Shown here in pieces: positions 1 through 43,632 of a stretch of DNA of 43,632 bases; position 1 is the first letter of the stretch, and each line of letters begins with the position of its first letter. A program made the translations under genes and the position numbers. The stretch spans positions 1 through 43,632 of the forward strand of contig JAFVZG010000054.1 of the NCBI GenBank assembly GCA_017508285.1. The letters run 5' to 3'. The notes under the pieces are model-generated. The model saw nothing but the letters and a program-made list of their open reading frames with translations, was not told the DNA's origin and searched no databases. Source of the DNA: Lentisphaeria bacterium. GTDB taxonomy: Bacteria > Verrucomicrobiota > Lentisphaeria > Victivallales > Victivallaceae.

Positions 1-1
1 C

Positions 2-292
2 TATGCCGCATTCGGCGACAAACACGCTCCGGAATGTTTGAAGTTTCTGGAAAAGATCGCCGACAGATTTATTTTCACCGTTCCCGGTGCCGGGGGCAGA
101 GCCGCCTACTCTCCGGAAGAGTTGACCACCTTTACCGGTATTTCCTCCACAGCGGAATATGATCCGGCGAAAGCGGTAAATCAAGCGGTGAAAAACAGCC
201 GCAACCGGGTCATTATCTCCGGTTCTCTCTACCTTGCCGGTATCGCCCTTGAAATACTTTCCACCCCGGAAAGTGTTCTTGATCTGCCCTGA
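2..292 (+). CDS. folC: Folylpolyglutamate synthase / dihydrofolate synthase, C-terminal fragment
   Basis: The reading frame is open from the first bases of the window, so the 5' end is missing. It ends at the TGA at 290-292, leaving about 96 residues. They fit the C-terminal domain of the Mur-ligase-like FolC family, which adds glutamates to folates in the cytoplasm: a DKHAPE segment near the start, then TVPGAGGRA, and the closing signature VIISGSLYLAG that ends most FolC proteins. An internal TTG at 38 is not a credible start because the same frame continues upstream with family-like sequence. The gene converges on the symporter at 368-1996, separated by 75 bp. The assignment rests on the C-terminal signature only. 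Confidence 0.75.
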   Translation, partial: YAAFGDKHAPECLKFLEKIADRFIFTVPGAGGRAAYSPEELTTFTGISSTAEYDPAKAVNQAVKNSRNRVIISGSLYLAGIALEILSTPESVLDLP

Positions 293-367
293 CGGCTCTA
301 TCACTGAAAAAACATCATCGGAGTATTTTTACCGTATCCGCCCGCACTCTGAAAAACTGCAGTTGCG

Positions 368-1996
368 TTACTGCATACACTTTTTCAGGTGTTCTTCATC
401 CGGCGGAGTTGTCAGCAGACTTACCACGATCAAAGTGATGATCGACAGCGGCAGAGCATAAACGAATGGATCGACATAGGGCCACGGATGGATCGAAATC
501 AATTCCGTTTTCCCGAAAAGTTTTTCACAAACTCCCAGCATGGCAGACTCTTTGCGGTGCAGGAAAAGCAAGCCGAATGCCGATACGCCGGCACCGACTG
601 CTATCGCCGCCCATACTCCGGCACGGGTCGCCCGTTTCCAGTAAAGAGCCGCGGTGTATGCCGGAAGAAATGCCGCCGCACACACTCCGAAAAAGATCGC
701 CGTACCTCTGGCAACGATCCCCGGCGGCAGAATAAATGCAAAGATCAAACTCAGTATGATGCCGATACACACCCCGCTTCTGGTCAATGCCGCACTGTCG
801 CCGTTGCGGTTCAATTTTCCGCAAATATCGTGCCCGATGGAACTGCCGCTGACATGAAAAAGACTTGATAAAGTCGACATCGCCGCCGAAAGCATCGTCA
901 ACGCGAAAATATAAAGCACCACCGGCGGCAGGGCTTCCCGGATAAAGATGGGGATGATCAGATCCGGATTGCCTTTTGCCGCTTCGATCGCCAGCAGGGA
1001 TTGATTTTCAAAGATCCCTTTGTCAGTATGAAAAAAGAAAACATTGGAAAGCGCACCGATCATATACGCCGCCCCGGCAGTGCAGAGAATGAAAAATGAG
1101 CCGACCATCACCGCCCGGTTCAATTCCCGGTCGCTTTTGACCGTCATAAATCTCACCGCCAGCTGCGGCTGCGCCAATGCACCGATACCGACACCCAGCA
1201 TCAGACTGGAAACCAGAGTCCACCACCAGACGGAATTGAATTCCGGCATCACCGTCCACCCCCGGTGCCCGAGGGAGTATTCCAGCGGCAGACGGGATTG
1301 CACCAATGGTGCCATATCGGTCAGGCTCCGGTGGGCTTCGACCACGCCGCCCAGTTTGACATAGCAGAGGATCAGTAATGTCAGCATGCCGCCGACCATG
1401 ATACTGCCGATGAGAGCATCGACATACATCACTCCTTTAAGTCCGCCGAATATCACATAAACCGCCACTACTGCCGCAAATATCAGCAATACCGCATTGT
1501 AAGGCAATCCCATAACTTCCTGCAAAAATCTGGCCCCGCTGATCAGCACCACACTGGAATAAAGCGGCAGAAAACAGAAAATGACCGCCGCAATAAACAC
1601 TTTCATCTTCTCACTCTGAAAGCGTTTGCCGATAAATTCCGGAAAAGTTTTGGCATCCAGAGCCAATCCGATCCGGCGGGTGCGCCTGCCGAACCAGATA
1701 AAGGCGATAATGATCCCGAATGCGATATTCATAAATACCAGCCACATCAAGCCCATGCCGAATTCTCCGGCAATACCGCCGAAGCCGACCAGAGCTGAAG
1801 TGCTGATAAATGCCGCACCGTAACTCATCGCCATCACAAAGGGATTTACCGAGCGGCCGGCAAGCAGATAATCACTGCTGTTGCGGGTCTTGCGAAAACC
1901 GCGGAAACCGAGATAAGAGATCACTGCCACATAGAGCAGAAGCAATGCGCCCATGGCAAAAGAGTTGATCGCGCCGCCGATAGATGCAGTAATCAT
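368..1996 (-). CDS. Sodium:solute symporter (SSS family)
   Basis: A 542-residue, very hydrophobic protein with about 13 predicted membrane segments, the size and layout of the SSS/SLC5 family, which uses the Na+ gradient to import sugars, amino acids, vitamins or organic acids across the inner membrane. Near the N-terminus, after the first helix, comes the family hallmark SSDYLLAGRSVNPFVMAMS, followed by the small-residue-rich helix FISTSALVGFGG. The GGLKGVMYVDALIG segment near residue 205 is also typical. The ATG overlaps the stop of the small gene at 1993-2109 (ATGA), so the two are translationally coupled. Substrate cannot be read from the sequence. The pairing with a tiny membrane peptide resembles transporters annotated with a symporter small accessory protein. 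Confidence 0.85.
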   Translation of the reverse strand: MITASIGGAINSFAMGALLLLYVAVISYLGFRGFRKTRNSSDYLLAGRSVNPFVMAMSYGAAFISTSALVGFGGIAGEFGMGLMWLVFMNIAFGIIIAFIWFGRRTRRIGLALDAKTFPEFIGKRFQSEKMKVFIAAVIFCFLPLYSSVVLISGARFLQEVMGLPYNAVLLIFAAVVAVYVIFGGLKGVMYVDALIGSIMVGGMLTLLILCYVKLGGVVEAHRSLTDMAPLVQSRLPLEYSLGHRGWTVMPEFNSVWWWTLVSSLMLGVGIGALAQPQLAVRFMTVKSDRELNRAVMVGSFFILCTAGAAYMIGALSNVFFFHTDKGIFENQSLLAIEAAKGNPDLIIPIFIREALPPVVLYIFALTMLSAAMSTLSSLFHVSGSSIGHDICGKLNRNGDSAALTRSGVCIGIILSLIFAFILPPGIVARGTAIFFGVCAAAFLPAYTAALYWKRATRAGVWAAIAVGAGVSAFGLLFLHRKESAMLGVCEKLFGKTELISIHPWPYVDPFVYALPLSIITLIVVSLLTTPPDEEHLKKCMQ

Positions 1997-2109
1997 TTTT
2001 CTTCACCGCCTTTATTCCACCGGATCGCTCCATAGACCACCCCGAATACGGATGCCGCAATGCTTCCCAATACCGCTGCTGCGATATAAATATCACCGAA
2101 ACCCAACAT
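1993..2109 (-). CDS. Small symporter-accessory membrane peptide (38 aa)
   Basis: A 38-codon gene directly upstream of the symporter. It begins MLGFGDIYIAAAVLGSIAAS, continues as one hydrophobic segment and ends with a charged tail (RWNKGGEEK), the layout of a single-pass inner-membrane peptide. A GGGGGAA sequence lies immediately before the ATG and can serve as ribosome-binding site. The stop codon overlaps the symporter start in an ATGA junction. That junction, the single helix with a basic tail and the position match the short accessory proteins found in front of many SSS transporters. By analogy it may stabilise or regulate the transporter; this role is inferred. The reading is secure; only the functional name is uncertain. 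Confidence 0.75.
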   Translation of the reverse strand: MLGFGDIYIAAAVLGSIAASVFGVVYGAIRWNKGGEEK

Positions 2110-2133
2110 ATTTCCCCCGGAATTATTATAAAC

Positions 2134-2167
2134 AAAAAACGGACAGAGTCCTGAAACCCGGTCCGTT
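2134..2167 (-). terminator. Intrinsic terminator after rpmB
   Basis: On the minus strand a 7-bp stem (AACGGAC at 2167-2161 with GTCCGTT at 2144-2138) closes a 16-nt loop and runs into a six-T tract ending at 2134. It lies 26 bp past the rpmB stop and before the symporter pair, so it separates the two units. Confidence 0.75.
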
Positions 2168-2192
2168 CACTTGCAAAACCCTGAATTCGGAA

Positions 2193-2420
2193 TTACGCTT
2201 TGACATAATTTCCGGTACGAATGCAGGCAGCGCACATTTTAACAGTTTTGACGGTGCCGCCCTCATTGATTTTGACACTCTGCAGATTGATCTCAAACTT
2301 GCGTTTGACATTTTTGACAACGTGCATACCGATACCGCCGGCTTTGATCGCCAGACCTTTACGGGTGATGCAGCCGCCATTGCCTTTGGTTTTGCCGCAG
2401 ATGGCGCAGACTTTACTCAT
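2193..2420 (-). CDS. rpmB: Large ribosomal subunit protein bL28
   Basis: A 75-residue basic protein of the usual bL28 length, beginning MSKVCAICGKTKGNGG. bL28 is a structural protein of the 50S subunit. Two CxxC pairs are present (Cys5/Cys8 and Cys63/Cys66), the zinc-binding form of bL28 rather than the Cys-free form. The central KRKFEINLQSVK segment matches the family core. A GAGG ribosome-binding sequence stands before the ATG. The gene lies 45 bp downstream of tRNA-Lys on the same strand, so they may share a transcript, and is followed by a clear terminator at 2134-2167. Confidence 0.95.
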   Translation of the reverse strand: MSKVCAICGKTKGNGGCITRKGLAIKAGGIGMHVVKNVKRKFEINLQSVKINEGGTVKTVKMCAACIRTGNYVKA

Positions 2421-2465
2421 TTTACCGACCTCATTATAGTTAACAAAAAAACATACAGATAAAAA

Positions 2466-2541
2466 TGGTGAGTTGGCCGGGACTCGAACCCGGGACCACC
2501 GCCTTAAAAGGGCGATGCTCTACCGACTGAGCTACCAACCC
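2466..2541 (-). tRNA. tRNA-Lys (anticodon TTT), CCA encoded
   Basis: Minus-strand cloverleaf: a 7-bp acceptor stem (GGGTTGG with CCAACTC, one G-U pair), TA at positions 8-9, a GCTC/GAGC D-stem, an anticodon stem TCGCC/GGCGG around the loop CTTTTAA (anticodon TTT, decoding AAA/AAG as lysine), and a T-arm containing GTTCGAG. The discriminator base is A and CCA is encoded. A possible promoter lies upstream (TTGCAA, 17-bp spacer, TATTTT), and a 6-bp hairpin (ATCCGG/CCGGAT, 2552-2570) sits between it and the tRNA. Confidence 0.96.
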
Positions 2542-2629
2542 ACCTTGGGTCATCCGGCGTGTTTCCGGATAACAATCATATAAAATAACCGCTGTTTAGT
2601 GAAATTGCAAGTATCTTTTTAAAAAATCT

Positions 2630-3145
2630 TCAATTTTTTGCACTTTTTCTTGCTTCAAGTTCATTCTGCAACTCACTGTCGGCAGCAAGCACCTGCATTT
2701 TCTGTTTCTCTCTGAATTCTTTCAGTGCCTTTGCCAATGCCGCATCGGCGGTGGCAAGGATGCTGATGGCATAAAGAGCGGCATTTTTCGCTCCGGCTTT
2801 GCCGCAGGTCACCGCCGCCACCGGGATCCCGGGAGGCATCTGAACCGTGGCAAGCAGAGAATCCATCGCCTTGAAGGGTTCCGATGCCATGGGAATACCG
2901 ATCACCGGCAAGGTGGTATGAGCGGCGACCACTCCGCCCAGATGAGCAGCCATACCGGCGGCACAGATAATGACCTTGCAGCCGTTTTTCTCGGCATCGG
3001 CGGCAAATCCGGCAGCTTCGTTGGGGGTGCGGTGGGCGGACATGATCCGGGCGGTGAACGGCACGCCGAATTCATCCAAAACATCAAAGGCATTGCGGAC
3101 GATTTCAAGATCGCTCTTACTGCCCATAATAACGGCAACACTCAT
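2630..3145 (-). CDS. purE: N5-carboxyaminoimidazole ribonucleotide mutase
   Basis: A 171-residue class I PurE, which moves the carboxylate of N5-CAIR to make CAIR in de novo purine synthesis in the cytoplasm. The N-terminus VAVIMGSKSDLE and the active-site SAHRTP (residues 36-41) are diagnostic. GMAAHLGGVVAAHTTLPVIG follows at about residues 64-83, then the GGM-like MPPGIPVAAV substrate loop. The C-terminus carries an extra charged tail of roughly 15 residues. No purK is adjacent; the upstream neighbour is a Nudix hydrolase 43 bp away. A TTTCC-rich stretch with a GAAAGGAAAG ribosome-binding site precedes the ATG. Confidence 0.95.
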   Translation of the reverse strand: MSVAVIMGSKSDLEIVRNAFDVLDEFGVPFTARIMSAHRTPNEAAGFAADAEKNGCKVIICAAGMAAHLGGVVAAHTTLPVIGIPMASEPFKAMDSLLATVQMPPGIPVAAVTCGKAGAKNAALYAISILATADAALAKALKEFREKQKMQVLAADSELQNELEARKSAKN

Positions 3146-3188
3146 GGTAACTTTCCTTTCGCTTTGAGTTTATATATACTAAGGTTTC

Positions 3189-3710
3189 TCATCTCGTTTG
3201 CGGCGGATAAAACCCGCACTTTTTCAACTCTTCCAATTCCGTCAGAAGATTGGGAGTGAATTCCCGCCGGTTTGCCGGATCGGCAAGTTCCTCTGCGTTC
3301 CAGAAGCGCACTCCGTCGATCTCACTGCGCTGATAATCGAATGGTCCGGCAAGTTTCACTCCGAAAACCCGGATATTTTCCGATTCGATCTCATTGCGTA
3401 TACGGCTGTCAAAGAGGTGCTGAAGTTCCAGTTCTTCTTTTATCCCCAGTTCCTCAGCAAGTTCCCGGCGGGCGGCAGTTTCAAAATTTTCCCCGCATGC
3501 CAGATGCCCGCCGACGGCAGTATCCCATTTGCCCGGCTGGATATCTTTATCCATCCGCCGTTTCTGCAGCAGCAGAGAACCGTTTTCCGGGTGCATCACT
3601 GCAACATGAATGGTGCAATGGATCAATGCCGGATTGCCGTGACACTCACTGCGCAGTGCTTTGCCGAGCAAATTGCCTTTTTCGTCGTAGACATCAAAAT
3701 ATTCGGGCAT
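3189..3710 (-). CDS. Nudix hydrolase (YfcD/IDI-like)
   Basis: A Nudix-fold enzyme of about 173 residues that would hydrolyse a nucleoside-diphosphate-linked substrate in the cytoplasm. The full Nudix box G-x5-E-x7-RE-x2-EE-x-G is present at residues 68-89 (GHLACGE then RRELAEELG), so the metal site is intact. The N-terminus, with EYFDVYDEKGNLLGKALRSE and a TIHVAVMH strand, resembles the YfcD and isopentenyl-diphosphate-isomerase-like branch, often of unknown substrate. The ATG at 3710 is preferred because AAAGAGAA stands just before it; a GTG at 3728, overlapping the stop of the upstream mutase gene (GTGA), would add six residues. Either way it is translationally linked to the mutase. Confidence 0.85.
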   Translation of the reverse strand: MPEYFDVYDEKGNLLGKALRSECHGNPALIHCTIHVAVMHPENGSLLLQKRRMDKDIQPGKWDTAVGGHLACGENFETAARRELAEELGIKEELELQHLFDSRIRNEIESENIRVFGVKLAGPFDYQRSEIDGVRFWNAEELADPANRREFTPNLLTELEELKKCGFYPPQTR

Positions 3711-3724
3711 GGGAAAATTCTCTT

Positions 3725-5041
3725 TCACTTGCGGATGATCGCCAGAAGTTCATCCCGCTTGGCTTCCATCAACTCTCTGGTGTCGGCTTCCACGATCAAC
3801 CGCAGAAGCGGCTCGGTATTGGAGCTGCGCACATTGAACCACCAATTGTCGTATTCGGAAGATATGCCATCCAATTCAAACATGTGACCATCGGCATATC
3901 TGGCTTTGATCTCCTGCAAAATGGGAGCGACATCGGCGACTTTTGAGTTGATCTCTCCGCTGGAAAAATATTTTTTCAATGGAGAAATCAACCGGTGCAG
4001 CGGCAGATTTTTAGCGCAGATCAGATTGGCAAGCATGATCATCGCCAGCCCCTGGGATTCGGCGGTGAAGTTCTGTTTGAAGTAGTAGTGCCCGGAAAGT
4101 TCCCCGGCAAATACCGCATCATTTTCCCGCATCTGATTTTTGATAAAGGCGTGACCGACCCGGCACTGGATCGCTTTGCCGCCGTTTTCCTCGATGCACT
4201 CTTTGACCGCCCGGCTGGAACGCAGATCGTAAAGGATCGTCGCCGGTCCTCGGGAAAGGATATCCTGCGCGATCAATGCCGTAAAAAGATCCATCGGGAT
4301 GATCTCTCCCTGATCGTCGATGAATCCGCACCGGTCGGCATCACCGTCAAAAGCAGCTCCGAAATCGGCATTTACCTCTTTCACTTTGGCTCTGATGGCA
4401 TCCAGAGTATCGGTTTTCAGCGGATTTGCCTCATGGTTGGGAAATGTACCATCCATCACATCGTACATCGGCACGATATCAAAAAGGTCAGTGATCCCGG
4501 CGATCTCATACAAACCCATGGCATTGGCGTAATCGACCACCACTTTGAGTTTGCGGTCAAGTTTGGCAAAAGAACGGAGAAATGCGCCGTATTCACCGGT
4601 AATATCATAAGTGGAAATACTCCCTTTCACCGGCACATCCTGCCAGGAACGCTCCTCAACGATCTTCTGGATATCCATGATACCGGTCGCCCCGCTGATG
4701 GGGACAGCATCGGCTTTGCAGAGTTTGAAGCCGTTCCACTCCCCCGGATTGTGGCTGGCGGTGATCATCACGCTGCCGTCAGCTTTGAGCGTGCCGTTGG
4801 CAAAGTAACTCTGCGGAGTGGAAGAGAGCCCCAGATCGATCACATCGGCACCCTGATCGGTGATACCTTTGCTCAAGCCCTCAAAAAGCTGCTGGGAGTG
4901 AGGACGCATATCTCTGCCGATGACTACTTTTTTTGCACCGGTAAAGGTGATATACGCTCTGCCGATGGCGTAAGCGATATCGGCGTTGATGTCGGTGGGG
5001 TAAATACCCCGGATATCATAGGCTTTGAAAATTCCTGACAT
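3725..5041 (-). CDS. Phosphomannomutase/phosphoglucomutase (alpha-D-phosphohexomutase)
   Basis: A 438-residue enzyme of normal length for the bacterial PMM/PGM family, which interconverts hexose 1- and 6-phosphates for nucleotide-sugar and glycolytic metabolism. The four family landmarks are intact and in order: the phosphoserine loop TASHNP (residues 94-99, Ser96), the Mg-binding DGDADR (233-238), the sugar-binding GELSGH (314-319) and the phosphate-binding RSSNTEP (406-412). Sequence alone does not decide mannose versus glucose preference. The ATG is preceded by GAGGTAAAAAAGCT. It is separated from tkt by a strong terminator and overlaps or abuts the Nudix gene downstream. Confidence 0.92.
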   Translation of the reverse strand: MSGIFKAYDIRGIYPTDINADIAYAIGRAYITFTGAKKVVIGRDMRPHSQQLFEGLSKGITDQGADVIDLGLSSTPQSYFANGTLKADGSVMITASHNPGEWNGFKLCKADAVPISGATGIMDIQKIVEERSWQDVPVKGSISTYDITGEYGAFLRSFAKLDRKLKVVVDYANAMGLYEIAGITDLFDIVPMYDVMDGTFPNHEANPLKTDTLDAIRAKVKEVNADFGAAFDGDADRCGFIDDQGEIIPMDLFTALIAQDILSRGPATILYDLRSSRAVKECIEENGGKAIQCRVGHAFIKNQMRENDAVFAGELSGHYYFKQNFTAESQGLAMIMLANLICAKNLPLHRLISPLKKYFSSGEINSKVADVAPILQEIKARYADGHMFELDGISSEYDNWWFNVRSSNTEPLLRLIVEADTRELMEAKRDELLAIIRK

Positions 5042-5078
5042 AGCTTTTTTACCTCAAATAATAATATACCGTTAAGGG

Positions 5079-5117
5079 AAAAAAGGCGCAAAGGGAAAAT
5101 CGATCCCCCTTTGCGCC
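5079..5117 (-). terminator. Intrinsic terminator after tkt
   Basis: On the minus strand an 11-bp perfect stem (GGCGCAAAGGG at 5117-5107 with its complement at 5095-5085) is followed by a six-T tract at 5084-5079. It lies 26 bp past the transketolase stop and before the mutase start, so tkt is a separate transcript. Confidence 0.9.
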
Positions 5118-5142
5118 GTTGATTCAAATCACCACAGAAAGA

Positions 5143-7206
5143 TCATTCCTTGTGGCAGTCGCAACCGCAGTCACAATCATCATCACCGCAGCCGCAATCG
5201 CAATCATCGCCGTCGCAGCAGAAGTAATCTTTGATCTGATCGACCACGCCCTGCGGGGTGAAGCCGAATTTATCGGCAAGCACTTTGTACGGGGCAGATG
5301 CGCCGAAGTGATCCAGACCGATATTGAGACCTTCCAGACCGGTGAAGCGTTCCCAGCCGAAAGTGCTGGCGGCTTCGATGGAGACCACCGCGGCGCAGTA
5401 GCTGGGCAGCACCTCTTCCTGATAGTCGAAATCCTGCTGGAGGAAGAGTTCCCAAGAGGGCATGGAAACCACGCGTACCCGGACTTCCTCTTTGCGGAGC
5501 AATTCAGCAGCTTCCAGAGCGAGATTGACTTCAGAACCGGTGGCAAGAAGGATCAGGTCGAAGTTTTCCTCATCGCTGACCACAAATGCACCACGGGAAA
5601 CATCGACTTTTTTGGCAGTTTCCGCATCGTAGGGTTTCAGGTTCTGACGGGTGAGCAGCAGAGCGACCGGACCGTCGGCCTGCAATGCCGCAGCCCAGGC
5701 ACCGGCGACTTCGTGAGCCTCGGCAGGACGGATGACCGTCACACCGGGGATACTGCGGAGCATGGCGATCTGTTCGATCGGCTCATGGGTGGGGCCGTCT
5801 TCACCGACATAGAATGAATCGTGGGTGAAGATGTAGATCTGATGCAGTTTCTGGATGGCAGCAAGACGGATCGCCGGTTTCATATAGTCAGAGAAGACGA
5901 AGAAGGTCGAACTGTAGGGGATCGCCGTGCCGTTGGCAGCCATACCGTTGGCGGCAAGACCCATCGCCAATTCGCGGACTCCGAAGTGGATGTTGCGTCC
6001 GGCATAGTTGCCCGGAGCAAAATCGGTTTCGCCTTTGATATTGCTCTTGGTGGAAGGAGCAAGGTCGGCGGCACCGCCGAAGAGGGCGGGAACGAGTTCA
6101 GCGGCTTTCTGGAGGATGGCACCGCTGCTGGCGCGGGAAGCGACCGGCTCATCGACCGGAGCGACTTTGAGCAGCTCTTCGAGGATGTTTTCCGGCACGG
6201 TCTGGTTGACATATTTGCTGACCAATTCGGCGGTGGCGGCATCGGCATCGCAGAAGGCTTTGAATTTGGCATTCCAGTCGGCGGCTTTGGCTTTGCTGTC
6301 AGCGACGCAGGCGGCGCAGTAATCTTTGACATCCTGAGCGACGGTGAAAGGTGCTTCGGTGTAGCCGAGGTTGGCACGCAGTGCGGCGAGTTCCTCATCA
6401 CCGAGGGGTTCACCGTGAGCGGAGGCTTTACCCTGTTTGTTGGGGGCGCCGAAACCGATCTGGGTCTTACCGATAATGATGGTCGGGCGGCCATCGGATT
6501 TGACCGCTTCAGCCAGAGCCGCATCGCACTGGCAGACGTCGTTGGCATTGTCGCAGCGGATCACGCGCCAGTTGTAAGCGGCGAAACGGGCGGCGACATC
6601 TTCGGTAAAGGCGATACCGGTGGAGCCTTCGATACTGATGGTGTTGTCATCGTAGAAAACGACCAGATCATCCAGTTTCAGGTGACCGGCGAGAGAAGCC
6701 GCTTCACTGGTGGCACCTTCCATCATACAGCCGTCGCCGGAGATGATGAAGATCTTGTTGGCGAAGAAGTCAGTTTTATCCAAGCCGGTGCGGGCGGCGA
6801 AATAGCGGTTGGCGATGGACATACCGACTGCTGAAGCGAAACCGCTGCCGAGAGGTCCGGTGGTGATATCGACACCATCAGTGTGACCGAGTTCCGGATG
6901 GCCCGGAGTGAGGCTGCCCCACTGACGGAAGTTTTTGATCTCTTCCATATCCAGACCGTAGTTGAAAAGGTGGAGCAAGCTGTAGATCAGCATGGAACCG
7001 TGACCGGCGGAAAGGATGAAACGGTCACGACCGATCCACTGGGGATTTGCCGGATCATGGCGCAGATATTTGCTCCAGAGTACGGCGGCGTAATCGGCGC
7101 AGCCGAGGGGCATGCCGGGATGACCGGATTTTGCTTTCTGAATCGCTTCAGCGGAGATGACGCGGATGGTATCCGCCGTTTTTTTCGCCATTTTGCAGTC
7201 GAACAT
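5143..7206 (-). CDS. tkt: Transketolase with Cys/Asp-rich C-terminal tail
   Basis: A full-length transketolase (687 residues) of the pentose phosphate pathway, transferring two-carbon ketol units between sugar phosphates with thiamine diphosphate. The ThDP motif starts at ISGDGCMMEGATSEAAS and ends around YDDN. Substrate-binding histidines appear in SGHPGMPLG, LSAGHGSML and LGHTDG. The pyrimidine-domain segment HDSFYVGEDGPTHEPIEQ is intact. GGAG stands 7 nt before the ATG. After the normal end of the fold (DQIKDYF) comes an extra tail of about 25 residues with nine Cys in CxC spacing, many Asp and a final His, which is not part of the usual enzyme and looks metal-binding. The gene has its own terminator and runs divergently from ruvB. 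Confidence 0.95.
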   Translation of the reverse strand: MFDCKMAKKTADTIRVISAEAIQKAKSGHPGMPLGCADYAAVLWSKYLRHDPANPQWIGRDRFILSAGHGSMLIYSLLHLFNYGLDMEEIKNFRQWGSLTPGHPELGHTDGVDITTGPLGSGFASAVGMSIANRYFAARTGLDKTDFFANKIFIISGDGCMMEGATSEAASLAGHLKLDDLVVFYDDNTISIEGSTGIAFTEDVAARFAAYNWRVIRCDNANDVCQCDAALAEAVKSDGRPTIIIGKTQIGFGAPNKQGKASAHGEPLGDEELAALRANLGYTEAPFTVAQDVKDYCAACVADSKAKAADWNAKFKAFCDADAATAELVSKYVNQTVPENILEELLKVAPVDEPVASRASSGAILQKAAELVPALFGGAADLAPSTKSNIKGETDFAPGNYAGRNIHFGVRELAMGLAANGMAANGTAIPYSSTFFVFSDYMKPAIRLAAIQKLHQIYIFTHDSFYVGEDGPTHEPIEQIAMLRSIPGVTVIRPAEAHEVAGAWAAALQADGPVALLLTRQNLKPYDAETAKKVDVSRGAFVVSDEENFDLILLATGSEVNLALEAAELLRKEEVRVRVVSMPSWELFLQQDFDYQEEVLPSYCAAVVSIEAASTFGWERFTGLEGLNIGLDHFGASAPYKVLADKFGFTPQGVVDQIKDYFCCDGDDCDCGCGDDDCDCGCDCHKE

Positions 7207-7295
7207 CTTTTAACTCCTTTTTTTGTTCGCGTTATCTGCCGGAAATCCGGAGTATCAGAAAAAAATCCCGTTTTTCCGGCTTGACAACTGGTAAT

Positions 7296-7323
7296 TTGAC
7301 AAAAATTGCGTTATCTTTATTAA
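7296..7323 (+). promoter_or_regulatory. Candidate promoter of ruvB
   Basis: TTGACA at 7296-7301, a 16-bp spacer and TATTAA at 7318-7323. The -35 is perfect, the -10 only moderate. An extra TTGACA at 7281-7286 makes the exact promoter uncertain. The start codon follows 43 bp later. Confidence 0.45.
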
Positions 7324-7366
7324 AGTAACACTAAAAGTACAGAAAAACAAGTTTTTTTGAGAAAAT

Positions 7367-8386
7367 ATGACAGAACGTTTCATAACTTCCACCCTCAACC
7401 GCCGGGATCCGGCAAAAGAGTCTTCCCTGCGGCCGCCGGTTTTTGCGGAGTTTCCCGGTCAGACCAGGGTCAAAGAACAGCTGGAATTATTTGTCCGTGC
7501 CGCCAGAGAAAGAGACGAAGCTCTTGACCATATCCTGCTTTGCGGTCCGCCGGGACTGGGAAAAACCACGCTGGCTTACATCATTGCCAACGAAAGAGGC
7601 ACCAAATTAAAGAGTTCCAGCGGGCCAGCCATTGAAAAACCCGGCGATCTTGCCGGTCTGCTCACCTCCCTGGAACCCGGTGATGTCCTCTTTATCGACG
7701 AGATCCACCGCCTGAGTGCCACCGTAGAAGAGTATCTTTACAGTGCGATGGAGGATTTCTTTATCGACATCATGCTGGAACAGGGTGCCGGTGCCAGATC
7801 GGTGCGGCTGAATGTTCCCCGCTTCACCCTGATCGGAGCGACCACCCGTCTGGGCATGATCTCGGCTCCGCTCCGTGCCAGATTCGGTTTGAATATGCGT
7901 CTGGATTACTACGATACGGAAAGTCTGATGGAGATACTGCACCGTTCAGCGAAGATCCTTGATGTGCCAATGGATGATGACGGTGCGCGGCAGATCGCTT
8001 CGCGCTGCCGGGGAACTCCGCGTATTGCCAATAATCTTCTGCGGCGGGCACGGGATTACGCCCAGATCAGAGCCGATGGCAAAATCACCGGCAAAGCTGC
8101 TTCCGATGCATTGGAAATGCTGCAGATCGACCGCGACGGTCTGGATGAGATGGATTTGCGGATCCTTGAGGTGATAATCAACAACTTCCGGGGAGGTCCG
8201 GTAGGGTTGAAAAATATTGCCGTATCCACCGGAGAGGATGAAGATTCTCTGGAAGATGTCTATGAGCCGTTTCTGATCCAGCACGGTTATCTGGTACGCA
8301 CCTCACGCGGCAGAGTCGCCACCCCGAAAGCATGGAAAAAACTCGGCTTGAGCGAAGCTGTCGCCGACAAACGCGAACTCTTCTGA
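7367..8386 (+). CDS. ruvB: Holliday junction branch-migration helicase RuvB
   Basis: A 339-residue AAA+ motor of normal RuvB length that drives branch migration of Holliday junctions together with RuvA. It has the RuvB N-terminus ([12 protein letters not shown]), Walker [10 protein letters not shown] (residues 60-68), Walker B DEIH (111-114), sensor 1 GATTR (157-161), the arginine-finger segment APLRARFG (167-174), [12 protein letters not shown] (sensor 2), and the winged-helix C-terminal domain with [10 protein letters not shown] and [11 protein letters not shown]. ruvA and ruvC are not adjacent. The ribosome-binding site (GAGAAAAT) is weak. The next gene on this strand, a cyclophilin, has its own promoter. 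Confidence 0.97.
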
Positions 8387-8445
8387 CCGGCGTGATCCGG
8401 CAGTTTTCCGGTTGCGCTCTTTGCTGCACTGACTGCGACCGGCGT

Positions 8446-8474
8446 TTGACAAATCACCACTTCTGTGGTATGTT
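8446..8474 (+). promoter_or_regulatory. Sigma-70 promoter of the cyclophilin gene
   Basis: TTGACA (8446-8451), exactly 17 bp, TATGTT (8469-8474), followed by a leader of about 50 nt and an AAAGGA ribosome-binding site before the ATG at 8530. A small CCAC/GTGG repeat lies in the spacer. Confidence 0.75.
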
Positions 8475-8529
8475 TTATGCGTGACTGACATTCAAGTTTT
8501 ACAAAATTCAAAACAAAGGATCTTCTATC

Positions 8530-9021
8530 ATGGTAACGATCAAAACATCAAAAGGTGACATCAAGTTGGAACTTGATGCCGCTGCCGCACCGGAAACCGT
8601 CAAAAACTTCCTCACCTATGTGAGTGAAGGTTTTTACAAAGATACCATCTTTCACCGGGTCATTCCGGGATTTATGATCCAGGGCGGCGGATTTGACACC
8701 TCTTTCACCCAGAAACCGACCCACGATCCGGTCAAAAATGAAGCCGCCAATCAGCTGCCCAATAAGCGCGGCACTATCGCTATGGCGCGTACCATGGTCG
8801 TGGATTCAGCCACCAGCCAGTTTTTCATCAATCTGGTCGACAATGACTTTTTGAACTTCCGCGCCCCGATCCCCCAGTATTACGGCTACTGCGTTTTCGG
8901 CAAAGTCGTTGAGGGGATGGAGGTCGTCGATGCCATCGCTCAGGTGAAAACCGCCTCCCGCGGCATGCATCAGGATGTGCCGGAAGAAAATGTGGTCATC
9001 CTCGACGTGATCAACGACTGA
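8530..9021 (+). CDS. Peptidyl-prolyl cis-trans isomerase, cyclophilin type
   Basis: A 163-residue single-domain cyclophilin without a signal peptide, so a cytoplasmic PpiB-like proline isomerase assisting protein folding. The catalytic strand [13 protein letters not shown] (residues 41-53) carries the key Arg and Phe, and the active-site segments [21 protein letters not shown] and [15 protein letters not shown] are intact. Ala and Met replace some usual residues around the MAR.. segment, which is within family range. An AAAGGA site precedes the ATG. The gene stands alone between ruvB and a convergent methyltransferase gene. Confidence 0.93.
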
Positions 9022-9103
9022 AAGTTTTGAAACGGGGCTGAGCGCAAAACCTTTTTTTGAGTTCCGGCGGCAGCCCTTTATCCGGTCTCTGATCCGGTTA
9101 TGC

Positions 9104-9134
9104 AGTCTGCATACATTTTATGTGTATGCAGACT
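9104..9134. repeat. Perfect 12-bp inverted repeat between convergent genes
   Basis: AGTCTGCATACA at 9104-9115 and its exact complement at 9123-9134 enclose a 7-nt loop. It sits in the 150-bp gap between the convergent cyclophilin and methyltransferase genes. A bidirectional transcription stop is the simplest reading, but neither side has a T-tract, so another role is possible. Confidence 0.6.
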
Positions 9135-9171
9135 TGCTGCTGTTCCGGGCATGGAGTATTTCAGAGGGCAC

Positions 9172-9984
9172 TTACCGTTTCTTGAAACTGCGTTGTCTGG
9201 CGACTTCGTAGAGCAGTATCGTTGCGGCGGAAGCCACATTGAGAGAATCGATTTTACCGAGCATGGGAATATTGACCTTCAGATCTGCCTGATCCATCCA
9301 GAAATCGGTCAGCCCGGTCTGTTCTGCGCCGACAACTATCGCCACCGGCTGAGTCAGATCGACATCGGTGTATTTGAAGTCGGTATGAGGGGTGGCGGCT
9401 AAGATTTTCACTCCCCTTGCCCGCAAATATGCCATGGCACTGGCATTGTCACAGACCCCGACCGGCACCGAAAAGATCGCTCCGGTACTGGCGCGGATCA
9501 CATTGGGGTTGTAAAGATCGGTTTTTCTTTCGCAGACGATCAGGGCATCGGCACCGGCGGCATCGGCACTGCGCAGCATGGAACCGAGATTGCCGGGTTT
9601 TTCGATGGTTTCAGCGACCAGATAGACCGGAGCAGTGAATTCCGGCAGTTTTTCCAATTCATGGGAACGCATTTTTGCCACCGCCAGCAATCCTTCCGGA
9701 CGGTCGCGGTAGGTGACCTTTTCCAGCAGGTGCGGAGCAAGGCGGGTCACCCGGATCCCGGATGCGGCGATCTCCTCAAGCAGCGGGAATTCATTGGAAC
9801 CGAGAAAGTGTTCCGGTGAAAAGTAGCACTCCACCAGTTCCATGCCATACTCTCTTGAGCGGGTCAACTCCCGGTAGCCCTCAAGAATAGTGAGATTTTC
9901 CTTGTCGCGGGTTCGCCGGTCACGGAGTTTGACCAGATGTTTAAGGGCTGGATTCTGGGCACTGGTGATAGTAATATATTCCAT
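9172..9984 (-). CDS. TrmH/SpoU-family RNA 2'-O-methyltransferase
   Basis: A 270-residue SPOUT methyltransferase that would methylate a ribose 2'-OH in tRNA or rRNA using S-adenosylmethionine. The N-terminal substrate-binding domain (SAQNPALKHL at residue 8) resembles RlmB/TsnR-type enzymes. The three SpoU motifs follow: motif 1 IEKPGNLGSMLRSADAAG (128-144), motif 2 NPNVIRASTGAIFSVPV (159-175) and motif 3 IPMLGKIDSLNVASAATILLYE (239-260), which together form the knotted SAM site. The exact target nucleotide cannot be told. It converges on the cyclophilin gene and is divergent from clpB, sharing a 167-bp intergenic region. Confidence 0.88.
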   Translation of the reverse strand: MEYITITSAQNPALKHLVKLRDRRTRDKENLTILEGYRELTRSREYGMELVECYFSPEHFLGSNEFPLLEEIAASGIRVTRLAPHLLEKVTYRDRPEGLLAVAKMRSHELEKLPEFTAPVYLVAETIEKPGNLGSMLRSADAAGADALIVCERKTDLYNPNVIRASTGAIFSVPVGVCDNASAMAYLRARGVKILAATPHTDFKYTDVDLTQPVAIVVGAEQTGLTDFWMDQADLKVNIPMLGKIDSLNVASAATILLYEVARQRSFKKR

Positions 9985-10016
9985 AAAAATCTTCTTCTTT
10001 CAATTGAAGTGTGTTG

Positions 10017-10039
10017 TTATGACACGGTACGGGTCATAA
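10017..10039. promoter_or_regulatory. Inverted repeat with 9-bp spacer upstream of clpB (operator candidate)
   Basis: TTATGAC at 10017-10023 and GTCATAA at 10033-10039 are exact complements separated by 9 bp. Arms around a 9-bp spacer recall the CIRCE operator of the HrcA heat-shock repressor, but the arm sequence is not the CIRCE consensus (TTAGCACTC). It lies 113 bp before clpB and 33 bp before the start of the divergent methyltransferase gene. Confidence 0.4.
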
Positions 10040-10112
10040 ATATACACTGACACACGGCGGTTTTCAAGTTTTCCTGAGGTGAAGTTTACCACGGCACGGA
10101 ATTTGCTGGTAT

Positions 10113-10133
10113 GGTTGTTGAAAAAAAACAACC
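10113..10133 (+). promoter_or_regulatory. Leader hairpin just before the clpB ribosome-binding site
   Basis: GGTTGTT at 10113-10119 pairs with AACAACC at 10127-10133 around an A-rich 7-nt loop. The strong GAGGAGG Shine-Dalgarno starts five bases later (10138-10144). It could tune translation or protect the 5' end; no pairing with the Shine-Dalgarno itself was seen. Confidence 0.4.
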
Positions 10134-10151
10134 AAAAGAGGAGGTCAGATT

Positions 10152-12731
10152 ATGAATGTGGAAAAATTTACCAACAAAAGCCGTGAAGCATTGATGAGAG
10201 CCCAACAGAGTGCGCAAGCTGCCGGTCATACCGAATTGCGGGCTCTGCATCTTTTGTCAGCATTGCTCGATGATGATGAGAGTCTGGTCAACTCCATACT
10301 GGAAAAACTGGGCGTGAATAAAGCATTATTCCGCAGCAAGGTCACTTCTGCGCTGTCGGATCTGCCCCGGGTTTCCGGCACTGCGCAGCAGGAAGTTGTG
10401 ATGACCGGGGAATTCAGCAGCGTACTGAATAATGCCATGCAGAAAGCCGCTGAAATGAAGGATGAATTCGTTTCAGTCGAGCATCTGTTGATGGCATTGC
10501 TCTCAGTCGACAGCAAAGCGGCGAAACTGCTCAATGATGCCGGAGTGAACAATGGCAACCTTTTAACTTCCCTGCAGTCATTGCGGGGCAATCAGCGGGT
10601 GACCTCCCCGGAACCGGAGGCGACATTTGAAGCATTGAAAAAGTATTCCCGTGATCTGACGATGATGGCGATGCAGGATAAACTTGATCCGGTCATCGGC
10701 AGAGATGAGGAGATCCGCCGGGTCATCCAGATACTTTCGCGCCGCACCAAAAACAATCCGGTGCTGATCGGTGAGCCGGGAGTCGGAAAAACCGCTATCG
10801 CTGAAGGACTTGCCCGCCGGGTGGTCAGCGGCGATGTGCCGGAGTCTCTCCGTGACCGCCGGGTGGTGGCTCTGGATATGGGTGCATTGATCGCCGGAGC
10901 GAAGTACCGGGGCGAATTTGAAGAGAGATTGAAAGCGGTTTTGAAAGAGGTCACATCCAGCGGAGGCAAAATCATTCTTTTCATTGATGAATTGCACACC
11001 GTGGTCGGTGCCGGCGGCGGAGATGGTTCCATGGATGCCGGCAATCTGCTCAAACCGATGCTCGCCCGCGGTGAATTGCACTGCATCGGCGCAACTACTT
11101 TGGATGAATACCGCAAATACATCGAAAAAGATGCCGCTCTTGAACGCCGTTTTCAGGCGGTCATGGTCAATCCGCCCTCAGTGGAAGATACCGTTTCCAT
11201 CCTGCGCGGCTTGAAAGAGCGTTATGAATTGCACCACGGTGTCCGGATCAAAGACAGCGCGCTGGTAGCGGCGGCAGTTCTTTCCGACAAATATATTTCC
11301 GGCAGATTCCTGCCCGACAAGGCGATCGACCTGGTGGATGAAGCCGCCGCCGCTTTGCGCACCGGGATCGACAGCAGCCCTCTGGAATTGGATGAAAACC
11401 GCCGCAAATTGATGCAGCTGGAAATCGAATTGACCAGCTTGCGCAATGAAAAGGATAAAGCCGGTATCAAACGCCGGGAGGAGTTGGAAAAAGAGGCGGC
11501 GGAACTCCGGGAACGCGGCAAGGAATTGCAGGCATTGTATGATAATGAAAAAAATGCCATCAGCAAGCTGCGCGATTGCCGGGAGGCTCTGGATCTCGCC
11601 AGAGGACAACTGGAAAAAGCAGAACGCTCCTACAATCTGGAAAAGGCCGCCGAATTGCGCCACGGCACCATCCCGAAACTGGAAAAACAGCTTGCCGATG
11701 CCGAAAATGCTTTCAATTCCGGCAGTTCTTCGCGGATGCTCAAAGAGGAGGTCGATGAAGATGAGATCGCCGCTATCATCAGCCGCTGGACAAATATCCC
11801 GGTAACCAAACTGGTGGAGAGCGAAAAAGAAAAACTGCTTTCACTTGCCGCAACTTTGCATGAGAGCGTTATCGGTCAGAATGAGGCGGTTTCCGCAGTC
11901 AGCGATGCGGTATTGCGTGCCAGAGCCGGTCTGCACGATCCGGCGCGCCCCATTGCCAGTTTCATCTTTCTCGGCCCTACCGGAGTGGGCAAAACGGAAC
12001 TTGCCAGGGCACTGGCACGGCAGCTTTTTGATGATGAAAGAGCCATGATCCGGATCGATATGTCAGAGTATATGGAAAAATTCAGTGTTTCCCGCCTGAT
12101 CGGTGCGCCTCCGGGATATGTCGGGTATGAAGAAGGCGGTCAATTGACCGAAGCAGTCCGGCGCCGCCCCTATTCGGTGGTGCTCTTTGACGAGATCGAA
12201 AAGGCTCACAGCGATGTTTTCAACATCCTGCTGCAGATCCTTGAAGACGGCAGAGTTACCGATTCACAGGGCAGAACGGTCAACTTCAAAAATACCATCA
12301 TCATCATGACCAGCAATCTGGGCAGTGCCATGATACTGGAAAACTCCGGCAAAGATGAGATGCAGTTGAAAGAGGCATTGAATCTGGAATTGCGTCGGCA
12401 CTTCCGGCCGGAATTCCTCAACCGTATCGACGAAACGCTTATATTCAAGTCGCTTACGCTTGAAGAATTGCGGGATATCGCCGGGATACAGATCCGGAAA
12501 CTCGCCGGGCGGCTGCAGGATAACGGTATCACGCTCGTCGTGGATGATAAAGCAAAAGAATTCATCGCCAAAACAGGGTATGACCCGGACTTCGGAGCCA
12601 GACCCCTGAAACGGGCAGTTATCCGGCTTCTGGAAACGCCGCTGGCAGGGAAGATCATCGCCGGAGAGATCGCCGTAAACAGTACCGTCAAAGTTTCTGA
12701 AAAAGATGGCAAACTGATCTTCAGCAATTGA
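10152..12731 (+). CDS. clpB: ATP-dependent disaggregase ClpB
   Basis: An 859-residue Hsp100 chaperone of standard ClpB length that, with DnaK, pulls proteins out of aggregates in the cytoplasm. It has a double Clp N-domain (residues 1-150, starting [17 protein letters not shown]), a first AAA+ module with Walker [14 protein letters not shown] (about 207) and [15 protein letters not shown], a long charged coiled coil (about 405-525) that distinguishes ClpB from ClpA/C, a second AAA+ module with Walker [16 protein letters not shown] (about 609) and pore loop [13 protein letters not shown], and a D2-small C-terminal domain. A strong GAGGAGG site precedes the start. No hsp neighbours are present. 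Confidence 0.97.
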
Positions 12732-12747
12732 AGATACGGCTATTCGC

Positions 12748-12780
12748 CGGGAGTGTCACGCCGCGCAAACGGCACTCCCG
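12748..12780 (+). terminator. Weak stem-loop after clpB
   Basis: CGGGAGTG (12748-12755) and CACTCCCG (12773-12780) form an 8-bp stem around a 17-nt loop, 17 bp past the clpB stop. There is no T-tract after it, so termination strength is unclear. Confidence 0.45.
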
Positions 12781-12823
12781 CATGCGGATAGACTTTCGCC
12801 CGGCACGAATAGAATCCGGGCAT

Positions 12824-12869
12824 AAAAAGAGCGCAGGCGGCGTAAAAAACTTTACTGCCGCTTTTGCGC
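12824..12869 (-). terminator. Terminator of the large symporter gene
   Basis: On the minus strand a two-part stem (GCGCA/TGCGC outside, GCGGC/GCCGC inside, with a small asymmetric internal loop) is followed by TCTTTTT. It begins 23 bp past the symporter stop. Confidence 0.6.
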
Positions 12870-12891
12870 TCAAAATCCGGACAGGGTGGTT

Positions 12892-15213
12892 TTATTCCGT
12901 TTTTTCTGAAGCATTCCGGGCTTCTATTGCTTCAAAGGCTTTTTTATCAGCCAGAGAAACATTGCCTTCAACTCTGCCGTCATCGAGGATATCTACTTCA
13001 GTGCGTGCTTTGAGATCACGGAAAAGCTGCCGCAGATCTTTGATACCGCCGATGGTGAACCAGACGGTAGTGACCGCCGCCACGATACCGGGAATGATCA
13101 TATAGGTTATCAGGAAGTAGTTGCTCCAATCCTGATCGTCAAGTTTGTAGAATGGGCGGATAATGACGATGACCAGAAAGATCAAAATAAATTTATAACC
13201 GATCGAGTAAACAAACAGCCCCCAGGCGATCCATTTATCACCGGTGGTGTATTCCGGGGTGATACCGACCATTTTGTCGATGATCCCTTTGAAACTCCAA
13301 TCGGTTTTGATCTTTTTCTCGCCGTCAAGAGCGTAGATGCCGCGGTGGAGCATCCGGTCAAGGTTGAATTTCTCTTTGCCGATATTGGTCAACGCCGATA
13401 CTGCGCAGTAGATGATCAGAGTGATCACCATGGTGATGAAGTAAAGTTCATAACTGTTGATAGGACATTTTTCCGGGTTCATTTTCCAGACCACATAGGG
13501 ATTGAACGGCTTGGAAACCGCCTCCAGAAAATTGCCGACCCCGGTTATCAGACCGTGATCTTCAAGATACGGGTAAATGACATCCGCCCATTTCCGCTGG
13601 ATAAAGATGCTGTTCACCCCCAGAACCATGCCGGTAAGCAGTGAACTCCACGCCCCGTAAATATTGCCGAAACGACTGTAAAGACCGAAAATCATCACCG
13701 GTCCGCAACCGCCAAGCCACATGGTACACATCAACGTGACAAAGAGGTTGATATAGTCAAGCTGCGCCATAAAGAATGAACCGATGAAAAAGAATACGCC
13801 GATACCGATGGATACCAGACGGATCATCCACATATGTTCAGCCGGAGTGAATGGCTTTTTGCGCAGCGGCAGTATCACATCCTGAGCGATGGTGGTGGCA
13901 GCACTGTAAATACGCGTATCATCGGTGGAAACCATTGCCATGACCATCATCAGCAGAAACAATCCTATCATGCCTTCAGGCAGAATATGGCGGATGGATA
14001 CTGCCATCATCATCTGGTGATACAGGGTGCGGAATTGCTGGGAAAGTTTACTGCCCTGATCACCGGGGGCGTTTTTGAACTCCTCTTTGGCAGCATCAAG
14101 GTACGGCGTATCAAGATTGTTTTCTTCTGAAAGCGGAACATCTTTACCGATAATGTGATTGTGCTGAGGGATCTTTTTCACTGCAGAGATCAAATTATCT
14201 TTGATTTCCTGAGTGGGGGAGATCTGTTCGGCGACCTGAGAACTCAATTCCACGCGGATCTTTTTGGCGATCCCGGAGAAATTAACATGGTTCATCACCG
14301 TAAGTATGCAGATGGCTACCAGCACATAAAAAAGGATGTTCAATGCGCCGCGCCAGTCGCCCAGAAGCCCTGCCATTTTCTGTTCGTGAGGTGAACGGGA
14401 ACGGCTGGCTCCGCCGGTGACCCAGCTGCCGCGGTGGAGAAAAAGAGCCAGAATGGTGATACCGAGGAAGAAGAAGTTGAAGTCACGCAGATTCTGCATA
14501 TCGTAGGGGTCGAGAAAGTTTTCTCCCGGAACCCGGTCAGACATCACCGGAGCGACCTCTTCAAACCAGGAGAAGTTGACCAGACAGAAGATCACAAAGG
14601 CCACTAAAAGAGGATAAAAGATCAAACCCTGCAAAGTGTCGGTAACGGTGATACCGAGGTCACCGCTGATGCAGATGATGCTGATTGCCATGACCAGACT
14701 GACAAATATCAGCACGCCGAAAGTATTCCACTCAATGCCACAGAAACGGAAATATTGAGGCAGGTCAAGAACATAGATAAAGAAACGCGCAGCAATGGCA
14801 GGCATGATCATATTGGCAAGCATTTCCGATATACTGCGCAGACCGGCGGCAAACATGCGGAATTTCCGGCTGTAGCGCATTTCCAGGAATTGTCCGATGC
14901 TCATCGCTTTGGTTTCCCGGTAGCGGTAACTGAAAAATCCGGTCAGCCCCATGATAACCGATACCGGCAGAATGATGCTCTGCCAGAAGCCGAGGGCAAA
15001 ACCGGTTTTATAATGCACTTCCACAAAGGCGACCACACCGATAATGGATAAACCGGAGGCAACGGCGGCAACACTCATAACATATCTGCCGCAAAGTCTG
15101 CCGGTGGAAAGGAAATCGACTACGCCCCGGATATATTTGCGGCAGTAAAAAGCCATGTAGAAAACAAAAATCAATGGTACGATCAAAATCGCATAATCTA
15201 TCCAGCTGAGCAT
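12892..15213 (-). CDS. Large sodium:solute symporter-like protein
   Basis: A 773-residue membrane protein with an SSS-type N-terminal half: first helix SWIDYAILIVPLIFVFYMAF, then VVDFLSTGRLCGRYVMSVAA in the position of the family's Na+/solute signature, and MSIGQFLEMRYSRKFRMFAAG. It is some 200 residues longer than a typical SSS protein. About 100 mostly hydrophilic residues (roughly 306-410) are inserted before LPEGMIGLFLL, and further helices extend the C-terminus. The insert includes conserved-looking amphipathic stretches and could form an extramembrane domain. Related long SSS proteins with this insert are common in carbohydrate-degrading PVC bacteria; substrate is unknown. GGGGGA precedes the ATG. 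The upstream region is occupied by repeat copy A. Confidence 0.8.
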   Translation of the reverse strand: MLSWIDYAILIVPLIFVFYMAFYCRKYIRGVVDFLSTGRLCGRYVMSVAAVASGLSIIGVVAFVEVHYKTGFALGFWQSIILPVSVIMGLTGFFSYRYRETKAMSIGQFLEMRYSRKFRMFAAGLRSISEMLANMIMPAIAARFFIYVLDLPQYFRFCGIEWNTFGVLIFVSLVMAISIICISGDLGITVTDTLQGLIFYPLLVAFVIFCLVNFSWFEEVAPVMSDRVPGENFLDPYDMQNLRDFNFFFLGITILALFLHRGSWVTGGASRSRSPHEQKMAGLLGDWRGALNILFYVLVAICILTVMNHVNFSGIAKKIRVELSSQVAEQISPTQEIKDNLISAVKKIPQHNHIIGKDVPLSEENNLDTPYLDAAKEEFKNAPGDQGSKLSQQFRTLYHQMMMAVSIRHILPEGMIGLFLLMMVMAMVSTDDTRIYSAATTIAQDVILPLRKKPFTPAEHMWMIRLVSIGIGVFFFIGSFFMAQLDYINLFVTLMCTMWLGGCGPVMIFGLYSRFGNIYGAWSSLLTGMVLGVNSIFIQRKWADVIYPYLEDHGLITGVGNFLEAVSKPFNPYVVWKMNPEKCPINSYELYFITMVITLIIYCAVSALTNIGKEKFNLDRMLHRGIYALDGEKKIKTDWSFKGIIDKMVGITPEYTTGDKWIAWGLFVYSIGYKFILIFLVIVIIRPFYKLDDQDWSNYFLITYMIIPGIVAAVTTVWFTIGGIKDLRQLFRDLKARTEVDILDDGRVEGNVSLADKKAFEAIEARNASEKTE

Positions 15214-15332
15214 GAAATCCCCCTTCAGATGTTAAAATTTACGGCATAACGGGAAAACCGCAGTTTGTCATTTAACGGAAAACAAAGGATTTTTATTTTA
15301 CCCGCACCTCTTTTCTTTTTGCGCAAATATGT

Positions 15333-15671
15333 GGATTATTTGCAGGGTGCTTACGCCACCGCCCCGCACCACCGGTGGTGTCACTGGCACTTTTGTTCTT
15401 TTGGTTTGCACGCGTTTTATGGCGTTTGGCTGACACGACTCATGTGGTGCAATCCTGCACCCCGCTGTCAGACTGCGGGGGGGTATTTCAGTCGGCATGC
15501 AATTTGCTGCAAACTCAGACCGGCGTGGTCGGCGTTGACAACAAGAAATGGACTTTTTGGAGATGCGCGGTTCCTCGTCTGCAAGCATACTGCTCCCACA
15601 AAACTCCCATGAATTACCAAAAGATCCCCAAAAGAGAGGCAAAACCACCCTCTGCAGACTGCGGGCGGTAT
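15333..15671. repeat. Dispersed non-coding repeat, copy A
   Basis: The 496-bp gap between the symporter start (15213) and the ddc stop (15710) has no credible gene. Most of it is a repeat also found at about 27670-28098 in the same orientation. The best-matching core is 15366-15466, which matches 27743-27842 with roughly 15 differences and one indel by eye, including the shared CGACTCATGTGG and TTTATGGCGTT. A second shared block contains CATACTGCTCCCACAAAA, and both copies end in CAGACTGCGGGCGGTAT (here 15655-15671). A near copy of that end (15469-15486) lies inside this copy. The middles differ. Short frames in it are not conserved as proteins between the copies apart from a short stretch. 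Confidence 0.75.
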
Positions 15672-15709
15672 TTTGCCAATGGCCCGCTGGTGCTTTGAGG
15701 GAACCTTAT

Positions 15710-17167
15710 TTACCGCAAAGAAAGGATCAGTGCGAACAATTCATCGAGTTTTTCGTGGGATTGCAGCGGATTGAGCAGAGTAAACTTCAAACACACTTTA
15801 CCGCGGCAAACCGTTTGGCCGATGACCACCCCGTGATGGTGCAGCAATTCCCGGCGGATACGCTTATTCATGGTATCGGCATCTTCAGTGCTTTGCTCCG
15901 GAGGCAGTACCCGGAAGACCACCGAACTGATTTCCGGTTCAGTAACCACCTCTGCATCCGGCGAAGCATTGAGTTTGTCATAGAAGTATCCGGCATTATC
16001 GATACAGCGGGTGACCAGCTCCGACCAACCCTCTTTGCCGCGCATCCGGAAACTCACCCAGACTTTCAGCGCATCGAAACGGCGGGTGGTCTGCATTGAC
16101 TTATTGACCAGATTGATATAACCGTCTTCCTCATCCTCCTCCCGGTTGAGGTAATCGGCGTGGATGGTCAGCGCATCAAAATGGCGTTTATCCCGGATAA
16201 GTGAGGCACTGCAGCTGACCGGCAGGAAGAACATCTTGTGGAAATCCACCGTGATCGAATCGCATTTTGCCAGACCGGATACCCGGTGTGCATATTTCTC
16301 TGAAAGCACCACCGCACTGCCGTAAGCGGCATCCGCATGGAGCCACATTCCGTAACGGTCGCAAAGTTCCCGCAATTTTTCCAGAGGATCGATACTGCCG
16401 AAATCAGTTGTACCGACAGTGGCGGCAATACAGAAAGGCAGATTGCCCTCAGCAATATCCTTCTCTATCAACTTTTCCAGTGCCCCGACATCCATCTGCA
16501 TGGCATCATTGACCGGCACTTTGACCACGGTTTCATAGCCCATACCCATCAGGTGCGCGCTCTTTTCCATGGAAAAGTGGGATACTTCCGAACAGTAAAG
16601 CCGGAATTTGCGGAAATTTTCCGGCAAACCATGCTTTTTGATATCGTATCCGAGTTTCTCATTGCAGAACCAATCCCTCGCCAGCAGCAGACCGGATAAA
16701 TTGGATTGGGAACCGCCGGAAGTGAATACTCCGTCACTATCCTCACCGTAACCGTAAAGTTTGCAGAGGTTGCGGATAACTTCCACTTCGATCTCGGTAG
16801 CCGCCGGAGCCTGATCCCAGGAATCCATGGATTGATTGAATGTGGCGATAACCAGCTCCGCAGCAATGGATTCCACCAATGCCGCACAATGAAGATGAGC
16901 CATATAGTTGGTCGATGCCGGCCGCACCATATTGGGCAGGATCTTCTGCGTCATCTCTTCCAGCACTGCCGCAAAACCGCGACCCTTTTCCGGGAGCAAT
17001 TCATCGGTGTGCAAAGCACTGCGCAGATCGTAAGGCGGCATACCGGCATAAGCCTGATCATCACTCAAAGAAGCGGCGATCGCCCGGATCGTCGCTTCCA
17101 TGATTTCGATATATGATCGCTTGCTGTTGTCGTCAGAAGTCAGAAAAAGATCATTTTTTGAATTCAT
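15710..17167 (-). CDS. ddc: L-2,4-diaminobutyrate decarboxylase (PLP group II decarboxylase)
   Basis: A 485-residue group II PLP decarboxylase. It would convert L-2,4-diaminobutyrate to 1,3-diaminopropane plus CO2. The PLP lysine is Lys311 in VDFHKMFFLPVSCSA, and the cofactor-stacking HADAAYG lies at 277-283. SGGSQSNLSGLLLARD (150-165) is the phosphate-binding region. The preceding gene is a diaminobutyrate aminotransferase, the dat-ddc order known from Acinetobacter and Haemophilus, which is the main reason for choosing diaminobutyrate over glutamate or aromatic substrates. The ATG at 17167 is chosen because GAGG stands 7 nt before it; it overlaps the dat 3' end by 17 bp. An upstream ATG at 17194 is possible but lacks such a site. 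Confidence 0.85.
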   Translation of the reverse strand: MNSKNDLFLTSDDNSKRSYIEIMEATIRAIAASLSDDQAYAGMPPYDLRSALHTDELLPEKGRGFAAVLEEMTQKILPNMVRPASTNYMAHLHCAALVESIAAELVIATFNQSMDSWDQAPAATEIEVEVIRNLCKLYGYGEDSDGVFTSGGSQSNLSGLLLARDWFCNEKLGYDIKKHGLPENFRKFRLYCSEVSHFSMEKSAHLMGMGYETVVKVPVNDAMQMDVGALEKLIEKDIAEGNLPFCIAATVGTTDFGSIDPLEKLRELCDRYGMWLHADAAYGSAVVLSEKYAHRVSGLAKCDSITVDFHKMFFLPVSCSASLIRDKRHFDALTIHADYLNREEDEEDGYINLVNKSMQTTRRFDALKVWVSFRMRGKEGWSELVTRCIDNAGYFYDKLNASPDAEVVTEPEISSVVFRVLPPEQSTEDADTMNKRIRRELLHHHGVVIGQTVCRGKVCLKFTLLNPLQSHEKLDELFALILSLR

Positions 17168-18551
17168 TATCAACCTCGATGACCACCTTTTCAAAGATCG
17201 CGATCATGGTATCCAGCTCTTCCTGAGAGACATTGAGGGCGCAGAGACAGCGCATGACGGAACCGTGTCTGCCGCCTTTTTCCATGACCAGTTTGTTCTG
17301 GAAACATTTTTTCTGAACGAGAGCAGCGATCTCTCCGCTGGCGGGGAGTGAGCCGATAATATCTTTTTCACCTTTGGGGTCGACAAATTCACAGCCGGAC
17401 ATCAAACCCTTGCCGCGGATATCGCCGATGATGGAAACTTTTTCTTTGAGGGCGGACATCTTTTCCCGCAGATAATCACCTTTGGCACGGACTTGGGCAA
17501 GGAACTCCTCATTGGCGACTCTTTCCATGACCACGGTACCGGCACGCATGGCAAGCTGATTGCCGCGGAATGTACCGGCATGGGAACCGGGCTGCCACTT
17601 ATCCAATTCTTTATTATAGATCACCACCGACATCGGCTGAGTGCCGCCGATGGCTTTGGAAACAAGGATCACATCCGGCTCGATCCCGGCATATTCGAAG
17701 GCGAAAAACTTACCGGATCTGCCGACTCCGCACTGGATCTCATCCACGATCATCGGGATACCCAGTTCACGGGTCACCCGGCGGACAGTCTGGAGAAACT
17801 CCACCGGCGCGGGGATCACGCCGCCTTCCCCCTGAATGGTCTCAAGAATGACGGCTGCCGGTTTGGTGATGCCGCTTTCCGGATCTTTGAGGGTACGCTC
17901 AAAATAGTTGCAGCAGGCCTTGACACCGGCTTCTCCGCCGAGCCCGAAAGGACAGCGGTAACTGTAAGGATATGGGAAGAAAGTAACTTCCGGCATAAGC
18001 GCATGCACTTTTTCTTTGGCAGCGATGTTGCCGGTAAGCGACAATGCTCCGTGCCCCATGCCGTGATAACCGCCGTTGAAAGCGATCACCGAACTTCTGC
18101 CGGTAGCAGTTTTGCAGAGTTTGATCGCCGCATCAGTGGCGTCGGTACCGGAAGGACTGCAGAACTGCACTTTGACATTATCCTGCATCCCGGCAGGAAG
18201 CAGAGAGATGAGTTTATGAACGAAACGGTCTTTGGTCGGGGTCGTCAGATCAAGAGTATGCAGCGGAGCATCGCTGGTGAGCATATCCATCATCGCCTGA
18301 TTGATTTCCGGATCATTGTGACCGAGAGCGAGTGTACCGGCACCGCAGAGAAAATCCAGATAGCGGTTGCCTTCCACATCCTCGATCCATGAGCCTTTGG
18401 CTTTGACAAGAGAAAACGGGAATTTCCTCGGGTAACTTCTGGCGTTGGATTCTGTATATTCCTGCCTGGCGATATAGTCGGCGTTAGTTACCGGTTCCCC
18501 GCTGAATTTGGAGCCATTGTCCTGAAAATCATTTTTAAGTGCCATTGCCAT
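17151..18551 (-). CDS. dat: L-2,4-diaminobutyrate:2-oxoglutarate aminotransferase
   Basis: A 466-residue class III PLP aminotransferase that would make L-2,4-diaminobutyrate from aspartate semialdehyde with glutamate as amino donor. The N-terminal FLCGAGTLALGHNDPEI, the phosphate-binding PSGTDATDAAIK (133-144), NGGYHGMGHGALSLTG, the Asp of VDEIQCGVGRSGKF (269-282) that contacts the pyridine nitrogen, and the PLP lysine Lys299 in LVSKAIGG are all present; DAT/EctB enzymes share this pattern. ddc overlaps its 3' end, so both are one operon. Ectoine synthesis also uses this reaction, but no ectA or ectC is nearby. Start codons at 18551 and 18545 are both possible; AAAAGGG lies just upstream. Confidence 0.88.
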   Translation of the reverse strand: MAMALKNDFQDNGSKFSGEPVTNADYIARQEYTESNARSYPRKFPFSLVKAKGSWIEDVEGNRYLDFLCGAGTLALGHNDPEINQAMMDMLTSDAPLHTLDLTTPTKDRFVHKLISLLPAGMQDNVKVQFCSPSGTDATDAAIKLCKTATGRSSVIAFNGGYHGMGHGALSLTGNIAAKEKVHALMPEVTFFPYPYSYRCPFGLGGEAGVKACCNYFERTLKDPESGITKPAAVILETIQGEGGVIPAPVEFLQTVRRVTRELGIPMIVDEIQCGVGRSGKFFAFEYAGIEPDVILVSKAIGGTQPMSVVIYNKELDKWQPGSHAGTFRGNQLAMRAGTVVMERVANEEFLAQVRAKGDYLREKMSALKEKVSIIGDIRGKGLMSGCEFVDPKGEKDIIGSLPASGEIAALVQKKCFQNKLVMEKGGRHGSVMRCLCALNVSQEELDTMIAIFEKVVIEVDNEFKK

Positions 18552-18652
18552 GGGCCCTTTTCTTGTTCCGGAATTGAACCTCGCTTCCGTTTTTTTGGTT
18601 AATATGCCGCAGTTTGCCCCACCGGACGAAAGGGGCAGCTGCTAAAAAATTT

Positions 18653-18708
18653 GTCCATTATTTTATTTGGACGGGGTATAAAATACATCCACTTTTGTTG
18701 AATATCAA
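18653..18708 (-). promoter_or_regulatory. Candidate dat-ddc promoter with operator-like repeat
   Basis: Minus strand: TTGATA (18708-18703), 17-bp spacer, TATTTT (18685-18680). At the expected start site an inverted repeat GTCCA-N10-TGGAC occupies 18672-18653, placed well for a repressor. The rest of the 278-bp gap to pfk is AT-rich and holds a 14-bp perfect palindrome TTTTTGCGCAAAAA (18764-18777) of unknown role; no gene is seen. Confidence 0.45.
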
Positions 18709-18829
18709 AACTTAAACTGAAAAAAACGCATTTTTTTGGCAAAGTTTTGCTGTTTACGGGGGATTTTTGCGCAAAAACTGCCTGATATCCCGTTTTTTAA
18801 ACTACTTTTACGCCGCCCCCGGCTCTTTT

Positions 18830-20122
18830 TCAAAAACAGGTAAGAGATTTGACACAATTCCACAGCGGCGTATGAAGATCAAGTTTTTTCCGCTGCCTGG
18901 TGGCAAGCGCGATCGGCACATGAGTGAATTCTCCCGACCAGTGCCCGACCATCACATCGGTTTTGCCCGCCATCGCCGCGTGTGCCGCACTCTGGGCAAG
19001 AGTCGCGCAGAATACTGCATCCTCGCCCTCGGCTCTCACACTGCGGATGGTGTAACCCAGATCAAAATACTTCAAATTCAATTCGACATTATGTTCTTTA
19101 AAGTATTTGCGGATCTCATCTTTGAGAAGCAGCCCGATATCTTTGTGCAGGATATTGCCGGAAGCATCTTTCTCCCGTTCCGTACCGGCAAAGAGGTTCT
19201 GCCCGGCTCCCTCTGCCACGATCATCACCGCATGATGTTTTTTGTTCATTCTTTCCATCAGATTGGGCAGCAATGCTTTGCTGCCGTCGCTGCCGTCAAG
19301 GGAAAACGGCTCTTCCGGGATCAGGCAGTAGTTGATGTAGGGATTTGCCAATGTCGTATAAGAGGCGATGAAACCGCTGTCTCTGCCCATTACTTTGATC
19401 AGAGCAAGACCGTTGTAAGCTCCCTGCGCTTCATTGTGTGCGCCGCTGACGAATTCTCCGGCAGTACGCACCGCAGTGCTGAAACCGAAAGTGCGGTCGA
19501 TAAAGTTGATATCATTGTCGATGGTCTTGGGGATCGCCACCACGCTGACCGGCATCCGGCGTTTATTGACTTCCATGGCAATGGCGTGGGCACAGCGGCT
19601 GGTACCGTCACCGCCGATGCAGAAAAGCAGATTGACGCCCAGCTGTTTCAGCGAATCGACCAGCAGCGGGATATCTTCACTGCCCCGGCTGGAACCGAGG
19701 ATGGAACCGCCCTTGTCGTGGATATCATCCACCACCTCCGGAGTCAGACGCACCGGAGTCAGATTGTGTGCCGGATTCAATCCCCGGTAGCCGTAACGGA
19801 TACCGAAAATATCGTTGACCCCGTAATCTCTGGTCAGAGAGAGGGTGAGAAATTTGATCACATCATTCAGCCCCGGACACAACCCTCCGGCAGTGAGGAT
19901 CGCCGCCCGGCTCCATGCCGGATTGTGAAAAAGCATTTTGCGCGGACCGGCTTTTTCAAATGCCGGGATCTCCTCTCCGGCATTTATGAAACGGGCAATG
20001 TCAGCAGTGTCAGTGTAATAGGAAACCGTTTCCCTGTCGGAAACAAAGGTCATGTCGGCAATCGGTGAAGGAATGGTACATTCACCAAGAGTGGTGATTT
20101 TGAAATCACTTTTGTGCATCAT
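18830..20122 (-). CDS. 6-phosphofructokinase (group A, long form)
   Basis: A 430-residue PFK of the long, TP0108/plant/trypanosome-like type that phosphorylates fructose 6-phosphate in glycolysis. Landmarks: AILTAGGLCPGLND (74-87), YGYRGL (110-115), the phosphoryl-donor loop GGDGT (170-174), the catalytic PKTIDND (198-204) and MGRDSGF (245-251). Gly173 stands where pyrophosphate-dependent enzymes carry Asp (GGDDT), so ATP use is more likely than PPi, even though Lys199 is shared with PPi enzymes. The N-terminal ~70 residues precede the catalytic fold, as in the long ATP-dependent enzymes. It is divergent from panB. No clear terminator was found downstream. Confidence 0.88.
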   Translation of the reverse strand: MMHKSDFKITTLGECTIPSPIADMTFVSDRETVSYYTDTADIARFINAGEEIPAFEKAGPRKMLFHNPAWSRAAILTAGGLCPGLNDVIKFLTLSLTRDYGVNDIFGIRYGYRGLNPAHNLTPVRLTPEVVDDIHDKGGSILGSSRGSEDIPLLVDSLKQLGVNLLFCIGGDGTSRCAHAIAMEVNKRRMPVSVVAIPKTIDNDINFIDRTFGFSTAVRTAGEFVSGAHNEAQGAYNGLALIKVMGRDSGFIASYTTLANPYINYCLIPEEPFSLDGSDGSKALLPNLMERMNKKHHAVMIVAEGAGQNLFAGTEREKDASGNILHKDIGLLLKDEIRKYFKEHNVELNLKYFDLGYTIRSVRAEGEDAVFCATLAQSAAHAAMAGKTDVMVGHWSGEFTHVPIALATRQRKKLDLHTPLWNCVKSLTCF

Positions 20123-20223
20123 AAATTTTTCTCCATCGTAACTGTTGCTCTCTGAACACCGGTAAAATAACCCGTTTCACCGGGGAAATCAAGTACAAAA
20201 AGTGAAAATAGATGGATAAATCA

Positions 20224-20252
20224 TTGAAAAACCATCTGCACGGGGTTATTTT
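20224..20252 (+). promoter_or_regulatory. Candidate panB promoter
   Basis: TTGAAA (20224-20229), 17-bp spacer, TATTTT (20247-20252), then a leader of about 65 nt to panB. The -10 is imperfect. A GATGG/CCATC repeat (20212-20235) surrounds the -35. Confidence 0.4.
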
Positions 20253-20324
20253 ATATAAACTTAAATGTAAACATCCTGTCACGGCAGCTTCCGGGTGCCG
20301 GATATTACTGTAAAGGAGCATGTC

Positions 20325-21119
20325 ATGAAAAAAGTCACCCTCACTACTTTGATGAAACGTTATGCCGCCGGGGAAAAACTGGTCATGTCCACCGCTTACG
20401 ATGCGGTCATGGCGCGGCTCTGCGCTCTGGCAGGGGTGGATCTTCTGCTGGTCGGCGACTCAGTGGGGATGACTTTGCTGGGGTATGAAAATACTCTGCC
20501 GGTGACGATGGAAGATATGCTCCGCCACACCGCCGCCGTGCGCCGGGGAGCACCGGAAAGTTTTGTGGTATTCGACATGCCTTTTATGAGTTATCAGGAA
20601 AGTGACACCCAGGCTCTGCACAACGCCGGGCTTGCCATGAAAACCACCGGTGCCGATGCAGTCAAACTGGAAGGCGGTGCCGAATACGCCCCGCTGGTGC
20701 GCAAAATGACCGGTTCCGGCATTCCGGTGATGGGACATATCGGTCTTATGCCTCAAAGGGTGCAACTTTCCGGCGGCTACAAAGTGGTCGGCAGAGATGC
20801 TGACAGTGCGGAAAAGGTGCTTCAGGATGCGCTTGCCCTGCAGGAAGCCGGAGCATTTGCGGTGGTTTTGGAGTGTATTCCCGCAACTCTCGGCAAACGG
20901 GTCACTGAAGCATTGGATATCCCGACCATCGGTATCGGTTCCGGAGCAGATTGTGACGGTCAGGTGCAGGTCATCACCGATCTTCTGGGAATGATGGAAT
21001 TCAAACCGAAGCATGCCAAACGCTATGCCGATGCCGGAGAACTTATCACCGGTGCTTTGAAAACTTACGCCGATGAGGTGAAAAACGGCACATTCCCGAC
21101 GGAGGAGAACTCTTTCTGA
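20325..21119 (+). CDS. panB: 3-methyl-2-oxobutanoate hydroxymethyltransferase
   Basis: A 264-residue PanB, the family's usual length, which adds a hydroxymethyl group from methylene-tetrahydrofolate to 2-oxoisovalerate to make ketopantoate, the first step to pantothenate and CoA. MSTAYDAVMARLCALAG, LLLVGDSVGMTLLGYENTLP, KLEGG, the catalytic-Glu segment VLECIP (with PATLGKRVTEALDIPTIGIG after it) and the Mg ligands around DSVGM are intact. The ATG at 20325 follows AAAGGAG by 6 nt; an earlier ATG at 20295 has no such site. The last bases overlap the next gene (TGATG). coaD, further along in the window, serves the same pathway. Confidence 0.95.
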   Translation: MKKVTLTTLMKRYAAGEKLVMSTAYDAVMARLCALAGVDLLLVGDSVGMTLLGYENTLPVTMEDMLRHTAAVRRGAPESFVVFDMPFMSYQESDTQALHNAGLAMKTTGADAVKLEGGAEYAPLVRKMTGSGIPVMGHIGLMPQRVQLSGGYKVVGRDADSAEKVLQDALALQEAGAFAVVLECIPATLGKRVTEALDIPTIGIGSGADCDGQVQVITDLLGMMEFKPKHAKRYADAGELITGALKTYADEVKNGTFPTEENSF

Positions 21120-22006
21120 TGAAAGCAGCGGCGACACTGCTCATCTTTCTGCTGATTACCGGATGCAGATTTTATCCGCACTCTGCCGGAGAGTTGAGTT
21201 TATCCGCCGTCGGCGATCTGGTCATCGCCCGCAACCTTGACGGGGAAACCGCTTCAGCTCTGGAAAAACTTGCCTCTGCGGCATTGCAGTCATCCCGCTG
21301 GAAAAATCTTCCCGATCTGGCGGCATTTGTCCGGGAATCCCCGATGGGCAAAGGGGATGAATTGTGCCGCAATATCCTCTGGGAGTGTAACGAAGCGTGC
21401 AATGTGCAATTCACCCCCGATCCGGCATCCTTCGTAAAAAAATGGCGTGCCGGCGAGTTGCGCTGCCGGTTGGCTCTGGCTCTGGCAGAGAAACAATTTC
21501 TCGATTCGGTTGCATGGAAAACTCCGCTTCAGCAGCAGCGGGAAGATGAATTGCAAAGCGAATTGCTGCAGCTTGCCGGTGATATCCCGGAAAGCCGCCT
21601 TTCCTCAGTCAAACTGGCTCTCCCCGGTGAAATGCCGGAATTCCCTGCCGGTCTGCTGCTGCCGGTCAGTGAAGACCCGGCAGAGGCATTGCAAATTGCC
21701 GGAGTCATCTGTCTGCTGCCGGAAGAGATCCGCCGTCAGCAGCTGGCAGATGCCGGATTTCCGATCGGGGCGATCCTGGATGAAATAACCTTTACTGCCG
21801 GAAGTTATATTCTGCATCTGGATAAAAAACATCTGCGCTCTGCCATCGACCGTTATCACAAAGATCCCTCTCCGGAAAATCTCTGGCTTTACCGCAAATG
21901 GTTTTACCGCACTGAATTGGATATCTCCCGCATGCCGCAAAAAAAGCGCGACAGAAATGCCGCCGATTTTATTGCTTCGATGCTGCTTTTGCAGGAGAGT
22001 TTTTAG
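21119..22006 (+). CDS. Unknown lipoprotein
   Basis: A 295-residue protein with a lipoprotein signal peptide: a short basic start, a hydrophobic stretch and the lipobox LITG|C at Cys16, so it is exported and lipid-anchored. No domain was recognised. The mature part is Leu/Ala-rich and mostly helical in character, with two close Cys (in RNILWECNEAC) and no obvious catalytic motif. The start overlaps the panB stop (TGATG), so the two are co-translated although a functional link to pantothenate is not evident. The last 38 bp overlap the 3' end of the convergent TMTC-like gene. Confidence 0.7.
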   Translation: MKAAATLLIFLLITGCRFYPHSAGELSLSAVGDLVIARNLDGETASALEKLASAALQSSRWKNLPDLAAFVRESPMGKGDELCRNILWECNEACNVQFTPDPASFVKKWRAGELRCRLALALAEKQFLDSVAWKTPLQQQREDELQSELLQLAGDIPESRLSSVKLALPGEMPEFPAGLLLPVSEDPAEALQIAGVICLLPEEIRRQQLADAGFPIGAILDEITFTAGSYILHLDKKHLRSAIDRYHKDPSPENLWLYRKWFYRTELDISRMPQKKRDRNAADFIASMLLLQESF

Positions 22007-23762
22007 CTGCCCGGATCTGCTTGAGATTGTGAAGCAGTTTGGCATCTTCCGGAGCGTAACGGAGTGCCTGCAGAGTAAGTTTCTCTGCAAGATCGTAATC
22101 CTTGCGCAAAAGCGCGGCGATCGCCCGGTAGGAAAACTCTTTCAGAGGATCGGTCGACATAACCGGATTACCGAGAACATCAAAGATTTTTGCCGCAAAA
22201 AGATCATCCGCTTCTGTCTTTCTTGCGGTGTGGACTGCGGCAGAAGCAAGCAGAACTTTTTCAGAAAAAGTCCTGCTGATATAACTCCACTCCGGCGAGG
22301 TGATCGCCTGATCGATCTTCTCCAATCCCGACGGATCACCGGCTGACAATCCGATCATCCCATCCAGTGCCAGCAGAAACACCCGGTTGGAACGGTCATT
22401 TTCAGCAACAAGCGTCGCCTGATAGGCAAACCCGCGCGCCGCCTGATACTCCCCGCTGTCAAAACTTGACATCGCCGCCATACGCAGAGCTGCCGGATTG
22501 ATGTTTTTACCGTCACCTAAAGCCGCATTGATAAATGACTCCCGGCTCTGCCAGGTGTGCAGATAACAGATGCCCAGCACCGCGATCAACACTCCGTAGG
22601 CGCAGAAGAGAAACTTGAAAATAAACCGCCGTTCCAGACAGAATTCCGCCGCTACCGCCATACCTGCCCAGATCACCAGAGAAGGATAGTAACTGTAACG
22701 GTCGGCAAATTCAGCATTGCCGATCACCCGGAATCCCGCCATCGGCAATACCACCCCGATATAGGTCAGCAGCAGCGGCAGCAGAAATGCGGTAAATATC
22801 CTTTGATAACGCCACCTGACCAGCGACAGTATAAGCGTGGCAGCAGTGAGCAGAGAAAAGAGCGTTACAACCGCAATATTGAAGTTATCCCATTGAAAAA
22901 GCGGATACAACGGCTGTATTCCCACCGGCAGCAATGTCCGGAAAAAGTAGTTGCTGTAGTTGAGGATCACGATCTGCAGCCGCACCGGGTCAAAACTCCC
23001 AGCCGCCGCTCCGGCAGAAAATTCATGCAGTTGGGCGAAATTAAAAATAATATACCCCGCCGCCGCAGCAATGTAAAGAGAGAGCATCTTCAAGGTTTTG
23101 CGCCAGTCAAATTTTTCAGTGCATACCCATATACCCATGAGCAATGCGCCCGGCAGGGTGATGACCAGAGGCTTGGCTCCGAAGGAGAGAAAATAGAGCA
23201 GAGCACCAGTGACCGGCAGACGATCTTTCCGGTATGACCGGATAAAGAAAATCGTACTGAGCAAACCGAGAAAGAGAGCTTGCACATCTTTTCTTTCCAC
23301 TATCCAGATCACCGATTCCACTCTCTGCGGATGCAATGCAAAGCAGAGCGCACCGAAAACCACCGCCGGAATGGAGAGCGTAAACGGCTTTTGCGGATCA
23401 AGCCGCACCAGTTTCAACTGCCGCAAAAGATAATAGAACATCACCGCATTCAAAGCATGCAGCAGAATATTGTGAAGCCTGCCGCCCAGCAGCAGATGAT
23501 CCTTGCCGAAAAGCAGATAATCCGCCATCAATGACAGCATCACCAGCGGAGAGTGCAAACCGAGAATAGGAGTTTTCAGATGGTAGATGACATTTTCCCA
23601 ACTCGGAAACAGCCGGTATTCCCTGCCGATATACAAACTGTTATCCATCGGCACCGGATCAAAGTCGATCCCCGGCAGAAAAAATATCACTGTGATAAGA
23701 AAAATCGCAATCATTGCAGCCATATCCGGATGCCGCCTGAAAAAAGATGCCAGTTTATCCAT
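21969..23762 (-). CDS. TMTC-like multi-pass membrane protein (GT-C glycosyltransferase-like)
   Basis: A 597-residue inner-membrane protein with about 10-12 helices and a soluble C-terminal third. The segment FALHPQRVESVIWIVERKDVQ followed by a hydrophobic helix and SFGAKPLVITLPGALL is the recognisable core of bacterial relatives of the TMTC/O-mannosyltransferase-like family, GT-C-fold proteins using lipid-linked sugars. An early MDNSLYIGREY (residues 38-48) could carry the acidic residue expected in the first periplasmic loop. The C-terminal region (about 425-597) has TPR-like helical repeats. GGAGAAAATTAAGAT precedes the ATG. The acceptor is unknown; protein or surface-glycan glycosylation is the inferred role. 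Confidence 0.65.
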   Translation of the reverse strand: MDKLASFFRRHPDMAAMIAIFLITVIFFLPGIDFDPVPMDNSLYIGREYRLFPSWENVIYHLKTPILGLHSPLVMLSLMADYLLFGKDHLLLGGRLHNILLHALNAVMFYYLLRQLKLVRLDPQKPFTLSIPAVVFGALCFALHPQRVESVIWIVERKDVQALFLGLLSTIFFIRSYRKDRLPVTGALLYFLSFGAKPLVITLPGALLMGIWVCTEKFDWRKTLKMLSLYIAAAAGYIIFNFAQLHEFSAGAAAGSFDPVRLQIVILNYSNYFFRTLLPVGIQPLYPLFQWDNFNIAVVTLFSLLTAATLILSLVRWRYQRIFTAFLLPLLLTYIGVVLPMAGFRVIGNAEFADRYSYYPSLVIWAGMAVAAEFCLERRFIFKFLFCAYGVLIAVLGICYLHTWQSRESFINAALGDGKNINPAALRMAAMSSFDSGEYQAARGFAYQATLVAENDRSNRVFLLALDGMIGLSAGDPSGLEKIDQAITSPEWSYISRTFSEKVLLASAAVHTARKTEADDLFAAKIFDVLGNPVMSTDPLKEFSYRAIAALLRKDYDLAEKLTLQALRYAPEDAKLLHNLKQIRAAKNSPAKAASKQ

Positions 23763-23765
23763 ATC

Positions 23766-24482
23766 TTAATTTTCTCCTTTGCCGGCCCGGTCGATCGTCG
23801 TGCGGATGCGGGAGAGGACTTTGGAAACTTCAAAGAGTTCCGCTTCGATCGTTCTCTCCGCCTTGCCCTGCCCGAAAAATGAGAGCGAACAAATAATACC
23901 ATCGTAAGTAAAAGGCATGGTTATCATCCATTTGCGGTTCGGAGCGACCCGGCAGAGAGTGTTGTGTTTCTGACATTCGCTGAATTCCCGGTCGCAGATA
24001 ACCTTTTCAGTCACCGGCATATCCGGATAACGCTTCTCCATGATCGCCTGTGCCTCAGCTGCCGGCACACCGGCAGCCGCCAGCAGTACCAGACACGCTC
24101 CGGTATAGCGCAGAACATCCTGCATGGGATTGTGCCGGATGCAGTTGTAAATGTTGAAAAATGTCCCTCCGGAAAAACCGAATACCGCCGCATTCAAGCC
24201 GGAAACCGAGGAAAAATCCTCCACCGGCTGTTTCAATGCTCCAAGCAGCGGAGACAACTCCAATGCCCGGCTGCCGAAACGGATCAGGGCGATCCCCGGA
24301 ATAAGGTGGTGATAATCGGTCTTTTCCAACAGACCGATTTCCACCAGATCGGCGCAGAGACGGCTGACCGTTGGCAGCGGCAGCTGCAGAATCCCGGTCA
24401 ACTCTTTGATTGCCGCCGGGTGGTCAAGGGAGCAGACTGCTTCCAGAACTGCTCCGGCTTTGGTCAGTAAAGAACTTTTCAT
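23766..24482 (-). CDS. IclR-family-like transcriptional regulator
   Basis: A 238-residue protein with an N-terminal winged helix-turn-helix typical of IclR regulators (SLLTKAGAVLEAVCSL, then HPAAIKELTGILQLPLPTVSRLCADLVEIGLLEKT, residues 3-55). The C-terminal effector half resembles an IclR GAF-like domain, including FGFSGGTFFNIYNCIRHNP and the small-residue-rich TGACLVLLAAAG in place of the common SG..Lp.haTa.GKA, and closes with MTMPFTYDGIICSLSFFG. The effector is unknown. It overlaps coaD by four bases (ATGA) and stands four bases before the TMTC-like gene, so the three genes are one operon. Confidence 0.75.
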   Translation of the reverse strand: MKSSLLTKAGAVLEAVCSLDHPAAIKELTGILQLPLPTVSRLCADLVEIGLLEKTDYHHLIPGIALIRFGSRALELSPLLGALKQPVEDFSSVSGLNAAVFGFSGGTFFNIYNCIRHNPMQDVLRYTGACLVLLAAAGVPAAEAQAIMEKRYPDMPVTEKVICDREFSECQKHNTLCRVAPNRKWMITMPFTYDGIICSLSFFGQGKAERTIEAELFEVSKVLSRIRTTIDRAGKGEN

Positions 24483-24964
24483 TTGACAATGCCGAGTTTG
24501 ATTTTCAGAGCATCGGCGACCGGCGGCGGCACATAATCTTCAAAATTGCCGCCGAGGCGCGCCACCTCTTTGACCAGCGTGGAAGAGACAAAAGAATTTT
24601 TCAAAGTCGGCATCATAAAAATGGTTTCGCATTTGCGCTTCAAATTACGGTTGAGCAGTGCCATCTGCAATTCGTACTCAAAGTCAGAGAATGCCCGCAA
24701 ACCGCGCAAAATCGCATCGGCCCCGTAATACTCCAGAGAATCCACCAGAAGCCCGTCGATGGCAACCACTTCCACATGTTCAAGATTTGCACAGCTCTCG
24801 CGGATCAATCCGCAACGCTCCTGCATGGTGAATATGGGAGATTTTGCCGCATTGACCGCCACTGCCACGATCACCCGGTCAAAGAGCAATCCGGCCCGTT
24901 CCACAAGGTCAAGATGACCATTGGTAAAGGGATCAAATGAACCGGGATACAAGACAGTTTTCAT
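24479..24964 (-). CDS. coaD: Phosphopantetheine adenylyltransferase
   Basis: A 161-residue CoaD of normal length, transferring AMP to 4'-phosphopantetheine to give dephospho-CoA. YPGSFDPFTNGHLDLVERA (residues 5-23) contains the nucleotidylyltransferase TxGH (TNGH, 14-17), LRGLRAFSDFEYELQMA is the substrate-binding helix, and the SSTLVKEVA near residue 127 is the ISSTxxR-like motif, with Lys in place of Arg. The ATG at 24964 is chosen because the protein starts there in the family and AAAAGGTAAT stands before it. First gene of the coaD-iclR-TMTC operon. Confidence 0.95.
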   Translation of the reverse strand: MKTVLYPGSFDPFTNGHLDLVERAGLLFDRVIVAVAVNAAKSPIFTMQERCGLIRESCANLEHVEVVAIDGLLVDSLEYYGADAILRGLRAFSDFEYELQMALLNRNLKRKCETIFMMPTLKNSFVSSTLVKEVARLGGNFEDYVPPPVADALKIKLGIVK

Positions 24965-24975
24965 AATATTACCTT

Positions 24976-25004
24976 TTGACTTTTTGCACGCTTTGGTGTA
25001 TAAT
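24976..25004 (+). promoter_or_regulatory. ribF promoter
   Basis: TTGACT (24976-24981), exactly 17 bp, and a perfect TATAAT (24999-25004). Transcription would begin near 25011, leaving a leader of about 58 nt. Its -10 overlaps the -10 of the divergent coaD promoter. Confidence 0.8.
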
Positions 25005-25030
25005 ATAACATTGCAAAAGTCAATTTGCAA
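25002..25030 (-). promoter_or_regulatory. coaD promoter, overlapping the ribF promoter
   Basis: Minus strand: TTGCAA (25030-25025), 17 bp, TATATT (25007-25002). The expected start near 24995 gives a leader of about 31 nt. The two -10 hexamers share 25002-25004, so polymerase can hold only one of them at a time. A near-perfect inverted repeat (24976-24987 with 25013-25023) flanks both. Confidence 0.6.
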
Positions 25031-25068
25031 TTTTTTCATACCCGCAGGGGTAAAACTTACAGGAAAAT

Positions 25069-26013
25069 ATGGAAAATTTCATCGTTCCTGCCGGAAATCT
25101 CAAATTACCGCTTCCGGCACGGGTAATAGTGGCATGCGGAGTATTTGACGGTGTTCATTACGGACACCGCCGGATCATTGAGTGTGCAAAAGCAAGAGCG
25201 CAGGAAAAAGATTGCCGGGTGCTGGCATTGAGTTTTTCTCCCCACCCCCGGCAGCTGCTTTCTCCAGTTGATGCCCCGGCATTGCTGGTAAGTAAAGAAC
25301 GCCGGATCTCTCTGCTGCAGGATGCCGGGGCGGATCTTTGCGCCTTTATCAATTTCACTGAGCAGGTGGCGGCATTGGAACCATTGGATTTTCTCCGGCG
25401 TCTGGCTGAAAATCCATTCTTTGAGATCTCCGGCATCTGTGTCGGGAAAAACTGGCGTTTCGGCAGACTGGGAAGCGGCAGACGGGAGATACTGGCTGAC
25501 TTCTGCAGCAAAAAAAACTGGTCATTTGATGCGGTCGCGGAATTGGAAAAATTCGGCATCATCATCAGTTCATCCGCCATCCGTCAGGCGGTCGCCGCCG
25601 GAGATCTGGTGCGGGCAAAGGAGATGCTCGGCCGTCCGGCGGAACTGGAAGGGGTGGTGGTTCACGGTTTTGCCATTGCCAAAAATGAGTTGTCGGCACC
25701 GACCGCCAATCTGGAAGTTTCTGCCGGAGTCATGCCGCCGGATGGGGTATACAGCGGCACGGTCAAAATCGGTCAAACCGCTTATCCGGCGGCGTTGAAT
25801 ATCGGCATTGCCCCGACTTACGGCAACGATCTGCACCGGGTGGAAATACATCTGATCGGCTTTGACGGCGATCTTTACGGGAAAAAGCTGGTGGTCGCAC
25901 TCAACCGTTTCCTGCGTAAAGAGCGATGTTTTGCTTCTCCGCAGGAGTTGAAAGCGCAGATATTTGCCGATATTGCTGAAATCAGAAAAGATTTCCAGTT
26001 GCAAAATCAATAA
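25069..26013 (+). CDS. ribF: Bifunctional riboflavin kinase / FAD synthetase
   Basis: A 314-residue two-domain RibF that makes FMN and then FAD. The N-terminal FAD-synthetase domain has CGVFDGVHYGHRRII (24-37, nucleotidylyltransferase GxxH), FSPHPRQLL, ICVGKNWRFGRLGSG and the ISSSAIRQAV motif (about residue 165). The C-terminal flavokinase domain carries APTANLEV, whose Thr-Asn pair binds Mg-ATP, GVYSGTV, NIGIAPTYGN and FLRKERCF. The stretch before PTANL is more divergent than the usual GRGR.IGFPTAN. No ribosome-binding site stronger than ACAGGAAAAT was seen. It is followed by a TPP riboswitch and a separate thiamine operon. Confidence 0.94.
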   Translation: MENFIVPAGNLKLPLPARVIVACGVFDGVHYGHRRIIECAKARAQEKDCRVLALSFSPHPRQLLSPVDAPALLVSKERRISLLQDAGADLCAFINFTEQVAALEPLDFLRRLAENPFFEISGICVGKNWRFGRLGSGRREILADFCSKKNWSFDAVAELEKFGIIISSSAIRQAVAAGDLVRAKEMLGRPAELEGVVVHGFAIAKNELSAPTANLEVSAGVMPPDGVYSGTVKIGQTAYPAALNIGIAPTYGNDLHRVEIHLIGFDGDLYGKKLVVALNRFLRKERCFASPQELKAQIFADIAEIRKDFQLQNQ

Positions 26014-26033
26014 AACAGTGATATATTGAAACA

Positions 26034-26124
26034 GTACGTTTGGGGTGCTGCATCCGTCGGGGATGCGGCTGAGAATAAACCCATGAACCTGATCCGGATA
26101 ATGCCGGCGTAGGAATTACGGTAC
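26034..26124 (+). ncRNA. TPP riboswitch aptamer (THI element)
   Basis: The hallmark pieces occur in order: GGGGTGC at 26042, a small P3 stem (GCATCC...GGATGC), the conserved CTGAGA at 26069, ACCC, and the second sensor arm with CCTGATCCGGATAATGCCGG, GTAGGAA following. Flanking GTAC (26034-26037 and 26121-26124) closes P1. It stands 21 bp after ribF and upstream of thi4-thiE, which make the thiazole and join it to the pyrimidine of thiamine. Confidence 0.95.
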
Positions 26125-26126
26125 AA

Positions 26127-26233
26127 CGCTTTCCCCGATGCGGCAAGGCGCGTAGTTCCCCGAAACAGCGCGCCTGCGGGTAATTCGCCCCGCACCGCGC
26201 CTAATGGGGTGTAATGCCCCGGAAAGGAAAGCG
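26127..26233 (+). promoter_or_regulatory. Riboswitch expression platform with anti-Shine-Dalgarno
   Basis: CGCTTTCC at 26127-26134, directly after the aptamer, is an exact complement of GGAAAGCG at 26226-26233, which covers the ribosome-binding region of thi4 (ATG at 26237). Between them lie GC-rich hairpins (a GGCGCG/CGCGCC stem near 26146-26174 and GGGG/CCCC at 26206-26220). No T-tract is present, which argues for control of translation rather than termination. Confidence 0.6.
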
Positions 26234-26236
26234 AAA

Positions 26237-27025
26237 ATGTCTGAATCACCGGAAAATCTCATCTCCTCTGCCATCGTCAGTAAATTCTGCGGCAAACTTC
26301 TCGACGGCTTGCGCCTCGATGTCGCCATCGTCGGCGGCGGTCCCAGCGCACTGGTCGCCGCCAGAGAGTTGGCTTCAAAAGGTATCAAAACCGCCATCTT
26401 TGAGCGCAAACTCGCTCCCGGCGGCGGCACCTGGGGCGGCGGTATGCTCTTTAATGAAGTGGTCATTCAGGATGAGGCCCTGCCGATCCTCGATGATATC
26501 GGCATCCGCCACGAAAAAATCGCCGGTGCCCCCGGATACCACACCCTTGACAGTGTGGAAATGGCAAGCGGATTGATCTTCGGCGCACTGCAGGCGGGAG
26601 CAAAGATCTTCAACTCAGTTTCCGTGGAAGATATCGTTTTCAAAGACGGTAAAGTAAACGGTCTGGTCATCAACTGGACTCCGGTAGAAAGACTCGGCAT
26701 GCATGTCGACCCATTGACTGTGATCGCCGATTGCGTGCTTGACGGCACCGGACACCCCAGCGAAATAATCCAGCTCGCCGTCGATAAAGCCAAAATCAAA
26801 CTTGATACCCCCACCGGCAAGATCCTCGGCGAAAAACCGATGTGGGTCGATAACGGCGAAGCATCCACGGTGGAAAATACCAAAGAGTACTTCCCCGGAC
26901 TTTTCGCCTGCGGCATGAGTGCCAACAACTGCATGGGCGGCTACCGGATGGGTCCGGTTTTCGGCGGCATGCTCCTTTCCGGAAAAAAGGTTGCCGGTCT
27001 GATCGCCGGGAGATTGGGTAAATGA
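26237..27025 (+). CDS. thi4: Thiazole synthase Thi4, His-type
   Basis: A 262-residue FAD/NAD-fold protein of the Thi4 family, which builds the thiazole precursor of thiamine from NAD+, glycine and sulfur. The dinucleotide site is [18 protein letters not shown] (29-46), followed by the family's [17 protein letters not shown] (62-78). The residue matching the sulfur-donating Cys205 of yeast is His156, in GMHVDPLTV. That is the archaeal pattern, which reuses the enzyme and takes sulfur from sulfide with iron. [21 protein letters not shown] near the C-terminus is also typical. AAAGGAAAGCG precedes the ATG at 26237; an in-frame ATG at 26204 has no ribosome-binding site. It overlaps thiE by four bases. 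Confidence 0.92.
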
Positions 27026-27663
27026 GCCGCTCTCCCTTTGCCGGATACGCTCAACGGATGGCGGCTTTTGAAGAGTCATTCATCTATCCGGTGGTAAGTT
27101 CGGAATTCTGCGGCAGTAAAAGTGTCACCGAAGTGATGCATTCCCTCGGTGACAACGGCGCAAAGATCGTACAATTGCGGGAAAAAAATCTTTCCGGCAG
27201 AGATTTGCTGATCCTGGCAAACCAATGCCGCGAAATCACCGCCGGATACGGCATGCTCCTGATAATCGATGACCGGCTGGATATCGCCCTTGCCTGCGAT
27301 GCCGACGGCGTACATCTTGGTCAGGATGACCTGCCGGTTGCTGAAGCACGGAAGATCGCCCCGGAATTGATCATCGGAGCATCCACCCATAATGCCGATG
27401 AGATCAAAAATGCAATAAAAGACGGCTGCAGTTATCTGAATATCGGACCGCTTTTCCCCACTCAAACCAAAAGTGTCCCCTGCGGAGCATTGGGGGTGGA
27501 AACCTTTGCCGCTTTGCAGAAACTGGTCACTGTACCCTTTACGGTGATGGGCGGAATAAAGGAAAAGCACATTGCAGAATTGACCGCCCTCGGCGCAAAA
27601 CATATCGCCATGGTGACCGAAACCATCGCCAAACCGGAGTTGTGCCGTTTGCGCAGAAAATAA
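27022..27663 (+). CDS. thiE: Thiamine phosphate synthase
   Basis: A 213-residue TIM-barrel ThiE that joins the pyrimidine diphosphate and thiazole phosphate to thiamine phosphate. [14 protein letters not shown] (about 50-63), [27 protein letters not shown] with the Mg-binding Asp residues, [26 protein letters not shown] and FTVMGGI match the family. The first ~22 residues are an extension before the first strand. It begins within the thi4 stop (ATGA) and is therefore coupled to it under the TPP riboswitch. thiC, thiD and thiS are not in the window. Confidence 0.94.
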
Positions 27664-27669
27664 GTGTTT

Positions 27670-28098
27670 TTGGCAGGGTGGCTCACGCCGCTGTTTGCAT
27701 GCATTACGCTTATTTTTGCAGGGGGGCTCACGCCGCCCCCCTGCACCCCCGGCGGTGCCACCGGCACTTTGGTACTTTGGCTTGCACACGCTTTATGGCG
27801 TTGGGCTGGCCCGACTCATGTGGCGCAATCCTTCACCCCGCTTCCGCCTTTTATGGCGAAAGCCGGGCTTTGTATTGCGCCACGACTGTCGCATCCGGGG
27901 GATGCCTCCCCCGGAACCCCCTCGCTCCTCTGCTAACGCTTCGTCGCTTCTTTGGGAACACCCTACATGCATACTGCTCCCACAAAATTCCCAAAAATTC
28001 CCAAAAACTCCCACAATTTCCCACAATCCCCCCAAAGGTTGTAAAGCGCGGTTGCCTTTCCTCAACCCGATCAACCTCTGTCAGACTGCGGGCGGTAT
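27670..28098. repeat. Dispersed non-coding repeat, copy B
   Basis: This fills most of the ~500-bp gap between thiE and the LacI-family gene; no credible gene is seen. It shares its core (27743-27842), the CATACTGCTCCCACAAAA block and the terminal CAGACTGCGGGCGGTAT (28082-28098) with copy A near 15.4 kb, in the same orientation. Unlike copy A it begins with two versions of a GGCTCACGCCGC unit, the second forming a perfect 10-bp stem (27718-27727 with 27735-27744). The middle is GC-rich and differs from copy A, and after it a run of short TTCCCA/CTCCCA units (27987-28026) follows. It ends 21 bp before the -35 of the next gene. Confidence 0.75.
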
Positions 28099-28119
28099 AA
28101 AAATTTCTCAATTCCCGAT

Positions 28120-28158
28120 TTGACAAAAGCAAAAAGATATGCTATATTCTTTGCAAAG
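28120..28158 (+). promoter_or_regulatory. Promoter and operator of the LacI-family regulator gene
   Basis: A near-perfect sigma-70 promoter: TTGACA (28120-28125), 17 bp, TATATT (28143-28148). At the expected start site lies the perfect 10-bp palindrome CTTTGCAAAG (28149-28158), followed by two further TTTGCA units (28162 and 28173). Position and symmetry suggest autoregulation by the encoded repressor. Confidence 0.75.
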
Positions 28159-28184
28159 TAGTTTGCATGGAGTTTGCAGTTCTT

Positions 28185-29165
28185 ATGCTGAAAAGTAAAA
28201 AAGTCACACTGAAAGAGGTCGCGGCGGCTGTCAATCTGGCAGTGCCTACTGTTTCGCAGATCCTCAACGGCAGAAAGAACTTCTGTTCCAAAGAACAGTG
28301 TGAAAAAGTCCGGCAGACTGCCCGTGAAATGGGTTATGTCACCAATATCGGCTACCGGATCATGACCGGGCAGGTGACACACACCGTCGGGATCATGGTC
28401 GCCTGTGCCGAACACATGCAGGAAGAGCATTACCGCACCCAGATACTGAATTTGCTGCAGATTTTTGCCGGTCGCGGCTGTTCGGCTTTCTGCCATATCC
28501 TCAGCACTGATGGATCGATCGCCATAAAAGAGGTGGAAGAGTATATCGGCAGAGGGGTGGAAAGATTCGTTTTTCTCGGTCAGCCATTCGGGTCGGAGAA
28601 AATTTTTGAAATGCTCAATAAACTGCATATCCCCTTTATCGGCAACACTCCGGCATTTGCGCGTTATGTAATGCCGGATGCTTCCAGCGGCAGACAGGAA
28701 ATTTTCCGTTTTCTCAAACGGAAGACCGGCGGCAATTTCCGGATATTCTGGTGGGAATGGTCGCTGCATATATTCAAACGGATAATTTCTCCGATCGATG
28801 ATCCGGAATATTACTGCCGCCGTCTGCAGTATATTGAAAATTGCCAGAGCAATTATTACGAGTCGGCATTTGCCATCGGCTGGCAGGCGACACGGGATAT
28901 TCTGGAAAAGTCTCCGGAAATAAAAGGTCTGGCATTCCCCAATGATGCTATTGCCCTCGGTGCGGCGAAGTACCTGCTTGACCGCAAAATCAATGACATA
29001 TATGTAAGCGGATGCAATGGTGAAAGAGAACTGCTCCGCTTCCCCTATCCGGTATCCACCGCGATTTTCGATCTGGATGAAGTATCCCGTCTGCTGGCAG
29101 AGAGGGTATTTGACAATGATGAGTGTAAAATTGCGGTTCCGGTAACGATGAGATTGGTTTCGTAA
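28185..29165 (+). CDS. LacI-family transcriptional regulator
   Basis: A 326-residue regulator with the LacI/GalR helix-turn-helix at the N-terminus (VTLKEVAAAVNLAVPTVSQI then LNGRKNFCSKEQ, with a hinge-proximal REMGYV) and a periplasmic-binding-protein-like C-terminal domain (VGIMVACAEHM, FPNDAIALGAAKYLL, DIYVSGCNGERELL). It would repress neighbouring genes until a sugar binds. The ATG at 28185 gives the usual distance to the HTH and has GGAG 12 nt upstream; an in-frame ATG at 28167 would add six residues but leave almost no leader. The usual hinge-helix sequence is degenerate. It precedes the pseudopilin and the two hydrolase genes on the same strand, so it likely controls them. Confidence 0.85.
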   Translation: MLKSKKVTLKEVAAAVNLAVPTVSQILNGRKNFCSKEQCEKVRQTAREMGYVTNIGYRIMTGQVTHTVGIMVACAEHMQEEHYRTQILNLLQIFAGRGCSAFCHILSTDGSIAIKEVEEYIGRGVERFVFLGQPFGSEKIFEMLNKLHIPFIGNTPAFARYVMPDASSGRQEIFRFLKRKTGGNFRIFWWEWSLHIFKRIISPIDDPEYYCRRLQYIENCQSNYYESAFAIGWQATRDILEKSPEIKGLAFPNDAIALGAAKYLLDRKINDIYVSGCNGERELLRFPYPVSTAIFDLDEVSRLLAERVFDNDECKIAVPVTMRLVS

Positions 29166-29219
29166 ATAAAAGATGTTCAACAAAATTTCTCCATGCGGGG
29201 AAAAGAACAGGAGGGAAAA

Positions 29220-30251
29220 ATGAAACAGGCTTCGGAACGATCTTTTTCACTTTACTGTGGTAAAGTGAACTCCCGGGAGTTCAACAGTAATGGCTTGCCA
29301 CAACATTTTCCGGATACGGGTAGGCACGGGAAAGTACGGATAGATACGGAGAAAACCGTACCGCAAAGTTCGCTTTTCTTGAAAAGGGAAGTGGGGTTTG
29401 GGGAGAGGGGAAAAACCTCTTTTCCCGTGAAAAGAAGTTTTTCCCCTCTTCCCAAGAGCGCATTTACTTTAATAGAATTGCTGGTTGTTATTGCAATCAT
29501 AGCCATTCTGGCGGCGATATTGCTCCCTGCATTGAACAGTGCCCGTGAGCGCGGCAGAAGTGCCAGCTGTATCAACAACTTAAAGCAATTATCTCTCGCC
29601 ATGTCATCTTATCAGAACGATAAAGATGACTACTTCCCGGTACATGGATTCGGTATATATGCCAAAGACAGCAACGGCAATACCGTCAACGCTCAGGGCA
29701 GACAGGATTCAAACTGGATGTCGACTCTGTGGTTTGGCGGCTATGCCCCGGCTCCGCTGATATTCCGCTGCCCGGCGGTCAGTGAAAATCCCTACGGCGA
29801 CTGGAGCAGCATCCCCTCATGGTTCCCCAACGGCAGTTATCAGAAGATCAATGACTATGGATTCAACTTTCTGAATCTCGGCGGCAAAGTAGTTGACGGC
29901 AAACATCGCGGTGTCAAGGCGGCGATGGTCAGGGCACCGGCAAAAACCATCATGCTTGCCGACACAGTGACTTCCACTCATGCCTACAAGGGCACTATCG
30001 GTTGGGGAAATCCGTTATTATACGGTTACTATCCCAATGATGCCCAGACTACCTCCCGCGGGATCATTTCACTGCGTCATGCCGGTACCTGCAATGTGGC
30101 ATGGGCAGACGGTCATGTTTCCGGAGAACAGGTTTCCGGCTACAAAGAAACTACCGGTTATTCCAAAAATTTCAATCCCTACAAATTCCCCGGAGTCTTT
30201 GCGGGTATCAATGGGAGCAACTGCCACTGGGCATACTATCTGCAGCAGTAA
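29220..30251 (+). CDS. Type II secretion/pilin-like pseudopilin with H-x9-DG domain
   Basis: A 343-residue prepilin-like protein. The processing and membrane segment is [19 protein letters not shown] (81-99), with Phe82 as +1 and the conserved Glu86 at +5; Ala81 replaces the usual Gly at -1. A globular domain follows, closing with [12 protein letters not shown] (H287-x9-D297G298), the H-x9-DG motif of the large pseudopilin families in Lentisphaerota and Planctomycetota. GGAGG stands 6 nt before the ATG at 29220, which gives an abnormally long 81-residue basic leader encoded by a chain of palindromes. An in-frame GTG at 29427 would give a normal 12-residue leader. The gene lies between the regulator and two hydrolases, with no terminator, so a role in carbohydrate capture at the surface is inferred. 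Confidence 0.85.
29248..29453. repeat. Chain of palindromes inside the pseudopilin leader
   Basis: Within the coding frame: an 8-bp stem CACTTTAC/GTAAAGTG (29248-29267), a perfect 18-bp palindrome (29266-29283), GTACGG/CCGTAC (29334-29361), CTTTTC-TT-GAAAAG (29373-29386), and a 24-bp inverted repeat with only two mismatches (29400-29423 with 29430-29453, 6-nt loop). The frame stays open throughout. The last stem ends a few bases before the codons of the prepilin cleavage site. Confidence 0.8.
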
Positions 30252-30299
30252 TGTAACGGCACAAATCTACTGACATATAAAATTATCTAAGGAGAAAAG

Positions 30300-33200
30300 A
30301 TGAGATTTTTTACATTATTCATGTTGGCAGTACCGGTACTGCTCAACGCCTTGGAATTGGCCCCCAACGGGGATTTCCAGCAGCTTGCCGGCAAGTGGGT
30401 GCGCCACTGGTCGCCCGCCCGTGGCTGGAAAGGCAAAACCGATTACCGCTGCAGCAAAGGTCTGCTCTGCATCGAGCGCATGGAACCGGGTTCCGGAGCA
30501 TTTTTGAGTTCAAAGATCCCGGTGGAAGCCGGTAAGGAATATACCGCTTCGATCCGCTGGCGCGCCACCATCGAAAAGGGCATCGCCGATCTGGCTCTTT
30601 ACTGGTATGATGCCAATGGCAGAAACCTCAAGTACACTCTGGTCAAACGGATGAAAAAGAGTTTTGACATCACGGATTTTGCCGGAAAGGTGACGGCACC
30701 GGATAAAGCCGCCAGTGTCCAGATGCTTCTGGTACTCAGCGGAGTCGGCAATGCGGAGTTTTTCAAAGCCGGATTTACCGGCGGTGATGAAGTAAAATCC
30801 AGTAACAGCAGTAAACCGGATATGGAGGGCAACTGCGCGCCCAATGCCGACTTCAAACTCCGCAAAGGCAAACTGCCGGCATCGTGGCTTCCGGCAGTCA
30901 ACTGGAAAGGCAAATCCGAATACGGCATGACCGCCGATGGTCTGCCTTACATCTCCCGCAGTGACCGCAACGGCAGCGGCGCATATATCGCCACATTCCC
31001 GGTGAAAGGAGAGACCTTTTATACCGTAAAAGCCGATCTCAAAAGCGAAAAGCTCTCCGGCATTGCCGATGTGGCTCTGCAATTCGTTGATGCCAAAGGA
31101 AAAATTTTCAACTACCAGTTGATCGGCAGGATCAAAAAAGAGACTGACTGGAAAACCTTTCAAAAGGTGATCCAAACCCCGGCAACGGCGCTCAAAGTCC
31201 GCTTTTTGCTGATCATTGGCGGCGAAGGTAAAGTAACCTTCCGCAATCCCTATTTCGGAGAAAGGATCCCCGATTCAGCCGCCGGCAAGACGGCGGTGAA
31301 TCTGCTTCTGAATCCCAGTTTTGAGGAAGCGGATTTTCAGGATGACTTCACTGATTCATGGCAATTGATCTCCGGGAAAGCCCGCCGCACGGCGGGCGCA
31401 TCCCACGGCTTTCACGCGCTGGAGTTGACGCCGGGAGCCAAAATCCGTTACGGATGGGAAGCACCGGCGGTCGCAGTCAGTGGCTTCCCTTTTTTGTATC
31501 GCCGTATCTCCGCCTGCGGCACCGGCAAAGCGCAATTTGAATTGACCTTCTACAATGCCGGGGGTAAAAAAATCGCCGCCAGCACGCTGGAAATCGCTCC
31601 GGAGGGCAAGGCGTATCAAAGCAAAACCGATAAAGTAAACATTCCTGCCGGTGCAGTAACCGCCGCTGTGATCATTGCCAATACCGGCAGCGGCACGGTC
31701 AGGATCGACGGCTTGTATCTCGGAGAAAACCCCTTTGAGAGCCACCGTCTCGGCAGAAGCATCCCCATCGTGACCGATCCGGAAACTTCCGCACCGCTGA
31801 CCATGCCGCAAAACAGCATCCGTGACCATCAGGGTATCCCGACATGGTTCATCGGCGATACACCGGTGGTCAACAGCACATTCACCAGTTCGACAAGTTC
31901 AACGATGCGCCCGGAGTGGTACGATTACGGCAAGCGTGTCCTGCGCAGCGGCAAATTCCCGATCCTCGTGATCGGTGCCAGCATCTCCCCGCATGACCGG
32001 GGAGAGAGGCACACCCTCGAAAAAGCCCTTGCCAAAACGGAATTTTCCATCAAAGCGGCACTGGCTGAAACTCCCGATGCCCGCTTTGTGATCTGGCTCT
32101 TTGTGGAGCCGACCTTCACCTTTGCCGCCCGCTTTCCCGATGAGATCATCAAAAAGGAGGATGCTTCGCTGAAATGGGCATCGCCGGAACCGCCTTACAG
32201 TTACGGTTCGGAGATCTGGGGCAGACTTTGCAGCCGCCGCATAAAAGAGTATCTGCACGCCCTGCGGAAAAAACCTTTTGCCGACCGGATCGTCGGCATC
32301 TCTCCGGGATTGGGCAAATATGCGGAAAACAATAACGCCCATGCCAATACTGTCGGCGGCTACACCGCAGGCGGATTCTGTGTTGCCATGACCAATTTTT
32401 TCCGCCAGTGGCTCTTTCAGGAGTATAAAGGCGATGTGACGGCATTTGCCAAAGCGTGGAACCGGAAAGGAAATTTCAACTTCACCAATGCTCTTGTACC
32501 CTCATCGCTCCAGCGGCTGCAGAAACTTGGCGGAGCCTTCTATGATCCGGCAAAACAGCGGCAGGTGATCGACTACAACCGGTGTTCATCCTTTGCCATA
32601 CTCCACCGGGTATTGAAACTCTGCCGCAGTGCCAAAGAGGCGACCGGCAACCGGATATTCACCTTTGCCCAATTCGCCTACTTCACCGGCAGCATGAATC
32701 ACCGGGAATTGGCAGTCGCATTGAGGTCGCCCCATCTTGATGCTCTGGGCCCCGCTCCCCCGTATATCAACCGCGGCCCGGGAGATGACATTCCCGACCA
32801 CGGCCCGGCGGCGTCGGTACGGGAACACAACAAAGTCTGGCTCTGTCAGGCAGATGTGCGTTCACACCTTGCCAGCGAACACAACTGGATGTATGGCAGA
32901 ACCCATAATGAAGCTGAATCCATTGCCGTTTATCTCCGGGAAACCGGTCACTACATGACCGCCGGGATCATCCCCTATCACATGACCTTTGAGCGTTGGT
33001 ATGACACTCCGGCTCTGATGAAACTGGTGGGGAATTTTGACCGCTGGATGGCATTGAGCGGGCACTTTTCCCGCAAATCCGCCGCTGAAGTGGCGGTGGT
33101 CATGGATCCGGTAAGTCTGAGCGTGGGCAATGAAACCAGTTATGTGCGCCGCATCATGCCGCCGTTTCAAAGTTCGCTTGAATACAACCGTACCTTTGAG

Positions 33201-34718
33201 TGGCACCATCTCGGTGCGCCTTATGACTTTTTTATGCTGGATGATCTGCTGAGATCCCCCCGTCTTGACCAGTATAAAGCTGTCATTATGGCGGCGAATT
33301 ACTCCATCTCTGCCGAAAACCGGCAGCTTATTGAAAAGCGGCTGAAACGCAACGGCAGAACCATCATCTGGATCTATGCTCCGGGATTTTTCAATCACGA
33401 CAAAAACCTTTTGACCTGCGCGGTGGAAAATACCGGGATCACCGGTTTTGATCTGGCGGTGGATAATAAACTCCACGATCTGGCGATCAAAACTGCCGGG
33501 GGCAGGCTGTACGGCAGATTCACCACAGATATTTACGGCGGCTTCACCATCCCGAAACGCCCGGTAAAAGTCCGTCCGGAAACTTTCCGTCCCCGTTTCC
33601 GGGTCATTCCGGGCAAAGATGTGAAGATCTTCGGCACTTACGCCGAAGACAACGCCCCTGCCGCCGCGATCCGCAAATTCAAGGATCACACTTCAGTATT
33701 TTGGGGTTCGACCGCTCTGAACAAAGAGGTTCTGCGCCCGATACTGGAAAAAGCCGGAGTACACTTCTACACTCCGCTTCCGGCGGTGGTCTACGCCAAC
33801 GGGAACTTCCTGACCGTCCACTCACCTGTCGCCGGTAAACGGGTGATCCGTCTGCCTTACAAAGCGGAGTTGATCTATGACCTTTACGCAGAAAAAGAGC
33901 TTGCCGCCGACAGCGATTCTGTAACGGTGGATATGGCAAAAAATTCTTCCGTACTGCTCTACTTCGGCGGGCGCGACCGGTTCCGCAAAGCCCTGAATGC
34001 CGTCGATTCCGCCAGAGAGGCAAGAGAAAAGCGCAACGCCCCGAAACGCACCGTCTTCAAATTCGGTGCAGTCAAAAAAGAGCCGCTGGCAAAACGGGCG
34101 GCAACCGGAACACTCTATCCGGTGGAAGATACCGGTTTCATCCGCCACTGGCAGATACTCGGCCCATTCCCCAACAGTGAGGATGCCAAAGCATTCAATA
34201 TCGACTTTCTCAACGGTGAAAAAAACCGCACCGTCAAAACGGATGCCGTATACCATGCCGTCTTCGATGCCTCCGGCAATAAACGCGCACTGGAAAAAAG
34301 CCTCTGGTTCAACGGCAAAGCGGAAAAACGCACTTTGCAACTCAAATGGATGCCGTTTGAATTTTCGCAGGGGATCGTGGTTCCGTTGAGTGATCAGATC
34401 GGAGAATTCCCGTTTTTTGACCGGATCGCCTACTATGTATTCTGCAAGGTCATCAGCGATAAAGAACGGCAGTTGATACTTGCCATCGGCAGTGATGACG
34501 GCCACAAGAGCTGGTTCAACGGCGAATTGATCACCTCGGTCAATGTGATGAGCCGTTCGGCGCAACCGGATACCGATCAGGGAAAAGTCACGCTGAAAAA
34601 GGGGGAAAACACCCTGCTTTTGAAAGTTTGTCAGGGTCAGGGAAAACTCGGTCACATCGTCCGTTTCCTCGATCCGGAAAACAACCGCCCGGTAACTGAT
34701 TTGAAAATTTCGCTGTAA
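30300..34718 (+). CDS. Giant secreted glycoside-hydrolase-like protein, paralogue 1
   Basis: A 1472-residue exported protein. The signal peptide ends near LLNA (residue 18). Three beta-sandwich, CBM-like domains follow (about 20-155, 180-318 and 335-480, the last starting LLLNPSFEEADF). Residues ~500-930 look like a TIM-barrel of the GH-A type: GISPGLGKYAENN (Glu near 675, candidate acid/base), PAPPYINRGPGDDIPDHGP (~815-833) and QADVRSHLASEHNW (Glu near 860). Next comes a Rossmann-like domain (FFMLDDLLRS, then GRTIIWIYAPGFF) resembling the second domain of GH42 beta-galactosidases. A C-terminal jelly-roll (~1280-1472) has SDDGHKSWFNG and a GENTLLLKVCQG segment. The GH42-like call is by architecture only. 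AAGGAG precedes the ATG; it follows the pseudopilin by 48 bp. Confidence 0.6.
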   Translation: MRFFTLFMLAVPVLLNALELAPNGDFQQLAGKWVRHWSPARGWKGKTDYRCSKGLLCIERMEPGSGAFLSSKIPVEAGKEYTASIRWRATIEKGIADLALYWYDANGRNLKYTLVKRMKKSFDITDFAGKVTAPDKAASVQMLLVLSGVGNAEFFKAGFTGGDEVKSSNSSKPDMEGNCAPNADFKLRKGKLPASWLPAVNWKGKSEYGMTADGLPYISRSDRNGSGAYIATFPVKGETFYTVKADLKSEKLSGIADVALQFVDAKGKIFNYQLIGRIKKETDWKTFQKVIQTPATALKVRFLLIIGGEGKVTFRNPYFGERIPDSAAGKTAVNLLLNPSFEEADFQDDFTDSWQLISGKARRTAGASHGFHALELTPGAKIRYGWEAPAVAVSGFPFLYRRISACGTGKAQFELTFYNAGGKKIAASTLEIAPEGKAYQSKTDKVNIPAGAVTAAVIIANTGSGTVRIDGLYLGENPFESHRLGRSIPIVTDPETSAPLTMPQNSIRDHQGIPTWFIGDTPVVNSTFTSSTSSTMRPEWYDYGKRVLRSGKFPILVIGASISPHDRGERHTLEKALAKTEFSIKAALAETPDARFVIWLFVEPTFTFAARFPDEIIKKEDASLKWASPEPPYSYGSEIWGRLCSRRIKEYLHALRKKPFADRIVGISPGLGKYAENNNAHANTVGGYTAGGFCVAMTNFFRQWLFQEYKGDVTAFAKAWNRKGNFNFTNALVPSSLQRLQKLGGAFYDPAKQRQVIDYNRCSSFAILHRVLKLCRSAKEATGNRIFTFAQFAYFTGSMNHRELAVALRSPHLDALGPAPPYINRGPGDDIPDHGPAASVREHNKVWLCQADVRSHLASEHNWMYGRTHNEAESIAVYLRETGHYMTAGIIPYHMTFERWYDTPALMKLVGNFDRWMALSGHFSRKSAAEVAVVMDPVSLSVGNETSYVRRIMPPFQSSLEYNRTFEWHHLGAPYDFFMLDDLLRSPRLDQYKAVIMAANYSISAENRQLIEKRLKRNGRTIIWIYAPGFFNHDKNLLTCAVENTGITGFDLAVDNKLHDLAIKTAGGRLYGRFTTDIYGGFTIPKRPVKVRPETFRPRFRVIPGKDVKIFGTYAEDNAPAAAIRKFKDHTSVFWGSTALNKEVLRPILEKAGVHFYTPLPAVVYANGNFLTVHSPVAGKRVIRLPYKAELIYDLYAEKELAADSDSVTVDMAKNSSVLLYFGGRDRFRKALNAVDSAREAREKRNAPKRTVFKFGAVKKEPLAKRAATGTLYPVEDTGFIRHWQILGPFPNSEDAKAFNIDFLNGEKNRTVKTDAVYHAVFDASGNKRALEKSLWFNGKAEKRTLQLKWMPFEFSQGIVVPLSDQIGEFPFFDRIAYYVFCKVISDKERQLILAIGSDDGHKSWFNGELITSVNVMSRSAQPDTDQGKVTLKKGENTLLLKVCQGQGKLGHIVRFLDPENNRPVTDLKISL

Positions 34719-34751
34719 ACAGATAAAAAGCCTATCACAGAAAGGAAAATC

Positions 34752-37700
34752 ATGAAAAAACTATTCTCTCTGACCGCATTGCTGGCACTCTCTCTGCTCC
34801 ACGGGGCAAATATCCTGCCGGATGGAGAATTCCGGCAGATCAAAGGCAGCCGCCTGCTGAAGTGGGAGGCGATGACCCGCTGGGCGGGAAAGAATGTCTA
34901 CCGCCATGTGCCGGGAACCATCTGCATCGAACGCCCGGAAAATGACCGGGGCGCCGGAGCATATATGAGTTACAATATCCCGGTAATCCCCGGCAAAAGT
35001 TACTCCTTTGCCGTGGATTGCAAACTTATTTCCAACAACTCAGCCTACGCCGATCTGGCAGTCAACTGGTATGATCTCAACCGGAAAAAAATCGCTTACA
35101 CCCTGATCAAACGGGTAAAGAAACCCGGAAAATTCCGGCTGAGCGGAAAATCTGCCGCTCCTGCCAAAGCCGCATTTGCCAGATTCCTGCTGGCAGCGGG
35201 CGGTTCCGGAAGTGTCGAATTTGCCAATGCCATCATGGATGACGGCAATAAAGAAAATCCCGGTGCCGTACTCAGTGCCGCAAATCTGCTGAAAAATCCC
35301 GGATTCAAAACCGGCAAAAACGGTCTGCCGCTTGATTGGAATACCACCCGCTGGCCCGGAAAAACCGAATTCACCATGCAAAACGGTCTGCCGCTGATCC
35401 GCCGCAGTGAAGAGTTGGATAAAGCCGGGGCATTCATCAGCACTCCGGTAAAAGTCAAAGGTCTTAAAAGCCTCACGGTATCCGGAGAGATCTCCACGCA
35501 GAAAGTCTCCGGGAATTCGGATATTTCCATCCAGTTCATCAATGCCGCCGGAAAAACTTTCCAGTACCACCTGATCAGCAGAACCAAAGGCAATACCCCG
35601 TGGAAAAGATTCTCCAAATTGATCAATGTTCCGGCTCAGGCGGTCGCGGTGCGGATGCTGCTGGTGCAGTGCGGCACCGGTGAAACCACCTTCCGTAATC
35701 CGGTGATCTCCGACAAAGAACCGGAGGTCGTCAACCCCCGCATCGAAACCTCTCTGCTCCTCAACGGCAGTTTTGAAGAGGCGGACTTCAATACCGGATT
35801 TGCCGACTGTTTCACTTCAGCCGGCAACTCCGCCCGGCGGATCGCCGATGCCGCCCACGGTTTTCATGCAGTAGAATTACCTGCCAAAACCAAACTGGTT
35901 TACGGCACGGAAAACAGCGGTTCTATCGCAGTAAAAGGCAATGACAGGCTTTTTTTTTCCTTTTTTTCCAAAGGGAAAGGCAAAGTTGAAGTCACATTGA
36001 CCTTCTTTGACAGCCGCCGCAATATCCTTGATGAAAAACAGACATTTACCGTCACCCCGTCATCCGGCTACCGGCAGCAGGAGTTTCAATTCACCACTCC
36101 CGCCGCCGCCCGGACGGCTGCCCTTTATATCACCAATACCGGTGATGCTCCGGTACAGCTCGATGCCCTGCATCTGGGCAAAACCAAATTCGACGGCAGC
36201 AAAGTCGCCGTCATGCCCCGCTTTGACTTCCCCGCCCCGGCGGCAGAACAGAAGTTCCCGGCAAGCACCATAAAGAACCATAACGGCACACCGGCATGGT
36301 TCATCGACGGCAAAGCGGTGGATTGTGCGATGTACACCCTGAGCAACATCAAGATCGATTCCCGGAAAAAATGGTACGATTATGTCAGAAATGTCCTGAA
36401 AACCGGGCAATTCCCCATTCTCGTCATCGAGGTCTATATCACTCCGGAAAACTCCGGTGAGCGTTACACTCTTGCCACTGCCATGCGGGATATCGATGTG
36501 CAGATCCGCACCACTCTGGCAGAGATCCCCGATGCCAGATTCATCCTCTGGACGATGCTGGAACCTGCCAACGCTTTTGCCAACCGTTTCCCCGGTGACA
36601 TCTTGCGGGTGGCTGACAATACCTTGAAGTGGAAAGATCACACTCCTCCTTACAGTTACGGCTCGGAAGCATGGGGCAGAATCTGTGCCGTCAGGATCGC
36701 CGAATTACTCAATGCCGTATCCAAAACCCCTTTCGCCGACCGGATCGTCGGCATCTCTCCGGGGATGGGCAAATTCGGAGAGAACAACTTCGGCCATGCC
36801 AATACCGTCGGCGGCTACTCCCCGCATGACTTCAGCCCGGCGATGGTCAACTTCTTCCGCAAATGGCTCTTTATGGAGTACAAAGCCGATGTGCAGTCAT
36901 TTGCCGCCGCCTGGAACAAGCCCGGAATGAACTTCAATGAAGCGATGACTCCCGGTCTGTCGCGGCGGCTGGATAAAGATGATGCGACCTTCTACAATGT
37001 TGCAAAAAACCGTCAGAGCATCGACTATGTGCGCTGTGAATCATTTGCCATTCTGCACCGGGTGCTGCAGCAGTGTGAAGCGGCGAAGAAGATCACCGGC
37101 GGAAAAATTTTCACCTTCACCCAGTTTGCCTACTTCACCGGTTCGATGTTTCAGAGGGAGTTGGATTATGCGCTGAAAAATCCCTATCTTGATGCCATGG
37201 GCCCGGCACCTCCATACATCAACCGCGGCCCCGGCGATGACATTCCCGACCACGGCCCGGCGGCGTCAGTGCAGGCCAGCGGCAAAGCGTGGCTCTTTCA
37301 GGCAGATGTCCGCACCCACCTCGCCAGTGAACACAACTGGAAGTACGGCAGAACTTGCAGCGGGGATGAATCCGTTGCCGTATTTCTCCGGGATCTCGGC
37401 CACTATATGAGCACCGGCACGACGCCATATTACATGACCTTTGAAGAGTGGTATTCTTCTCCGGAAATGATGGCTCTGCTGGGCAGATTCAATGAATTGC
37501 TCCAACTTTCCGCCCGATTTCCACGGCGCACATCCGCCCGGATCGCCGTGGTCATCGACCCGGTAAGTCTGGCAATCGGCCACGAATACAGTTATATCCG
37601 CCGCATCATGCCGCCGCAGCAGAGCACTCTGGAATACAACCGCACCTTTGAGTGGCACAAACTCGGCGCACCTTACGACTTTTATATGCTGGATGATCTG

Positions 37701-39173
37701 CTGGCGGTCAAAGACCTTTCGCGCTACAAGGCGGTGATCTTCGCTGCCAACTGGTGCATCAGCGACCGCCAGCGGCAGTTGATCAGAGAAAGACTGCAGA
37801 AAGAGGGGCGCACCCTGATCTGGTTTTTCGCTCCGGGCATCTTCCGCAAAAGCGGCAATTTCATCAGTTTCGATCAGAAAAATGCCGGTATCAGCGGCTT
37901 TGAATTTGACTTTGACTACCGCCCCGGTTCTCTGGAAATAAAACTGCCCGACGGCAGAGTTTACGGCAAATTCACCACCGATATCTACGGAGGATTCACC
38001 ATTCCATCCAGACCTGTCAAGGTGCGCAATGAAACTTTCCGCCCCCGGCTGACGGTGAAAAAAACTCCGGGCGTGGAAATTCTCGGTAATTATGCCGCCG
38101 ACGGTCTTCCCGGATTCGCCCGCAGAAAAGGCCGAGAGCACACCGATATATTCTGGGGCTCAAGCGCACTGAATAAGGAAGTCCTCATCCCGCTGCTCAA
38201 GGATGCCGGAGTACACCTTTATACCGATACTCCGGCAGTGGTCTACGCCAATAAAAACTTCATCTCCATCCACAATGCCGAACCCCGCAAAGTAACCTTG
38301 ACCCTGCCGGAAAAAGCCGGGGTCATCTATGATCTTTATCAGGAAAAGATCCTCGCGGAAAACAGCCGCACTCTCACCGTGGATATGAAGAAAAATTCCA
38401 CGCTTCTCCTCTACTGCGGCGAATTGAAGGCTCTGAAAAATGCCCTTGCAGATGTGAGAAAAGTCAATAGTGACAGAATAAAGAAAAATCAGACCGCTAA
38501 AGCGAAATTCGCCTATTCACTGCCGGAAATAAAAAATCTTGCCCGGAAAGTCGATCCGGCAGCCGTTTACCCGGTGGAAAATGACGGCACCATCCGCCAT
38601 TGGCAGATACTCGGAGCCTTCCCCGGTCTTGCCGATACCGGCTACGGTTTTACTGTCGACTTCATCGGAGAAAAGAGTTTCAACGGGCAATTCAATAAAA
38701 AATATGAGGTCGAATTTGCCGCCGGAATAAAAAACCCTCTGGAAAAACAGGCGTGGTTCAAGGGCAGAAGCGACCGGAAAAAATTTACTCTCAAATGGGA
38801 ACCCCTGCGCCTTTCCAAAAATGTGGTGCGGGCGATGTATGAAGAAACTTCCAACTTCCCGTTTTATGAATACATCACCTATTATGCAAGCTGTTATGTG
38901 GTCAGTGACCGGGAAAGGGAGTTGATCCTTGCCATCGGCAGTGATGACGGCGAAAAAACTTTTCTCAACGGCACACCGGTCACTTCCCGCCGGATCGTCA
39001 GCCGCCGGCTGCAGCCGGATAGCGAACAGGGTATTGTCAAATTGAAAAAAGGTAAAAATCTTCTGCTGGTCAAAGTCTGTCAGGGCGGCGGCGGAGTAGG
39101 TCATACCCTCCGCTTCCTCGATCCGGCAAACAACAATAAACCGGTAACTGATTTGAAAATAACTCTGCAGTAA
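34752..39173 (+). CDS. Giant secreted glycoside-hydrolase-like protein, paralogue 2
   Basis: A 1473-residue tandem paralogue of the previous protein, collinear along the whole length. The signal peptide ends near LLHGA (residue 19). The same domains appear in order: three CBM-like sandwiches (third starting LLLNGSFEEADF near 336), the barrel with GISPGMGKFGENN (Glu near 677), PAPPYINRGPGDDIPDHGPAAS and QADVRTHLASEHNW (~850-863), the Rossmann-like FYMLDDLLAV and GRTLIWFFAPGIF segments, and the C-terminal jelly-roll with SDDGEKTFLNG. Barrel-face motifs are nearly identical between paralogues, while the N-terminal sandwiches and the surface of the C-terminal domain differ, so binding specificity may have diverged more than catalysis. 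It lies 33 bp after paralogue 1 and ends in a strong terminator. Confidence 0.6.
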   Translation: MKKLFSLTALLALSLLHGANILPDGEFRQIKGSRLLKWEAMTRWAGKNVYRHVPGTICIERPENDRGAGAYMSYNIPVIPGKSYSFAVDCKLISNNSAYADLAVNWYDLNRKKIAYTLIKRVKKPGKFRLSGKSAAPAKAAFARFLLAAGGSGSVEFANAIMDDGNKENPGAVLSAANLLKNPGFKTGKNGLPLDWNTTRWPGKTEFTMQNGLPLIRRSEELDKAGAFISTPVKVKGLKSLTVSGEISTQKVSGNSDISIQFINAAGKTFQYHLISRTKGNTPWKRFSKLINVPAQAVAVRMLLVQCGTGETTFRNPVISDKEPEVVNPRIETSLLLNGSFEEADFNTGFADCFTSAGNSARRIADAAHGFHAVELPAKTKLVYGTENSGSIAVKGNDRLFFSFFSKGKGKVEVTLTFFDSRRNILDEKQTFTVTPSSGYRQQEFQFTTPAAARTAALYITNTGDAPVQLDALHLGKTKFDGSKVAVMPRFDFPAPAAEQKFPASTIKNHNGTPAWFIDGKAVDCAMYTLSNIKIDSRKKWYDYVRNVLKTGQFPILVIEVYITPENSGERYTLATAMRDIDVQIRTTLAEIPDARFILWTMLEPANAFANRFPGDILRVADNTLKWKDHTPPYSYGSEAWGRICAVRIAELLNAVSKTPFADRIVGISPGMGKFGENNFGHANTVGGYSPHDFSPAMVNFFRKWLFMEYKADVQSFAAAWNKPGMNFNEAMTPGLSRRLDKDDATFYNVAKNRQSIDYVRCESFAILHRVLQQCEAAKKITGGKIFTFTQFAYFTGSMFQRELDYALKNPYLDAMGPAPPYINRGPGDDIPDHGPAASVQASGKAWLFQADVRTHLASEHNWKYGRTCSGDESVAVFLRDLGHYMSTGTTPYYMTFEEWYSSPEMMALLGRFNELLQLSARFPRRTSARIAVVIDPVSLAIGHEYSYIRRIMPPQQSTLEYNRTFEWHKLGAPYDFYMLDDLLAVKDLSRYKAVIFAANWCISDRQRQLIRERLQKEGRTLIWFFAPGIFRKSGNFISFDQKNAGISGFEFDFDYRPGSLEIKLPDGRVYGKFTTDIYGGFTIPSRPVKVRNETFRPRLTVKKTPGVEILGNYAADGLPGFARRKGREHTDIFWGSSALNKEVLIPLLKDAGVHLYTDTPAVVYANKNFISIHNAEPRKVTLTLPEKAGVIYDLYQEKILAENSRTLTVDMKKNSTLLLYCGELKALKNALADVRKVNSDRIKKNQTAKAKFAYSLPEIKNLARKVDPAAVYPVENDGTIRHWQILGAFPGLADTGYGFTVDFIGEKSFNGQFNKKYEVEFAAGIKNPLEKQAWFKGRSDRKKFTLKWEPLRLSKNVVRAMYEETSNFPFYEYITYYASCYVVSDRERELILAIGSDDGEKTFLNGTPVTSRRIVSRRLQPDSEQGIVKLKKGKNLLLVKVCQGGGGVGHTLRFLDPANNNKPVTDLKITLQ

Positions 39174-39189
39174 CTTCTTTCGACCGGAT

Positions 39190-39242
39190 AAGCCGCATAC
39201 AGCTGTCTGAAAACCGCAGGCAGAGCGTGTGCGGCTTTTTTT
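39190..39242 (+). terminator. Intrinsic terminator of the hydrolase operon
   Basis: AGCCGCATAC (39191-39200) pairs with GTGTGCGGCT (39227-39236), one G-U pair, and runs into a seven-T tract (39236-39242). It begins 17 bp after the second hydrolase gene and separates it from uxaE. Confidence 0.85.
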
Positions 39243-39254
39243 GCCTTGAAACAG

Positions 39255-39283
39255 TTGAAAAAAGCATTTAGCGGTGATATATT
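39255..39283 (+). promoter_or_regulatory. uxaE promoter
   Basis: TTGAAA (39255-39260), exactly 17 bp, TATATT (39278-39283), directly after the operon terminator. The leader to uxaE is about 58 nt and AT-rich; AAAGGTG stands 7 nt before the start codon. Confidence 0.7.
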
Positions 39284-39347
39284 AACCATAATTGTATATG
39301 TAAAGGTTGTTTCTGCATAAATTTATAATAATGAAAGGTGTACTTTT

Positions 39348-40877
39348 ATGAAACAGATCGCAGAGAGTTTGATCGCTTACCTCGGCAAAGGTGAGGCGAT
39401 CCTCCGGGAAAAAGTTTTGGCTTCCTCCGGAGATATCACCGTTTATCCCGCATCTATCCACGCCGTTGCCAATGCCGCAGTATTGATGTGCCGCGACAAT
39501 GCCGGTAAGTTCCTGCTGGTGACCGCCGCCGGCAAACGGGATATCCCGCAGGGATTTGAAGGCGACGAGATCGCCCTTGACGGCGGCTGTATCGCCCTCA
39601 AATGCGCCCTTTCCGAAGCCAATGCCGCCGCTCTGCGCAAATACTTCCCGTGGACAGCTCCGGTAAGTCTGCGCAATGTGCGCACCACCGTCGGCTGCGG
39701 AGACCGTCTCGGTCTGGCGACCATCGGCCATGTGCGCGCCGCCGGAAAAGTTCAGGTATCCCCGGTGCTCGCGCAGCAGTCAGTCCGTGAATTGACCATG
39801 ACCAAAAGAACTTTCCGCAGTGTGGTCGATGATGCCTGTTTCCTCGTCTTTACCGAAGATTACCGTGACGGTTACGGTGCTGACGGCGACCACCTCAAAA
39901 CCATCAAAGATATCGACACCGCCCTCGCCGCCGGTATGCCGATGATCACCCTCGACCTCTCCGATGTGATGAATGCCGCCGCCGGTGACTGGGATAGTGC
40001 TCAGGTAGCCGAAGGCTTTGCCAAACTTCCCGCCGGATTGCAGGAATTGATCCTGGCTGATTATGCGGATAAAGAATTCGTTCTCGGTTCAGAGGTCACC
40101 GTGGCTCTGGATTCGCTCACTGCCAAACGCTGCGCGGTGATGTATACCGCGACTCTGGACTTCGCTTTTGAAGTCTATGAACATCTCAAAGCCGCCCGCG
40201 GCAATGAATTCGATCTGGAAATCAGCATCGATGAGACCAGCAGCCCCACCCTGCCGTCACACCACCTTTTCATCGTGCGGGAATTGCGCCGCCGCGGAGT
40301 GGAATTCAGTTCTCTTGCCCCCCGCTTCATCGGTGAATTCCAGAAAGCGATCGACTACATCGGCGACCTCGATGAGTTTGACCGGCAATTCAAAGTCCAC
40401 GCTCTGATCGCCCAGAATTACGGCAATTACAAGATCTCCGTCCACAGCGGCAGTGACAAATTCGCCGTCTACCCCACCGTCGGCAGAGAGACCCGCCACT
40501 ATCTTCACCTCAAAACCGCCGGTACCAGCTGGCTGGAAGCGGTCACGGTCATCGCTTACAAAGATCCGGAACTCTACCGCGACATGCACCAGTGCGCCCT
40601 GGATAATGTGGCTGATATGCTCAAATTGTATCACATCACCGCCGACTTCAACAAGATCCCGGCTCTCGATACGCTCAAAGATGAGGAACTTCCCGCTTTG
40701 ATGACCATGCCGGAAGCCCGTCAATTGCTTCACATCAACTACGGCCCGATCCTGACCGGCGCATTGCGTGAGCGTTTCTTTGAAGCGATGCACAAATTTG
40801 AAGCCGATTACGATGCCCGGATCGAAGCACACTTTGACAAGCACCTCTCTCTGCTCGGCGTGCCTGCCAAAAACTGA
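39348..40877 (+). CDS. uxaE: Tagaturonate epimerase (UxaE family)
   Basis: A 509-residue cytoplasmic protein matching the UxaE family known from Thermotoga, which interconverts D-tagaturonate and D-fructuronate in galacturonate breakdown. Family segments in order: VGCGDRLGLATIGHVRA (about residue 115), VLAQQSVRELTMTKRTF, GYGADGDHLKTIKDID (~175), SIDETSSPTLPSHHLFIV (~293), RRRGVEFSSLAPRFIGEFQK, KISVHSGSDKFAVYP (~363) and LHLKTAGTSWLEAV. The His and Asp residues in the DGDH, ISVHSGSDK and IDET segments are likely metal ligands. It follows the hydrolase operon but has its own promoter. yajC starts 47 bp downstream. The match rests on remembered motifs of the family, not on a search. Confidence 0.85.
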   Translation: MKQIAESLIAYLGKGEAILREKVLASSGDITVYPASIHAVANAAVLMCRDNAGKFLLVTAAGKRDIPQGFEGDEIALDGGCIALKCALSEANAAALRKYFPWTAPVSLRNVRTTVGCGDRLGLATIGHVRAAGKVQVSPVLAQQSVRELTMTKRTFRSVVDDACFLVFTEDYRDGYGADGDHLKTIKDIDTALAAGMPMITLDLSDVMNAAAGDWDSAQVAEGFAKLPAGLQELILADYADKEFVLGSEVTVALDSLTAKRCAVMYTATLDFAFEVYEHLKAARGNEFDLEISIDETSSPTLPSHHLFIVRELRRRGVEFSSLAPRFIGEFQKAIDYIGDLDEFDRQFKVHALIAQNYGNYKISVHSGSDKFAVYPTVGRETRHYLHLKTAGTSWLEAVTVIAYKDPELYRDMHQCALDNVADMLKLYHITADFNKIPALDTLKDEELPALMTMPEARQLLHINYGPILTGALRERFFEAMHKFEADYDARIEAHFDKHLSLLGVPAKN

Positions 40878-40924
40878 AGAGAAAAAGTTCAGCAATACAA
40901 TATAATTTTCAAGGAGAAATCAAA

Positions 40925-41347
40925 ATGAAATTCAAAACTCTTTTTATCGCCCTGATGATCGCTTCAAGCTGCTGGTTCGGCACAGTCAATGCCGCGGATG
41001 CCGCGCCCGCCGCCGCCCCGGCTGCCGCTGAGCAGGTCGCCGCCGCTCCCGCCAAAAAAGCCCAGCCCCAGAGCAATTGGAAAGGCATGCTGGTGCCGAT
41101 CCTCATCGTTGTGGTGATGATCTTCCTTTTCAGCCGTGCCAATAAAAAACAGCAGCGTCAGCGTCAGGAGATGATGGATAAGATCGTAAAAGGTTCCAAA
41201 GTCCTCCTCAACAGCGGTGTCTACGGCAAGGTCATTGAAGTCAAAGAGAAAGAGTTCCTCGTTGAGATCGCCGAAAATGTCCGCGTTCTGGTTATCAAAG
41301 AGGGCATCGCCCGTATCGAAGAAGAACAGAAAGAGGAAAGCAAATAA
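40925..41347 (+). CDS. yajC: Preprotein translocase subunit YajC
   Basis: A 140-residue YajC, a partner of SecDF in the Sec holotranslocon. After a cleavable-looking signal (MKFKTLFIALMIASSCWFG..NA, to about 23) comes an Ala/Pro-rich linker of some 25 residues, then the family's single helix (GMLVPILIVVVMIFLF, ~54-70), the basic KKQQRQRQEMMDK and the KGSKVLLNSGVYGKVIEVKE core that gives the small beta domain. The N-terminal signal plus linker is an addition over the E. coli protein. AAGGAG precedes the ATG. It stands two bases before secDF; a TATAAT at 40901-40906 has no good -35, so a separate promoter is not proven. Confidence 0.9.
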   Translation: MKFKTLFIALMIASSCWFGTVNAADAAPAAAPAAAEQVAAAPAKKAQPQSNWKGMLVPILIVVVMIFLFSRANKKQQRQRQEMMDKIVKGSKVLLNSGVYGKVIEVKEKEFLVEIAENVRVLVIKEGIARIEEEQKEESK

Positions 41348-41349
41348 TC

Positions 41350-43632
41350 ATGGATAAAAAACCGTTGCTCCTCCGCTCTCTGCTGACTGCGCTGGTCGTT
41401 GTCGTCTTTGCGGCGGCGATGTACCCGCTGGCAGAGAAGGATTACTACGAGGTCTTCAAAGACCTGCTTAAAAACCCCAACGATACTGAAGCATTGGCTT
41501 TGATCGATGATGCCAGAAAACGGGAAGCCGCCAATCCGGATATCTTCCAGTCTCAGGCACTGCTCGCTGCCGCTGATGAAAAGGGCGTCAACCTTGCCGA
41601 AAAAGTCAACGGCAGAGACCTTTACAACAACCGTGATGTCATCAGTCTGATCCGCAAAGAAGCGGCAAGTTCCATCCGTCTGGGTCTTGACCTCAACGGC
41701 GGTGTGGAGTTCTACATGGATCTGGTGCCGGATGAGAATATGAAAGATGAAACCATCCGCAAGAGCATGGAAGATGACTTCAACCGTTACCGCGACGTGG
41801 CGGTGGAAACACTCCGCAAACGCCTTGAAGGGCAGAGCATCTATGAAGCTGAGATCGCGCCCGCCGGTAAACGCAGCATCGTGCTGCGCGCCCCGATAGT
41901 CTCCAAAGATGAGAAAGTCAAATTGCGCGACATCATCCAGATGAGTGCAAAATTGGAGTTCCGTCTGGTGGAAGCTGCCGTTCCCGCCGAAGAACGCGCC
42001 CAATACAAGGGCAAAAATGCCAAACTCCCCGAAGGTACTGCTTATCTGGAATATACCGAAATGGAGAATGGGAAACCGGTCATCCACAGTTATCTGGTCA
42101 AAAAACAGCCGGAAATGGATGGGGCAAATATCACCATGGCGCGCGCCAGCCGGGATGAAATGACCGGGCAGCTTAATATCATGCTCCAATTCAACTCCAA
42201 CGGTGCCCGTGACTTCAAACGCGTCACCGAAAGCAATGTCGGCAGACAGCTGGCGATCGTACTGGATGGCAACCTCTATTGCGCACCCAATATCAATGAG
42301 CCGATCGCCGGTGGTTCAGCGCGTATTTCCGGCAGTTTCACTGAGGATGAAGCCAAGAGCATCGCCGATGCGCTGATGTCCGGCAGTTTCCCCTTCAACA
42401 TCAATGTGCAGGCAGTATTCGACACCGACCCGACCCTGGGCCGTGCCAGCGTGCAGAATGGTATCTATGTCGGAGCGATCTCACTGCTCATTGTCGCGCT
42501 CTTTATGATCGTCTACTATCGCGGCAGCGGATTTATTTCCGTGCTGGCTCTCGGTTTGAATATTCTGTTGATCCTCGGAGCGATGGCGGCATTTGACTGC
42601 ACTTTGACCCTGCCGGGTATTGCCGGTATCGTTCTTACGATCGGTATGGCAGTGGATGCCAATGTGTTGATATTTGAACGCATCCGGGAAGAGCTGACTG
42701 ACGGCAAATCCATTCTCAATGCGGTAAATTCCGGTTATAACCGGGCATTGACCGCGGTGGTCGACTCCAACATCACCACCCTGATCACCTCCTTTATTCT
42801 GATGTATGTGGGAACCGGTGCCATCAAAGGTTTCGCCATGACTCTCTGCATCGGTATTCTCAGCACCCTTTTCTCGGCGGTCTTTGTCACCCGTTTGATC
42901 TACGATTACCTTTTCCGCTTCTTCAACATCAAAAAGATCACCATGATGCAGCTGGTGAAAAAGTCCAATTTCGACTTTATCAAATTCTGGCGTTATGCGC
43001 TCTGCTTCTCCGGAGTGTTGGCGATGCTGCTGATTGCGATCTTCATCATCCGCGGCAAAGGGGTGTTGGGTATCGACTTTACCGGCGGATCGGCGATAAC
43101 CTATAAATTCGCCGCCAAAGGAGACACCTCAAAGATGGTGGAAGTCATCAAAAATGCCGGTTACGATGAACCGTCGGCGACCTACAAAACGGATATTGCC
43201 GCCACGGAAGGCAACGGGGAATTTCTGGAGATCCGTCTGCGCGGATCTAAAGATTCCGCTGAAGTCACCAAGAATAAAGTCGGCAATCTGCTTCAGAAAA
43301 ACTTCCCCGATTGCGGCATCACCCTTGAGGGATCAAACATCCAGCAGCTTGACGGTTTGATCGGCAGGGAATTCACCAAAGCTGCCATTCTGGCAGTCGT
43401 GCTGGCTCTGGTGGGTATCGGAGCATACATCGTTTTCCGCTACGAATTATCCTACGCCGTTGCCAGTGTGCTGGCTCTGGTGCACGACACTCTGGTGGTT
43501 CTGGCGATCTACCTTTTGAGCGGCAGAACCATCGGTTTGACCACCGTGGCGGCATTCCTGACGGTGATCGGTTACTCCATCAACGATACCGTGGTCATCT
43601 TTGACCGGGTGCGGGAAAATCTGCAGATCCAC
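41350..43632 (+). CDS. secDF: Protein-export protein SecDF (fused), 3' end missing
   Basis: The frame is open from the ATG at 41350 to the window end (761 codons so far). SecD and SecF form one protein that uses the proton gradient to complete Sec export. The SecD part has helix 1 (SLLTALVVVVFAAAMYPLA), the D1 motif IRLGLDLNGGVEFYMDL (~117-133), the periplasmic P1 head, LPGIAGIVLTIGMAVDANVL (D4-like, ~420-439), IFERIREEL and the ITTLITSFIL helix. After a linker the SecF part begins: FDFIKFWRYAL, GIDFTGGSAITYKF (~576-589), P4 domain, VHDTLVVLAIY and IGYSINDTVVIFDRVREN near the edge. yajC precedes it by two bases. Confidence 0.95.
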   Translation, partial: MDKKPLLLRSLLTALVVVVFAAAMYPLAEKDYYEVFKDLLKNPNDTEALALIDDARKREAANPDIFQSQALLAAADEKGVNLAEKVNGRDLYNNRDVISLIRKEAASSIRLGLDLNGGVEFYMDLVPDENMKDETIRKSMEDDFNRYRDVAVETLRKRLEGQSIYEAEIAPAGKRSIVLRAPIVSKDEKVKLRDIIQMSAKLEFRLVEAAVPAEERAQYKGKNAKLPEGTAYLEYTEMENGKPVIHSYLVKKQPEMDGANITMARASRDEMTGQLNIMLQFNSNGARDFKRVTESNVGRQLAIVLDGNLYCAPNINEPIAGGSARISGSFTEDEAKSIADALMSGSFPFNINVQAVFDTDPTLGRASVQNGIYVGAISLLIVALFMIVYYRGSGFISVLALGLNILLILGAMAAFDCTLTLPGIAGIVLTIGMAVDANVLIFERIREELTDGKSILNAVNSGYNRALTAVVDSNITTLITSFILMYVGTGAIKGFAMTLCIGILSTLFSAVFVTRLIYDYLFRFFNIKKITMMQLVKKSNFDFIKFWRYALCFSGVLAMLLIAIFIIRGKGVLGIDFTGGSAITYKFAAKGDTSKMVEVIKNAGYDEPSATYKTDIAATEGNGEFLEIRLRGSKDSAEVTKNKVGNLLQKNFPDCGITLEGSNIQQLDGLIGREFTKAAILAVVLALVGIGAYIVFRYELSYAVASVLALVHDTLVVLAIYLLSGRTIGLTTVAAFLTVIGYSINDTVVIFDRVRENLQIH

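Follow-up and report, generated by a model that had tools for sequence, protein, structure and literature searches.

The two adjacent proteins P1 and P2 carry a glutamine at the barrel position that aligns to the catalytic nucleophile of GH42 glycosidases. This Glu-to-Gln replacement at the putative strand-7 nucleophile column is found in all seven members of the clade to which they belong, which consists of P1, P2, and five orthologues (one clade, support 100/100) and is called the Q clade here. Gln occurs at this column in exactly these 7 proteins, whereas Glu or Asp is found in the other family members (56/56). Both proteins are encoded in the window, that is, the whole stretch of 43,632 nucleotides analyzed (Lentisphaeria bacterium, GCA_017508285.1, contig JAFVZG010000054.1, positions 1 to 43,632, forward strand; Table 1). 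P1 and P2 appear to be secreted glycan-handling members of this small clade within a large family. Because the nucleophile column is Gln throughout the clade, two enzymes with the same chemistry, as proposed in the earlier note, cannot be assumed. With an inert residue at this column and the rest of the pocket fixed, the proteins would be either re-plumbed working enzymes or retired sugar grabbers.

The family was represented by a profile of 35 rows, and the core fold was taken from an AlphaFold2 model (pLDDT 87). The core of P1 and P2 is a relative of the GH42-type three-domain fold. The kinship to GH42 that had been suggested before was borne out by matches of the family profile to GH42 in the PDB (E 1e-21), by the full-length hhalign alignment to GH42 (prob 100, E 3.5e-42), and by the best Foldseek match of the core, the GH42 structure 3tts (E 3e-25). 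PDB searches with phmmer using P1 or one relative gave no matches; hits to GH42 and GH14 came from the family profile alone. The gathering score of PF02449 (21 bits) was not reached by P2 (12.5 bits), and P1 did not match at all, while 24 of the 35 family members matched PF02449 at E 0.01 or better. The barrel is claimed by no curated Pfam or NCBIfam family, in agreement with the earlier statement that the family could not be named with confidence. In Lentisphaeria and other Verrucomicrobiota, strong family matches (well over 100) were spread over 60 of 195 genomes. The family, a large group in these bacteria, pairs the three-domain architecture of GH42 with a strand-4 acid like that of GH14. 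Literature searches, in which coverage of subscription papers was mostly lacking, retrieved no paper on the Q clade.

Table 1. Features of the P1/P2 locus (positions in the window)
Feature	Position	Strand	Basis or remark
LacI-type transcription regulator, 332 aa	28167..29165	+	Pfam LacI E 5.9e-8, above cut-off
Type IV-like pseudopilin (N_methyl + DUF1559)	29193..30251	+	Pfam; directly precedes P1
P1, 1472 aa	30300..34718	+	Signal peptide followed by three beta-sandwiches, a GH42/GH14-like core, and a C-terminal beta domain
P1 sandwiches N1-N3, aa 19-480	30354..31739	+	CBM_4_9 match, model, repeats
P1 TIM barrel, aa 500-925	31797..33074	+	AF2 model, Foldseek, hhalign to GH42
P1 Glu676 codon, putative proton donor	32325..32327	+	On GH14 general acid column
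P1 strand-6 loop, aa 818-836, APPYINRGPGDDIPDHGPA region; D829, D830, D833, H834	32751..32807	+	
P1 Gln850 codon (CAG), GH42 nucleophile column	32847..32849	+	
P1 Rossmann-like domain B + small beta domain C, aa 926-1233	33075..33998	+	GH42-like; AF2 model, Foldseek, hhalign
P1 C-terminal beta-rich domain, aa 1271-1472	34110..34715	+	Outside known families
P2, 1473 aa	34752..39173	+	P1 paralogue, collinear
P2 Glu677 codon, equivalent to Glu676 of P1	36780..36782	+	
P2 Gln850 codon (CAG), nucleophile column	37299..37301	+	

The core is flanked by additional domains. Both N-termini read as predicted signal peptides, and the proteins look exported. The sandwiches N1-N3 are all-beta in an AlphaFold2 model (pLDDT 75); within P1, N1 and N2 repeat one another (37.5% over 136 aa, E 7e-26). 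Pfam CBM_4_9 matched N1 of P1 above its cut-off of 25.9 bits (27 bits) and P2 below it (16.5 bits); the N-terminal domain set also matched a CBM22-bearing xylanase (E 1e-6). Foldseek matches of the N-terminal part to insecticidal proteins and reelin were set aside as generic jelly-roll similarities with a very large rmsd. The C-terminal domain of P1 had no match in Pfam, and the corresponding set gave weak matches only.

The pair of active-site carboxylates, whose absence from the barrel the earlier note had named as a refutation, is missing in its canonical form: besides the Gln on strand 7, the NE motif of GH42 on strand 4 is missing family-wide. It is replaced by a GH14-like G..gE motif. 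The column of the GH42 acid/base residue (NE) falls on Gly672, and a conserved Glu676 follows four residues later. Glu676 aligns without gaps on the general acid of GH14, with GPAGELRYP lying on G..gE, in an hhalign alignment of moderate probability (prob 93). E676 is kept in all seven Q-clade proteins, as are D852 and R854.

For strand 7, only the full-length hhalign and a low-threshold local run were used, since the barrel-only global alignment misaligned this strand via end effects. A sequencing error at Gln850 was discarded as an explanation, because Gln is present in both copies of the window and in five other genomes; core identity across the seven proteins is about 53-57%, with two closer pairs. 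The column itself might be misassigned. In this case the true catalytic carboxylate of the family would be D852, two residues on, and the Q clade would be ordinary active hydrolases in which position 850 tunes the site. D852 (63/63) and R854 (62/63) are indeed better conserved than E850 (54/63). However, both hhalign runs match the GH42 nucleophile to position 850 rather than 852, at low to moderate confidence in the column, and in the AF2 model 850 lies inside the predicted strand 7 (residues 846-851) and 852 just beyond it. We therefore regard a misassigned column as improbable. In the alignment to GH14, hhalign left the strand-7 region with the general base (FTC-x-EM) unaligned; the position in P1 and P2 seems to be Gln.

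The Glu-to-Gln exchange is co-fixed with other residues at strand ends and loops of the barrel: Q791, D830, D833, H834, H861, N862, and E898 are fixed in the Q clade and absent from the five nearest outsiders. The strand-6 loop is invariant at 16 of 19 positions (84%) in the Q clade compared with 127/403 (32%) for the barrel (binomial 3.2e-6); in the E-type control group, 13/19 positions of this loop are invariant versus about half. The barrels of the genomes G305 and G222 (dN 0.02, dS 0.17) indicate purifying selection.

Our leading reading, held tentatively and nearly level with a loss of catalysis, is that P1 and P2 are rewired single-displacement glycosidases. The proteins would still cleave glycosides, with Glu676 giving the proton and an inverting, single-displacement attack by water in place of the usual covalent step. 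The water might be activated by a carboxylate elsewhere in the pocket, with D852, E898 (close to strand 8), and three residues of the strand-6 loop (D829, D830, D833) as candidates, and Gln850 would merely position it. The N-terminal sandwiches may keep the polymer close to the barrel. That D829, D830, D833, and E898 would face the anomeric carbon, we infer solely from strand and loop positions. Retention of E676, D852, and R854, the new polar residues, the invariance of the loop, purifying selection, and the shared gene setting speak for such rewiring. Nucleophile loss with a carboxylate from another position serving as base has a precedent in GH97 (PMC2670981), and in the GH95 enzyme AfcA water is thought to be activated by two Asn (PMC8106489). 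The further proposal, that catalysis has been re-sited to D829/D830/D833 or E898, with Glu676 as acid, and represents a new single-displacement mechanism in a GH42-like architecture acting on gut polysaccharide, is conceivable but doubtful.

A binding pocket would likewise be conserved, and the strand-to-helix loops overall are not enriched in invariant positions (39/124 vs 88/279 for the rest of the barrel), so that general loop conservation was rejected as proof of an active site. The Q clade could instead consist of pseudoenzymes, which have lost hydrolysis and keep the pocket for glycan binding or capture in a secreted protein with multiple sugar-binding domains. We consider this a serious possibility, ranking just behind the rewired enzyme: Gln occupies the nucleophile column in 7/7 proteins, the core is flanked by several sandwich domains suited to binding, and the E281Q mutant of the GH42-shaped mannosidase Op5Man5 is inactive (PMC8233224), which also counts against rewiring. 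On the other hand, the putative proton donor E676 is kept in all seven proteins, and the clade acquired acidic residues around the pocket, a change that loss of catalysis alone would not call for.

Two other routes would dispense with an enzyme nucleophile while the acid is retained. In substrate-assisted catalysis, the nucleophile would be a 2-acetamido group on the substrate itself, oriented by Gln850 and an acidic neighbor. The proteins of GH18, GH20, GH84, and GH85 follow this known route, but their assisting residue is located beside the acid at strand 4, not at strand 7. As no clue to N-acetylhexosamines was found in the neighborhood of the window either, we judge this quite unlikely, in spite of the proton donor retained here. 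Still less probable, to the point of being remote, is a GH112-like phosphorylase with phosphate standing in for the missing nucleophile. The phosphate site of GH112 is near the GH42 nucleophile position, with the acid kept in a GH42-like fold (PMC8106489). Yet both proteins have apparent signal peptides, so phosphorolysis would take place outside the cytoplasm; the clade gained acidic and not basic residues; and no GH112-type Pfam match appeared up to E 1, although a distant relative could escape.

P1 and P2 are collinear end to end, as described before (BLASTP over the full length: 717/1463 identities, 49%; 65% positives; 21 gap positions), which is far beyond chance. The barrel motifs PAPPYINRGPGDDIPDHGP and ASEHNW do not differ between the two proteins, and the reported faster drift of the N-terminal sandwiches was recovered: identity is 39% in N1, 42% in N2, and 36% in N3 compared with 58% in the barrel and 60% in the Rossmann-like domain, with 52% in the C-terminal domain. 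The core identity between P1 and P2 (57%) barely exceeds that to single-copy orthologues of other genomes (54-56%), and the tree left the pairings of P1, P2, and the copy of genome G020 unsettled (AU p 0.47, 0.33, 0.11). Of the tandem duplication claimed in the earlier note, the adjacent paralogous pair therefore stands (33 bp between the ORFs, both on the + strand), whereas a recent origin in place is unsupported. The LacI-type regulator, 28 bp 5′ of the pseudopilin, is the first gene of the presumed operon. A pseudopilin homologue (37.7% identity, Pfam domains present there too) occupies the equivalent place in G020, and the regulator/pseudopilin setting is that of E-type paralogues. The host is a gut bacterium. 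The downstream UxaE gene (39348-40877) was dismissed as a weak pointer to galacturonate: it lies 175 bp off and is absent beside the orthologues examined.

A natural, fixed Glu-to-Gln exchange at the nucleophile column of seven divergent proteins offers a ready test of a change in glycosidase mechanism or a turn to binding. Annotation as beta-galactosidase by fold would be unsafe for the Q clade, and genes of this GH42/GH14-like family are very numerous in Lentisphaeria/Verrucomicrobiota, without assignment in the libraries used.

Among known systems, the GH42 beta-galactosidases (3TTS, 1KWG, 5E9A) share the TIM barrel, the Rossmann-like domain, and the small beta domain with P1 and P2, according to profile and structure matches. 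P1 and P2 differ from them in the missing strand-4 NE, the Gln at the nucleophile column, about twice the length, extra N- and C-terminal beta domains, and scores under the Pfam cut-off. The GH14 beta-amylases (1B90; PDB profile about 1e-7, VIA Z 22) resemble P1 and P2 in the gapless strand-4 motif whose Glu is the general acid; unlike GH14, P1 and P2 have GH42-type domains B and C, the strand-7 Glu is gone in the Q clade, and the alignment probability is only moderate. The GH164 beta-mannosidase Bs164 (6T5O) has the same three-domain, trimer-type fold, a fold-level match only, but keeps both catalytic Glu, E160 and E297 (PMC7105311). GH112 lacto-N-biose phosphorylase has likewise lost the GH42 nucleophile and kept the acid, whereas P1 and P2 lack a Pfam match and are apparently exported. 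GH97, with inverting and retaining members, parallels the Q clade in the loss of the nucleophile, but by analogy only, as it is a separate, GH27-related, and calcium-dependent family.

The giant, probably secreted proteins P1 and P2 are encoded head to tail with a spacing of 33 bp. The source genome of the window is a metagenome-derived assembly (1.87 Mb, 71% complete); those of its relatives that carry names are MAGs of Lentisphaeria, including one from sheep colon. They are, as the earlier note stated, collinear full-length paralogues (49% identity, aligned end to end), and the motifs it quoted occur in both ORFs. Its observation that the N-terminal sandwiches have drifted more than the core was also borne out: P1 and P2 share 58% of residues across the barrel, 60% across the Rossmann-like domain, and 52% across the C-terminal domain, against 36% to 42% across each of the three N-terminal domains. 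The N-terminal part is predicted to form three all-beta domains with CBM4/9-like and CBM22-like Pfam or profile matches, the first two being internal repeats of one another. No family matched the C-terminal domain. A free 186-aa frame within a 98 kb contig (G022:C84:52273-52743; L052 about 11274-11744) matches the 157 C-terminal residues of P1 at 61% identity; it represents either the remnant of a gene or a C-terminal domain encoded on its own.

Neither barrel is assigned to a curated Pfam or NCBIfam family. With a profile built from 35 aligned relatives, a search of structures retrieved GH42 (E 1e-21) and, at lower significance, GH14 beta-amylase (about 1e-7). The proposed relationship to GH42 was corroborated by hhalign against 16 canonical GH42 proteins (probability 100, E 3.5e-42, spanning the whole core) and by Foldseek with the AlphaFold2 core model (pLDDT 87.2, pTM 0.89), which gave GH42 3tts as best match (E 3e-25), followed by a GH35 glucosaminidase and GH164. 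VIA Z values of the model were about 21-23 against GH42, GH35, GH14, and GH164.

GH42 catalysis is established to rest on two glutamates, the acid/base in the strand-4 NE pair and the nucleophile at strand 7 (see also PMC7105311). The NE column falls on Gly672 of P1 (hhalign), whereas E676, the Glu conserved in this family, aligns gaplessly on the GH14 general acid (GPAG-E-LRYP); the strand-4 acid is thus GH14-like, and the NE pair is not at the column expected from GH42. Among 63 family proteins, the E676 column holds E in 54, Q in 6, and D in 3. The six Gln-bearing members (e.g., L004 and L019) carry the strand-7 Glu, and the family may include a second, reciprocal type of altered active site. 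The family as a whole combines the architecture of GH42 with an acid like that of GH14.

The family motif of strand 7, E-x-D-x-R-T, reads Q-A-D-V-R in P1 and P2. The Glu of this motif falls on the nucleophile column of GH42 and within predicted strand 7, with only moderate column confidence; that the column is assigned wrongly and D852 is the real carboxylate is improbable. The column holds Glu in 54, Asp in 2, and Gln in 7 of the 63 distinct proteins. The seven are exactly P1, P2, and single-copy orthologues in five other genomes (G020, G212, G222, G271, and G305), with 100/100 branch support, and Glu occupies the column in the closest proteins outside the clade (28-30% identity). The claim that the two enzymes share ordinary chemistry is not supported. 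P1, P2, and their orthologues are best classed as a clade with a substituted nucleophile, within a family related to GH42 and GH14, rather than as members of GH42.

All seven members retain E676, D852, and R854 and share Q791, D830, D833, H834, H861, N862, and E898, which are absent from the five nearest outsiders; D829 and H884, also invariant, occur in two and one of these, respectively. The strand-6 loop with D829-H834 is invariant at 16/19 positions versus 127/403 in the barrel (binomial 3.2e-6), compared with 13/19 versus about half in the Glu-bearing control group. Strand-to-helix loops taken together showed no conservation enrichment over the rest of the barrel. Between the close copies of G305 and G222, barrel dN of 0.02 and dS of 0.17 indicate purifying selection.

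Two adjacent copies were seen only in the window genome among the genomes with orthologues compared. The core identity of P1 and P2 (57%) hardly exceeds that of either to the orthologues (54-56%), the tree leaves the branching of P1, P2, and the G020 protein open, and AU tests reject no pairing. The suggested tandem duplication therefore holds as an adjacent paralogous pair, but the data do not support a recent duplication in place; the pair may have arisen by tandem duplication long ago or have been brought together later, with neither course favoured. The UBA1724 orthologue (L042 4813-8929) consists of two frames of 645 and 918 aa that overlap, owing to either a frameshift or an assembly error.

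Features of the P1/P2 region and pseudopilin-preceded loci
Feature	Position	Strand	Remark
LacI-type regulator	start 28167	+	5' of pseudopilin
DUF1559 pseudopilin	29193-30251	+	directly 5' of P1
P1	30300-34718	+	ORF, 1472 aa
P2	34752-39173	+	ORF, 1473 aa
Tagaturonate epimerase UxaE	39348-40877		Pfam E 4.5e-167; 175 bp 3' of P2, then YajC, SecD
Pseudopilin-preceded loci	window 29193-30251; L044, L046, L047, L048, L049, L050		

The regulator, pseudopilin, P1, and P2 likely form one operon, because the first two share the strand with gaps of 27 bp (regulator-pseudopilin) and 48 bp (pseudopilin-P1). At six checked loci of this genome, comprising all family genes with their 5' flank on the contig, a DUF1559/FTLIELL pseudopilin gene lies directly 5' on the same strand, an order also found in G020; such motif sites number only 52 in the 1.87 Mb. 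Pseudopilin and hydrolase form a cassette. Apart from UxaE, a hint of uronate catabolism whose adjacency was not seen beside the orthologues examined, housekeeping genes surround the operon. The varying orthologue neighbours (phosphotriesterase-family gene, PL8-type lyase, C10 peptidase) gave no substrate pointer. The phosphotriesterase-family gene lies directly 3' in G222 and G305 (L065 6593-7657, L067 5831-6667; gap about 0-10 bp), and the lyase gene about 2 kb away in G212.

Three readings suit the data best. Retention of the proposed proton donor and fixation of acidic residues alongside the Gln change incline us tentatively towards rewired single-displacement hydrolases, in which E676 would donate the proton, water would be activated, and the sandwiches might hold the polymer. 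A glycan-binding pseudoenzyme is nearly as likely, and the column misassignment considered above ranks a distant third. The dead E281Q variant of the GH42-shaped Op5Man5 (PMC8233224) is a counterweight to the rewired hydrolase. A GH112-like phosphorylase is unlikely, since both proteins look exported. Precedents for the rewired hydrolase are GH97, with a re-sited carboxylate (PMC2670981), and GH95, in which water activation is thought to be amide-assisted (PMC8106489).
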